Shown here: piece after piece, positions 1 through 64,000 of the stretch
Numbering within the stretch: the first letter of the stretch is position 1
Layout of the letters: each line of letters opens with the position of its first letter
DNA from: Xestospongia bergquistia
Lineage: Eukaryota; Porifera; Demospongiae; Haplosclerida; Petrosiidae
Assembly (NCBI GenBank): GCA_963965975.1
Contig: OZ014422.1
Span: 5,603,155 to 5,667,154 of the forward strand
Length of the DNA: 64,000 bases
Reading direction: 5' to 3'
Notes under the pieces: generated by a model
What the model was told of the DNA's origin: nothing
The model's database searches: none
What the model saw: only the letters and a program-made list of their open reading frames with translations
Program-made: the position numbers and the translations under genes

Positions 1-279
1 ATGATGATCTTACAGTACTCCACTACATATCATAAGTTAAATTTGCAATCATTATTTTACCTTACTCATTATATGATTAATACAGCTAGCATAAATACAA
101 AGAGTTATTACTATTACTATTAGATACTGTACTTCTTTAGTACTAGCTCCCTTGATTGTGGGAAGCAGTTCGCTGTAGATTGATTAGGACTATGAATACT
201 ATTATAGAGGAGGAGGGGGAGTAGCTCAATATATTGTCTGGGTAAAGGTGCAGGTTCTTTATAAGGGCTGTAGATATAA

Positions 280-965
280 ATAGATACTGATCTTAGTTTT
301 CTTCTGTTGTTGGTAGTACGCTTCCTTTGTTCCAACCAAATAGATGTTAAGGTAGTGTTTATATGATGCTTTCTTGAAGATTTTCACTTTCTGTTATAGC
401 TCAATTGCAAGGAAGAGGGTAAGTAAGGTTATTTAACAATGATAATATAGATCCTAGAGAAGGGACAGTTCAAATATATTTCAATTTGTAGTACAAGTGG
501 TGTTAACAGTGATATTGTTACTGTTGTGTGCCATCAGTTGGGCTACTCTGGAGGAAGCCCTTGTTCCTCTAAGTAGAATTGAACAAATTGAATTGCTTAA
601 TGCCAAAGTAGAGACTAATTGGTGCCCTCTCTCATTTCTAGCTATGATTTGGATAATAGTACTGCAGTGATAAGTCACATTATCTACAACACTAATTATC
701 TGTCATTTTATTACAGTCTTCATATATATAATATTAATCCTCCAACATCACATACAGACATCAATGCTGTATTAGTTATATGTGGTAAGCAAGGAAAGGA
801 GAGAGAGAGAGATACTGTATTTATTATTATTAGATTTCTATTATAAAGTTTGCAAATTGAGTATATATAGATATCACTCATATTTGGAACAACACATACT
901 TTCATATGCTCCATCTCCAGGAAGGTTGATTTGCTGGAGAAGGATATGTACTGTAATGAATAATG
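280..965 (+). pseudogene. Decayed two-SRCR receptor gene, 5' part
   Basis: This is a degraded copy of the intact gene at 13770-15494. The signal-peptide exon is recognisable at about 280-346, but its ATG has become ATA. The first SRCR exon (about 391-573) has lost the stretch that would encode the conserved WGTIC segment and has point changes. The second SRCR exon follows at about 642-782 and the start of the next domain (a WNN-PYS-like segment) at about 890-965, both with disabling changes. No TM exon follows. It was probably left behind by a tandem duplication whose intact partner is 13 kb downstream. Confidence 0.75.
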
Positions 966-3194
966 GCAATGACAATAAATGACACTATCAGTCATGCATA
1001 TCTACTGAAGTTACCAATTCTTTTGATTGTATGGTGTTATTGTCTAATGCTGTAAGTTAGTAGTATATATATTTTATTAGGAAGATGTAATGAACAAGGT
1101 ATTTTTTGTCTCATATTATTGCTTTTTCACCCCATGTTACATTGGTAGGACAGACATAGGAGTCTGTGTAATGTATGATTCCTCTCTTGAAGACAATGGC
1201 CAGTTTGGAATACATATACTCTAAAAGTAAGGACTGTGGAGTTATATACTATCATTGTCCAATGAGCATATCTGTTGACAGGTATAATATACATGTCAAA
1301 TTCTGAAAACTTTTATTTTTATCTGTTCAAGTGAGGCAATTGGTAGTAATGGATAATGAAGTTCTACCTTTTTATACCACTTTTGAAACATATTGTCAAT
1401 CCCTTTGTCTTTTAAACCCTCCACAGAAAAGAACTAATAGGTAGTATGTTCACTCCATATAAGGAGTTAATGTGAGCTTTTCTTATGTCTTTACTTACAG
1501 TTTTCTTCTTAATACTATTGCATATTATGAGAATATAGCCATTGACTATCTGGAATGCTATTTAAATCTTTTTATTGGTAAATTATTGCATTTCATACAT
1601 TGTCATTGAGCCAACATTCACCACTTGAACTTGACTCCCACACTTGACGTAGATGCTGGAGATCAGTCCTTTTGACTTCAATTTGCTGTTTGCATGTTTG
1701 TTGTACATTCTTCCAAGAATTGACACAACTATTGAAGTAAGTGACTGCATTTGAAAACAGTTCTCTATATCTATGTAGTATACTATGGTAAATGTAATTA
1801 ATAGCAGCAACAACCTTTCTTTGTAGGAAGAGTGGATTCTGTTACTTTTCTCTTATTTGATAAACTTAGCTTCTTTTTGATATTTATGTTTCACCTATAT
1901 TGGTAATAGTGTGAAAAAGATGGAATAGTGTTGATAGAAATGTTGTAATTTACACCTAATGTCATATACCCATTTCACTAAGATCAATGTCAAAGTCAAG
2001 TGTATATATATATGCTAAACCTCAGCCAAAAATCTCAGTATAAGATATAGGCTTGCTTTGTTAAAACATTTACCAGGTCTGTTGGTGTTACCAGGAGCGC
2101 ATGAAATTTCATAATATTGACACTGAATTAAAAAACTTATCAAACTCATATCATCCCTCAGCTGTATGAGCATATGACACATAACAACCTGCTTGTAGAG
2201 TAGAGCCAATGTGCACCATAATGGAGGACAGAATATCTTGTTTTGTGTTTGTCTAACATGAATAAGTTAACTATGTCATCACATAACTTTAATTGATAGA
2301 AACAACTTTTTATCATGGACTACCACTGACTTAGTGATATGTACATGTCGACTGTCTTCTTAACATGTGTAGTTTCCCAAGTAAACATTACATTTAATTT
2401 AGTGGTAATACTAGTCAACTAATTTTATAAATTTATCTACCTTTTAATGTGAATTATTAGTTTTTGGTGGCAGGTAGGAGATGTAAGTCATTTACTCACC
2501 TGCAGTCTCAATGCCAATGTTTATTTGAGAACTACATAGAACATTATGTTAATATTGTTTGTTACGTTACTTTTTGAAAATAATAATCACCTAATGTCTT
2601 CATCTTCTAGGCTCTTAAGAATTCCACATAGAAGCTCATGGGCATCCTCTTAATTATTAAACTGCCAATGTGGTAATATTTCTCTGGAAAGATGATTCAT
2701 AGTAATATTGTATATTATGACTTATTATTCATATTTTTGTACAACTCATTTAGAGCAATTAAAGTTGAACTATTTTACAATTCTTCTTTTTTTTTTTTAG
2801 CACACATACGTATACCATGGAAAATATAACTGTGCATTCTTGAAAAAAGACAGACATTTTAATGTACAATTGTCAAAAATATTAAAGTTGTATACCACTT
2901 TCTTTATGTGACATCAAATATCTGTGAAGTCTAGGCAATGAATTAGTGATCGCACTGTCGAATTTGGAAAACATGTATTTCCTAGATTCTGAAGTCCAAC
3001 TCCAACTTCAGGAAACATTTTGGTACTTTGATAAGCAGTAGGAACATCAGAAAAGTCCTCATTGTAATCCATTCTTTTAATCTACTTTTCATTACTACAA
3101 TTTCGTAATATATATCATTCATGGATCTGTAGTCGCCACGCCAATCTTCATGAATTTTTAATAGCAATATTCCTGTATTTAGTCATTTATCCTT
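966..3194. other. Intergenic, no gene seen
   Basis: AT-rich sequence with only short random open frames and no SRCR, signal-peptide or TM similarity to the other copies in the window. There is a poly-T run near 2789-2799. I see no supported gene. Confidence 0.6.
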
Positions 3195-3262
3195 GTCCAG
3201 ACGCGTCTGAACATAAGCCTTGGCTACTATATACAGCAGTATTTAGTATACTAACCTAAAGA
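3195..3262 (+). promoter_or_regulatory. Conserved proximal promoter/5' leader, copy 1
   Basis: The 60-70 bp directly upstream of this start codon are conserved before three paralogs (here, 7077-7134 and 10045-10125). Shared blocks are an ACGCG-containing stretch, TTGGCTACT, a CAGTAT-like TATA-rich stretch and TACTAACCTAAAGA immediately before ATG. Conservation in otherwise diverging flanks suggests the core promoter and a very short 5' leader. The transcription start cannot be read from sequence alone. Confidence 0.45.
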
Positions 3263-5090
3263 ATGGGAATAACTGGCTGTTTTCTGTTGTTGGTAATTAC
3301 TTTCTTTCATACTAATCAAGTGGAAGGTAAGAAATAATTATAACATTCTAAACTTGAGTAGTTGTCTTGCACCTACCCACACATAAACAATAATTCTTGT
3401 ATATTTTGCACGTATAGCTCAAGGCAGAGGCTCAGTGAGGCTTTTTAATAATGGTAGCACTTCTCCTAATAATACAGCAGGAACAATTGAAGTTTATTAT
3501 AACAATCAATGGGGTACTATTTGCCGTAGCAATTGCAATAATGACACTGCCACAGTTGTCTGTCATCAATTGGGTTACTCTGGAGGCTATGAAAGAAATG
3601 GAAGGTAATGTGGTATTGTTCATGTACTATTTTGTTCTTGTCTATTGTTAATCTTTAGTAAAATATTATGCATAACAAAATTCCGTCCTATTCTTTTCCT
3701 ACCCTCATTGTGAGTAATGCAAAATTCTCCTTTTGCATGATATAGACTTGTTTGTCTTGTAAATGTCCTAATAGTCAGTGTGGACATTGCAGTAGTTATC
3801 TGAATATATAGCAGCAGCTAACCTGTTTAAGTTTTAAACTATGAAGAGAGATGTATTTAATTTACATAAATAATACATTGTTGGTAATAACTATATTTTT
3901 TGTATACACTTAATTTGTGAGTGTTTTATAGCATCTTTTTTTGTTTATATAGTTATGGCAGTGTCACTAGTCAACCAGCAATTGATACTGTAGTCTGTAG
4001 CACTAGTAATCTTGTTATCTTGCAGTGCTTGTATAATCATGTTAATCCAACATGTAGTAGTGCTAATTTTCTTAAGGTCCATTGTTGTAAGTTAAAAACA
4101 CAACACATCACTTAGTATATATATATTACTGAATCATAAAGAGTTCACTTTTCTAATAAGTTAATTAATATTATGTTAAATTATCCTTAGATTCCACTCC
4201 TATTTGGAACAATCCATACTCTGGTATGGTACGTCTCCAGGATGGTCCATATGCTGGAATGGGACGTGTTGAAGTCTATTGTAATGGCCAATGGGGTGCT
4301 ATATGTGATGACAGTGGATTTGATGATAATGCTGCTAACACTGTCTGTACTGAGTTGGGTTACACTAATGCCTCTAGTACCAGTCCTATTGCATAGTGAG
4401 TGTCTATGAAATTGGATAATTTCAATTTCATAAACTATTATTGTCATCATGTCATTACATGATGACATAACAATAGTTTACGTAATCATAATCTTGCTGT
4501 GTCATTCCTAGCATGTCAATTACTGTTTGTTTTACTTTATTCATTCATATACTTAACTCATATGCACCTTTGTTTATTAAACTTGTATTAGCATATGTAA
4601 TACTCACATTATTGATTTTAGTTCTGGCCATGGTAAAATTTTGTTGAGTCAAAGTTCTTGCAAAGGCACTTACTCTTGTTTAAGTGAATGTGTAGTTGGC
4701 TATTGTCCTGCGTCAAGTGAAACTTGTAGTGGTCATAATGTAGTCAATGTGACTTGCAGTGAGTGACTAATGTCAGTGTAATCATTATTTTATGTAAATT
4801 AAATCTATTCAGGTTATATTGAAAGTGGTGGTTTTATCATAGTCACTTGTGGAAGTATGTGTAAACATACATTATTTAGATACTTACCAATTTTCTTTTC
4901 TTCTTCTCACTTAGGTAGTTCTTCTTCTGGTGTTTATGTTGCTGGTATTGTCATTACTTGTTTTGTTGCATTTGTTTGTTGTGTTCTTATCTTCATTGCA
5001 CTACCTATCTGCATTTGTTGCTGTCTTGGAATGGATATCAGACCAGCTGCTAGCAATTTTTATAAACGCTTTACTTACTCTAACATTTAA
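3263..5090 (+). CDS. Two-SRCR single-pass receptor (gene A)
   Basis: Predicted type I membrane protein of 314 aa. Exons: 3263-3326, 3418-3604, 3953-4086, 4191-4395, 4622-4758, 4813-4854, 4915-5090, all with GT-AG introns and a continuous frame. Residues 1-22 are a signal peptide (MGITGCFLLLVITFF...). SRCR1 (about 22-129) carries EVYYNNQWGTIC and [15 protein letters not shown]2 (about 129-243) carries [15 protein letters not shown] 14-residue stalk leads to a TM segment (about 262-290) ending in LPICICCCLG. The tail is short and ends YTYSNI. SRCR domains are extracellular recognition modules; the ligand is unknown. Unlike its close paralogs at 7135 and 10126, the juxtamembrane GVGIGAA has become GMDIRPA, so tail function may differ. 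A sporadic extra Cys (SNC) occurs in SRCR1. Confidence 0.85.
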
Positions 5091-6224
5091 ACTTACCAAT
5101 ATAAACTGTGTAATACATAAAGTAGTTTTATATCCTCTTCTATATGTACATGTTAGTTAGTGAAGACTAACATCTTGTATTTTGTTAATATAAGTGTGTT
5201 TTATGTAATACTTAAAACTTGCTGTACTACTATAACAGGATATTAATTAATTGAGGTCAATTATCTGCTAATGTGGTCACTAAGCTCAGTATTAAGGGGA
5301 ATTACTTGTGTTATATTAACCTACTACAAAAGTATATGAGTATATAGTACATAATGTCATTGACATTATGTACTATACACTTTGATTTGATTGTAAAGTC
5401 AAGAAATAATTATTGTGCTTATAAAAGTATTTCATTGCTTAGGGCTATTACTCTGAGCTTATAGCTTAAATATACTGCTATTTAGACAGTCCTATATCCT
5501 CCTAGATATATAGATGATACATCTTGTATTGACATAGTATGTATGTATGAGCTCGAGCTTGACATAAAGTCATAAGATTGAGATGTCATATGACTGATCC
5601 CATAATTATACACAAGTCCAGTAAACTATAGGCAGTATCAGTTACCATGATAATTTTTGACATAGATATATCAGATTATAACTGCATGAACTAAGAGATA
5701 TCTAGTATGCATTTGGAATACTGATTTGTAATCAAAAAATTTTTCATCATAGTGTCTAATTTTTTTATATTGTACATAACTTATTTGGTACAGTAAATAA
5801 GGTTATGTTGTTTATCATATACTGAAATATACGTAGACTCTGGTGTCTACATCATTATTCCATAATGTATGATTATGGTTACTAAGATTATAGTTTGATG
5901 CAGTAAAGTGTACACATTTTTTCACAATCTAGTAAAGTTACATTCTTGTTAAACTATGTTAGCATTTCTAATTGATTATGTAAACTTTGAAGAGGAAGAA
6001 CAAGTACCTGTAGATCTATTTGATATATCATCTTGGACAACAAATAGTAAAAAAGAAACATTTGTAATGATGATCTTACAGTAGTCCACTACATATCATA
6101 AGTTAAATTTGCAATCATTTTACCTTACTCATTATAAGATTTCATAACTGCATACAGCCAGCATAAATACAAAGAGTTACTACTATTACTATTAGATATT
6201 GAACTTCTTTATAGTACTGGCACA
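5091..6224. other. Intergenic, duplicated flank
   Basis: This 3' flank recurs with moderate divergence after the paralog at 10126 (about 11900-13160). Its last part (about 6066-6220) also matches the first bases of the window and about 13065-13250. It marks the borders of tandem duplication units of roughly 6-7 kb. I see no gene in it. Confidence 0.6.
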
Positions 6225-6965
6225 ATTTGATTGAGACGTCCTTTATACCTTTCCCTTGATTGTGGTCAATTACGGCTTCAACAAGGTCAATACTCCAGTG
6301 AGGGAGTTGTAGAGGTATACTGTAATGGACAATGGGGTACAATTTGTGAATCGAATTTTGATCAAAATTTTGCAAGCACTTTTTTCTATCAACTTGGCTA
6401 CAGTAAACCTTTGAACTATAGTAACCTTGCAATGTATGTCTTATCATATAATAGTATAGTTGTTAAGATCTAGACTGTTGAGACAATTTTTTGTATTAAC
6501 AGAACTGGCAATACATCTCAACCTATTTGGTTAGATGATGCAGGTTGTAGTACTGTGTATAGCTGTCTATACTCTTGTCAGTCTTGTCCGTCATCTCAGA
6601 GTACTATCTGTAATCATGCTCAGAACATTACAATTCAATGTAGTAGGTTATACACATTTTACTATAGCATATTAAGTAGTCTGGTATCTTTGGCTTTATC
6701 TTAAACTTTCTCTCTAGCTTATGATAGTGGCAGTCACGGAGGTAGTGTTTGTGATTGTAAGATATAGATATCAAATATATCTTAACAGCAAATATTGCTA
6801 TAACAGTTGAATGTATTTGGTTCTTTTAATAATAAGTTAAATTGTCATTTTTTTCTGTACTAACTGATGATAAATGCCATTGCTAGGCTCATTGGTATCA
6901 TTGTAGGTGTGGTTTGGGGATTCATTGTTCTTCCTATTAATAATAGGAAGAACAATGAATCTTTG
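6225..6965 (+). pseudogene. SRCR receptor fragment (second domain, stalk, TM relic)
   Basis: One SRCR domain is largely open: first exon about 6265-6433 ([18 protein letters not shown]) and second exon from 6503 ([29 protein letters not shown]). The domain's N-terminal strand, the first SRCR domain and the signal exon are missing. A stalk relic follows near 6718-6765. A TM-like stretch (about 6865-6965) is interrupted by a perfect palindrome. The copy at 9030-9935 is its sister. Retained reading frames make decay look recent, but without a start or signal exon it is unlikely to be expressed as a receptor. Confidence 0.7.
6919..6961. repeat. Perfect 20-bp inverted repeat with 3-bp loop
   Basis: The left arm (6919-6938, starting GATTCATTGTTC) and right arm (6942-6961, ending GAACAATGAATC) are exact reverse complements around AAT. 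The sister copy near 9866-9890 has only the left-arm-like sequence, so the right arm looks like a templated fold-back copy made after the duplication. Confidence 0.85.
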
Positions 6966-7076
6966 CTGCTCTTTGAGCTCATAAGTAGTAGTTAGGACTA
7001 GATTTATATAATCAATTATAATATATATTTTTAACTTATGCCACTGTGACTTCCTGTGGGCAAGGCAGGGAACACC

Positions 7077-7134
7077 CTGTCCGGACGCGACTTGGCTACT
7101 GTGTACAGCAGTATATAGCATACTAACCTAAAGA
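7077..7134 (+). promoter_or_regulatory. Conserved proximal promoter/5' leader, copy 2
   Basis: Carries CCGGACGCG, ACTTGGCTACTG, CAGTATATAGCATACTAACC and AAAGA just before the ATG, matching the copies at 3195 and 10045. A further shared block (CTGTGACTTCCTGTGGGCA) lies at about 7045-7065 and again at about 10009-10029. Confidence 0.45.
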
Positions 7135-8885
7135 ATGAAAATAACTGGCTGTTTTTTGTTGTTAGTAATTACTTTCTTTTATACTAATCAAGTGGAAGGT
7201 AAGTAACATTCTAAACTTGAGTAGTAGTCTTTCACCTACCACCGCATAAACAATAATTCTATATTTTGCTCATACAGCTCAAGGCAGAGGCTCAGTGAGG
7301 CTTTTTAATAATGGTAGCACTTCTCCTAATAATACAGCAGGAACAATTGAAGTTTATTATAACAATCGATGGGGTACTATTTGCCGTAGCAATTACAATA
7401 GTGACACTGTCACAGTTGTCTGTCATCAATTGGGTTACTCTGGAGGCTATGAAAGCGCTGAAAAGTAATATAGTGTTGTTGATGTACAAAATGTGTCCTT
7501 GTCTATATATAACTGTTATATCAACCATGACTAAGTTCCATCTTATTTTGTCCCTCCCTTCATCATGAAATAATACCAAAATTCTTCTTTCGGGTCTGTT
7601 TATCTTGTAAATGTCCAAACTGTCAATGTGGACATTGCAGTAGTTATCTGAATATATAACAGCAACTTACCTGTTCATAAGCTAAGTTTTAAACTATGAT
7701 GAGAGATGCATAGTTGGTAACTATATATTTATGTTCACTTAGTTTAATTTGTATGTGTTTTATAACCTAATTTTTTGCTTATATAGTTATGGCAACATCA
7801 CTAGTCAACCAGCAATTGATGATGTATCCTGTAGCACTAGTAATCTTGTTATCTTACAGTGTAGTTATGATGATAGTAGTCCATCATGTAGTGGTACTAA
7901 TTTGCTTGCAGTCCAGTGTTGTAAGTTAAAAACAAACGCATCACTTAGTATATTTTCATTACTGAATCATAAAAAGTTCACTTTTCTAATAAGTTAATGA
8001 ACATTGTGTTAAATCATCATTAGATTCCACTCGTATTTGGAACAGCCCATACTCTGGTATGTTACGTCTCCAAAATGGTACATATGCTGGAATGGGACGT
8101 GTTGAGATCTACTGTAATGGACAATGGGGCGCTATATGTGATAATTTTTGGTTTGATGATTATGCTGCTGGTACTGTTTGTACTCAATTAGGTTACAATA
8201 AAGCAAAAAAAGAAAGTGCTGTCTCATAGTAAGTGTCTATTGAATAGGATCACATGATATAGTTCATCTTATATCATAATCCTATCGTGCATGTCATTTC
8301 TAGATCATAATGGATTGGATTCCAATTCCTATTTTGTTTAACTATATTGATTCATGTTATATACAAACTTGTATTAACATATATAATATACACATTAATT
8401 CTTTTAGTTCTGGTACAGTTTGGCTAGGACAAATTGATTGTGATGATACTTACTCTTGTTTGAGAGATTGTGTAGATGGGAGTTGTCCTACATCAAGTGT
8501 AACATGTAGTGACAATGTAGCCAGTGTGACTTGCAGTGAGTGACTATACAATGTCAATGTAATTATGATATATGAATTATATCTATTTAGGTTATTCAGA
8601 TAATGGTAAAATTGGTAGTAACCAGTACACTTGTGAAAGTAAGTATAAACATATTTTTGTGCAGATATTTAAAATAATAATTCCTTTTATTATTCCTTTT
8701 CATTTTCAGTTCCTGGTCTTTCTGCTGGTTATATTGCTGGTATTGTCATTATTTGTTTTGTTGGATATGTTTGTTGTGTTCTTATCTTTATTGTTCTACC
8801 TATCTCCATTTGTTGTTGTCTTGGAGTGGGTATTGGAGCAGCTACTAGCAATAGTGGCACACGCTATACTTACTCTAACATTTAA
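7135..8885 (+). CDS. Two-SRCR single-pass receptor (gene B)
   Basis: Predicted 313-aa type I membrane protein and close paralog of the genes at 3263 and 10126. Exons: 7135-7198, 7278-7464, 7787-7920, 8024-8228, 8408-8535, 8591-8638, 8710-8885. The signal peptide is MKITGCFLLLVITFFYTNQV. SRCR1 has VYYNNRWGTIC and [15 protein letters not shown]2 begins [15 protein letters not shown] and has YCNGQWGAICD and TVCTQLGY. The stalk ends YTCES, followed by a TM segment of about 28 residues, [16 protein letters not shown], and a ~15-residue tail ending YTYSNI. One Cys of the paralogous CICCC cluster is Ser here. The start is chosen because the leader before ATG is conserved in three copies and the exon encodes a clean signal peptide. 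Confidence 0.87.
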
Positions 8886-9029
8886 ACTTACCAATATTAA
8901 CTGTGTAATAAATGTTAATTAGTGAAGATTAATATATTGTATCTTGTCAATATAAGTGTATTTTATGTAATACTTAACACTTGCTGTAGTACTTTAACAG
9001 GATATTAACTAACTATCTAGTTCTCTTCC

Positions 9030-9935
9030 AGTACAATGTGACTTTTATGTCTGATGTTTGCTGCTATCTCTAATGCTGTCACTGTCAACTGCTGTAAGAA
9101 AAACATAAAAAGTCTTTGTAGTAATTTTTCTTTTTCTACAGTATCCACAAGAATTTGGGACAGTCCCTATGTAAGTCAATTATGACTTCAACGAGGTCAA
9201 TACTCCAGTGAGGGACTTGTAGAGGTATACTGTAATGGACAATGGGGTACAATTTGTGAATTGAATTTTGATCAAAATTTTGCAAGCACTTTTTTCTATC
9301 AACTTGGCTACAGTAAAGCTTTGAACTATAGTAACCTTGCAATGTATGTCTTATCATATAATAGTATAGTTGTTAAGATCTAGACTGTTGAGACATTTTT
9401 TTGTATTAACAGAACTGGCAATACATCTCAACCTATTTGGTTAGATAATGCAGGTTTAGTACTGTGTATAGCTGTCTATACTCTTGTCAGTCTTGTCCGT
9501 CATCTCAAAGTACTATCTGTAATCATGCTCAGGACATTACAGTTCAATGTAGTAGGTTATACACATTTTACTATAGCATATTGAGTGGTCTGGTATATTT
9601 GTCTTGATGACATTCTCTTTAGTTTCCTCTCTAGCTTATGATAGTGTCAGTCAAGGAAGTAGTACTAGAGGAAAAGGAAGTGTTTGTGATTGTAAGACAA
9701 ATATATATATATATCATAAAAATGAGTGTTGCTATAATATTTGTATGTATTTGGCTCTTTTAAAATATTAAGTTAACATTCTCTCATTTTTCTATAGTGA
9801 CTGATGTTATAAATGCCTTCATTAGGCTCATTAGTATCATTGTGGGTGTATAGGTGTGGTTTTTCGATTCATTGTTCTCTCTATTTTCTTTGCTGCTCTT
9901 TCATTATTCATTTGTTATTGCTTGAATCATTAACT
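9030..9935 (+). pseudogene. SRCR receptor relic with stop and frameshift
   Basis: Sister copy of the fragment at 6225-6965. The end of a first SRCR domain is seen near 9060-9092 (NAVTVNC then a GTAAG donor). The next exon starts at about 9140 (STRIWDSPY) but holds an in-frame TGA near 9185, where the sister copy has CGG. The second exon (from about 9413) has a 2-base loss (GCAGGTTTAG versus GCAGGTTGTAG), a frameshift. Stalk and TM relics follow at about 9635-9690 and 9800-9935. Confidence 0.75.
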
Positions 9936-10044
9936 ATGTACTAATCACAAGTAGTAGTTAGGACTATATTAACATAATCAATAATTATAATCTATACTTT
10001 TTATTTGTCACTGTGACTTCCTGTGGGCAGAACAGGGGAATACC

Positions 10045-10125
10045 CTATCCGGACGCGGACTTGGCTACTGTTAATCTCGTGCTAGGCTACTGTGTACTGC
10101 AGTATATAGAATACTAACCTAAAGA
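10045..10125 (+). promoter_or_regulatory. Conserved proximal promoter/5' leader, copy 3
   Basis: Same blocks as at 7077-7134 (CCGGACGCGGACTTGGCTAC, CAGTATATAGAATACTAACC, AAAGA before ATG), with an insertion of about 22 bp (TTAATCTCGTGCTAGGCTACTG-like duplication) between the distal and proximal blocks. Confidence 0.4.
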
Positions 10126-11898
10126 ATGAAAATAACTGGCTGTTTTTTGTTGTTAGTAATTACTTTCTTTTATACTAATCAAGTGGAAGGTAAGTAACAT
10201 TCTAAACTTGAGTAGTAGTCTTGAACCAACCCACATATAAACGATAATTCTTGTATATTTTCCTCATACAGCTCAAGGCAGGGGCTCAGTGAGGCTGTTT
10301 AATAATGGTAACACTACTCCTAGCAATACAGCAGGGATAGTTGAAGTTTATTATAACAATCGATGGGGTACTATTTGCAGCAGCAGTTACAATGATGACA
10401 CTGCCACAGTTGTCTGTCATCAATTGGGTTACTCTGGAGGTTACGAAAGCAATGGAAAGTAATATAATATTGTTGATGTACTAAATATGTTTTTGTCTAT
10501 TATTAATCTTTAGTATAATATTGTTATATCATGCATGACAAAAATTCCATCCCTTTCTTTCCCTCCCCTTCACATGAGTAATGCAAAATTCTCCTTCTGC
10601 ATGGCCTTGTTTGTCTTGTAATTGTCCTAATAGTCAGTGTGGACATTGCAGTAGTTATCTGAATTTATAGCAGCAACTAACCTGTTTATAAATTAACTTT
10701 TAAACTTTGAAGAGAGATGTATTTAATTTACATAAATAATACATTGTTGTTTGTATACACTTAATTTATGAGTGTTTTATAATTTATAGCATCTTTTTTG
10801 TTTATATAGTTATGGCAGCACTACTAGTCAACCAGCAATTGGTAGTGTAGGCTGTAGTACTAGTAGTCTCGTTATCTTACAGTGCTCATATAATTATGTT
10901 AATCCATCATGTAGTAGTGCTAATTTTCTTGCAGTCCAATGTTGTAAGTTAAAACAAACACATCACTCAGTATATATTCATTACTGAATCATAAAAAGTT
11001 TGCTTTTCTAATAAGTTAATTAATATTGTGTTAAATCCATCCTTAGATTCCACTCCTATTTGGAACAATCCATACTCTGGTATGTTACGTCTCCAGGATG
11101 GTCCATATGCTGGAGTGGGACGTGTTGAAGTCTATTGTAATGGCCAATGGGGTGCTATATGTTATGACAGTGGATTTAATGATAATGCTGCTAGCACTGT
11201 CTGTACTCAATTGGGTTACACTAATGCTGATAATACCAGTGCTACTTCACAGTGAGTGTCTATGAAATTGAAATTATCACATGACATAACAAAAGTTGAT
11301 GTTATCATAATTTGCTGTGTCATTCCTAGATGTTAATCTTATTTTTTTAACTGTATTCATTCATATGACCTATGCAACTTTGATTATTAAACTTGTATTA
11401 GCATATGTAATACTCACATTAACCATTTTAGTTCTGGTCCAATTTGGTTGAGTCAAATTTCTTGCTATGGCACTAACTCTTGTCTAAGAGACTGTGTAGG
11501 TGGCAGTTGTCCTACATCAAGTGTAACATGTAGTGACAATGTAGCCAGTGTGACTTGCAGTGAGTGACTAATGTCAGTGTAATTATGATTTTATGCAAAT
11601 TATATCTATTCAGGTTATATTGGTGATGGGCTTGGGGGTAGTACCCAGTACACTTGTGGATGTATGTATTAACATACATTTATGTAGGTACTTGCCAATT
11701 CTTTTTTCTTCTTCTCACATAGTTTCTGGTCTTTCTGCTGGTATTATTGCTGGTATTGTCATTGCTGCTTTTGTTGGATTTGTTTGTTGTGTTCTTATCT
11801 TCATTGCACTTCCTATCTGCATCTGTTGCTGTCTTGGAGTGGGTATTGGAGCAGCTGCTGGACGTGGTGGCAATCGCTATACTTACTCTAATATTTAA
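10126..11898 (+). CDS. Two-SRCR single-pass receptor (gene D)
   Basis: Predicted 313-aa type I membrane protein. Exons: 10126-10189, 10272-10458, 10810-10943, 11047-11251, 11432-11559, 11614-11661, 11723-11898. Architecture matches the gene at 7135: signal peptide (MKITGCFLLLVITFFYTNQV), SRCR1 ([22 protein letters not shown]), SRCR2 (STPIWNNPYSGMLRL, YCNGQWGAICYD), short stalk, TM segment and juxtamembrane [16 protein letters not shown], tail ending YTYSNI. The Cys cluster directly below the membrane is a plausible palmitoylation site (inference). Its second domain is closest to that of the gene at 3263 while its signal exon and TM exon are closer to the gene at 7135, which fits gene conversion or exon shuffling within the tandem array. 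Confidence 0.87.
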
Positions 11899-13309
11899 AC
11901 TTACCAATATTAACTCTGTAGTACTTAAAGAAGTTTTGTATCCTTTACTATGCATACATGTTAATTAGGTAGTGAAGACTAATATCTTGTATCTTGTTAA
12001 TATAAATATGGTTTATGTAATACTTAAAACTTGCTGTGGTACTATAATAGGATACTAATTAATTTAGGTCAATTATCTGATAATGACATCACTGTGCTCA
12101 GTAGTAAAAGGGGAATTACTTGTGTTATATTAACCTTACTACAAAAGGAAGTTATCGGCATTCATATGGTATACATTATACTTTGATTTGAAGATAAGTG
12201 AAGGAATAGTTATCATTGTGCCTGAAGGGCTATTACTCTGAGAGATTACATCATACATACATATAATGTTAGGTAGACAGTCTTGCTGCCTCCTTGATAG
12301 ATGATACATACTGTATTGACATTGTATGTATGCGCTTGCCAAAAGTCATAAGATTGAGATATCATGTATGACTGATCCCATAGCTATACATAAGAACAGT
12401 GGTGTCTGTTATTATTGATAACATGGATATATATCTATACAGATTATAACTATATGAACTATGCTGAAATATGGAATTCTGATTGTAATAAAAATATTTT
12501 TTATAATACAGTGCCTAAATAACCTTACATTATACCAGAATAGGTACAGTAAATAAGGTTATGTTTTATTATATACTGATGTAATATACACAGACTCTGT
12601 TATTTACAGTACTACTTAATACATGATTATGGATTACTATGAGATGGTTGTTTTGCTTCATAGTTTGTATTTGACAAGACCTGTACATGTTAGTTACTAT
12701 ACAAATTGTATTTATTTCTTATTGTCAATTGTCATCTGATCATTGTAATAAATATTTTCTCAGGTTGTGAATACTATTGACTTTGTACAGTTTAAGTCAA
12801 CTGTCTGTAGTAATGGGGTGGATTAGAGAGTAACCTAACCTTTTTATGGTAGGTAACTGTAATGAACTCAGCTTCCAGTAGTGAGATTATAGTTTGATGC
12901 AGTAAAGTGTACACACTTTTTTATAATCTAGTAAAGCTACATTCTTGTTGAACGATGTTAGCATTGTCTAGTTTATGATGTAAGTTTTGAAGAGAAAGAC
13001 AAGTACCTGTAGATCTATTTGATATATGATCCTGGACAACAAATTATAAAAAATAAACATTTGTAATGATGATCTCCTTACAGTACTCTGCTACATGGCA
13101 TAAGGACATACCATAAGTTAAATCTGCAATCATGTAACCTTGCTCATTATAAGATTTCATAAATGCATGCAGCTAACTTATTTAACCTACATAAATGCAA
13201 AGAGAAGATAGTATTACTATCATTACTATAAGATATTGCACTTCTTAATACTGGTACTATTTGATTGAGATGGATTTGTGCTTTCTTCTTGATTGAGGGA
13301 ATGTAGCAT
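11899..13309. other. Intergenic, duplicated flank
   Basis: Homologous to 5091-6224 (shared stretches include the segment around TAGTTTGATGCAGTAAAGTG and the closing block near 13065-13250). It contains short AT-rich repeats but no supported gene. Confidence 0.55.
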
Positions 13310-13640
13310 TTGTATAGAATTAAGTGTAACATGTACTGTCTGAGGGTGTAACCAATGTGACTTGTAATAGGAGACACAAGTGTAATAGACTCTGATGTAT
13401 ATGTGTGTAAGATATAGGTTAAGATTTTATAGTTGGTAATAGATTTGGTAGTACATGTGAAAGTTAGTGGTAGTGTTGTATCTTTATATCGTAATATTAA
13501 TTGTTATTGCTGGTATGAGTCCTCTTTTATCTGCTTGTCTTCTCACTCTCAGATTAATTTTGATATTTTGGCTACTAAAATTGTTGTTTGCCATTGCTCT
13601 CCTCCTTCATTTTAGGCTTTTTTACTTTATAATAGGAATA
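13310..13640 (+). pseudogene. 3' half relic of an SRCR receptor
   Basis: About 13318-13370 resembles the end of an SRCR2 second exon (AAGTGTAACATGT... CCAATGTGACTTGTA). About 13435-13470 resembles the stalk exon (GGTAGTACATGTGAAAG), and about 13495-13640 is a decayed TM-like stretch. There are several stops and no upstream domain. It sits just before the intact gene at 13770. Confidence 0.5.
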
Positions 13641-13769
13641 CCTTTCCTTCTCTGATTACTCTAGCATCAGGTTGGGAGCAATTTATTGTAGATTGATTAG
13701 GCCTATGAATACTATCATAGAGTGACTTGGGTTAAAGGTGTAGGTTCATTGTAAGGGCTGTAGATATCA

Positions 13770-15494
13770 ATGGCTACTGATCTTAGTTTTCTTCTGTTGT
13801 TGGTACTAAGCTTCCTTTGTGCCAGCCAAATAGAAGGTAAGGTAGTGTTTATATGATGCTTTCTTGAAGATTTCCACATTCTGTTATAGCTCAAGGCAGA
13901 GGTTCAGTAAGGTTGTTTAATAATGGTAGTATAGATCCTAGTGAAGGGACAGTTCAAGTATATTTCAACAATCAATGGGGTACTATTTGCAGTACAGGTA
14001 GTGTTAACAGTGATATTGCTACTGTTGTGTGTCATCAGTTGGGCTATTCTGGAGGAAGTCCCAGTTCCGATGAGTAAGTAGAATTGAACAAATTGTATTG
14101 CTTAATGCCAAAGTAGAGACAAATTGACGTACTCTCTCATTTCTAGCTATGGTTTGGATAATAATGATGCAGTGATAAGTAATGTTATCTGCAATACTAA
14201 TTATCTTGTCATTTTACAATGTTCCCATAATGATAATCCTCCAGCATCATGTGCAGACGAGGATCCTGTGTCAGTCATGTGTGGTAAGCTAAAGGGAGAG
14301 AGGGAGGCTCAGTGCTAGTTATTATTAGACCTCAATTAGATTATTAAGCTTGAACATCGAGGTTTGAAGTTAGAGCTATCTAACATAATATTGTTACATT
14401 ACTTTCTATAGATTCCAATCCTATTTGGAACAACCCATACTCTGGTATGCTCCGTCTCCAGGGTGGTTTATATGCTGGGGAGGGGCGGGTTGAGGTCTAC
14501 TGTAATGGACAATGGGGTTCTCTTTGTCAAGACAGTGGATTCAATAGTGATACTGCTGATACTGTCTGTACTCAATTGGGCTACACCAATGGAAGTATTA
14601 ATAATGCTATCTCTTAGTAAGTCTAGCTCTGCTATAGTGATATTCATAGTATGAAATGTGATAATCTTTTGGGGGATAGTTGTAAAGCTAACCTATATAG
14701 GAGGAAATGTTCTTTAGACTTAATTTAGTGTATACCTGTAAATAGTTTATGTTGTGTAATATTTGCAAGTAGTTAAAATAACAATAGTAATTAGTTATAA
14801 GAGTATTACAGAAGCACAGCAGGACAGTTTGACCTTCAGGTGTGGTCTAGTGGGACAGTCCAATTAAAACCTTGGGCCGCACAACTTTAACACTTAATGT
14901 TTAGGGTTTAGGATCAGTACTAAAATATACTAATCCTAGCCTGTTGCCTTTCATAAAGTATAATGCACTCAAAACATCATATAATATTTTAAAATGACAA
15001 GATCTACTAGTTGATACAAATTAAACCCTCAATTTTTTTAGTGATGGAATAGTTTGGTTAGATGAAATTGGTTGTAATAATACACAGAATTGTTTGAATG
15101 ACTGTGCCACTTGTCCTGCCACTAATGTTACGTGTATTGAAGGTGTGGCCAATGTGACTTGCAGTAAGTGAATATTCTCAGTATGTTGTGTATAATCCAT
15201 ATACTGATTTGTTCAGGTTACAATGGTGGTCGTTCTGGATTAGGTAGTTCCCAGGACACTTGCTCTCCTGCACATGCAGCTGGTAAGCAACTTACACATA
15301 TCATTGCTACTTCCATCTCTTTCTTAGGTTCTTCTCTTAGTGTTGGTGCTATTATAGGTATTGTTATTGGTAGTATTGTAGCCTTTTTTTGCTGTCTTCT
15401 CATCATCATTGGAATGCCTTTATGTATCTGTTGCTGTCTTGGAGTGGGTATTGGAGCAGTAGCTAGACGTGAAAAATATAAAAGCATTGATTAA
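13770..15494 (+). CDS. Two-SRCR single-pass receptor (gene E)
   Basis: Predicted 315-aa type I membrane protein. Exons: 13770-13836, 13890-14073, 14147-14283, 14412-14616, 15042-15163, 15217-15282, 15328-15494. The signal peptide is MATDLSFLLLVLSFLCASQI. SRCR1 carries QVYFNNQWGTIC and [11 protein letters not shown], ending in VSVMC. SRCR2 carries [28 protein letters not shown] and TVCTQLGY. A stalk of about 22 residues precedes a TM segment (SVGAIIGIVIGSIVAFFCCL), the [19 protein letters not shown] juxtamembrane motif and a short basic tail ending YKSID. Same intron phases as its neighbours but clearly a separate lineage; its decayed duplicate is at 280-965. Confidence 0.85.
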
Positions 15495-15642
15495 CTCATT
15501 AATGCATAGACAAATTGATATTTGAACAACAATGGATAGTATGTAGGTATACTCCTTTAATGATTTATGATTATAAGTTAAATAATTAATTTTTTAATCT
15601 CGTTGAGTATTGAGTTGAGCCACACCCATAGAGCATTCTGTT

Positions 15643-18192
15643 ATGGATTTTCTTTTGCTATTCTCCATATTTGTTTTGATAGCCATTGCTGAAGGTGAGT
15701 TAGATGATCTGTTATTGAAGTATTGTTAATGTTTAAATACTAATATATTTTAATGCAAGACTCAAGTATGATATTTATGAGTCCAACATTATAGCTATTT
15801 GATGAGTGTTTGGTAAAGTGATATATAAACTTATTATAAATAAACTAAACTCAGCAATGTTTATATCAACCAGCATATATGTTATATTCATATACAATTA
15901 ATATAAAGATTTTCACAATGACTAGATCAAAGACAACAACAATATAAGATCTTGCATCTCACACACACATATATAAGGTTGGAAACAGTCTATGTAGCAT
16001 TATCTTTCGCTTTTAAATGCAGGTTTTAAAATTCCATGAATACATCAAAACTCTATAGTAGGCAGTGCAAAGTGTATATGTTATATACATGTTTTGGACA
16101 ATGATTGTAATGCATACAACTTTGAGTTCTAGTTGTTATTCATAGTTCTATAGGTGGTACTTAAAATGTAGGTGCAATATGCAGTACCGTCTAGATGTTG
16201 CCTTCAATGTAGTATAACTTTAATATCAAGAATAATAAAAGATTTGTACTATATAGTCATTGAGATTTCTATTATATTAAAATTTAATTTTTCTTGAAAT
16301 CCAAGTTATACTTGTGTCACTGTAATTATAAAATGGAAAGAATCTGAAGCATATAAGACCAAAAGTGTCATGTCTTTTTATAAACAATATGTTATACAGT
16401 GTAATAATGACAATTTTGTAACTTAAACTAATCAGTGATTTTTTTTCTGTCTCAGCAAAAGTTACTATGAATCTTCTTGCATTATGTCTTCATTGCACAT
16501 GAAACAATCACATGACAATTAATATTTACTTATTACTATATGAATATTATATTCACAGTCAATGAATACAATACATTTAATATTAAATAGAGTCTTTCCA
16601 TTTTAATGTATTGACGTACTGTTACATACTATTGATTGTTTTTTTGTGATAATACTTTACTTGAACACAGTGCAGACATTTTTCTCACATGAGATTGAAA
16701 ATGTGAACATCTTAACATTGTATTATTATTCTTGCTAATAATAAACATAATGTTCTAGGTCGATCTAGGCCTGGTAATGGAACAGTTCAATTCTATAACA
16801 ATAACACAAATGCAACATCGTCCAGTGCTGTGGAGGGTATTGTACAGGTATATTTAAACAATACATGGGGAAACATATGTAGGGATGATGACTTTGGTCA
16901 AAATGAAGCTGACACAATTTGTTATCAAATGGGATACACTGGAGCTTCTCGATATGGTTCAGCATATAGTAGCACGTAAGTTAAATGTATTAATAATGCT
17001 TGTCATCGTTTCTTTCTAAAATACATGCACATGACAGATAATGACCATGTATCACATGTTTATGTTAAAAGTTATATTCTCAAACCGGACGGTATTTATT
17101 GTAGATAATCTCCTTAGGTTTGGATTAGATATCCTTTATCCCATAATGACACAATTGCGATGTGAACAAAGTGATTTCCAAGTTATCACACAATGTAACT
17201 ACAAACCTGCAGTTAAGACTAGTTGTGCAAACTTGGATGATGTCACTGTTTCGTGCTGTAAGTAAACTATTATGTCTATACACTTTCTATTGGGAGTCTT
17301 CCATGTAGTAGTTTCCCATAATAAATTATTATAATATAAACAATTCTATTTGTTATCCATTATCAATAGATTCAACACGTATCTGGGATAATCCTTTTAC
17401 TGGTATGGTCCGTCTCACTGGAGGACAGTATATCTCTGAGGGACTTGTACAAGTCTACTGTAATGGTCAGTGGGGAACTATGTGTGATGACGGTATTGAT
17501 GATGATGAAGCTGATACTATTTGTATTCAATTGGGATATAATAAAGCATTCAAATGGGACAAATTGCCAATGTAAGTTTAAAATAGCTATAATCCTTTGC
17601 ATATCGTAGTTATACTTTATTTAAAAAGTGTATTTTTTAATTTGAATGTATGTCGAATTCTATGTTTTATATTTACTTGTAGTCAGGGAAATTCCAGTCA
17701 ACCAATTTGGTTTAGTAACTTATTTTGTGGCCACACTGATAAGACATGTATTGGTTATTGCCAGTCATGTCCAACACGGCAATCAACTGGATGCTTTCAT
17801 TCCGAAGACATGACAGTACAATGCAGTATGTTATTATACTACTATACTATATATCATATTATTCTTGCTCATATCCTTGTAGCATATGATCAATCTATAG
17901 CTAGTTCACAGAGTGGATCAAGACGCTCCACTTGTAAAAATATTTCAGGTATTGTATATGCATGCAATAATACTAATTTGTGATTGTCTTTCTCTCTCTC
18001 TCACTCTCTGCAGAGTTAGCTGGTCTAACTCTCATGTGGATCATCATCATTGCTGTTAGTGGTCTTGTTACTTTTATTATTTGTACCCTTATTATAATTA
18101 CTATACCAATCTGTATTTGTTGTTGTCTTGGAGTTGGTATTGGAGCAGCAGCAGCCAGAAACAAAGCTCAACCATATGCCCAATTTGACTAA
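15643..18192 (+). CDS. Two-SRCR single-pass receptor (gene F)
   Basis: Predicted 332-aa type I membrane protein. Exons: 15643-15694, 16759-16975, 17118-17257, 17370-17571, 17683-17825, 17883-17948, 18014-18192. The signal peptide is MDFLLLFSIFVLIAIAEG. SRCR1 (about 18-137) has an unusually Asn/Thr-rich N-terminal strand (YNNNTNATSSS, potential N-glycosylation), QVYLNNTWGNICRDDDFGQ and DTICYQMGYTGAS. SRCR2 (about 137-252) has [29 protein letters not shown] and DTICIQLGY, then NSSQPIWF and a HSEDMTVQC end. A Ser/Arg-rich stalk, the TM segment and [20 protein letters not shown] follow, with a tail ending YAQFD. Its first intron (1064 bp) is by far the longest among the plus-strand genes; I see nothing coding in it. 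Confidence 0.84.
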
Positions 18193-18428
18193 TATTTAGT
18201 AATATAATGCAGCTGACTTGAAACTAAACAATTAATAGTTGTTGTAGTAAATGTAGTATGAGTTATATATATTTTGTAACAAAATATATATTTTATAAAG
18301 ATATATTTTTATGCCATTGATCTTTATTCTATGATTTGCTATGCTTCATTTAATACCACAAGTTTAACACCTGAATTTTTCACACTTCTGGCTAAACAGC
18401 ACCAGACTCATCCTTGAACAGACTTACA

Positions 18429-20257
18429 ATGGATTATTATCTACCTTATTTCTGCCTTGTCTTATTGTCAACAATCACTCCCAATGTCTATGGTAAGCTA
18501 TGCTAGTGCTGTAACTATATTAATACTTTATTTTTGTTCTGTCTCTATTCAGCAATAGGAATTAATTAGTTTTTTACTCACTGTTAATACTTTTTTAGGT
18601 CAAGGTAATGGTGCATTGATACTGTTTCAAAATGGATTTAGTTCTTTATCCTATTATTCTGGTATTGTGCGTATATACTATAATTCATTATGGGGTAATA
18701 TATGTCATGACTCTTATACTAGTGCCGCTGAAGCTAATGTTATCTGCCATCAGTTAGGATATACTGGAGCCTTTAGTTATAGCCGTACTTCTGATGAAAG
18801 GTATATAAATTAAAGATTTGTTGAGGATAATCTTTAAGGATGTGGTCAAAAAATTTACTATACTGCATAGATGTTATTATTATCAGCTATTGACAAAAGA
18901 GATAAGGCGTGATATCATTAAAGGATATGCCTTATTTACACCTTTATGTGCATAATAACACTTAGCATTTCCTGTTTCCCTATGCAGATTTTACGGGACT
19001 GATTATAGACCCACTCTCATTAGTGAATTAACCTGTTCATCTAATCACCAAGTTGTTCTTCAATGTTCTTATCGTAACGTTATCAGACTTTCCCCGTGCA
19101 CTGACAATGATGATATTACAGTTTATTGCTGTAAGTGTTAAAAATTTGTACTAAAACTTAAGTAGAAGACAATGATTGTAATGTAACATTTATTGCCTGG
19201 ATATGTATTTACCAATAGATTTTACACGAATTTGGAGTAATCCATATGTTGGTCAAGTTAGGCTATTTAATGGTTCTCACATCAATGAAGGACGTATAGA
19301 GATTTATTGTAATGGAAGGTGGGGTACTGTGTGTAATAATAGCTTCACTATTGTCACTGCACGTACTGTCTGCATACAATTAGGTTACAATTCATTCACT
19401 AGCTGGAGCAGTGGATTTAAGTATGGGAACTATAAGAATGAATTATTTACTATATTATTGACTAATAGACATGGAGCAAGTTCTCAACCAGTATGGCTGA
19501 ATGGATTAATTTGCTCTTCTGTCCAAAATTGCTTATCATATTGCCAGAGATGCCCATCCTTTCAAGATGATAGTTGTACGCATTCTGAGGATGTCTATAT
19601 TTCATGTTGTGAGTTAAAACAGTCAAATTAATGCTGTATTTGCTACACTCCTACTACAGCATACCAGGAAACTTCAAATTATTCTGGTTCAAATATCACC
19701 ACCTGTGACCTCTTTGGAAGTAGTACAAGCTGTAAGATAGATAACATTAAGCATTATTCAATGTTTTGTCATTATTATTAGCTGCAGTACCTGTCCTATT
19801 TATCGTCATTGGTGTCATTGTTGCTGTTGGTTGTATCATATGTTCAAGTTTAATTGCAATAATATTAGCACTATGTTTCTGCTATGGAGATAAAGAGGAT
19901 ACACATCAAAGTAATGGGCCGAAGAGGACAACAGTTGAAAGAAGCTCTGCACCAATACCAATGACTATAATGGTTTGTTAATATAGGAGTAGAAATTCTC
20001 GTAAAATGTCATTGAATAACAAGCATTTCAAAATATACACATAGATTTTCAGAATCCAAGGAATTGAGAATGTATACTAGTAACTTCCAGTACAACTGTC
20101 TCCTCTCTCTTTTTCTTTCTTTTAGTCTCCTCCTCCATCATATATTCCTCCACCACCTCCACTTGATGATCTATATCCTCCTTTTCAGTATCCTCCTCCA
20201 GTTCCGTACAATGATGAGAATGGGTCACCTCCTCCATATGAAATGGTAGCCGTTTAA
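18429..20257 (+). CDS. Two-SRCR receptor with PPxY proline-rich tail (gene G)
   Basis: Predicted 381-aa type I membrane protein. Exons: 18429-18492, 18599-18800, 18988-19130, 19219-19420, 19469-19608, 19660-19731, 19782-19972, 20126-20257. The signal peptide is MDYYLPYFCLVLLSTITPNV. SRCR1 ([26 protein letters not shown]) and SRCR2 (FTRIWSNPYVGQVRL, EIYCNGRWGTVCNN, TVCIQLGY) are followed by a Ser/Asn stalk and a TM segment (about 278-303). The CCCLGVG motif of the neighbours is replaced by LCFCYGDKED. The last exon encodes a proline-rich tail with PPPSYIPPPPP and a terminal PPPYEMV. These are PPxY motifs, which in other systems bind WW domains such as those of Nedd4-type ligases. The donor of the penultimate intron (ATG/GTTTGT at 19973) is weak; if it is not used the protein ends three codons later at 19981 without the PPxY tail. 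Confidence 0.8.
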
Positions 20258-22162
20258 CCTCCATCAACTTAAGCTGTAAAGACCATTTAATATAATTACC
20301 ATTGTTCTAAAAATCATAAAAACATTTAATTAAAAAAGTAATTGTATGATGTTCATTGGTTAAATAAGAAAAATTCTATGATCACGTTTGTTTTAAAAGT
20401 TATTGTTCTTGTTCTATTTGGTGGGACTAACTGTTGGTTCTTGATCCAATCTTTGACATCCATTCAAAATACTTTGAACTGATTTAGTTCTGTATTCTGT
20501 AAGTAAATTTTAATAAGTAAGGTCAGTTTTCTTGATATAAACTTAACGACAATTCAAACTCAAAGCACTTATATATTTACAGTTAGCAATGAACAATGGA
20601 CATTCAGTTCAGACATTCACAAACAATTTACTCACCAATACAAATTACAAAAATGTTGCTGTTGGCATTATGAGTTTAACATAAATAAAGAAGCAATTAA
20701 TTTCTATTGACTATGGTTATAACTTTTTGGGGGGACAGTCTGCACTCCAACAGTGGCATTGCATAGTAATTGTCTGTTGTTCTGCCTAAAGATAATAAAA
20801 ACTGTATGATCATGTTTACTAAATTGTGAACAAAATTTTTTATCACCATATCAATTTTATTCCATGAATGTGTAAAATTAAAATAAAACATGCAGTAAAC
20901 CAATATAAATATTTTGCAATGATGTTAATGAAAGAACCAAAAATAATTGGATATAATAGTGAATGCATTAATTTAGATATACTATTATTTAGCCAGGATG
21001 CCTAAATGGTCATGGATCTCATTAACAATGTTGTTATTACCAACAATAGATCCCTTGATAGCAGAGATCACAGTCTCCCACATAACAGGTGATGATTCTG
21101 TATTTATCCATTATTTGAGTTGGTTCAGACACCATTGGACACCATATAAACCATTTCTATGGTGCCCAATGGAATTTGTTCAGACAGCATTGGGCACCAT
21201 CTAAACCATTTCCATGGTGCCTGATAGTGCCTCAAGTGGGCACCATAGAAATGGTTTCTATGGTGCCTAATGGAGTTTGTTCAAACACCATTGGGCACCA
21301 TATAAACCGTTTCTATGGTGCCCAATGGAGTTTGCCATATAAACCATTTCTATGAACAGTACACACTTAGTTTGATAAAAAGTGTCCTTTAAATTAAAGT
21401 ATTTTATAACCACTATCTTATTTAAATAACTTAATCATATCTAATATTGGACTCTTTATTGGACATCATGTATACCATCCCCTTAATCCTATAATTCTCA
21501 GATCCCTTCAACTTCTCTAAGGACAGAACAGCTTACTCAGTATTCTAATACAAAAGACTCATACACCATTGCCAATCCCTAGTGCCCTCATTCTGTAAGA
21601 GAGGAAATGTAACCGCCTTGACAACACTCATACTTTATGTATATACTATGTCAGAACTTAAATTGTTATAATCATGTCAATATAGACTATATTTTTTTCT
21701 TGTATCCTAAATTCTATATAACCTAATACACTCTATATCTATTCACTCCATCCTAATTAACAACAGATTTCACTATGACAGCATATGACCATAATGTACA
21801 AACCATTCCCTATACAGTTGATGCGCATAGCAATATATGACTCCATATATAAGCCCACATGAGTCTATTAAAGTAGAGACAAATTGTACCCTTGCATTGC
21901 CCTGAAAGTTATTAATATACATATTAATTTGTAAAGCTAAAACTAAATAAAAGTATAGGATGATTCAAGTCATTTTAATAACAAAATATACTGTAAGAAA
22001 AACACAATTCAAACTAAACGTCCATCTACCATATACCAAAACAGCTGTACATTAAAAATAAAATGTAAGTTACCAACACAAAACTAAAAATATTATTAAA
22101 ATTATTTGTATTTGTTATGTTATTTAGATCATGAATTTAAAAATACCCTCTCATTATATCTC
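20258..22162. other. Intergenic between convergent genes
   Basis: Separates the 3' end of the plus-strand gene at 18429 from the 3' end of the minus-strand gene at 22163. Apart from the hairpin repeat cluster at 21129-21354 I see only AT-rich sequence. A 68-codon open frame at 20998-21204 runs into the hairpin repeats and is not convincing. Confidence 0.6.
21129..21354. repeat. Cluster of ~42-bp hairpin repeats
   Basis: Four near-identical inverted-repeat units lie at about 21131-21172, 21187-21226, 21237-21273 and 21287-21328, with a partial fifth at 21333-21353. In the fourth, CCATTGGGCACCATA and TATGGTGCCCAATGG are perfect 15-bp arms around an 11-nt loop. Units are separated by a repeated TTTGTTCA(G/A)AC spacer. 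The first and second units have imperfect stems with mostly complementary differences. Confidence 0.85.
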
Positions 22163-25100
22163 TTACGGATAAGGTGGGTATGTCCCACCCTGAGGAGGGT
22201 AAGGAGCTTGTCCTCCTTGTGCTGGATAAGCAGGAGGTGGTTGCTGAGGATAAGATGGAGGTTCCTGTGCAAAATCAAGATATGGAGCAGGAGGTTGTTG
22301 AGGCTGGCTCGGATAAGCCACTTGCGGTTGTTGAAACTGGCTTGAATAAGGTGCCGTTGGTTGTTGAAACTGGCTTGGATAAGGTGCTGGTGGTTGTTGA
22401 GGCTGACTCGGATAAGGTGCTGGTGGTTGTTGAGGCTGACTCGGATAAGGTGCTGGAGGTTGCTGTGCCTCTTGGGAATATCGAGGTGGTATGTAACCTG
22501 TCGGGGGCTGCTGTGTGGAAGTAGGTGGAGGTTCTGTATATTCACTATAACCTGTCTCTTTAGAAACAACAGTTGTAACCACTCCTCCTGTATTTGTGGT
22601 GACATATGCTGTCCTACTAGCACTACGAGATGCTCTAGCTGCGAGTATAAAAATACAAATAGGGATCCCAACCGAAACTAAGAAAATGCAGATTGTGAAT
22701 GAAATAGTTGTTCCTACAATTATTCCAACAAGACCTGAAGAATAACAGGGATCAATTCTTATATATATATTTATATGGAATTACTAACTTGATGTGCTGG
22801 AATCACTACTATCTGTTGGTCCACTATCAGCATATCTGCAAGTTGAAGTAGTAGTACTGACTTTTGAATATGATGTAGAATATGCTATGAAGATAAAGTG
22901 AGAATTAATATGGATAGATGAATGAATGACAGATTGGATAAAGAATAGGCTGATTTTATTATTGATGGGTTGTTAATGGATCTGGATGAATGAATGTATA
23001 GTTGTTGAATAATAGTGAGTTGTATTTACTGCATTCAATTGTAATATCTTCAGAATGTCCACAGTTATCATATCGAGATGAAGGGCAAGTTGCACAATAT
23101 GCTAAACAAGAATACGAACTACTACTGCAATAAACATCATCAAGCCATATAGGCTGAGAACTATTGCCAGTACTACAGAGCAAAGAAGAGTTGACTAAAA
23201 TAGCTACTACTATTTCCTCTCCTTACATTAAGAGATGATCGTAATTATAATAATAGTTATAACCCAGTTGACGACATATTACTCTAGCATCAGTAGAACC
23301 AAATGAATCATCACAGACTGTGCCCCACTGAGAGTTGCAGTAGACTTCAACTAGACCTTGATTAGAGTAGGTGCCTCTTACAATACGTATCTGACCAGTG
23401 TAGGGACTGTTCCACAAGCGAGTTGTATCTGAACAAGAAACACAGCAATGACATGACAAGTATAATGAAAATTAAAAAATGGAAAATAAATGTAATTTAG
23501 TCATTTGCTAAATTTCTCTTTCACTTACAACAAGTCACTGAAACATCAAGATTGTCTGTACATGAACTTGAAATGATTGTACTAAATGAACACTGAAAGA
23601 TGTTTAGATAAGAGCTTGTAGAGCAGTCCAGATTATCAATAAGTGTAGGACGTTCATCTATTCCAAAGCTAAATAATAATAAAATGCAGGTCAGAATTTT
23701 GAGTATCAATGCTTGACTTTTATAGATGCACCAATATAGTATGTGTACATGTACCACTGCTAAAAGTGATGTGTCATTTTAACATATAAAATTGTTATGT
23801 GAGTTTCACATATGAGTATGACACTCGTCAGTTTTATATTAGTGATGCATAACTAAATAGGTACAGTATATGTAGAAGTTAAGTTCATTAAGTGAGTTTG
23901 TAAACATGAAGATTTAATGCTTTAAAAAAGCATTGTGTCATTCAACTGAGGCATTGATAGCTACCATAATTTCATTTATATGATGTAAGCCCAATACTGA
24001 GTTTACCACAAAGCCAAAACTAGTCTAATTCTATATGTATAAAGCCAATTTAAGCCAAAAAGTAATCTCTGTAGTTTATTGTCCTTTAATTGAAGTCGTG
24101 AGCAAGAGATGGACTACAAAGAACTCAACACAATGTATTTTAAGTGTGACTCACACTGTCATTATTAACAGTACATATATACTAACTAACCTGTCATATT
24201 GAGCTGATGTATAACTAGAATAACCAGAATATCCCAACTGATGACAGATGACATTAGCTTCATAGTAAGTAAAGTCTAAGTCATCACAGATATTACCCCA
24301 TTGTCTATTATACCAGACTTGTACTCTACCACTGGTATAGTATAGAGAAGTAAAACCATTTCTGTCAAAGCGTATAGCTCCATTTGATGAGGGTCCTTAA
24401 AATTATAAGCACAAATCAACAGTCCTTGCCATAGCTATAATATTTACCAATTGTGTCTGATATGACACCACATGATGACTCATTGTTGCTATTGCTTAAT
24501 AAAGTAGAATAAGCTAAAGTGTTAGAACAGTTATTAACCTTGACAGTTTATATAAACTACTATATATGGAATTATATGACTCCCACTTACTGCAATTGAC
24601 TACAACATCTTCACTGTGACTACAACTGGTAATAGATGTAGAAGGACAGGTTGTACAGCGAGAAAAACAATAATCTGAGCTTGAACAACTGAAAAACCTT
24701 AGAAAAATTGCACCTGTACCGCGCCTATATTATCAAATACACAATTATAATATTTCATATCATAACTTTATCCTAACTCACAGAGTCAAACCAGAGCTCC
24801 AAGTACTATTTGTATATCCAAGTTGACGACATACTACCTGTGCAGTAGTAGTTGTAAAATAGTCATCACAGACTGTTCCCCATTGTCCATTGCAATAGAC
24901 TTCTACCAGACCTTGGTTACTATAATCTCCTCCAGTAAGACGTACCATTCCAGTATAAGGAGAGTTCCAAATACGTGTGGAATCTATAGACAATACAAAG
25001 CAAGTAAGTGAATGATTGTAACATGATGTGAAACACAAAACATAAGTTAATGTATAGGAAACTATCTTTTGAAAAAATATTGAATAAGAATACTCTAAAA

Positions 25101-26026
25101 CTATATAACAAACTCTGAGAAGAACAATAAAACAGGAACTATATTCATCTTTAGCATTATATTATAGAAAAAACATGATACTTACAGCAAGAAACAGAGA
25201 CAGCATAATTATTGTTATTAGTGCATAATGATGAAATAGCTGGTTGTGGATTACACTGTAAAAATACAAGTAAGTTAGTACTAGAACAGGAAGCACGCTC
25301 CCAAGTAATATTGGTGTTTGGTTGTATCCCATAACTACAAAGGGAATAAAACATACCATATGATAATGTAGTTAGTATAATAAAGGATGTGTAATACTAC
25401 GTGACAATTGTTATACTAGTACTCCATGCACTACAGTTACTACAAGTTGAGAAGAGCCACTTATTAAAAGAAGGTGTTGTATGCATGGAATGTAAGGTGA
25501 GGTATTTCCTCTCCTATTATATGTAATTAGCACTGTAATACATTTTAATTTTATTCATTATTTGTTCACATGCATGTCATGTGAACACACTGTCCGAGTT
25601 AAGAAGAGCCAATAATAATATAATTTTTAAAATAGTTTATCTCACTTATCCAAACTGTTGTAGGTGTAAGTGGAGTATCCACTATATCCCAGTTGATGAC
25701 AGATTACATTAGCAGCATATGATCCAAAATAGGTATCATCACAAATCATTCCCCATTGTCCATTGTAATATAACTGAACACGACCATAAGTATAGGATGA
25801 TGATGTAGCTCCATAGCGGTAAAGACGAATAGCACCATTACCTTGTCCTGTTATAATATACCATTTAGAATTTACAATATACATATAGTTAGTAATATGT
25901 AAGTGTTTGTATAGACTATTGTATATGTAAGTAATTGAAAGTAAAAAAAAATTAGAGGATTATCAAGGTTTAGATACTTTCAACAGTGGTTAGGTACAAA
26001 AACCATACAAATGTACATATTCTTCA

Positions 26027-26058
<32 letters not shown>

Positions 26059-26342
26059 ACTCCCAGACTCCCTGACACTTTGGACATGCAGTCAAATGTC
26101 AGGATGTTGCATCAATTGCATGGGAATTAGACCACAGACTTTGTAGACTCTAGCAATCAAAAATCATCAAATCTCTCTCTCACTCACACACACACAATAA
26201 TATACATATAATTTATCAGTCAGTCAAAACTGTATATAGTCTTAGTTTACCGTTTATTCTAATACCAAATAACACAGATCATTGTACCTTGCACTCCCAA
26301 AACAAAAAAGATGGAAAGAGTGGAGATCAGAATCCAAGACAT
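22163..26342 (-). CDS. Four-SRCR receptor with long proline-rich tail (gene H)
   Basis: Predicted 721-aa type I membrane protein from 12 exons: 26288-26342, 25646-25847, 25186-25334, 24782-24983, 24591-24724, 24448-24513, 24191-24395, 23529-23668, 23227-23428, 23030-23172, 22789-22884, 22163-22734. Signal peptide ([18 protein letters not shown]), SRCR1-2 (about 19-248), a 22-residue linker, SRCR3-4 (about 270-500), a 32-residue Ser/Thr stalk, TM (about 533-560) and a tail of about 155 residues. SRCR hallmarks include [37 protein letters not shown] and VVCRQLGY. The tail has about six [14 protein letters not shown] repeats plus PPRY, PPSY and PPAY (PPxY, candidate WW-domain ligands). The TM-proximal cluster here is [10 protein letters not shown] rather than CCCLG. 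SRCR2's second half ([16 protein letters not shown]) departs from the usual QPIWLD consensus. Confidence 0.83.
26026..26052. repeat. (AT)n microsatellite
   Basis: Uninterrupted AT dinucleotide run of about 26 bp inside the first intron of the minus-strand gene. Confidence 0.9.
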
Positions 26343-26534
26343 GATATTTTCTATATTTTCACGTTCCAATGCTGAGTATGCATATGACATCACATCATAG
26401 ACTGCGAACACGCCCACTCATAGTTCTTTATATTCATAAGTTGTGCACACTATAAAGTGTCACTTAGCACACTCGTAAAATCTTATTATCATTGTGACCA
26501 CCCATATTTTTAGTTCAACACTGACTGACTAAAG
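26343..26534. promoter_or_regulatory. 192-bp bidirectional promoter between two SRCR genes
   Basis: Lies between the start codons of the minus-strand gene (26342) and the plus-strand gene (26535). It holds two back-to-back TATA boxes: TATAAAG on the plus strand at 26451-26457 (78 bp before the plus ATG) and TATAAAG on the minus strand at 26427-26433 (85 bp before the minus ATG). They are 17 bp apart and oriented outward. A TGACATCA-like (CRE/AP-1-like) motif is near 26386-26393. This suggests co-regulation of the pair; transcription starts are not visible from sequence. Confidence 0.6.
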
Positions 26535-29500
26535 ATGAAATCTTTTCTCCTTTTCTGTTTTGGGCTATTTTATCTTTTTGATTGTGTTTTATGTAAGTTA
26601 CAAAATTTGCTTGCAAGTATGTGCATGAAAATATTTAAATTGCATAACCTTTTTAGCTGGTTCTATAATCCTGTTTCGCAATGAATCATCATCTATATAC
26701 TATAACTATGGAATAGTGAGAGTCTACAATGATGGAGAGTGGGGTAATATCTGTGATGATGATGACTATGATCAATATGAAGCTGATGTCATTTGTCATC
26801 AGTTGGGATATACTGGAGCCTCAAGCTTCTCTAGAGCTGGATTAGTGAAGTATATTAAAGATATTCAATGTACATTATATATCATTTTTTGATTCTTTTA
26901 CTATTCTAGTTATGGTAGTGATAATGCATCGATTGAAATTAGTAATCTTAATTGTTCTAGTAGTAGTTATCTCACTATATACCAGTGTTCTTACTCTGCA
27001 TTTGTTGATAGTGGGTGTATTAACAATGATGCATATGATGCTACTGTGTACTGCTGTAAGTAAAGCTGTCAAACTATAGCACATTGTGTTATATTAAATG
27101 TAGATACCACTAGAATCTGGAACAGTAATCCTTACAATGGTATGATACGTCTTCAAGGAGGTAATTATTCTAATCAAGGACGTGTTGAGGTCTACTGTAA
27201 TGGACAGTGGGGAACAATATGTGATGATGGATTTGGTTCTACTGATGCTAATACTATCTGTAAACAACTGGGATATACTGGATACCTTCAATACGACCAT
27301 TTGGCACTGTAAGTGAATAAATTATATTCCACTATTTTATTTTCATAAAGGCCTGGATCATCTGGTCAACCTATATGGTCAACATACATGAGTAGTAGTT
27401 CAAGTGATAGTTGTTTTGGAACCAGTAATTCTTGTCCTAGTACTAGTGTGACCAGTTGTAGTCATTCTGAAGATATCACTATCACTTGCAGTAAGTTAGG
27501 ATGGATCATTTAGTAATGTATACAAATTAACTGTTTTTATTATCTAGCTACTAGCAACTTTACAAAAAATATTTATTCTACAACTAGTTCATGTGTTGGT
27601 TTAATACGAGGTGAGGTACTACAGATATGTGTTTCTATATTCTAGAAATTTTATAATTTAGATTTAGACTATTCTGGTAATGGTGCTATACGTCTCTATC
27701 GTAATGGAGTCACCTTGTCCTCCTATTTCTATGGTATTGTACAAATAAAAATCAATGATGAATGGGGTAACATCTGTGATGATGATGACTATGATCAATA
27801 TGAAGCCGATGTCATCTGTCATCAGTTAGGATATACTGGAGCCTCTAGTAACTCTAGAGCTGGATTAGTGAGGTGAGTATTAATTTTTTTTGCTATTTAA
27901 CCTCAATTATTGTACGTATAGTTATGGCACTGACAATAACTCAATGATACTGGATGATGTTAGCTGTCCTCACAACAGCTACCTCACTATCTTACAATGT
28001 TCTTACTCTACTGTCATTGATAGTGGATGTACTAACTATTATGATGCTACTGTTCACTGCTGTAAATTTCCATGATTATTATTTATACAAACTTGACTTA
28101 TTTTATGTTTATAGATTCTACAAGGATCTGGGATAGTAACCCTTACAATGGTATGATACGTCTCCAGGGAGGTAATTTTTCTAATCAAGGACGTGTTGAG
28201 GTCTACTGTAATGGACAATGGGGAACAATATGTGATAATGGATTTGGTTCTGCTGATGCTAATACTATTTGTAGACAATTAGGTTATACTGGATATATAT
28301 TCTTTGATCATTTGACACTGTAAGTAATAGTGAGACTGACATACTTACATGTATCTTATGCAATATATTTAGACCTGGATCATCTGGTCAACCTATATGG
28401 TCAACATACATGAGTAGTAGTTCAAATGATAGTTGTTTTGGCACTAGTAATTCTTGCCCTAGTACTAGTGTGACCAGTTGTAGTCATTCTGAAGATATCA
28501 CTATCACTTGCAGTAAGTTAGGATGGATCATTTAGTAATGTATACAAATTAACTGTTTTTATTATCTAGCTACTAGCAACTTTAACAAAAATACTTATTC
28601 TACAACTAGTTCATGTGTTGGTTTAATACGAGGTGAGATACTACAGATATGTGTTTCTATATTCTAGAAATTTTATAATTTAGATTTAGACTATTCTGGT
28701 AATGGTGCTATACGTCTCTATCGTAATGGAGTCACCTTGTCCTCCTATTTCTATGGTATAGTACAGATCAAACTCGATGGTGAATGGGGTAATATCTGTG
28801 ATGACTCATACTATGATCAATATGAAGCTGATGTCATTTGTCATCAGTTAGGATATAATGGAGCCTCAAGTTACTCTAGAGCTGAATTAGTAAGGTGAGT
28901 ATAAATTTTTTACTATTTAACCTTAAGTATTGTATGTATAGCTATGGCACTGACAATAACTCAATGATACTGGATGATGTTAACTGTCCTCACAACAGCT
29001 ACCTCACTATCTTACAATGTTCTTACTCTACTGTCATTGATAGTGGATGTACTAACTCTTATGATGCTACTGTTCACTGCTGTAAATTTGCATGATTATT
29101 ATTTATACAAACTTGACTTATTTTATGTTTATAGATTCTACAAGAATCTGGGATAGTAATCCTTACAATGGTATGATACGTCTTCAAGGAGGTAATTATT
29201 CTAATGAAGGACGTGTTGAGGTCTACTGTAATGGACAGTGGGGAACAATATGTGATAATCTCTTTAGTTCTACCGATGCTAGAATTATATGCAAACAATT
29301 GGGATATAACAGCTATTCTAACTTTAGCCATTTGAACTTGTGAGTATAAAGTGACATTATAAAATCATATTTAAGTATTCTATTCTGGAAAAATAGACCT
29401 GGTGCTTCAAGCAAACCAGTATGGGCTCTAGGAATGCAAAGTCGCTACTCTGACACTTGTTTTGGCACAAGTAACTCCTGCCCATCAAATGAATACGTTT

Positions 29501-30108
29501 GCAATGACCGTAATAACGATGTTACAATACATTGTAAATATGGTAAATAATATTATACATGTATTAACTACAATCGTGTTCTCTTTCAGATACTGATCTT
29601 CCCAAGCCCACGACTAACTTGACTACTTGTGAGTGATAAAATATGCAATTATAATATAAGAATGTTTCTTTAAAACTTTACAGGTTTTAACAATACAGAA
29701 TCAGCTCTTGATATCCTTCTCGATTTTGTTACTAGTTCTCTATTTTATGTTCTTGTTAGCTGTGTTGTTGGTGTGATATTGTTATGCTGCTGTGTTGGAT
29801 GCTGTTATGCTGGTTACAAGAATGACTGCTCTTGTAAAAATCCTAGTAAATTTTGTTGTGATTGCATGAAGGGACCATGCTTTTGTTGTGTGTATATTGC
29901 TGAGAGTGCTATATGTCCAGAAGAGCAAGAAATTAGGGAAATAAAGAGGAAGGCTAGAAAAAGACGAGAAATCAGAGAAATGGAAGAAATGGAGCATGAG
30001 GAAAGACGCCGAGAATTGCAAGCAATGCGTGAGACACAGCTAATTTCTCAGTTAAAGAATGCTGGTCCATCTGATAGTAAGATTGTAGTCCTTCGTATGG
30101 ACAATTAA
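26535..30108 (+). CDS. Six-SRCR receptor with Cys-rich/coiled-coil tail (gene I)
   Basis: Predicted 909-aa type I membrane protein from 17 exons: 26535-26592, 26657-26849, 26910-27055, 27104-27308, 27351-27490, 27548-27610, 27662-27872, 27922-28061, 28115-28319, 28373-28512, 28570-28632, 28684-28894, 28942-29081, 29135-29339, 29397-29542, 29590-29628, 29684-30108. Signal peptide (MKSFLLFCFGLFYLFDCVL), then three SRCR pairs (about 20-248, 269-501, 522-756) joined by two near-identical 21-residue linkers. TM is about 779-808. The tail starts with a cluster of about 16 cysteines within ~45 residues, followed by a charged Glu/Arg-rich helix (EIREIKRKARKRREIREM...), a likely coiled coil, ending VLRMDN. 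The second and third pairs are near-identical, introns included. It is the largest protein here and has no PQ-rich tail. Confidence 0.86.
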
Positions 30109-30967
30109 GTAAAGTTATATCCAACTACCACATACATTTGTACTACTACTATAGAGAACTAAATTGCATGCACTAACTTTTTTATATTAAAGATGAAAAT
30201 AAGGACACATATGTTGCTTAATATTTATAATAAAAGCTATTTCTTTTGACTTTGTTTACAATGTTGCATGTGGGGATAAATTGTGACCTAGTTTAATGAA
30301 TCCTATTCTAACTGTCAGGGGAAATTAGTGAGATAAGGAATTGAGTGGGAAACAATCAAAACTAGTTCAATTGAATATTACATTACGTCATATTTAACCT
30401 TATCACCTCATGAATATACCAACACTAATAAGGTATTTTATATGGAATAACATGTCATGTAATAATGATTATACATGAGTACATATGCTATGATATGAAA
30501 ACAATATGGTGATCAACAATAAGATATCAGTATATTCTACATAGTAATAATAAGGTAAATATATAATTGAGAAATTTAAGTAGAAAGACACAAATTACAT
30601 GTACAAAATATGTATACAGTTCATTCACTACAAGACACTTGAACTAATACTACTAACAGATACATAATTTCCTGATAAATGTGTCTGTTATAAATGTCTA
30701 TGGATTCAATACCTGTGATCAACAGTGATAAACAGATGTCATTTGAGCCACATTTTAAAAGTCATCTAGTTTAACAGCATTTATTTTTTTGCAAAAAAAG
30801 AATACATTATTAGGAAACTAAACTATAGAAAAAACAAATCATTGTCTTTGTATTATAACTACTAACCTAGTTCACAGCAAACTATAACAACAAAACTTAT
30901 TAAAGGTACATTAATGTTCACACGTTCTAATAGCGCTTAAAAAAGTATCAAAAGGTTTGTATCTCTA
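30109..30967. other. Intergenic between convergent genes
   Basis: No gene seen. The segment at about 30610-30765 (beginning TTCATTCACTACAAGACACT) recurs at about 35980-36100 inside the terminal exon of the gene at 34662-38418, showing that the two 3' regions share a duplicated origin. Confidence 0.6.
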
Positions 30968-33161
30968 CTACTGCTTAGGAGGGTAAGCATATCCTCCTGG
31001 CTGCTGTGGAGGATATCCTGCAGAAGGATAAGTCTGCATAGGGTAGTCACCAGTTGTATTTGTGTTAGAACTAGCAACCACAGTAGCAGTGGTACTGGGT
31101 GCACCTACAACAGTAGTTTGAGCAGTGGAACGCCTACTAGCAGCTCCAATCCCCACACCCAGACAACAACATATACCCAATGGAACTGCAATTGCAAGAA
31201 TGACAAGTATGCAACAGAAGACAATTGCACCAACTATCCCTCCAACTAAAGCACCAATAGTGGAGCTGTCAATAACTAAAGAGATAAGAAAACACTATAA
31301 ATTATATATTATTTTTAATTTACTTTAGTCAACCATCAAATAGAATTAAAATACATGTAATCAATTATATATGTTTGATAAGAAATTACTTGAGTCAGCA
31401 TATCGACAAGTAGAGAGTGTAGCATATGGTCCACTGGTACGAGAATAGGAGAACTCTGTAAAAAATATAATCATGATCATATATATTGACTAACTATGCT
31501 ACTTACCACACTCCAAAGAGACATCTTCACTATGATCACAGTTATGATATTGAGATGATGGACAACTCTCACAATAAGCAAGACAACTAGTAGATGAACT
31601 TGAGCATCGAACGTTGTCCAACCAAATTGGCTGAGTACTGGATCCATCACTAAAGATAAACAAAAGAAATTAAAGTGTTTTGTTGCATTTGAATGTCTTA
31701 ATTTCTGATTACATCCATCAATGTTTGGATTACTATCATTGCTGTTATGTATAAAAATAAAACGACTGTCAAAATTGACAGTTAGGAATTAGTGATAATT
31801 TTTTTTATTAAGTTCATACCAAAACTATATTATCTTTAAGGAAGCCTAGTGAAACAGTCCGAACTTTGGACCTAAACAGTTCAGACCTTGAGGCACATAC
31901 TTCAACACTTAATCTTTAGGGTCTTAGATTAGGATTTAAGATGAACTTACTAAATTGATGTGTACTCATAACGAGAATAGTCTGAATATCCCAGTTGACG
32001 ACAGGCAACATTAGCATCAGTTGAACTAAAACTATCATCACAAACTGTTCCCCATTGTCCATTACAATAAACCTCAAGACGACCACGATTGGAGTAGTCT
32101 CCACCCACAATACGAAGTTGTCCTGAATAAGGATTACTACTCCAGATCTTAGTGGTATCTAAATAATGATCATATAATACAATATTATATAGTACAAAAC
32201 TTACAGCAAACAACAAAAGCATCACGACTATGATCATTACAATAAGAAGAGTATCGAGAGCTGTAACTACACTGTAGTAGAACCAGGTAACTACTGGATG
32301 AACAGTCAACATCTTCTAGCAACATGGAGTTAGTGTCTGTTCCATAACTATAAAAATATAAAATGTTATATTTTAATGATTTGTATTTAATTTACATTGA
32401 TTATTAATTAAATAATAATAAATTTCATTTTAGACAATTTAGAAGGTAATTTAATTAACTAATAAACTCACAGTGAAGTACTTCCAGTATTACCATAACT
32501 TGAGACACCAGTAAAGGCTAGTTGATGACATATCACATTAGCTTCATTGTAACTAAAATAAGTATCATCACAGATGTTACCCCAAGTACTACTATAGTAG
32601 ATCTCCACTATACCAGAGGTATAGGATTGAATTGTAGAGTAACGGTTATTTCTCACCAGGCGGAGGGCTCCTGTGCCTGTGTGAATACAATATACTTTAT
32701 GATGTATATGCTCAAGGCCAAAAATTAAAAAAAAGTCATAATAATAATTTATTTTATGACAAATGAACACTTTGTTGCTACTAGGCCAGGATGTTTATCT
32801 AACTTGATATTCTTGTAGCCGTTCCTGGATACCAAATTTGGCAAGCATCAAAATGGCTGCATAGCAACCGCGTCTTCGCGATCGTTCGTTCGAATTCTTT
32901 GACGCAAAATAACCGATTTTCTCATAATTATTATAACATTAACTAATAAGGTTTAATTCTTAATAATGTCTATAAGATTAATAAGACAACTTATTACGCT
33001 GAGTTTTCATGTCAAAAAACTGTAGCTACATCTCTATTCACACATACACTAGCATCTGTGACATTCCTATGTATTTCCATGGCTTATAAACTAAATATAC
33101 CTTGTCCATTAGCAGATGAGAACAGAACAAACAGACCAACCAAGACCACAGTAAACTTCAT
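30968..33161 (-). CDS. Two-SRCR receptor with short PQ-rich tail (gene J)
   Basis: Predicted 377-aa type I membrane protein. Exons: 33101-33161, 32472-32676, 32205-32347, 31951-32158, 31507-31649, 31390-31455, 30968-31275. The signal peptide is [24 protein letters not shown]1 (about 21-137) has [29 protein letters not shown], and SRCR2 (about 137-254) has [42 protein letters not shown] and [10 protein letters not shown] 22-residue stalk ([16 protein letters not shown]) precedes TM (about 283-309), [19 protein letters not shown], a Thr/Val-rich stretch and a tail ending [16 protein letters not shown]. It is the first of six tandem minus-strand paralogs; the 5' half is nearly identical to that of the gene at 39640-43301. 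Confidence 0.87.
32840..32930. promoter_or_regulatory. CpG-dense patch with YY1-like motif in first intron
   Basis: Within intron 1 of the minus-strand gene, about 50 bp (32871-32928) contain about nine CpG dinucleotides in a region otherwise almost free of CpG. They are preceded by CAAAATGGCTGC, which resembles the YY1 consensus. The same block is preserved at about 42975-43060 in intron 1 of the paralog. A cis-regulatory element or a fragment of an inserted repeat are both possible. Confidence 0.35.
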
Positions 33162-33907
33162 TGTCAACAGCAAAGCAAGGGCGGAACTGAAGATGTACGA
33201 AAGTGACTTAACTCAGTTTAATAATATTTATTGTCTTAGGTTTATGCTTATGAATATCCAGTTTCAACCAATAAAAAGAAGGTGTTGAGTTAGTCTGTCA
33301 CTAAAGATATTACATTGAACTGCCATAAATTGACTGCTTCATCTATTGAACCCCCCACCCCCCAAAAAAAGAATCAACTTAAAGTTTTGCTAATATAATT
33401 TAGAAAAACAATGTCAATATAAATTAATGACAATACATAAAGTCACTGCTATTATAGTATCCAGACATTTGAGGAGTTGACACATATGAAATGTCAATCC
33501 AATAATATTGTGATATATTGATGTTTTGGGAGTTAATATTAAGGTAGATGACATTGTGGACTTGCCTAACTTATTAATTTTTAATATATTTGATGATACC
33601 TTGTGGAAGTTTAGTTTTAGTACTGTTCTGTTCAATGATTTCAATTCAATTCTGCATATACAACCATTTACATGAACTGTTAGCTAACATCGATGTTAAT
33701 AGTTAATACATTTCCTCATAAGCTAATGTTGATATACAAAATCACATGTAGTATTACACATAATTGCATGCATGCTTAATACTCTTACAGCAGAATATTT
33801 GTTAGGCTTCAGTGAAGTGTTTACACCAGAACAAAGTATATTTTTATAATTTGAGGGTTTTTTCTATCTGGGAGAGAACACCATCAAGAATTATCATAAC
33901 TACTCAC
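33162..33907. other. Intergenic, duplicated segment
   Basis: Upstream flank of the gene at 30968-33161. Nearly identical to about 43302-43774, which lacks about 130 bp present here. Contains a C-run/A-run near 33350-33368. No gene seen. Confidence 0.6.
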
Positions 33908-34341
33908 CTTGGAATGCTTCCCACGATGCCATAAGCAAGAGACACCAGTAAAGCCAACTGATTTCAATAATGCTAAGAAAAATTAGTGTATTATAGTCTC
34001 ATTTCTAACTCTATGGATATCAATGGTTGAGTCAGTTGGAGGTTGGGGTATGGAAATGAGACTATTGGCATTGATTGGTATTATTACTATATACTTGAAT
34101 TAATGACAGACATACCCAACGAAATGAAGTCATTCAATAAACTCTGAAGCTGATAGGAATCAGAATGTTTTGCTGAGCTGGATATATTCCGACATAATGG
34201 AATAAAACAAATATACAATATTATAGTTGTATACACTTAGTAAGATATAGACTCTTTTATATGCAATATGTCTACCTTGTCCATTGACAGTTGAAATACT
34301 TTGAAAGCCAAGGAAGGCAACCCAGATCACAACAAACTATG
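33908..34341 (-). pseudogene. Relic of a signal exon plus SRCR exon
   Basis: Minus strand. About 34276-34341 matches the signal-peptide exon of the gene at 61017-62402 (ending CAACTGTCAATGGACAAG before a GTAGA donor), but the ATG is lost and the frame is broken. About 33908-33970 resembles the end of an SRCR first exon ([12 protein letters not shown], followed by GTGAG). Nothing else of the gene remains. The same relic is found at 43775-44207. Confidence 0.55.
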
Positions 34342-34661
34342 TCAAGATATGCAACTTGCAGAAAGTATAATGTGTATTTAAACATCTAAAATACTCTTAT
34401 TATAGTAGTAGTATTTATATAATAGGTATGTTTGGAATATTTAATATAAGTAATTAATATTAGATATTCTGCTAAAACACACGTGTTGATGAAATAACGA
34501 TAATAATAACATTATTAATAATCATTATTGTGCTCAAACAAACCAGCTCAATATCAAAGAAAAGAAACTACTACACAACACAATACAGCATAAACTACTA
34601 TAGTCTAATATATTAATAATATGTCTTTGAATTACTGAGCTCGAGATAGATCGGCATTGAG

Positions 34662-37600
34662 CTATTGAGGGGAATATGGTGCAGGAGGATAAGCACCAGG
34701 TTGTTGTGATGGATACACTTCAGGAGGATAAGCACCGGATTGCTGTGTTGGATACTCTCCAGGAAAATAAGCACCAGGTTGCTGTGGTTGGTTCATTTGA
34801 TGAGGATAGACACTAGGTTGCTGGGATTGATCCACTTGAGGAGGATGAGCACCAGGTTGTTGTGGTTGATATGATTTAGAAGGATAAGAATCAGGTTGCT
34901 GTGGTTGATATGCTTCAGAAGGATAAGTATTAGGTTCCTGTGGTTGATACACTTCATGATGATGTGTTCCTGGATACAGCGGGGGATAGTTAGCTTGTGA
35001 ATATCTTGTGGTAGCTGGATAACCTTGCAGAGGATATCCACTGGCAGGATAAGCAGCAGGAGGCTGAGAATTTGGAGGAGGTGCATCAACAGTCATTTTT
35101 GTTTCGGAAGAAGTAATGACAGTAGCAGTGGTGGTAGCAGCAGATGTACCTCTTACAACAGTAGCCCGAGGTGTACGTCTACCTTTACGACAAGCAGCAC
35201 CAATTCCTACACCCAAACAACAGCATATGCACAGAGGAATGGCAATGACAAAAACACAGATAAAGATGATGAAACCAATTGCTCCTCCCACAATAGTACT
35301 AAGATTAGTGCTACCTAATACAAATGAATAAATAGAATCATGTACAATGTTTTTGATATCTAAAAGTAATATAATTATCTGCTATGTAATGTATCTTATT
35401 ATGGGGTACCTCCTAGCTAACTATAAATATATATGTATAGTGATTACCGGATCTCTATTGTACATGTATTATTATAGAACACAATATCCTATAATATTAA
35501 ACACTATAAACTTACTTGTACTTGAAGTGGCTTTATTATATACATATATTTATATATACAGGGAAAAAAGAGATAAAAAATACACATAAGTAACTAGATA
35601 TAAAACCCCTCCTATACACTGTTCACTTTGTCCATGCATATATATTAATATTAGGACATTATATTACAATTATTACACTACAGATACTATAAACCTACTT
35701 GTATTTGGAGAATCTATATTTTATACATAGAAGAGATAAGAAAAATGCAAGTAACTGGATAGTAATACATTTCAGTTGTTCACTTTCTCCATGCACATAT
35801 GTTAATACCACAAAATAATATCACAATTATTATATTACAGATACTATAAACTTACTTGTACTTGGAGAATCTATATTTTATATATAGAAGAGATAAAACA
35901 AAACATGCAAGTAACTGGATACAAATAATCTCCTAGTTGATCATAGACAATATTTACTATATATCCTTATGCACATATATATTCACTACAAGACACTTGA
36001 ACTAATACTACTAACAGATACATAATCTCCTGATAAATGTGTCTGTCATAAGTGTCTATGGATTCAATACCTGTGATCAACAGTGATAAACAGATGTCAT
36101 TATGTTCATTTGTCTCAGTCTTGGAAGTAACCACAGTAGCAGTGGTACTGAGTGTACCTACAACAGTAGTTTGAGGTGTGGAGCGGCTACTAGAAGCTCC
36201 AATTTCCGCACCCAGACAGCAACATATACATAATGGAACTGTGATTGTAAGTATAATAACTGTGCAACAAAAGACAACTGCAGCAATTGCCACTCCCACT
36301 ATAGCACCAACTGTAAAGCTATCTAGAACAAAAGTGATAAGAAAACACTATAAATTATATATTACTTTTAATTTACTTTAGTCAAACATCAAAATAGAAT
36401 TAAAATACATGTAATCAATTATATATGTTTGATAAGAATTACTTGAGTCCATAGGGGTAGGAAGATAGTAGGGATTAGGGGGGATAAAATGTTATCAATA
36501 GTAATAACTGTTCCATGAGCAGGGGGTTGCATTCCCAGAGGTTTTTAATTTGAAAACTTGTAAAATTATGTTAAATGATAACAGATGATTATGACTGAAT
36601 TAAAGAAATGACATATATGTACATGACCTAATAAAATATGTTAATAATGTCCAAAATAGTTTACACGTCTCTTGTTGCTGGTTACAAAATCCTTTTCGAT
36701 ACTTAATAAATTAATGATTATTTTTTAAAAATAGAGTAACTTTACTTTGTTAACAATATTAGGGGGGCTAAGCCCCCCTTTAATCAACATTAGGGGGGCT
36801 AAAGCCCCCCTAGCCCCCCTGGTTCCTACCCCTATGCTTGAGTCAGCATATCGACATGTATCAAGTGTAGCATACGGGCCATTGGTATGAGAACGAGAGA
36901 ACTCTGAAAAATGCAATCATGATCACAAATTTATTAAGTATGCTACTTACCACACTCCAAAGAGATATCTTCACTATGATCACAGTTATGATATTCAAAT
37001 GATGGACAGTCCTCACAATAATAAAAACACTCATAATATCGATATGAGCATTTAGTATTATCTGACCAAATTGGTTGAGGATATGATCCATAACTAAAGT
37101 TAAGAATTTAAATTAAAGTGTTTTTGCTGTAATGATTTGTGCCATCACATCAATCAGTATTATCAATGCTGTTATGAGCAAAAGAGACCTGGATGTCAAA
37201 CAGACAGCAGGCAACTTAGGGAGCATTGTTGAAACTGTTTTAGGTTAGCTATGGGGTCAATTGGCATACATATCTGATGTATGAGTTGTATATTATTATT
37301 TAATGTGCATATAAATATAAAACATTATACCCTTATTACAATTCTCCCTCATGCGTAAACAAGCATACACTTGACTATTTGAAGAGGCATTAATAAAGAA
37401 ATAGTTTATGAGAGCTTAGGATGTAGTGTTTAAGATTTAGAGTGAACTTACTAAATTGATGTGTACTCATAACGAGAATAGTTTGAATATCCCAGTTGAC
37501 GACAGGCAACATTAGCATCAGTTGATCTAAAACTATCATCACACACTGTTCCCCACTGTCCATTACAATAGGCCTCAAGACGTCCTTGGTTGGAGTAGTT

Positions 37601-38418
37601 TCCACCTACAATACGAAGTTGTCCTGAATAAGGATTACTACTCCAGATCTTAGTGGTATCTAAATAATGATCACATAATAGAATATTACATAGTACATAA
37701 CTTACAGCAAACAACAAAAGCATCATGACTATGACTATTACAATAAGAGGAGTAATGAAAGTTGTAATTACACTGTAGTAGAACCAGGTAACTACTAGAT
37801 GAACAGTTAACATCTTCTAGCAATGTGGAGTTAGTATCTGTTCCGTAACTGTAAAAATATAAAATATTATAATTTAATGATTTGTATTTAGTTTGCATTG
37901 ATTATTAAATAAATAATAATATTTTTATTTTACACAATTTAGAAGGCAATTTCATTAACTAGTAAACTCACAGTGAAGTACTTCCAGCATTACCATAACT
38001 TGAGACACCAGTAAAGGCCAATTGATGACATATCACATTAGCTTCATTGTAGCTAAACAAAGCATCATCACAGATGTTACCCCAAATACTACTATAGTAG
38101 ATCTCCACTATACCAGAAGTGTAGGCTTGGATTGTAGAGTAAAGGTTATTTCTCACCAGGCGGAGGGCTCCTTTGCCTGTGTGAATGATACATTTTCATG
38201 TGTACTCAAAGACAATAATAAACTTATCTTACTAAAAAAGGTTAATACTTAATGTACTAATAAGACAACTAGCAGTTGCCAAATTTTTGGATACTGTAAC
38301 TACATCTAAAGTCTATATGCACTCATATACATGTATTTATATCCAAAACAGACATACCTTGTCCATTAGTGGATGAGAACAGAACAAGAAGTCCAATGAA
38401 GACCACAATAAGGTTCAT
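34662..38418 (-). CDS. Two-SRCR receptor with two alternative TM exons; MITE at a splice site (gene K)
   Basis: Common exons: 38358-38418, 37972-38176, 37706-37848, 37452-37659, 36951-37093 and stalk 36838-36903. Signal peptide [24 protein letters not shown]1 ([29 protein letters not shown]); SRCR2 ([40 protein letters not shown]). Two 3' ends are possible in frame: a proximal TM exon 35967-36322 (393 aa), or three 15-nt microexons (35856-35870, 35699-35713, 35516-35530) leading to a distal TM/tail exon 34662-35314 (507 aa). The distal tail has repeated YQPQQPxSYPS motifs. A 387-bp MITE replaces the stalk exon's GT donor with GC. Read-through into the MITE meets a stop at 36725 and would give a soluble protein of about 312 aa. 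The gene may be functional as membrane form, secreted form, or neither. Confidence 0.65.
35516..35870 (-). repeat. Microexon array, 3 copies (gene K)
   Basis: Three 15-nt candidate exons at 35516-35530 (TTSST), 35699-35713 (NSPNT) and 35856-35870 (NSPST), each with an AG acceptor and a GTAAGT or GTAGGT donor on the minus strand and phase 1 at both ends. They sit on tandem units of about 157-183 bp. This is the shortest of three such arrays in the window. Confidence 0.6.
35967..36322 (-). other. Alternative proximal TM/terminal exon of gene K
   Basis: After an AG acceptor the frame reads [18 protein letters not shown], then [20 protein letters not shown] and a Thr/Val-rich tail. This matches the TM exon of the genes at 30968 and 51404. 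A deletion then fuses the tail to what is 3' flank in the paralog, adding about 45 unrelated residues (to CSEYICA, stop at 35967). It lies between the stalk exon and the microexons, so it competes with them as a 3' terminal exon. Confidence 0.6.
36450..36836. mobile_element. 387-bp hAT-like MITE with 8-bp target duplication
   Basis: Perfect 14-bp terminal inverted repeats (CATAGGGGTAGGAA and TTCCTACCCCTATG) are flanked by perfect 8-bp direct repeats CTTGAGTC (36442-36449 and 36837-36844). Paralogs near 31386 and 41521 show the empty site. The interior is non-coding and has GC-rich inverted segments (GGGGGGCTAAGCCCCCC-like). An 8-bp duplication with short terminal repeats starting CA fits the hAT superfamily. 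It is inserted at the 5' splice site of the stalk exon of gene K. Confidence 0.88.
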
Positions 38419-39639
38419 TGTCTGCAGCCTTATAAGCAGCAAATAACTTATTCAAGGAAGTAACTGAATATCCATACGTCTTAAATAATCTGTCATGACA
38501 AATTCAGTCCCACCTAAGATTTGTCCAAAGGGAAACAATATTGTAGAATTATTCACAAATATTGTTGCTCAATTTTGTCCTACCCACAAAAATTTATATT
38601 CTATTACAAAAATTATGTTGGCATTCTTCTGGCCAAGGATAAAAAGTAATTTGTTTCTATGATAATAAATAAGAAAATCAAAGCACTTTTAATTCTTAAT
38701 TAATTAAAGTGTAGAACTATATTATTGATGAGGTGAGTATGCAAACATAACCTAATACTTCATAACATATGTATTTGTTGTTCAGAAATCTACTTAACCA
38801 TTGTATGCAAACAGACCACAGCATGCATAAAGCTAGAATTACAACTTAAACAACTCTGTCATTACATTTAGAAATGGTACAAATGCCAAGAATGGAAACA
38901 GGAATTGGAACTTATCAATTGAATTATTAATTAGAATTTCCAATTACACAAAGGTGTGTGAAAGAAATAGGAAATATGAATTGGAATAACTGTCCTTGGC
39001 TTCCATAGTCAGACTATTTATTATGTTTCTAGTACAAGTCATTAAAACTCTTTGTGTTATAACAATAACAATCATACATAATATGTATTACTAAATGAAA
39101 TTATAAAAGTAATACCTATTCAACAAAATGATTAAGTAATAAACTGCCACTATATATCATGTATAGATAATAAGCCTTGTGATCTTTATAACTTGTCCAA
39201 AAATAAAAAATGATAAACACTCACCAAAATAAAGTGAATATCATTTTTTCTGTAATTATATAGGCTTTTAAAATGATTGATCTTTATTTGTATCATTGAT
39301 GACATATTGTCCTTTTTAAATAAAAGTAATGAGTGTAAAGTTATAAAATTAATTATATATTATTTTCACCATCATTGTCACTTGTCTGAATATACATACC
39401 TGTCATTAAATAACACAGATGTCTATGCAAATATGACCTAATACTTCATAAATATGTGTGTTTATTGTCTTGACGTCTACTTAACCAAACAGACCACACT
39501 ATATGTAAAGCTACAATTATAAAAAACATTGATCAATAATAGCAAAATCATTAAATAATGAGCAAATCACAACTAAGAATTACAGGGGAATAACTACTAA
39601 TAATATTTTTAATTAGTTTGTTAATGTTCAGACACCAGG
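38419..39639. other. Intergenic, duplicated segment
   Basis: No gene seen. The part from about 38870 to 39600 is homologous to about 59390-60010, and its first portion again to 63870-64000, marking repeated use of the same 3' flank in the cluster. Confidence 0.55.
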
Positions 39640-42600
39640 CTAATTCTGTTGCTGAGGATACCCTCCAGAAGGATAGATGGCAGACTGTTGAGGAGGATAT
39701 GTTCCTGCAGGAGGATAAGCAACAGGTTGCTGAGGTGGATATGCTTCAGGGGGATAAACAGGTTGTTGAGACGGATGTGTACCTGGTTGCTGTGGAGGAT
39801 AGGCACCAGTGGGTTCTTGAGGATATCCTGTGGCATGATAACCCTGTGGAGGATAGCCACTGGTAGGATAAGCAGGTGGAGCCTGAAAATATGGAGGAGG
39901 TGCATTAGCAGCAGAATTATCCATTTTGGTTTCAGTAGTAATAACAGCAGCAGTGGTAGTAGCAACAGGTGCACCTCTTACAACAGTAGTCCGAGATCCG
40001 CGGCTACCTTCACGACAGGCAGCACCAATTCCCACACCCAAACAACAGCATATGCACAGAGGAATGGCAATGACAAGAACACAGATAAAGATAATGAAAC
40101 CAATTACACCTCCCACAATAGCACTAAGATTAGTGCTACCTAATATAAATGAATTAATAGAATTATATACAATGTTTTTGATATCTAAAACTAATATAAG
40201 TAATTGCTATATGTAATGTATCTTATTATGGGGCATCTCCTAGCTAACTATATATATGTATAGCGATTACCAGGTCTCTTTGTGTACGTGTATCATTATA
40301 GAAAACAATATCCTATAATATTAAAAACTATAAACTTACTTGTACTTGAAGTGGCTTTATTATATACATATATTTATATATACAGGGAAAAAGAGATAAA
40401 AAAAATACACATAAGTAACTAGATATGAACACCTCTGTTCACCTTGTTCATGCATATATATTAATATTAGAAAATAATATCACAATTACATTACAGATAC
40501 TATAAACTTACTTGTACTTGGAGAATCTATATTTTATATATAGAAAAGATAAGAAAAAACATGCAAGTAACTGGATAGTAACACATTTCTGTTGTTCACT
40601 TTGTCCATGCACGTATGTTAACACCACAAAATAATATCACAATTATTACCTTACAGATACTATAAACTTACTTGTACTTGGAGAATCTATATTTTATATA
40701 TAGAAGAGATAAGAAAAAACATGCAAGTAACTGGATAGTAACACATTTCTGTTGTTCACTTTGTCCATGCACGTATGTTAACACCACAAAATAATATCAC
40801 AATTATTACATTACAGATACTATAAACTTACTTGTACTTGGAGTAGCTATATTTTATATATAGAAGAGATAAGAAAAAACATGCAAGTAACTGGATATGA
40901 ATCTCCTAGTTGATTACAGGCAGTGTTTACTATGTCTATGCACATATATTTATACCACAAAATAACATCATAGCTCTTACATCTACATGTACTTGGAGTA
41001 GCTATATTATATATAGAAAAGAAAGAGTAATTAACTAGATACAAAACACCTTCTAGCTGTTCACTGTGTCCATGAACATACGACAATACCACAAAATAAT
41101 ATCATAACTCTTATATCTATAAATTTACATGTACTTGGAGTAGTTATATATTATGTATAGGAAGAAGACAACAGAAAATCAAGTAACCGGATAGTAACTC
41201 TTTTTAATTGTTCATTTTGTCCATGCACATATATTAATATCACAAAATAATATCACAATTATTACATTACAGATACTATAAACTCACATGTACTTGGAGT
41301 AGCTATATGTTGTATAGGAAAAAGAGAAAAATAAAGTATAATATTAATTGTATTCAATTATAGTTCCAGTTATGATGCATAAATGATATGTGCATCATCT
41401 TAATTCCTTTAGAACTAGTTCAATTGTTTTTGTTTATATTATGTATATCCTCTAACTTACATCAAACATCAAAATAGAATTAAAATACATGTAATCAATT
41501 ATATGTGTTTGATAAGAAATTACTTGAGTCAGCATATTGACAAGTAGCAAGTGTAGCATATGGTCCACTGGTACGAGAATAGGAGAACTCTGTAAAAAAT
41601 ATAATCATGATCATATATTGACTAACTATGCTACTTACCACACTCCAAAGAGACATCTTCACTATGATCACAGTTATGATATTGAGATGATGGACAACTC
41701 TCACAATAAGCAAGGCAACTAGTAGATGAACTTGAGCATCGAACATTGTCCAACCAAATTGGCTGAGAAATGGATCCATCACTAAAGATAAACAAAAGAA
41801 ATTAAATTGTTTTGCTGCACATGAATGTTCTAATTTCTGATTACATCCATCAATGCTTAAGATTGGATTACTATCATTGCTATTATGTATAAAAATAAAT
41901 TGACAGTTATGGAATAGTGATAAGTTTTTTATTAAGTTCATACCAAAACTATCTTATCTTTAAGGAAGCCCAGTGAAACAGTCTGAACTTTGGACCTAAA
42001 CCATTAGGACAGTCCAGACACATACTTCAACACTTAATCTTTAGGGTTTTAGATTAGGATTTATGATGAACTTACTAAATTGATGTGTACTCATAACGAG
42101 AATAGTCTGAATATCCCAGTTGACGACAGGCAACATTAGCATCAGTTGAATCAAAACTATCATCGCACACTGTTCCCCACTGTCCATTACAATAGACCTC
42201 AAGACGTCCACGATTGGAGTAGTCTCCACCCACAATACGAAGTTGTCCTGAATAAGGATTACTACTCCAGATCTTAGTGGTATCTAAATAATGATCACAT
42301 AATACAATATTATATAGTACAAAACTTACAACAAACAACAAAAGCATCACGACTATGATCATTACAATAAGAGGAGTATCGAGAGCTGTAACTACACTGT
42401 AGTAGAACCAGGTAACTACTGGATGAACAGTCAACATCTTCTAGTAACATGGAGTTAGTGTCTGTTCCATAACTATAAAAATATAAAATGTTATAGTTTA
42501 AAAAATTTGTATTTAATTTGCATTGATTATTAAATAAATAATAATAAATTTCATTTTAGACAATTTAGAAGGTAATTTAATTAACTAGTTAACTCACAGT

Positions 42601-43301
42601 GAAGTACTTCCAGTATTACCATAACTGGAAGCTCCAGTAAAGGCCAATTGATGACATATCACATTAGCTTCAGTAGACCCAAAAGAAGAGTCATCGCAGA
42701 TGTTACCCCAAGTACTACTATAGTAGATCTCCACTATACCAGAAGTGTAGGCTTGGATTGTAGAGTAAAGGTTATTTCTCACTAGACGGAGGGCTCCTGT
42801 GCCTGTGTGAATACAATTATATTTTATGGTGTATATGTTCAAGACCAAAAATAAAAAAAAATTAAAAAGTTATAATAATAATATATATTTTGTGACAAAT
42901 GAACACCTGATTGCTACTAGACCAGGATTTTTATCTAATTTGATATTCTTATAGCCTTCCTGGATACCAAATTTGGCAAGCATCCTTATACAAAATGGCT
43001 GCATAGCAACCGCGTATTCGCGAGCGTTCGTTCGAATTATTTGACGCAAAATGACCGATTTCCTCATAATTATTATAACATTAACTTATAAGGTTTAATT
43101 CTTAATAATGTCAAAGATTAATAAGACAACTTATTACGCTGAGTTTTAATGTCAAAAAACTGTAGCTACATCTCTATTCACACATACACTAGCATCTGTG
43201 ACATTCCTATGTATTTCCATGGCTTATAAACTAAATATACCTTGTCCATTAGCAGATGAGAACAGAACAAACAGACCAACCAAGACCACAGTAAACTTCA
43301 T
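39640..43301 (-). CDS. Two-SRCR receptor with microexon stalk and PQ-rich tail (gene L)
   Basis: Exons: 43241-43301, 42598-42802, 42330-42472, 42076-42283, 41639-41781, 41524-41589, then microexons (see array entry), then 39640-40139. Signal peptide [24 protein letters not shown]1 ([34 protein letters not shown]), SRCR2 ([30 protein letters not shown]), 22-residue stalk, TM ([20 protein letters not shown]), [17 protein letters not shown] and a tail of about 110 residues rich in YPPQQP and [10 protein letters not shown]. Without microexons it is 441 aa; with the six that keep both splice sites, 471 aa. The frame closes either way because each microexon is 15 nt in phase 1. The extracellular half is almost identical to the gene at 30968, but the TM and tail belong to the other type: a modular recombination of front and back halves. 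Confidence 0.8.
40340..41302 (-). repeat. Microexon array, 7 copies (gene L)
   Basis: Fifteen-nt candidate exons at 41288-41302, 41129-41143, 40987-41001, 40832-40846, 40672-40686, 40512-40526 and 40340-40354. The unit period is 142-172 bp, mostly 160. Six have AG acceptors and GT donors (GTAAGT, GTAGAT or GTGAGT); the copy at 41129 has lost its acceptor AG (TTAT instead of CTAT on the plus strand). In-frame residues are TTPST/STPST and NSPST, with TTSST nearest the TM exon. Confidence 0.65.
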
Positions 43302-43774
43302 TGTCAACAGCAAAACAAGGGCGGAACTGAAGATGTATGAAAGTGACTTAACTCAGTTTAATAATAATTATAGTCTGAGGTTTATGCTTATGAATATCCA
43401 GTTTAAACCAATATTAAGGTAGATGACATTGTGGACTTGCCTAAGTTATTAATTTTTAATATATTTGATGATACCTTGTGCACGGAGGTTTAGTTTTAGT
43501 ACTGTTTTGTTCAATGATTTCAATTCAATTCTGCATATACAACCATTTACATGAACTGTTAGCTAACATCAATGTTACATTTCCTCATAAGCTAATGTTG
43601 ATATACAAAATCACATGTAGTATTACACATAATTGCATGCTTAATACTCTTACAGCAGAATATTTGTCAGGCTTCAGTGCAGTGTTTACACCAGAGCAAA
43701 GAATATTTTTATGATTTGAGTTTTTTTTTTCTATCTGGAAGAGAACACCATCAAGAATTATCATGACTACTCAC
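43302..43774. other. Intergenic, duplicated segment
   Basis: Nearly identical to 33162-33907 minus an internal stretch. No gene seen. Confidence 0.6.
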
Positions 43775-44207
43775 CTTGAAATGTTTCCTACGATGCCATA
43801 AGCAAGAGACACCAGTAAAGCCAACTGATGACAATAATGCTAAGAAAAATTAGTGTAATATAGTCTCATTTCTAACTCTCTGGATATCAATGGTTGAGTC
43901 AGTTGGAGGTTGGGATATGGAAATGAGACTGTGGCATTGATTGGTATTATTACTATATACTTGAATTAATAACAGACATACCCAACGAAATGAAGTCATT
44001 CAATAACCTCTGAAGCTGATAGGAATCAGAATGTTTTGCTGAGCTGGATATATTCCGACATAATGGAATAAAACAAATATACAATATTATAGTTGTATAC
44101 ACTTAGTAAGATATAAACTCTTTTATATGCAATATGTCTACCTTGTCCATTGACAGTTGAAATACTTTGAAAGCCAAGGAAGGCAACCCAGATCACAACA
44201 AACTATG
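43775..44207 (-). pseudogene. Relic of a signal exon plus SRCR exon (second copy)
   Basis: Duplicate of the relic at 33908-34341. Signal-exon remnant at about 44142-44207 with the ATG lost, and SRCR exon-end remnant at about 43775-43840. Confidence 0.5.
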
Positions 44208-44526
44208 TCAAGATATGCAGCTTGCAGAAAGTATAATGTGTATTTAAACATCTAAAATACTCTTATTATAGTAGTAGTATTTATATAATAGGTATGTTTG
44301 GAATATTTAATATAAGTAATTAATATTAGATATTCTGCTAAAACACACGTGTTGATGAAATAATGATAATAATAACATTATTAATAATTATTATTGTGCT
44401 CAAACAAACCAGCTCAATATCAAAGAAAAGAAACTACTACAAAACACAATACAGCATAAACTACTATAGTCTAATATATTAATATATGTCTTTGAATTAC
44501 TGAGCTCGAGATAGATTGGCATTGAG

Positions 44527-47500
44527 CTATTGAGGGGGATATGGTGCAGGAGGATAAGCACCAGGTTGTTGTGATGGATACACTTCAGGAGGATAAGCAA
44601 CGGATTGCTGTGTTGGATACTCTCCAGGAAAATAAGCACCAGGTTGCTGCGGTTGGTTCATTTGAGGAGGATAGACACTAGGTTGCTGGGATTGATCCAC
44701 TTGAGGAGGATAAGCACCAGGTTGTTGTGGTCGATATGACTTAGAAGGATAAAAATCAGGTTGCTGTGGTTGGTTCATTTGAGGAGGATAGACACTAGGT
44801 TGCTGGGATTGATCCACTTGAGGAGGATAAGCACCAGGTTGTTGTGGTTGATATGATTTAGAAGGATAAGAATCAGGTTGCTGTGGTTGATATGCTTCAG
44901 GAGGATAAGTATTAGGTTCCTGTGGTTGATACACTTCATGATGATGTGTTCCTGGATACAGTGGGGGATAGTTAGCTTGTGAATATCTTGTGGCAGCAGG
45001 ATAACCTTGCAGAGGATATCCACTGGCAGGATAAGCAACAGGAGGCTGAGAATTTGGAGGAGGTGCATCAACAGTCATTTTTGTTTCAGTAGAAGTAATG
45101 ACAGTAGCAGTGGTGGTAGCAGCAGATGTGCCTCTTACAACAGCAGCCCGAGGTGTACGTCTACCTTTACGACAAGCAGCACCAATTCCTACACCCAAAC
45201 AACAGCATATGCACAGAGGAATGGCAATGATAAGAACACAGATAAAGATGATGAAACCAGTTACTCCTCCCACAATAGCACTAAGATTAATGCTACCTAA
45301 TATAAATGAATAAATAGAATCATGTACAATGTTTTTGATATCTAAAAGTAATATAATTATCTGCTATGTAATGTATCTTATATGGGGTACCTCCTAGCTA
45401 GCTATACATATATATGTATAGTGATTACCGGATCTCTATGTATAAATTGTACATGTATTATTATAGAACACAATATCCTATAATATTAAACACTATAAAC
45501 TTACTTGTACTTGAAGTGGCTTTATTATATACATATATTTATATATACAGGGAAAAAGAGATAAAAAAAATACACATAAGTAACTAGATATGAACACCTC
45601 TGTTCACCTTGTTCATGCATATATATTAATATTAGAAAATAATATCACAATTACATTACAGATACTATAAACTTACTTGTACTTGGAGAATCTATATTTT
45701 ATATATAGAAAAGATAAGAAAAAACATGCAAGTAACTGGATAGTAACACATTTCTGTTGTTCACTTTGTCCATGCACGTATGTTAACACCACAAAATAAT
45801 ATCACAATTATTACCTTACAGATACTATAAACTTACTTGTACTTGGAGAATCTATATTTTATATATAGAAGAGATAAGAAAAAACATGCAAGTAACTGGA
45901 TAGTAACACATTTCTGTTGTTCACTTTGTCCATGCACGTATGTTAACACCACAAAATAATATCACAATTATTATATTACAGATACTATAAACTTACTTGT
46001 ACTTGGAGAATCTATATTTTATATATAGAAGAGATAAGAAAAAACATGCAAGTAACTAGATAGTAACGCATTTCTGTTGTTCCCTTTGTCCATGCACGTA
46101 TGTTAACACCACAAAATAATATCACAATTATTACCTTACAGATACTATAAACTTACTTGTACTTGGAGTAGCTATATATTATATATATAGAAGAGATAAG
46201 AAAAAACATGCAAGTAACTGGATAGTAACACATTTCTGTTGTTCACTTTGTCCATGCACGTATGTTAACACCACAAAATAATATCACAATTATTATATTA
46301 CAGATACTATAAACTTACTTGTACTTGGAGAATCTATATTTTATATATAGAAAAGATAAGAAAAAACATGCAAGTAACTGGATAGTAACACATTTCTGTT
46401 GTTCACTTTGTCCATGCACGTATGTTAACACCACAAAATAATATCACAATTATTACATTACAGATACTATAAACTTACTTGTACTTGGAGTAGCTATATT
46501 TTATATATAGAAGAGATAAGAAAAAACATGCAAGTAACTGGATAGTAACACATTTCTGTTGTTCACTTTGTCCATGCACGTATGTTAACACCACAAAATA
46601 ATATCACAATTATTACCTTACAGATACTATAAACTTACTTGTACTTGGAGAATCTATATTTTATATATAGAAGAGATAAGAAAAAACATGCAAGTAACTG
46701 GATAGTAACACATTTCTGTTGTTCACTTTGTCCATGCACGTATGTTAACACCACAAAATAATATCACAATTATTACATTACAGATACTATAAACTTACTT
46801 GTACTTGGAGTAGCTATATTTTATATATAGAAGAGATAAGAAAAAACATGCAAGTAACTGGATATGAATCTCCTAGTTGATTACAGGCAGTGTTTACTAT
46901 GTCTATGCACATATATTTATACCACAAAATAACATCATAGCTCTTACATCTACATGTACTTGGAGTAGCTATATTATATATAGAAAAGAAAGAGTAATTA
47001 ACTAGATACAAAACACCTTCTAGCTGTTCACTGTGTCCATGAACATACAACAATACCACAAAATAATATCATAACTGTTATATCTATAAATTTACATGTA
47101 CTTGGAGTAGTTATATATTATGTATAGGAAGAAGACAACAGAAAATCAAGTAACCGGATAGTAACTCTTTTTAATTGTTCATTTTGTCCATGCACATATA
47201 TTAATATCACAAAATAATATCACAATTATTACATTACAGATACTATAAACTCACATGTACTTGGAGTAGCTATATATTGTATAGGAAAAAGAGAAAAATA
47301 AAGTATAATATTAATTGTACTCTATTATATTTTTGTTATGATGTATAAACGATATGTGCATCGTCTTAATTCCTTTTAAACCAGTTTAATTGTTTTTATT
47401 TATATTATATATATCTTCTAGCTTACTTCCTTGATTACAAGTATTAATTGTAGTATATGGACCACTAGTACGAGAGAGAGAAAACTCTATGGACAAGAGA

Positions 47501-49566
47501 CAAATATAATATGACCATATTATTTGACCATTTTACTTACTACACTCCAAAGAGACATCCTTACTATGATCACAGTTATGATACTGAGATGATGGACATC
47601 TCTCACAATTAGCAAGACAAATAGTAGATGAACTGGTACATCTAACATTGTCCAACCAAATTGGCTGAGTACTGGAGCCATCACTAAAAAAAACCTCTCA
47701 TATAAACATAAACAATGTCCAGAACCAACAAAACATAATAAACTGATACAATTGATCAATTCAATATATTGAACAATTATATAATTTTATTTTAAACATA
47801 GCAATCTAGTAACATTATTATAAACTCATGAAACTTACTAAATTGATGTGTACTCATAACGAGAATATCCTGAATATCCCAGTTGACGACAGGCAACATT
47901 AGCATCAGTTGAACCAAAACTATCATCACACACTGTTCCCCACTGTCCATTACAATAGACCTCAAGACGTCCTTGGTTAGAGTACATCCCTCCCACAATG
48001 CGAAGCTGTCCTGTATAGGGATTGCTGTTCCAGATCTTAGTGGTATCTAATGACATAAGTATTAACATAACAATATACTGCATGGTATAAATAACATGTA
48101 CTTACAGCAAACAACGAAAGCATCACGAGTATTATCATTACAATATGAGGAAATTATAGTGCTATAACTACACTGTAGGAGAACCAGGTAACTACTGGAT
48201 GAACAGTCAACATCTTCTAGTAACATGGAGCTAGAATCTGTTCCATAACTATATTACAAATACTCAAATAAATATCTTGCTTGTTGAAATGAAGTTTTTC
48301 ACATTAATTTTATACACATTGTTGGTACAGATATAGTTTTGTCTAAATATAGGTTAATTGTATATAATAGCTTTTAAGGGAGTCATGTTATATAGTATTT
48401 GTTAAGTGCATTTGTTGTTATGTTTAGAATTATACTTATGTTTTCCAGGCCTTAGATATTTCTCTGGTATTTATTATTGTTGTCTATAGGGTGCAAACCA
48501 TATAGAAAAATGTTAACAATGACAAATTAGAATGTTTGTATAACAGTAATATGTATTCTGTAACTTGATAGAGTGCTCTGTACATTAGTATAGATAACAT
48601 GATCTGATCTGTGATGTAAACAATTTATGTAGTTCTCTAGAATATATAGATGTTTTTACAATGTAAAAACTCATGAAAATTAAAGCAATGACAATGTTGT
48701 AATAGATTGGTTGTTTTAACTAATTGATAGTGACTTGGGTTGCATATGTACCTACAAAGCATATCAATCATTGGAAGACATCAACAACACCTGCTGTTAT
48801 GACTATTAATTACTATGGAATCAAGAGTTCATATGGTACAACGCTTTGACTTTTCAGAAAGGGTATGCATTTGGTCAGAAAAATTAATTCCATAGTGATG
48901 GTCATCCATGATAATAATATTTTATAGCTAATGACATATAATCTCATAGTTCAGACAATAATTAAATTTTAGTACATGAATTGTTAATTAGTATATTAAT
49001 AATAAAAACTACTTGGTGTTTATTAATATCTCATTAATAATAAAAATTGTTTGGTGTTTACTAACATCTCATTATGTATTATATATAACCCAAATAACTA
49101 TATATTAGTTAAAATTCATTTTTTATTCTTAGTATAATCTAGAATGAAATTTTTCTTATGAATATAAAATATTCTTACAGTGTTGTACTTCCAGCATTAC
49201 CATAAGTGGAGACACCAGTAAAGGCCAATTGATGACATATCACATTAGCTTCACTGTAACCGAAAAGAGCGTCATCACAGATGTTACCCCAAGACTTGAA
49301 CCAAAGAAAGTTACCATAGTAGATCTCCACAATACCAGAGGTATAAGCTTGTGTTGTAGAGTAAACACCATTTCTCATGAGTCGAATTGCTCCATTACCT
49401 AAATACAAAAGATATCACCTTAGACTGGTTATCATTGCTTATATGTAAGTCAGTTACCACTTCACAACACTGTAATGATCATCAATAAAGTATTTAATTA
49501 CTTACCTTGTCCGTTAATATTTGAAATGAGACCAAGAATACTAACTAAGATTACAATAAAACCCAT
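44527..49566 (-). CDS. Two-SRCR receptor with longest microexon stalk and PQ-rich tail (gene M)
   Basis: Exons: 49506-49566, 49179-49398, 48106-48248, 47839-48046, 47541-47683, 47427-47486, up to 11 microexons, 44527-45296. Signal peptide [24 protein letters not shown]1's first exon has a five-residue insertion ([15 protein letters not shown]) in the loop before WGNIC; SRCR2 has [32 protein letters not shown] and [12 protein letters not shown]. Stalk, TM ([20 protein letters not shown]), [17 protein letters not shown] and a tail of about 215 residues of QPQQPxxYPPQ repeats follow. Length is 534 aa without microexons and 589 with 11. Relative to the near-identical tail of the gene at 34662, a 39-residue block is tandemly duplicated. 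A 930-bp intron (48249-49178) separates the halves of SRCR1; its sequence is copied again at 54257-55180. Confidence 0.8.
45505..47269 (-). repeat. Microexon array, 12 copies (gene M)
   Basis: Fifteen-nt candidate exons at 47255-47269, 47096-47110 (acceptor lost), 46954-46968, 46799-46813, 46639-46653, 46479-46493, 46319-46333, 46157-46171, 45997-46011, 45837-45851, 45677-45691 and 45505-45519. Period is 160 bp in most steps. Central units are almost identical, so expansion is recent. Donors are mainly ACAA/GTAAGT; acceptors read ATATAG after a TCTTATCTCTTCT-like pyrimidine tract. Translated in order, all residues are Ser, Thr, Pro or Asn (TTPST, STPST, NSPST, TTSST). Confidence 0.68.
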
Positions 49567-51403
49567 AGTATTATCAGAAACAGGAGCAAGACAAATAAAA
49601 AGACAGACACTGAACTAAATATACAAAGCAAGAAATGTAGAGTTCAAACTATCCTGTCATTAATACAGAGTGTTTACCCTTAAAAGCATATCTATATATA
49701 AAGTAACTAAAAAATTTAAATAATTTTAAAAATCCATTTAGTGTAGAAAGTGCTTCTGTGTGGTTACTATGTAGGAATACACTTACTACCATTCATACTT
49801 TGGGCTTGTTTGAGATGTTGTTACCGCCTTCCCTACATTTAATGAATTTTTAAAACTAGTTTTTGTTACTTGTTTGTGTTATTTTATTGAATTATAAAAT
49901 TAACTAGAGTATGCTTACAATGTCTGTTTTCTTATAGTTTGGATGTAGAGTTTATGGTCCTGTTGGTAATCAATGTCCTTGTTCTTAGGCAAACAGCCCT
50001 AAATTCATTCTGTTCTATGCTATCAATCATACAACATACAGCATTCCCTCTTCCAATAGACAATCAATTGATTTTTCTCTCCCCATGTTTGCAACCTCGC
50101 TATGTACTGCAAAGGTTTTGAAGAGAATCCTTTAAGAGACTTTCCTATTAGAAAATTAGCTGACTCTTAGCGAAGATCAAAGACACCCTTCCTGTGGAAG
50201 AATTTCTTCCAATTGGTTCCCTTTTTTGTCTCCTTACACCTAAAACAGATGATAAAAGATGGAGTCTAGCCACTCACATCAACAAATAGTTTAAAAATAA
50301 AAATGAATATCAGCTGCTGGTCAACAAAGACTCTGTAAAACCAGTGCTAATTCTCTGTCTTCATAGCTGGTAAAGTATCTGTTAAATTATAGGAAAGCAA
50401 TTTAAGGGAGCTGTGTGCTTGTCATGTTTAGAAGACAAATTAGGAGAGTCATGTGACATAACTTAAAGTTTTGAAATCTAAGTACCCTGCCCACCCTGCA
50501 CCTGCAGATTTAAAGAGGTTGAGGCCTAAGGTCATTTGGACCACCAGCTGAAGTAGAAGGCAAAGAATGTATTTTCTAACCAGTAGAAACACTTAGTCAC
50601 TCAAAGGAAGCTTAAGAGCAGATTAACAACTGCTAGAATGATAGCGGTCTTATTCTCTTGCAAGCTCTGTCAGATCTAGTCCTCTTTGGTATTATCCCCT
50701 TCATCTATTTGTCCACTTTTCTTTGGATCCTCCTTAACATCACTGAATGGAGCATATGTCCTATTGTTACTATTTGTACGCATTGCCATTTAGTGGCTGA
50801 AGTTGCCATTACAATCTTAATACAGTATATTTCTAGTATAATAGTTACTACAACTCTACAAAACACTCAATGCTATACCAAAAGACCATATATAATTATG
50901 CATATTTGTTTGAGCAAATTATGAAAATAATACTCACACTAAATGACTTTGCCACTTCATATTACCATTGTCATCCATAGATAGCCAACCATGTGATCTT
51001 TATATCTTGTCCAAAATGGAGACACTCACTTCATAAATGTATGCATTTTATTGTTCTGACAGAAATCTACTTAATCATTGCATCCATGACATAAAGGTAT
51101 AGTTACAATTTAAACAATAGTTTCTACTTACGAGAAACATGGCTGCTTTCTATGTTCATTTAGTTGTGTAAGCAATACCTGTAATCATTAGTGATAAGTA
51201 AATATCCTTTGAGCTACCTTTTTAAAGTCACTAGTTCAACAATTTCTTTTCAAAAAAGAACATATATTTTAGGAAATCAAACTAGAATGAAACAAATCAT
51301 TGTCTTATAGCTACTAGTTCCAAAAAAGCCAAAATAAAGGTATTAAAAGTGTATTTAAGAAGCTCACACAGAAGCATCAAAAGGTTTGTATCTCTACTAC
51401 TGC
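49567..51403. other. Intergenic, no gene seen
   Basis: Open frames on the plus strand at 49939-50121 and 50658-50924 are short, have no recognisable domain and no splice partners. Sequence here is slightly less AT-rich between 49.9 and 50.6 kb than its surroundings and has no second copy in the window, so it may be an insertion, but I cannot classify it. Confidence 0.5.
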
Positions 51404-53299
51404 TTAGGAAGTAACCACAGTAGCAGTGGTACTGGGTGTACCTACAACAGTAGTTTGAGGTGTGAAGCGGCTGCTAGAAGCTCCAATCCCCACACCCAGA
51501 TAGCAACATATACACAATGGAACTGTGATTGCAAGAATGATAACTGCACAACAAAATACAATCACAGCAACTATCCCTCCCACTATAGCACCAATTGCAG
51601 AAGTAACTATAGAGGTAACAAAGCACTATTAATTATATATTACTTTGTAATTTTAACTTAATCTAAATATCAAAATAGAATGAACATGAATAATAATTAT
51701 ATATTTGATGACAAATTACCTGAGTCAGCATAACCACAAGTATTAAGTGTAGTATATGGACCATTGGTAGGAGAACGAGAAAACTCTTTGGACAAATACA
51801 ATCATGATCATACATTTATTAACTATGCTTACCACACTCTAATGAGACATCCTCACTATGACTGCAGTCATGATACTGAGATGATGGACAACTCTCACAA
51901 TTAGAAAGACAACTAGTAGATGAACTAGTACATCTAACATTGTCCAACCAAATTGGTTGAGAACTGGATCCATCACTAAAAATAAGAATTAAAATAAAAA
52001 TGTTTTTAGCTACATGTGAATGTTCTAATTTGACAGTTGTCAATTAGAGAGCATTAAAGTATATATTGAAACCACTTTAGATTAGCTGTGGGCTCTCTTG
52101 TCAATTGGTATATACATATGTCGTGTGAACTAAATAAAGTTGTGTATTATTATTTATTGTGTGCATTCAATATAAACATCGCACACTGGAGCTTGATCTT
52201 ATTATAATTCTCTGTCATGCGTAAACAAGCATGAGCAATTTGAAGAGTAAATTTGGTACTAATAAAGAAATAATTTATGAGAGCTTAGGGTTTAGGGTTT
52301 AAGTTTAGGGTGAACTTACTAAAGTGAAGTATAATCATAACGAGAATAGTCTGAATATCCCAGTTGATGACAGGCAACATTAGCATCAGTTGAATCAAAA
52401 CTATCATCACACACTGTTCCCCACTGTCCATTACAATAGACCTCAAGACGGCCTTGGTTGGAATAAGTCCCACCTACAATACGAAGCTGTCCTGTATAAG
52501 GATTACTACTCCAGATCTTAGTGGTATCTAAATGATGATCACATAATACAATATTATATAGTACAAAACTTACAGCAAACAACAAAAGCATCATGATCAT
52601 GATCATTACAATAAGAGGAGATTACAGTACTGTAACTACATTGTAGTAGAACCAGATAACCACTGGATGAACAGTCAACATTGTCTAATAATGTTAATCT
52701 AGTGTCTCTTCCAAAACTGTAAAATATGAAATGTTATGATTTGTATTTAATTTACATTGAATATTAAATAAATAAATAATAATATATTTCATTTTAGACA
52801 ATTTAGAAGGTAATTGCATTAACTAGTAAACTCACGGTGAAGTACTTCCAGCATTACCATAACTTGAAACACCAGTAAAGGCCAGTTGATGACATATCAC
52901 ATCAGCTTCAGTAGACCCAAAAGAAGAGTCATCGCAGATATTACCCCAAATGCTACTATAGTAGATCTCCACTATACCAGAAGTATAAGCTTGGGTTGCG
53001 GAGTAATCATTATTTCTCACCAGGCGAAGTGCTCCTCTGCCTGTGTGAATACGATATATTTACTGTAAATGTGTATTCAAAGGCAATAATAAATTTATCT
53101 AACTAAAAAAGGGTTAATGCCTAATGCACTACTAAGATAACTAATATTTGCTGAATTTTTAACTTGAATTAGAAAAATATAACTACATCTAAAATTCATA
53201 TGCATTTAATTATCTCCATGACTTATAACTGGACCTACCTTGTCCATTAGCAGATGAGAACAAAACAAGAAGACCAATCAAGACCACATTGAGCTTCAT
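51404..53299 (-). CDS. Two-SRCR receptor with truncated tail (gene N)
   Basis: Predicted 342-aa type I membrane protein. Exons: 53239-53299, 52836-53040, 52574-52716, 52320-52527, 51833-51975, 51720-51785, 51404-51606. Signal peptide [24 protein letters not shown]1 ([34 protein letters not shown]); SRCR2 ([50 protein letters not shown]). TM exon reads [36 protein letters not shown], then [15 protein letters not shown] and stop. Compared with the gene at 30968, a deletion joins the Thr/Val stretch directly to the old terminal bases out of frame, so TAA comes early and the tyrosine/proline tail is lost. One Cys of the CCC cluster is Tyr. All splice sites look intact. Confidence 0.82.
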
Positions 53300-53846
53300 T
53301 GTCACCAGCCTCATAAGCAGAAAACACCTTATTCAAGAAAGCAGCTGAATATGTGTATGTCTGAAATGACCTGCATGTCGTGGTAATTTTAGTCTCACCT
53401 AAGATTTGTCTCATGGGAAAAAATATTGTAGAATGTTTCACAAATATTGTTTGTCCTACACACTAAAAATTTATGTCCTAGGGCAAACAAATTATGCTTC
53501 CATTGTTTTTGTCCTAGGATAAAAAGTAATTTGTTTCTAGGATAATATATAAAATAGAGCAAGGCACTTTTAATTCTAAAATAAAGTGTATTATACAACA
53601 TAATATAGAACAATATTATTGATGAGGTGAGTATGGAAATATGACCTAATGTCAGAAGTCTATTTAACCATTGCATGTACACAGACTACAGCATAAAGCT
53701 AGAATTACAACTTAAACAACTCTGTCAGTATATATATTTAAAACAATGTATAAAATATGGAAAAGCGTAAATATATTGAACAATTATATCATTTTTATTT
53801 TAAACATAGCAATCTAGTAACATTATTATAAACTCATGAAACTTAC

Positions 53847-54256
53847 TAAATTGATGTGTACTCATAATGAGAATAATCTGAATATCCTAGTTGACGACAG
53901 GCAACATTAGCATCAGTTGAACCAAAACTATCATCACACACTGTTCCCCACTGTCCATTACAATAGACATCAAGATGTCCTTGGTTAGAGTATGTCCCTC
54001 CCACAATACGAAGCTGTCCTGTATAGGGATTGCTATTCCAGATCTTAGTGGTATCTAGTGACATAAGTATTAACATAACAATATACTGTATGGTATAAAT
54101 AACATGTACTTACAGCAAACAACAAAAGCATCATGAGTATTATCATTACAATATGAGGAAATTATAGTGCTATAACTACACTGTAGGAGAACCAGGTAAC
54201 TACTGGATGAACAGTCAATATCTTCTAGTAACATGGAGCTAGAATCTGTTCCATAA
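53847..54256 (-). pseudogene. Orphan pair of SRCR exons
   Basis: Exons at 54114-54256 (second half of SRCR1) and 53847-54054 (first half of SRCR2: [40 protein letters not shown]). Both are open with good splice sites and nearly identical to 48106-48248 and 47839-48046. No signal exon, SRCR1 first exon, SRCR2 second exon or TM exon accompanies them: the duplicated block (about 53770-55180, copied from 47755-49060) simply ends. It could act only if spliced into a neighbouring transcript. Confidence 0.75.
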
Positions 54257-54402
54257 CTATATTACAAATACTCAAATAAATATCTTGCTTGTTGAAATGA
54301 AGTTTTTCACATTAATTTTATACACATTGTTGGTACAGATAAAGCTTTGTCTAAATATAGGTTAATTGTATGTAATAGCTTGTAAAGCAGTCATGTTATA
54401 TA

Positions 54403-54541
54403 CCGTATAGCGGGTTTTTTTCGTGGGGCAAAATTTTCGTGGATGTCAAAAATTTGGTTTGGTTCGTGATAAAAATTTCGTGGTCGAGCGTAAATTTTAC
54501 CCCCCCCCCACCCCCCCGCCCCGAAAAACCCAGCTATACGG
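54403..54541. mobile_element. 139-bp MITE with ~20-bp inverted termini
   Basis: Begins CCGTATAGCGGGTTTTTTTC and ends GAAAAACCCAGCTATACGG, inverted repeats with one or two mismatches. It is absent from the duplicate locus near 48391, where the flanks join directly, so it inserted after the duplication. A TA target duplication is plausible but the right copy would need one change. The interior is non-coding and has a C-rich run. Confidence 0.8.
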
Positions 54542-55184
54542 CAGTATTTGTTAAGTGTAGTTGTTGTTATGTTTAGAATTATATTATTTGTTTTCCAGGC
54601 CTTACACATTTCTCTGATATCTAATATTGTTGTTTATAATTTGAAAGGGTACAAAGCATATAGAAAAATGTTAACAATGACAAATTAGAATGTTTGTATA
54701 ACAGTAATATATATGTATTCTGTAACTTAATAGAGTGCTCTGTACATTAGTATAAATAACTTGATATGATCAGTGATGTAAACAATTTATGTAGTTCTCT
54801 AGAATATATAGATGTTACTACAATGTAAAAGCTCATGAAAATTAAAGCAATGACAATGTTGTAATAGATTGGTTGTTTTAACTAATTGATGGTGACTTGG
54901 GTTTCATATGTACCTACAATGCATATCAATCATTGGAAGACATCAACAACACCTGCTGTTATGATTATTAATTACTATGGAATTTAAAGTTTATATGCTT
55001 CAACACTTTGACTTCTCAGAAAGGGTGTGCATTCGATCAGAAATGTTAATTCCATAGCGATGGCCCTCATGCACATACCTGGGATCCATGATAATAACTT
55101 TTTATAACTAACAACACATAATCTCATATTTCAGACAATAATTTAGTACATGAATTGTTATTTAGTATATTAATAATAAAGACT

Positions 55185-56094
55185 GTTGGTAATAAATGTT
55201 CTGGTTCTTAGGCTGTTAGGTAAATAGCTGACTTTTAAGGGAGATAATGTCGTATAATTCCCCCCCCCCCCAAAAAAAAAGAATTTCTTTTAAATTGGTC
55301 CCCTTTTTGTTGTCTCTATACACCCAAAAGAGGTGGTAAAGATTGAGTTTAGTCACTCACATCAACAAACAGTTTAAGGATCATTATTATCATTTGTCTG
55401 TACACATATACCTCTCATTATAACACAGAGTCCCATTCAAAGATCTATCACTTCTCACATGAATTTATCACTATAAAAACTGATTGGTTGATTTAACCAA
55501 TATATGGTTATATTGGTTGCATTAAAGTAAATGTCATACTTGTTTTCATTCCTAACTCACCATCAGATTGACTGTTTGTTTAGTCAATCTAATGGTATGT
55601 TAGGAATGAAAACAGTATGATGTTTACTTTACATGCAATCAATATAACCATATATATTGGTTAAATCAACCAATCAGTTTTTATAGTGACATATATACAT
55701 ATATGCATTTATTGTTCTGACAGAGATCTACTTAATCATTGCATGCACAGCATTAAACTAGAATTACAACTTGAACAACTTTGTCATTACTTGTATCATG
55801 CGAAAAACATGGCTGCAATCTATACTAATAAAGGTATATAGGCAATATCTGTGATCATCAGTGATAAGCAAATATATTTGAGGTACATTTTAAAAGTCAT
55901 CTAGTTTAACAATTTTTTTGCAAAAAAGAATATACTATTAGGAAATCAAACTAGAAATAAACAAATCATTGTCTTTGTATTATAGCTACGAACCAGTTCA
56001 ATAACAACTAAACATACTAAAAGTATATTAAAATTCACACATATCTCTAATAGTAATTAGAAAAGTATCAAAATGTTTGTATCTTTAATACTGA
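55185..56094. other. Intergenic region with foldback element
   Basis: Contains a C10A9-like tract at about 55261-55280, the long palindrome described separately, and from about 55700 the 3' flank shared with the genes at 30968 and 51404. No gene seen. Confidence 0.5.
55468..55690. mobile_element. ~220-bp foldback (palindromic) MITE-like element
   Basis: The left arm beginning TCACTATAAAAACTGATTGG and the right arm ending CCAATCAGTTTTTATAGTGA are long inverted repeats (about 100 bp each with few mismatches), meeting around a short centre with AGTCAATCT and AGATTGACT halves near 55566-55600. Non-coding. It resembles a foldback or long-TIR MITE; I cannot define the target duplication with certainty. 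Confidence 0.75.
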
Positions 56095-58055
56095 TTAGGA
56101 GGGCAAGCATGTTCCCTTGGTTACTTTGGAGGATACAACAGTAGTTTGAGGAGTGGAACGGCTACGAGTAGCTCCAATCCCCACACCCAGACAGCAACAT
56201 ATACAAAATGGAACTGTGATTGCAAGAATGACAACAATGCAACAAAAGACAATTGCAGCAATTGTCCCTCCTACTATAGCACCAATTGTAGAGCTGTCTG
56301 GAACTAAGGAGATAAGAAAAAAATATAAATTATATATTATTTTTGATTTACTTTAGTCAACCATCAAATAAAATTAAAATACATGTAATCAATTATATAT
56401 GTTTGATAAGAAATTACTTGATGAGTCAGCATATCGACAAGTATCAAGTGTAGTATATGGTCCACTGGTATGAGAATGGGAGAACTCTGTGAATAAATAT
56501 GGTGATAATTACAATTATTAACTAAGCTACTTACCACACTCCAAAGAGACATCTTGATTATGTTCGCAGTTAGTATATTGACATGATGGACAACTCTTAC
56601 AATAAGCAAGGCAACTAGTAGATGAACTTGAGCAGAAAACTTCACTCAACCAAATTGGCTTATAACTAGGTCCATCACTAAATATATGAATAAAAATAAA
56701 AGTGTTTTTTTCTGTATTGATTTGTATGACTACATCAATCAGTGTATATACTGGATTATTCTATCAATGCCGTTATGAGCAAAAGACCTAGCTGCCAAAA
56801 CTGACAGCTGGCAATTTACAGAGCATTATTGAAACTATTTTAGGTTAGCTGTGGGCTTCCTTGTCAATAGGCATATATGTATGATGTGTGAATTAAATAA
56901 AGTTGTGTATTATAATTTAGTAGCCTATAAATGCAAAACATCATAACACTGAAGATTGCCCTTGTCATAACTTTCCCTCATCCATAAACAAACTGAGACT
57001 ACTGAAGAGTGTATTTGGTACTAATAAAGAAATAATTTATGAGAGCTTAAGGTTTAGGGTTTAAGGTTTAGGATGAGCTTACTATTCTGATGTGTAATCA
57101 TAACGAGAATAGTTTGAATATCCCAGTTGACGACAGGCAACAGTAGCATCAATTGAACCAAAATTATCATCACACACTGTTCCCCAGTATCCATTACAAA
57201 AGACCTCAAGACGTCCACGATTAGAGTAGTCTCCACCCACAATACGAAGCTGTCCTGTATAAAGATTGCTACTCCAGATCTTAGTGGTATCTAAATAATG
57301 ATCACATAATACAATATTATATAGTACAAAACTTACAGCAAACAACAAAAACATCACGATCATGATCATTACAATAAGAGGAAATTACAGTGCTGTAACT
57401 ACATTGTAGTAGAACCAGGTAACTACTGGATAAACAGTCAACATCTTCTAATAATGTTTGTCTATTGTCTGTTCCAAATCCATAACTGCATAAATATAGG
57501 ATGTTCTAGTTTAATGATTTGCATTTAGTTTGCGTTGATTATTAAATGAAATAATTATATTTTATTTTAGACAATTTAAAATGCAGTTGCATTAACTAGT
57601 AAACTCACAGTGAAGCATAACCATAACTGGAAGCTCCAGTAAAGGCCAATTGATGACATATCACATCAGCTTCAGTAGACCCAAAAGAAGAGTCATCGCA
57701 GATATTACCCCAAATACCACTATAGTAGATCTCCACTATACCAGAAGTATAGGCTTGGGTTTCAGAGTGAACTTTATTTCTTATTAGGCGAAGTGCTCCT
57801 CTGCCTGTGTGAATACAACATATTTACTGTAAATGTGTATTCAAAGGCAATAATAAATTTATCTAACTAAAAAAGGGTTAATGCTACTAAGACAACTAAT
57901 ATTTGCTGAATTTTTAACTTGAATTAGAAAACTGCAACTATATTATGCATTCATATACATTTAATTATCTTCATATCTTGTAAGACAGACATACCTTGTC
58001 CATTAGCAGATGAGAACAGAACAAGAAGACTAACCAAGACCACAGTAAACTTCAT
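56095..58055 (-). CDS. Two-SRCR receptor with altered short tail (gene O)
   Basis: Predicted 344-aa type I membrane protein. Exons: 57995-58055, 57609-57804, 57337-57485, 57083-57290, 56535-56677, 56418-56486, 56095-56303. Signal peptide [24 protein letters not shown]1 ([34 protein letters not shown]) lacks three residues of the AGSTS turn at the end of its first exon; SRCR2 ([46 protein letters not shown]) has Phe for the usual Tyr in VYC. TM exon: [35 protein letters not shown]. After TVV an indel shifts the frame relative to the gene at 30968, so the old [12 protein letters not shown] region reads [12 protein letters not shown] before TAA. All exon phases close in frame. Confidence 0.8.
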
Positions 58056-58139
58056 TGTCGCCAGCCTCATAGGCAGCAAATACCTTACTCAAGGAAGGAA
58101 CTGAAATGACATATCATAATTTTAGCCCACATAATCCCT

Positions 58140-58355
58140 TATATGGTTGTGTTAGCTCAGTTAAATTACTACAGTTACAGTTATTTAATTACTACAGTTA
58201 AATTACTACAGTTACAGTTAAATTATTACAGTTAAATTACTACACTTAAATTAATAATTTAATTAATTACTACAGTTAAATTACTACAGTTACAGTTAAA
58301 TTACTACACTTAAATTAATAATTTAATTAATTACTACAGTTAAATTACTACACTT
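58140..58355. repeat. Minisatellite of CAGTTAAATTACTA units
   Basis: Tandem, partly scrambled repeats of about 12-18 bp built from CAGTTAAATTACTA, CAGTTACAGTTA and TTAATAATTTAATTA. A longer unit of about 60 bp is itself repeated twice. Confidence 0.85.
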
Positions 58356-58685
58356 CCATTATTTTGTCTTGTGATAAAAAGTACTTTGTTTCTAGGTGTT
58401 TTTAGAATAAAAAAGAGCAAGCCATTTTTTAATTCTGAAATAAAGTGTATAATACAACACTATATTATTAGTGAGGTGAGTATGCAGACACTCATGAGTA
58501 AATAATTGGCAAGAATACAATAAACACATGTACACAGAGTTAATTATATTGGTTAGAATACATGATGTAACTAGCTTACAACAAGATATATATATATATA
58601 TTATATGTATACAATATCATAATAGCATTAAGACATATGTAAAAGTCAACATAATCTTTTATTGAGTATATAAGGTAGCAGAATC

Positions 58686-59169
58686 TCATTGTGAATGCGC
58701 TGTGGCTGGATAATATTCACTAGTACAATAAGCAGCAGGAGGATTTGGAGTGGTTGCCTGTTGTTCTCTATCAGGTCTGTTTTTAGCAGCAACAGCGATA
58801 ACCAAAGTTGTAGTTCTAAGTGTATATGTTCCTCTTACAGTTGAATTTGAATTACCTTTACGATAGGCTGAATAAATCCTTGAACAAAACAAAAGGAAGC
58901 ACAACACAAACCACCAGCTATAGCAGCAATTGATATTCCAATGATGGAAAGTATATGCTTAATATTATGATTATTTATATAGGAAAGAAGAAAGGGTACT
59001 TGGTGTACTTTTGCTAATTATTAAATTTAGTCTGTACATTCATGTTCATAAATAGTAAATGAAATGATACAAATAGTTCAGAATGTGTAATGTACATGTG
59101 TGTATTATAATATATCATGTCCATTAGTAGATGATAAAAAAACTAAAAGAATACCAAAGCAACCTTCAT
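58686..59169 (-). pseudogene. Signal-plus-TM mini-gene relic (copy 1)
   Basis: A signal-exon remnant at about 59109-59169 (ATG AAG GTT GCT, then a premature TAG) and a TM exon remnant below about 58970 (IIGISIAAIAGGLCCA) are present. No SRCR exon lies between them. A one-base loss near 58880 breaks the frame before RIYSAYRKGNSNSTVRG. The tail remnant is open to the stop at 58686. A second copy lies at 63190-63715. Confidence 0.55.
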
Positions 59170-60063
59170 TATCAACTACAGCAGATTGAAAAAATTAAAA
59201 AGTTAAAAGAATAATCAGTTGATTCATTTACACAAGTGGGTGTATGCTGAACAAGGAAATATGAATATTATTTCTTTTGTTTGTTAATCAACCATTGTTT
59301 GGTTGTTTTGTTGAATTTGCATTTTTTAATTACACTAAACCACAACATCTAATGTGTCCTGTAGAAGATATTATATTAATATTAAGTAACAACAGAAGCC
59401 AAATAAAAATTAGAAATGGCACACATGCTAAAATCAGGAGTTGGATATTATCAATTGGGTTATTAATTGGAATTTCCAATTACACAAAGGTGTGTGGAAG
59501 AAATAGGAAATATGAATTGGAATGTCCATCCTTAACTTCCATAGTCAGACCATCATATTTCTAGTACATGTCATTAAAACTCTTTGTGTTATAACAAAAA
59601 CAACCATACATAATATATATGACAAAATGAAATTATAAAAGTAATAGCTATTCAACAAAATAATTAAGTAATAAACTGCCACTATATATCATGTATAGAT
59701 AATGTGTCATGTGATCTTTATATCTTGTCCAAAAATAGAGAAAGATAAACAATCACACAAATAAAGTGAATTTCATTTTTCTGTAATTATATAGGCTTTT
59801 AAATGATTGATCTTTATTTACATCACAAACACAAACATCTATGCAAACATTACCTAATACCTCATAAATATATGTGTTTATAGTTCTGAAGTCTACTAAA
59901 CCAAACAGACCACACTATATATAAAGCTACAATTACAAAAAACATTGATCAATAGAAGCAAAATGATTAAATAATGAACAAATCACAACTATACAAGAAA
60001 TAGAAGGGAATAACTACTACTAATATTTTTGCTTAGTTTGTTAATGTTCAGACACCAGACTAC
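59170..60063. other. Intergenic, duplicated segment
   Basis: Homologous to 38870-39620 and to 63720-64000. A 95-codon plus-strand open frame at 59277-59564 has no support beyond length and recurs only in part in the other copies. No gene seen. Confidence 0.5.
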
Positions 60064-60430
60064 TACTGTTAAGGAGTATTCCCTCCAGAAGGACAGATGG
60101 CAGGCTGTTGAGGAGACATGATCATGCAGGAGGAGAAGCACCAGGTTGCTGAGGTGGATAAGGTTCGGGGGAACAAACAGGTTGTTGAGGCAGATATCCA
60201 CCTGGTTGCTGTGGAGGGAAAGAAGCAATGGGTTGTTGAGGACGTCCTATGGCAGGACAACCCTGTTGATGATTGCCAGGATTAGCCTGAGAACATGGAG
60301 GAGGTGCATTAGAAGCAGAATTATCCATCATGGTTTCATGTAGTAATAACAGAACTAGTGGTAGTAGCAGCAGGTGAATCTCTTACAACAGTAGTCCGAG
60401 ATCTGCAGTTATCTTCACAAATAATAAAAA
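60064..60430 (-). pseudogene. PQ-rich tail exon relic without TM
   Basis: On the minus strand, sequence related to the tails of the genes at 39640 and 61017 ([47 protein letters not shown]) is open to a stop at 60122, with further decayed tail sequence below it. At about 60430 homology stops where the juxtamembrane and TM codons should begin. A frameshift near 60340 separates the ETMM start from upstream sequence. Confidence 0.6.
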
Positions 60431-60441
60431 AAGTTTAATCT

Positions 60442-60681
60442 CCATACAATAATATAATCACAATCCTCAGTCCTCAAACTACAGATTCAGCATCTGTACT
60501 TCCTTGCACTCTTGTTGCAGAAACTAAAATGGATATTCCTACCTTGGGACAAGACATAGCTCCTCCATATGTTCAGCCTCCTGATGATTATCCTATGTAT
60601 GCCAGTGTACACCCTCCACAGCAACAAGATGTTTATCCATATTACTATGATCAACAGCCTCTGGAATATCTTGTTCCCTAG
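60442..60681 (+). pseudogene. Plus-strand proline/tyrosine-rich tail fragment
   Basis: A plus-strand frame reads about 67 codons of tail-like sequence (VAETKMDIPTLGQDIAPPYV, then YPMYASVHPPQQQDVYPYYY, then LEYLVP) to TAG at 60679-60681. VAETKMD resembles the ETKMD start of the minus-strand tails. It lies head-to-head with the relic just before it, as if an inverted duplicate had been joined there. No TM or SRCR exon precedes it. Confidence 0.45.
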
Positions 60682-61016
60682 CAATATCCACCATATGTGT
60701 AATCCGATATAACATCACTGTGTCATATACAGTAGTATGTATTGTGTTAATGATATAGATATAGTACTTACTAAGTTATCACTTTTGTGATATGTGACAG
60801 AATTTTGTGTCCTAATATTAATTTTATTAATCTGTAATCATAAATTATTTTACATCTTATTATGAGGATTACATAATAAATGATATATAATATTGTTAGC
60901 TTAATTGTGCATCAAAGCAAATAACCATTAGAACTTTTTCAATTTGTCTTCATTTAACTCTAAGTCTCTCTTTTTAACTTGAACAAGTTAACATTTATTG
61001 TACTTAGATTGGTGCT
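60682..61016. other. Intergenic, no gene seen
   Basis: AT-rich, no open frame of note and no second copy recognised in the window. Confidence 0.5.
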
Positions 61017-61470
61017 CTAGACAGAGCTATCTTGCTGTAAATGTGCACGTCGATAAGCTTCAGGAGAATAAATAGGTTGTTGAGGCAGACATACAACTGA
61101 TTGATGGGGAGGCAAATCAGAAATGGGTTCCGGAGGAAGTCCTGGAGCAGGACAACTCTGTTCAGGATTGCCAGGATTAGCAGCTGAAGCCTGAGAACAC
61201 GGAGGAGGTGCATTAGAAGCAGAATTATCCATCATAGTTTCAACAGATATAACAAAAGTAGTGGTATCAGCAGCAGGTGCATGTCTTATCCAAGATCTGC
61301 ACTTATCTTTACAAATAGTTAAAAGTCTCGTCTGTGTACAAAAAAATAAACCCAGGCAAATGAAAAAAAAAGCTATAGTAAAAACTGCAATACAGGCAAA
61401 TATCACTGTTGAAACAAGATCTTGGTTGAAAGCTGTAACATACAACAAAACTATTATTGTTACATTCAAA

Positions 61471-61503
<33 letters not shown>

Positions 61504-62402
61504 CAGATTCATAAATCATTATATATATATTCACAAAGCTAATAATGTCCACTTCAACTACGCAGGTCAGTCATCCTATATAAATTGTGTCCTGATACAT
61601 CATAATATCAAACTAAACACTATAGTGTATGTGCTCACAATTTACTGACTAGGCAACAACCTACAATCATTTTGTAAGTGGCAGTAAGAAAAGTCAATGT
61701 TACACTTTTTAAAAATGAAACCTGAGTCAGACAGGCAGGGGATATTTGTATTAATCCTTATTTTTGGTTTTCAAGGCCAATGTTTGTTTCATACTAAATA
61801 TGTCTCCTCTGTGCTATCTATATGTCAATAACAAACATAGCATCATGTAACTTTGACTTTGTTGAATATGGTAAGCAAAGGTGATGTCTGGTGAGCATGG
61901 AAAAATCAAGCTTGAGAATGAAAAAGATCCCTACAACCCATTGTCTGCATTCAGGTAATTAATATCCTTTTAAACACACACACAGTGAATGAGCTAGAAC
62001 TAATAATAAAATACTAAATTAATAATTACACTACTAATTAACAATCATTCATTAAAATAGGTTCATTCTTAACTCCGTCCATAGTGGGTCTTAAGGGATG
62101 TGAATGAGATTGCTGTGGCATTGGTTGTCAGTATTACAAAGTAAATTACTGACATTAATTATTTTATAAGATATACACACAGCAAAAAGAAGACTTAAAA
62201 GATAGATACTTTAAAATGAAAGTCACAGTATACGTATTTTGCCCAACTGGGCCTAATTGAATCATGACAAGACAAATTTAGTTATATCTAGTAAACAGAC
62301 TACTATCTAAATGTCATACAACAAACGTCATCTACCTTGTCCATCGACAGTTGAAATACTATGAAGGCCAAGAAAGACAACCAAGATCACAGCAAACTCC
62401 AT
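61017..62402 (-). CDS. Signal peptide-TM-tail protein without SRCR domain (gene R)
   Basis: Two exons, 62336-62402 and 61017-61432, join in phase 1 to give 160 aa. Exon 1 is MEFAVILVVFLGLHSISTVDGQ, the family signal peptide. Exon 2 starts after TTACAG and reads FNQDLVSTVIFACIAVFTIA, a TM segment with FFFICLGLFFC, then a basic Cys-containing stretch and a tail (MMDNSASNAPPPCSQASA, then PPHQSVVCLPQQPIYSPEAY). The extracellular part would be only about ten residues. The 903-bp intron holds no SRCR exon that I can find. It could be a decoy or adaptor membrane protein, or a receptor that lost its ectodomain and is decaying. The (AC)n run lies in the intron next to the acceptor. Confidence 0.5.
61472..61500. 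repeat. (AC)n microsatellite
   Basis: Perfect AC dinucleotide run of about 28 bp in the intron of the gene at 61017-62402. Confidence 0.9.
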
Positions 62403-62659
62403 CAAGATAACTTACAGGGCGCAAAGTGATTGATTATGCAAAATTAAGGGCTCTATTCTTACTATTTCCGCAATTGTGTGATTAGGAGAATATCTGGTTT
62501 AATTAATAATTATTATTGTGCTCAAATAAAATAAACCAGCTTAATATCAAAGAAAAGAAACTACTACACAACACAATACAGCATAAACTACTATAGTCTA
62601 ATTTATTAATATATATGTTTAATATCTTTGAATTACTAAGCTCTAGCTAGAGATAGATC
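62403..62659. other. Intergenic, homologous to 34500-34650
   Basis: Matches the 3' flank of the genes at 34662 and 44527 (shared stretch around CCAGCTTAATATCAAAGAAA). This supports the order tail exon, flank, signal exon in the ancestral unit. No gene seen. Confidence 0.55.
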
Positions 62660-62960
62660 TACTTAGGGGGGTTAGGGGCAGAAGGTTAAACACCAGGTTG
62701 CTGTGGTGGATACCCTCCAGGAGGATATGCTCCAGGATAGTGTGTAGGATAGCCAGCAAGAATTTCTTGTGAATATTTTATGGCAGGATAACCTTGCAGA
62801 GGATATCCACTGGCAGGATAAGGAACTGGAAGTTGGGGGAGGTGCATTGACAGTCATTTTGCTATCAGTAGTAGCAATGACAGTAGTGGTGGTGGTAGCA
62901 GCAGGTGTACCTTATACAAGAGTGGTCTGAGGTGTGTGGCTACCTTCATGACAAACAGAG
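62660..62960 (-). pseudogene. PQ-rich tail exon relic
   Basis: Minus strand, related to the tails at 34662 and 44527. [13 protein letters not shown] and [17 protein letters not shown] then TAA are readable in one frame, but a frameshift near the APPP segment separates them from the upstream Thr-rich part, and no TM sequence precedes it. Confidence 0.6.
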
Positions 62961-63189
62961 GAATTTTGGTAGTATTAAATTATTATTAGCACCAAAATAT
63001 AATGAAATTCCATATTAAAATAATGAGTATATAATAAGCAAGAATACAATAAACACATGTACAGAGTTGATTATATAGCTTACAATACATGATGTAATTA
63101 GCTTACAACAAGATATATATATATTATATATGTGTACAATATCATAATAACGTTAAGTCATGTGTCAAAGTTAACATTATCTTTTATTG

Positions 63190-63715
63190 AGTATATAAGG
63201 TAGCAGAATCTCATTGTAGATGTGCTGTGCCTGGATAATATTCACTAGTAGAATAAGCAGCAGGAGACTGATGAGAATGTGGAGGAGTTTCCTGTTGTTA
63301 TCCATCAGGTCTGTTTTTAGCAGCAACAGCAATAACTATAAAGTTGTGGTTCTAAGTGTACATGTCCCTCTCGCAATTACATTTGAATTACCTTTATGAT
63401 AAGCTGAATAAATCCTTGAATCAAAACAAAAGCAAGCACAACACAAACCACCAGCTATAGCAGCAATTGATATTCCAATGATAGAAAGTATATGCTTAAT
63501 ATCATGATTATCTATATGGGAAAGAAGAAACAGTACTCTGTGTGCTTTTGCAAAGTATTAAACAATGTGTACATTATGTTCATAAATAGTAAATGAAATG
63601 ATACAAATAGTTCAGAATGTGTAATGTACATGTGTGTATTATAATATACCTTGTCCATTAGTAGATTATAACAGAATCAAAAAGAAAACAATCAGAGCTA
63701 AAATGACCTTTATTG
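63190..63715 (-). pseudogene. Signal-plus-TM mini-gene relic (copy 2)
   Basis: Second copy of the relic at 58686-59169. The TM exon (about 63515 downward) is open here: NHDIKHILSIIGISIAAIAG, then CCACFCFDSRIYSAYHKGNS, ending early at TAG after TLRTTTL near 63336. The signal exon (about 63651-63710) has ATA for ATG and an in-frame TAA. Confidence 0.55.
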
Positions 63716-64000
63716 TCACCTACAGCAGAGTGACAAAAGGTGGAAATAAGAATTTTAAAAGAAATAACCACAATTTTAGCTTTCCTAGTTTATTCATTTA
63801 CACAAGTGGGGGTATGTTGAACAAAAAATATTTCTTTTGTTTGTTAATCAATCATTGTTTAGTTGTTTTGTTGAATTTGCATTTTTTTAATTACACTAAA
63901 CAACAACATCTAATGTGTCCTGTAGAAGATATTATATTAATATTAAGTAACAACAAAAGCAAATAAAAATTAGAAATGGCACACATGCCAAGAATGAAAC
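63716..64000. other. Duplicated flank running off the window
   Basis: Matches about 59200-59430 and 38860-38900 up to the last base, so the cluster or its decayed remains probably continue beyond the window. No gene seen. Confidence 0.5.

Follow-up and report, generated by a model that had tools for sequence, protein, structure and literature searches.

Five tandem arrays of a short unit in the sponge Xestospongia bergquistia form a gene-by-gene copy-number ladder, with 12 units in the array of gene M, 7 in L, 5 in A, 3 in K, and 2 in B. The window analyzed here, a stretch of 64,000 nt, is part of contig C12 and contains gene M, whose units each carry a 15-nt segment between splice-like signals. 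Interpretation of these segments as microexons is likely. We consider it probable, judging from the DNA sequence, that they are real exons of the stalk of an immune-type SRCR receptor and that their genomic copy number sets the length of the stalk gene by gene.

Gene M and its stalk array

Gene M lies on the minus strand and has seven ordinary exons spanning 49566 to 44527 of the window, with phases of 1, 2, 1, 2, 1, and 1 after exons 1 to 6. Exon 1 (49506–49566), which has an open model and a GTAAGT donor, provides the start codon and an N terminus that resembles, and presumably is, a signal peptide. The first SRCR domain is divided between exon 2 (49179–49398) and exon 3 (48106–48248), and the second between exon 4 (47839–48046) and exon 5 (47541–47683). 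Exon 6 (E6, 47427–47486) is the stalk exon and ends in phase 1 at 47427; exon 7 (E7, 44527–45296) starts in phase 1 at 45296 and encodes a TM-like segment and a Pro/Gln/Tyr-rich cytoplasmic tail. The Pfam profile PF00530 (SRCR) matches the protein in two stretches, above the cut-off (E = 1.1e-36). A Pfam match to EVI2A over the stalk and TM segment, at 20.3 bits against a cut-off of 25, was set aside. The Pro/Gln/Tyr-rich tails hold tandem repeats of their own (39/117 bp and 33 bp) at 44547–44945, 34682–34963, and 22279–22462, and the copy numbers of these tail repeats differ among the paralogs. Upstream of gene M, at 53847–54256, there is a pair of exons that are 98% and 95% identical to exons 3 and 4 of gene M, apparently a partial duplicate.

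Between E6 and E7, from 47269 to 45505, there are 12 units of ~160 bp, each with a 15-nt core segment, and TRF describes the array as 10.7 copies with a period of 160 (45601–47283). The core segments are bounded by ATATAG-type and GTAAGT-type signals, and 12 of 12 are 15 nt long and in phase 1-1; the pentamers encoded are TTPST, STPST, NSPST, and TTSST. A first-pass annotation had claimed 12 such segments between these two exons, and the sequence, TRF, and phase bear this out. The first unit on the coding strand, m1 (47255–47269), reads CTACTCCAAGTACAT and has the donor GTGAGT. Both sites are present in m4 (46799–46813), m5 (46639–46653), m6 (46479–46493), m7 (46319–46333), m8 (46157–46171), m9 (45997–46011), m10 (45837–45851), and m11 (45677–45691). 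The same annotation held that one copy has lost its acceptor and that the rest keep both sites. The former is true of m2 (47096–47110), which has ATATAA in place of an acceptor, but the remainder of the statement is too generous: the donor of m2 is GTAAAT, m3 (46954–46968) has kept its acceptor and has a poor donor, GTAGAT, and the old, diverged unit m12 (45505–45519; CCACTTCAAGTACAA), with donor GTAAGT, has AATAAAG as its acceptor. Altogether, AG is present in 11 of the 12 units and GT in all 12, and 10 units combine an AG with a GTAAGT or GTGAGT donor.

The gene M model is free of internal stops with none of the units or with all 12, in which case the microexons would supply 60 of 594 residues. 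The gene structure, phase, Ser/Thr/Pro/Asn composition, and position in the stalk of an SRCR receptor that had been proposed at the outset are supported. The introns between units measure 127–157 nt, the two that flank the array 157 and 208 nt, and the remaining ones in gene M 54, 59, 107, 155, and 930 nt. In m4 to m11 (8 of the 12 units), one in-frame stop lies 10 nt upstream of the segment and another 8 codons downstream. Given these flanking stops, exons longer than 15 nt are unlikely for m4 to m11; the exclusion is less strict for m1 and m3, whose upstream in-frame stops are 55 and 103 nt away, respectively. Reading through past the exon leads to a stop after 8 codons in 9 of the 12 units, after 22 in m2 and after 14 in m12, and to none within 40 in m3.

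Units m4 to m10 are 92–100% identical to one another and m11 is 84–89% identical to them, whereas m1, m2, m3, and m12 are just 56–78% like any other unit. The middle of the gene M array appears to have been amplified recently and its ends to be old, the pattern expected from unequal exchange. The exons of the four diverged units depart from CTACTCCAAGTACAA at only 1 or 2 of 15 positions.

Paralogous arrays

A 30-nt microexon signature, searched with up to 3 mismatches, has 27 matches in the 146-Mb assembly, counts of this kind being lower bounds, and 27 of 27 fall in the five arrays, within ~51 kb of C12. The backward control of this signature had no genome match. A shorter, 22-nt pattern has 52 genome matches, of which 29 lie in the arrays and the other 23 outside them (one with 2 mismatches, 22 with 3); its backward control has two. 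A transposon or satellite was rejected as the source of the units, because the 30-nt signature is confined to the five arrays and the whole array matches just five places.

The seven units of gene L (40340–41302, minus strand) lie between its E6 (41589–41524) and E7 (40139–39640), and the three units of array K (35516–35870, minus strand) stand before a TM exon at 35314–34662. Complete models were obtained for paralogs A, B, M, and L, and each is open with none and with all of its units; the form with all units is notional for B, whose first unit (B1) has lost its donor and has no GT. In gene L, the acceptor of L2 is lost and the donor of L3 is poor. Gene J, upstream of array K, has a TM exon of its own that starts at 36322. 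In the region 34662–36347, array K and its TM exon occur just downstream of this different TM exon, and exons 1–5 of J join K in frame; J might use either of two membrane and tail exons as alternatives, or else K could be an orphan 3' end.

A tandem array of exon ends is found at L009:4983–5629, where a 46-bp unit holding the 3' end of a copy of SRCR exon 2 and a GTAAGG donor is repeated 14.1 times at 98%. The protein piece encoded by exons 5–6 matches at least 151 places in the genome, many of them on C12 and C3 (150 of 721 candidates scored), and, as far as these matches indicate, this is a large SRCR expansion.

Sequence constraint and splice signals

The five arrays provide 29 units, which amount to 24 different sequences when the aligned columns are compared. 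Among these distinct units, no other 27-nt window of the 144 compared is as well conserved as ATATAG plus exon plus GTAAGT, whose mean pairwise difference is 0.12, the median being 0.28. Taken without its signals, the 15-nt exon comes 19th among 156 windows of its length; its first three bases vary, and the donor side is highly constant. Nine old units, hand-picked from the 29 for their divergence, give 36 pairs, in which substitutions affect 50 of 540 exon sites (0.093) as against 717 of 1769 upstream (0.405) and 458 of 1915 downstream (0.239). Indels are found in the exon in 0 of the 36 pairs, and in the neighboring sequence in 25 pairs upstream and 23 downstream. The exact exon-plus-sites window ranks 6 of 144 in these nine units with gaps counted, or 12 with substitutions only, and all windows that outrank it overlap it. 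Changes within the exon showed no preference for silent positions, and their retention of Ser/Thr/Pro/Asn (7 of 8) was not significant (p = 0.08).

True splice sites for scoring were drawn from related genes of one cluster. Across all 29 units, 21 donors score 8.8–8.9 and the other 8 range from 7.7 to −2.6; a score of 8.8–8.9 corresponds to the 25th percentile of 32 distinct true donors and is reached by <2% of GTs. The microexon acceptors, 27 after the two units without AG are set aside, are weak; their median score corresponds to the 11th percentile for the 65 true acceptors and is equaled or exceeded by 32% of the 5791 AGs. An earlier acceptor matrix, biased against microexons by its inclusion of exon bases and related sites, had placed almost all of them below the true range. 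They stayed weak when the matrix was weighted by exon type and each true exon type was scored with a matrix that left that type out. Upstream of 93% of the 27 microexon acceptors, 40 nt or more are free of AG, compared with 42% of the 65 true acceptors and 10% of the 5791 AGs.

When acceptor, donor, phase, and Ser/Thr/Pro content were scanned for jointly over 104 kb of coding strand, 23 matches resulted, 23 of 23 inside the arrays; these are copies of one another and hence are not independent events. The plus strand gave one match and two reversed sequences gave none and one. Chance occurrence of the signals is rejected on the joint scan and these three controls.

A second SRCR cluster and relatives in Amphimedon

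A TM exon of the gene M type occurs in seven places in a second cluster, on contig C3. Three of the seven loci have an 18-nt phase-1 Thr/Pro microexon candidate, YAATTCCAACTASTACAC, at the corresponding position in the stalk, with donor GTAAGT; 16 of its 18 positions are identical in all three loci, and it is unrelated to the 15-nt unit. No further genome match to YAATTCCAACTASTACAC was found at up to 3 mismatches, and the joint scan was empty in the other four C3 loci and in six TM loci of C12 (L045, L049, and L054–L057), over ~1.5 kb each. Another 18-nt candidate, common to four C3 loci and in one of them with a GC donor, was found by eye and failed the joint scan. In one gene of the C3 cluster (L053 and L067), the TM exon is preceded by two 18-nt microexon candidates and by a Ser/Thr-rich exon that itself contains 18-nt repeats. 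Judging from both clusters, this SRCR family seems to be in the habit of putting small Ser/Thr/Pro exons into its stalks.

The protein of gene M is closest to SRCR proteins of Amphimedon queenslandica, the best match sharing 63% identity across 44% of the query (among the best 120 of 171 matches). Several of these proteins have the same architecture of SRCR–SRCR–TM–proline tail, and the hydrophobic TM-like stretch of gene M E7 is also present in A. queenslandica paralogs. The pattern of the E6–E7 join was recognized in 10 of the best 120 proteins, 9 with a short linker and 1 (P0040) with a long Ser/Thr-rich stretch; P0038 has a Thr-rich stretch and falls outside this pattern. Two protein searches, covering predicted proteins only so that an absence carries little weight, returned no near-identical protein of the same species. 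One of the two yielded eight exon-like metagenome proteins.

Discussion

The exon and its sites have been conserved in units with diverged flanks, and an unrelated microexon occupies the equivalent place in the C3 cluster. Both features argue against the explanation that the array is a decoy, its splice-like signals the legacy of a single ancestral microexon that is no longer spliced in, so that E6 joins E7 directly. We regard this explanation as unlikely. It would account for the weak acceptors, for the lost acceptors of m2 and L2, the lost donor of B1, and the poor donors of m3 and L3; the direct E6–E7 join is also in frame, and a short linker is what 9 of the 10 A. queenslandica proteins with this join have, among the best 120 proteins. 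It is far less credible, and indeed very improbable, that the signals are there as stepping stones by which the intron is removed, or to provide stops upon intron retention, where an early stop past the donor would result in a soluble receptor. The stop met 8 codons past the exon in 9 of 12 units is compatible with retention but is expected of any intron, and either version leaves the conservation of the 15 nt themselves unexplained.

The manner in which the units are used is a separate matter. Splicing might pick how many of the 12 units enter each mRNA and thereby generate many stalk lengths according to cell or condition, a possibility that we entertain only tentatively. Any subset of units would stay in frame, each being 15 nt and in phase 1-1, and mostly good donors accompany weak acceptors. 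Optional exons usually have this combination of good donors and weak acceptors. However, the unit introns of 127–157 nt, with 157 and 208 nt at the edges, are near the gene's other introns in size, and short-intron splicing would include all intact units. Given such short introns, intron definition that includes most units is at least as probable as a regulated choice among them; the weak acceptors point in the opposite direction.

In the reading we prefer, that of real stalk microexons counted by the genome, tandemly duplicated symmetric phase 1-1 microexons would each contribute a Ser/Thr/Pro block of five residues to a mucin-like stalk of the receptor. The unit identities suggest that unequal exchange of ~160-bp units grows and shrinks the array. 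Each paralog would have its own maximum stalk contribution with all units used, 60 residues for M, 35 for L, 25 for A, 15 for K, and 10 for B, and fewer where sites have been lost. Most intact units would probably be joined into the mRNA through intron definition; more speculatively, the weak acceptors may let splicing pass over some units, so that a single gene would yield stalks of several lengths. The composition of the pentamers suggests that they are O-glycosylated and stiff, in which case copy number would set reach, a longer stalk holding the SRCR domains further off the membrane. A broader proposal is that the stalk is a fast-evolving ruler encoded in the genome, in which five-residue mucin microexons are gained and lost by unequal crossing-over and weak acceptors read a variable number of them, so that evolution and splicing together set reach, with microexons of unrelated sequence filling this place in the stalk in two or more clusters of the family. 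This wider version is doubtful.

The closest designs appear to be the schistosome micro-exon genes (MEGs), above all the composite VAL-6, and the human IgG3 hinge exons. The available part of one account describes MEGs as having very small symmetric exons that keep the frame under any splice choice, reports their differential splicing, and presents VAL-6 as a MEG-like portion within an otherwise different gene (PMC4350168). The small exons of gene M are likewise symmetric in phase (12 of 12). In contrast to MEGs, in which most of the coding region consists of microexons, the sponge genes carry a single microexon unit in near-identical tandem copies, and only in the stalk. Most of the coding region of gene M is ordinary, and by definition it is not a MEG. 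In human IgG3 the number of hinge exons differs between alleles (4, 3, or 2), and hinge length alters function, as stated in the portions available of two sources (PMC3457951, PMC7218058). There, as in the sponge, a linker exon has been duplicated in tandem in the same phase and copy number varies, a likeness of mechanism and not of kinship. The sponge exons are only 15 nt long, whereas IgG3 hinge exons are ~45–51 nt, and there are up to 12 units in an unrelated receptor instead of 2–4, with variation between genes of one assembly. Mutually exclusive exons also arise by tandem exon duplication, according to the text available (PMC9741552), but they substitute for one another and add no length. 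The sponge units would be additive, and they are nearly identical, so that mutual substitution would be pointless.

The accessible text on the A. queenslandica SRCR superfamily describes tandem gene clusters, a seven-exon structure in one gene pair, and three exons per SRCR domain (PMC10855680). Gene M resembles the genes of that text in its tandem clustering and its seven ordinary exons and differs from them in having each SRCR domain mainly in two exons. The words "stalk" and "mucin" are absent from the main text of that paper. In the literature searched, which leaves out most subscription journals, there is no description of tandem stalk microexons in sponge SRCR genes.

The reach of a receptor decides which surfaces it can touch. 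If the preferred reading is true, stalk length in these receptors would evolve in five-residue steps that leave the binding domains and the reading frame untouched. It would extend a MEG-type gene design beyond flatworms, and an early animal lineage would have hinge variation of the IgG3 kind. Tandem 15-nt exons would be expected to escape standard gene finders and aligners, and such stalks may hide in other SRCR families.
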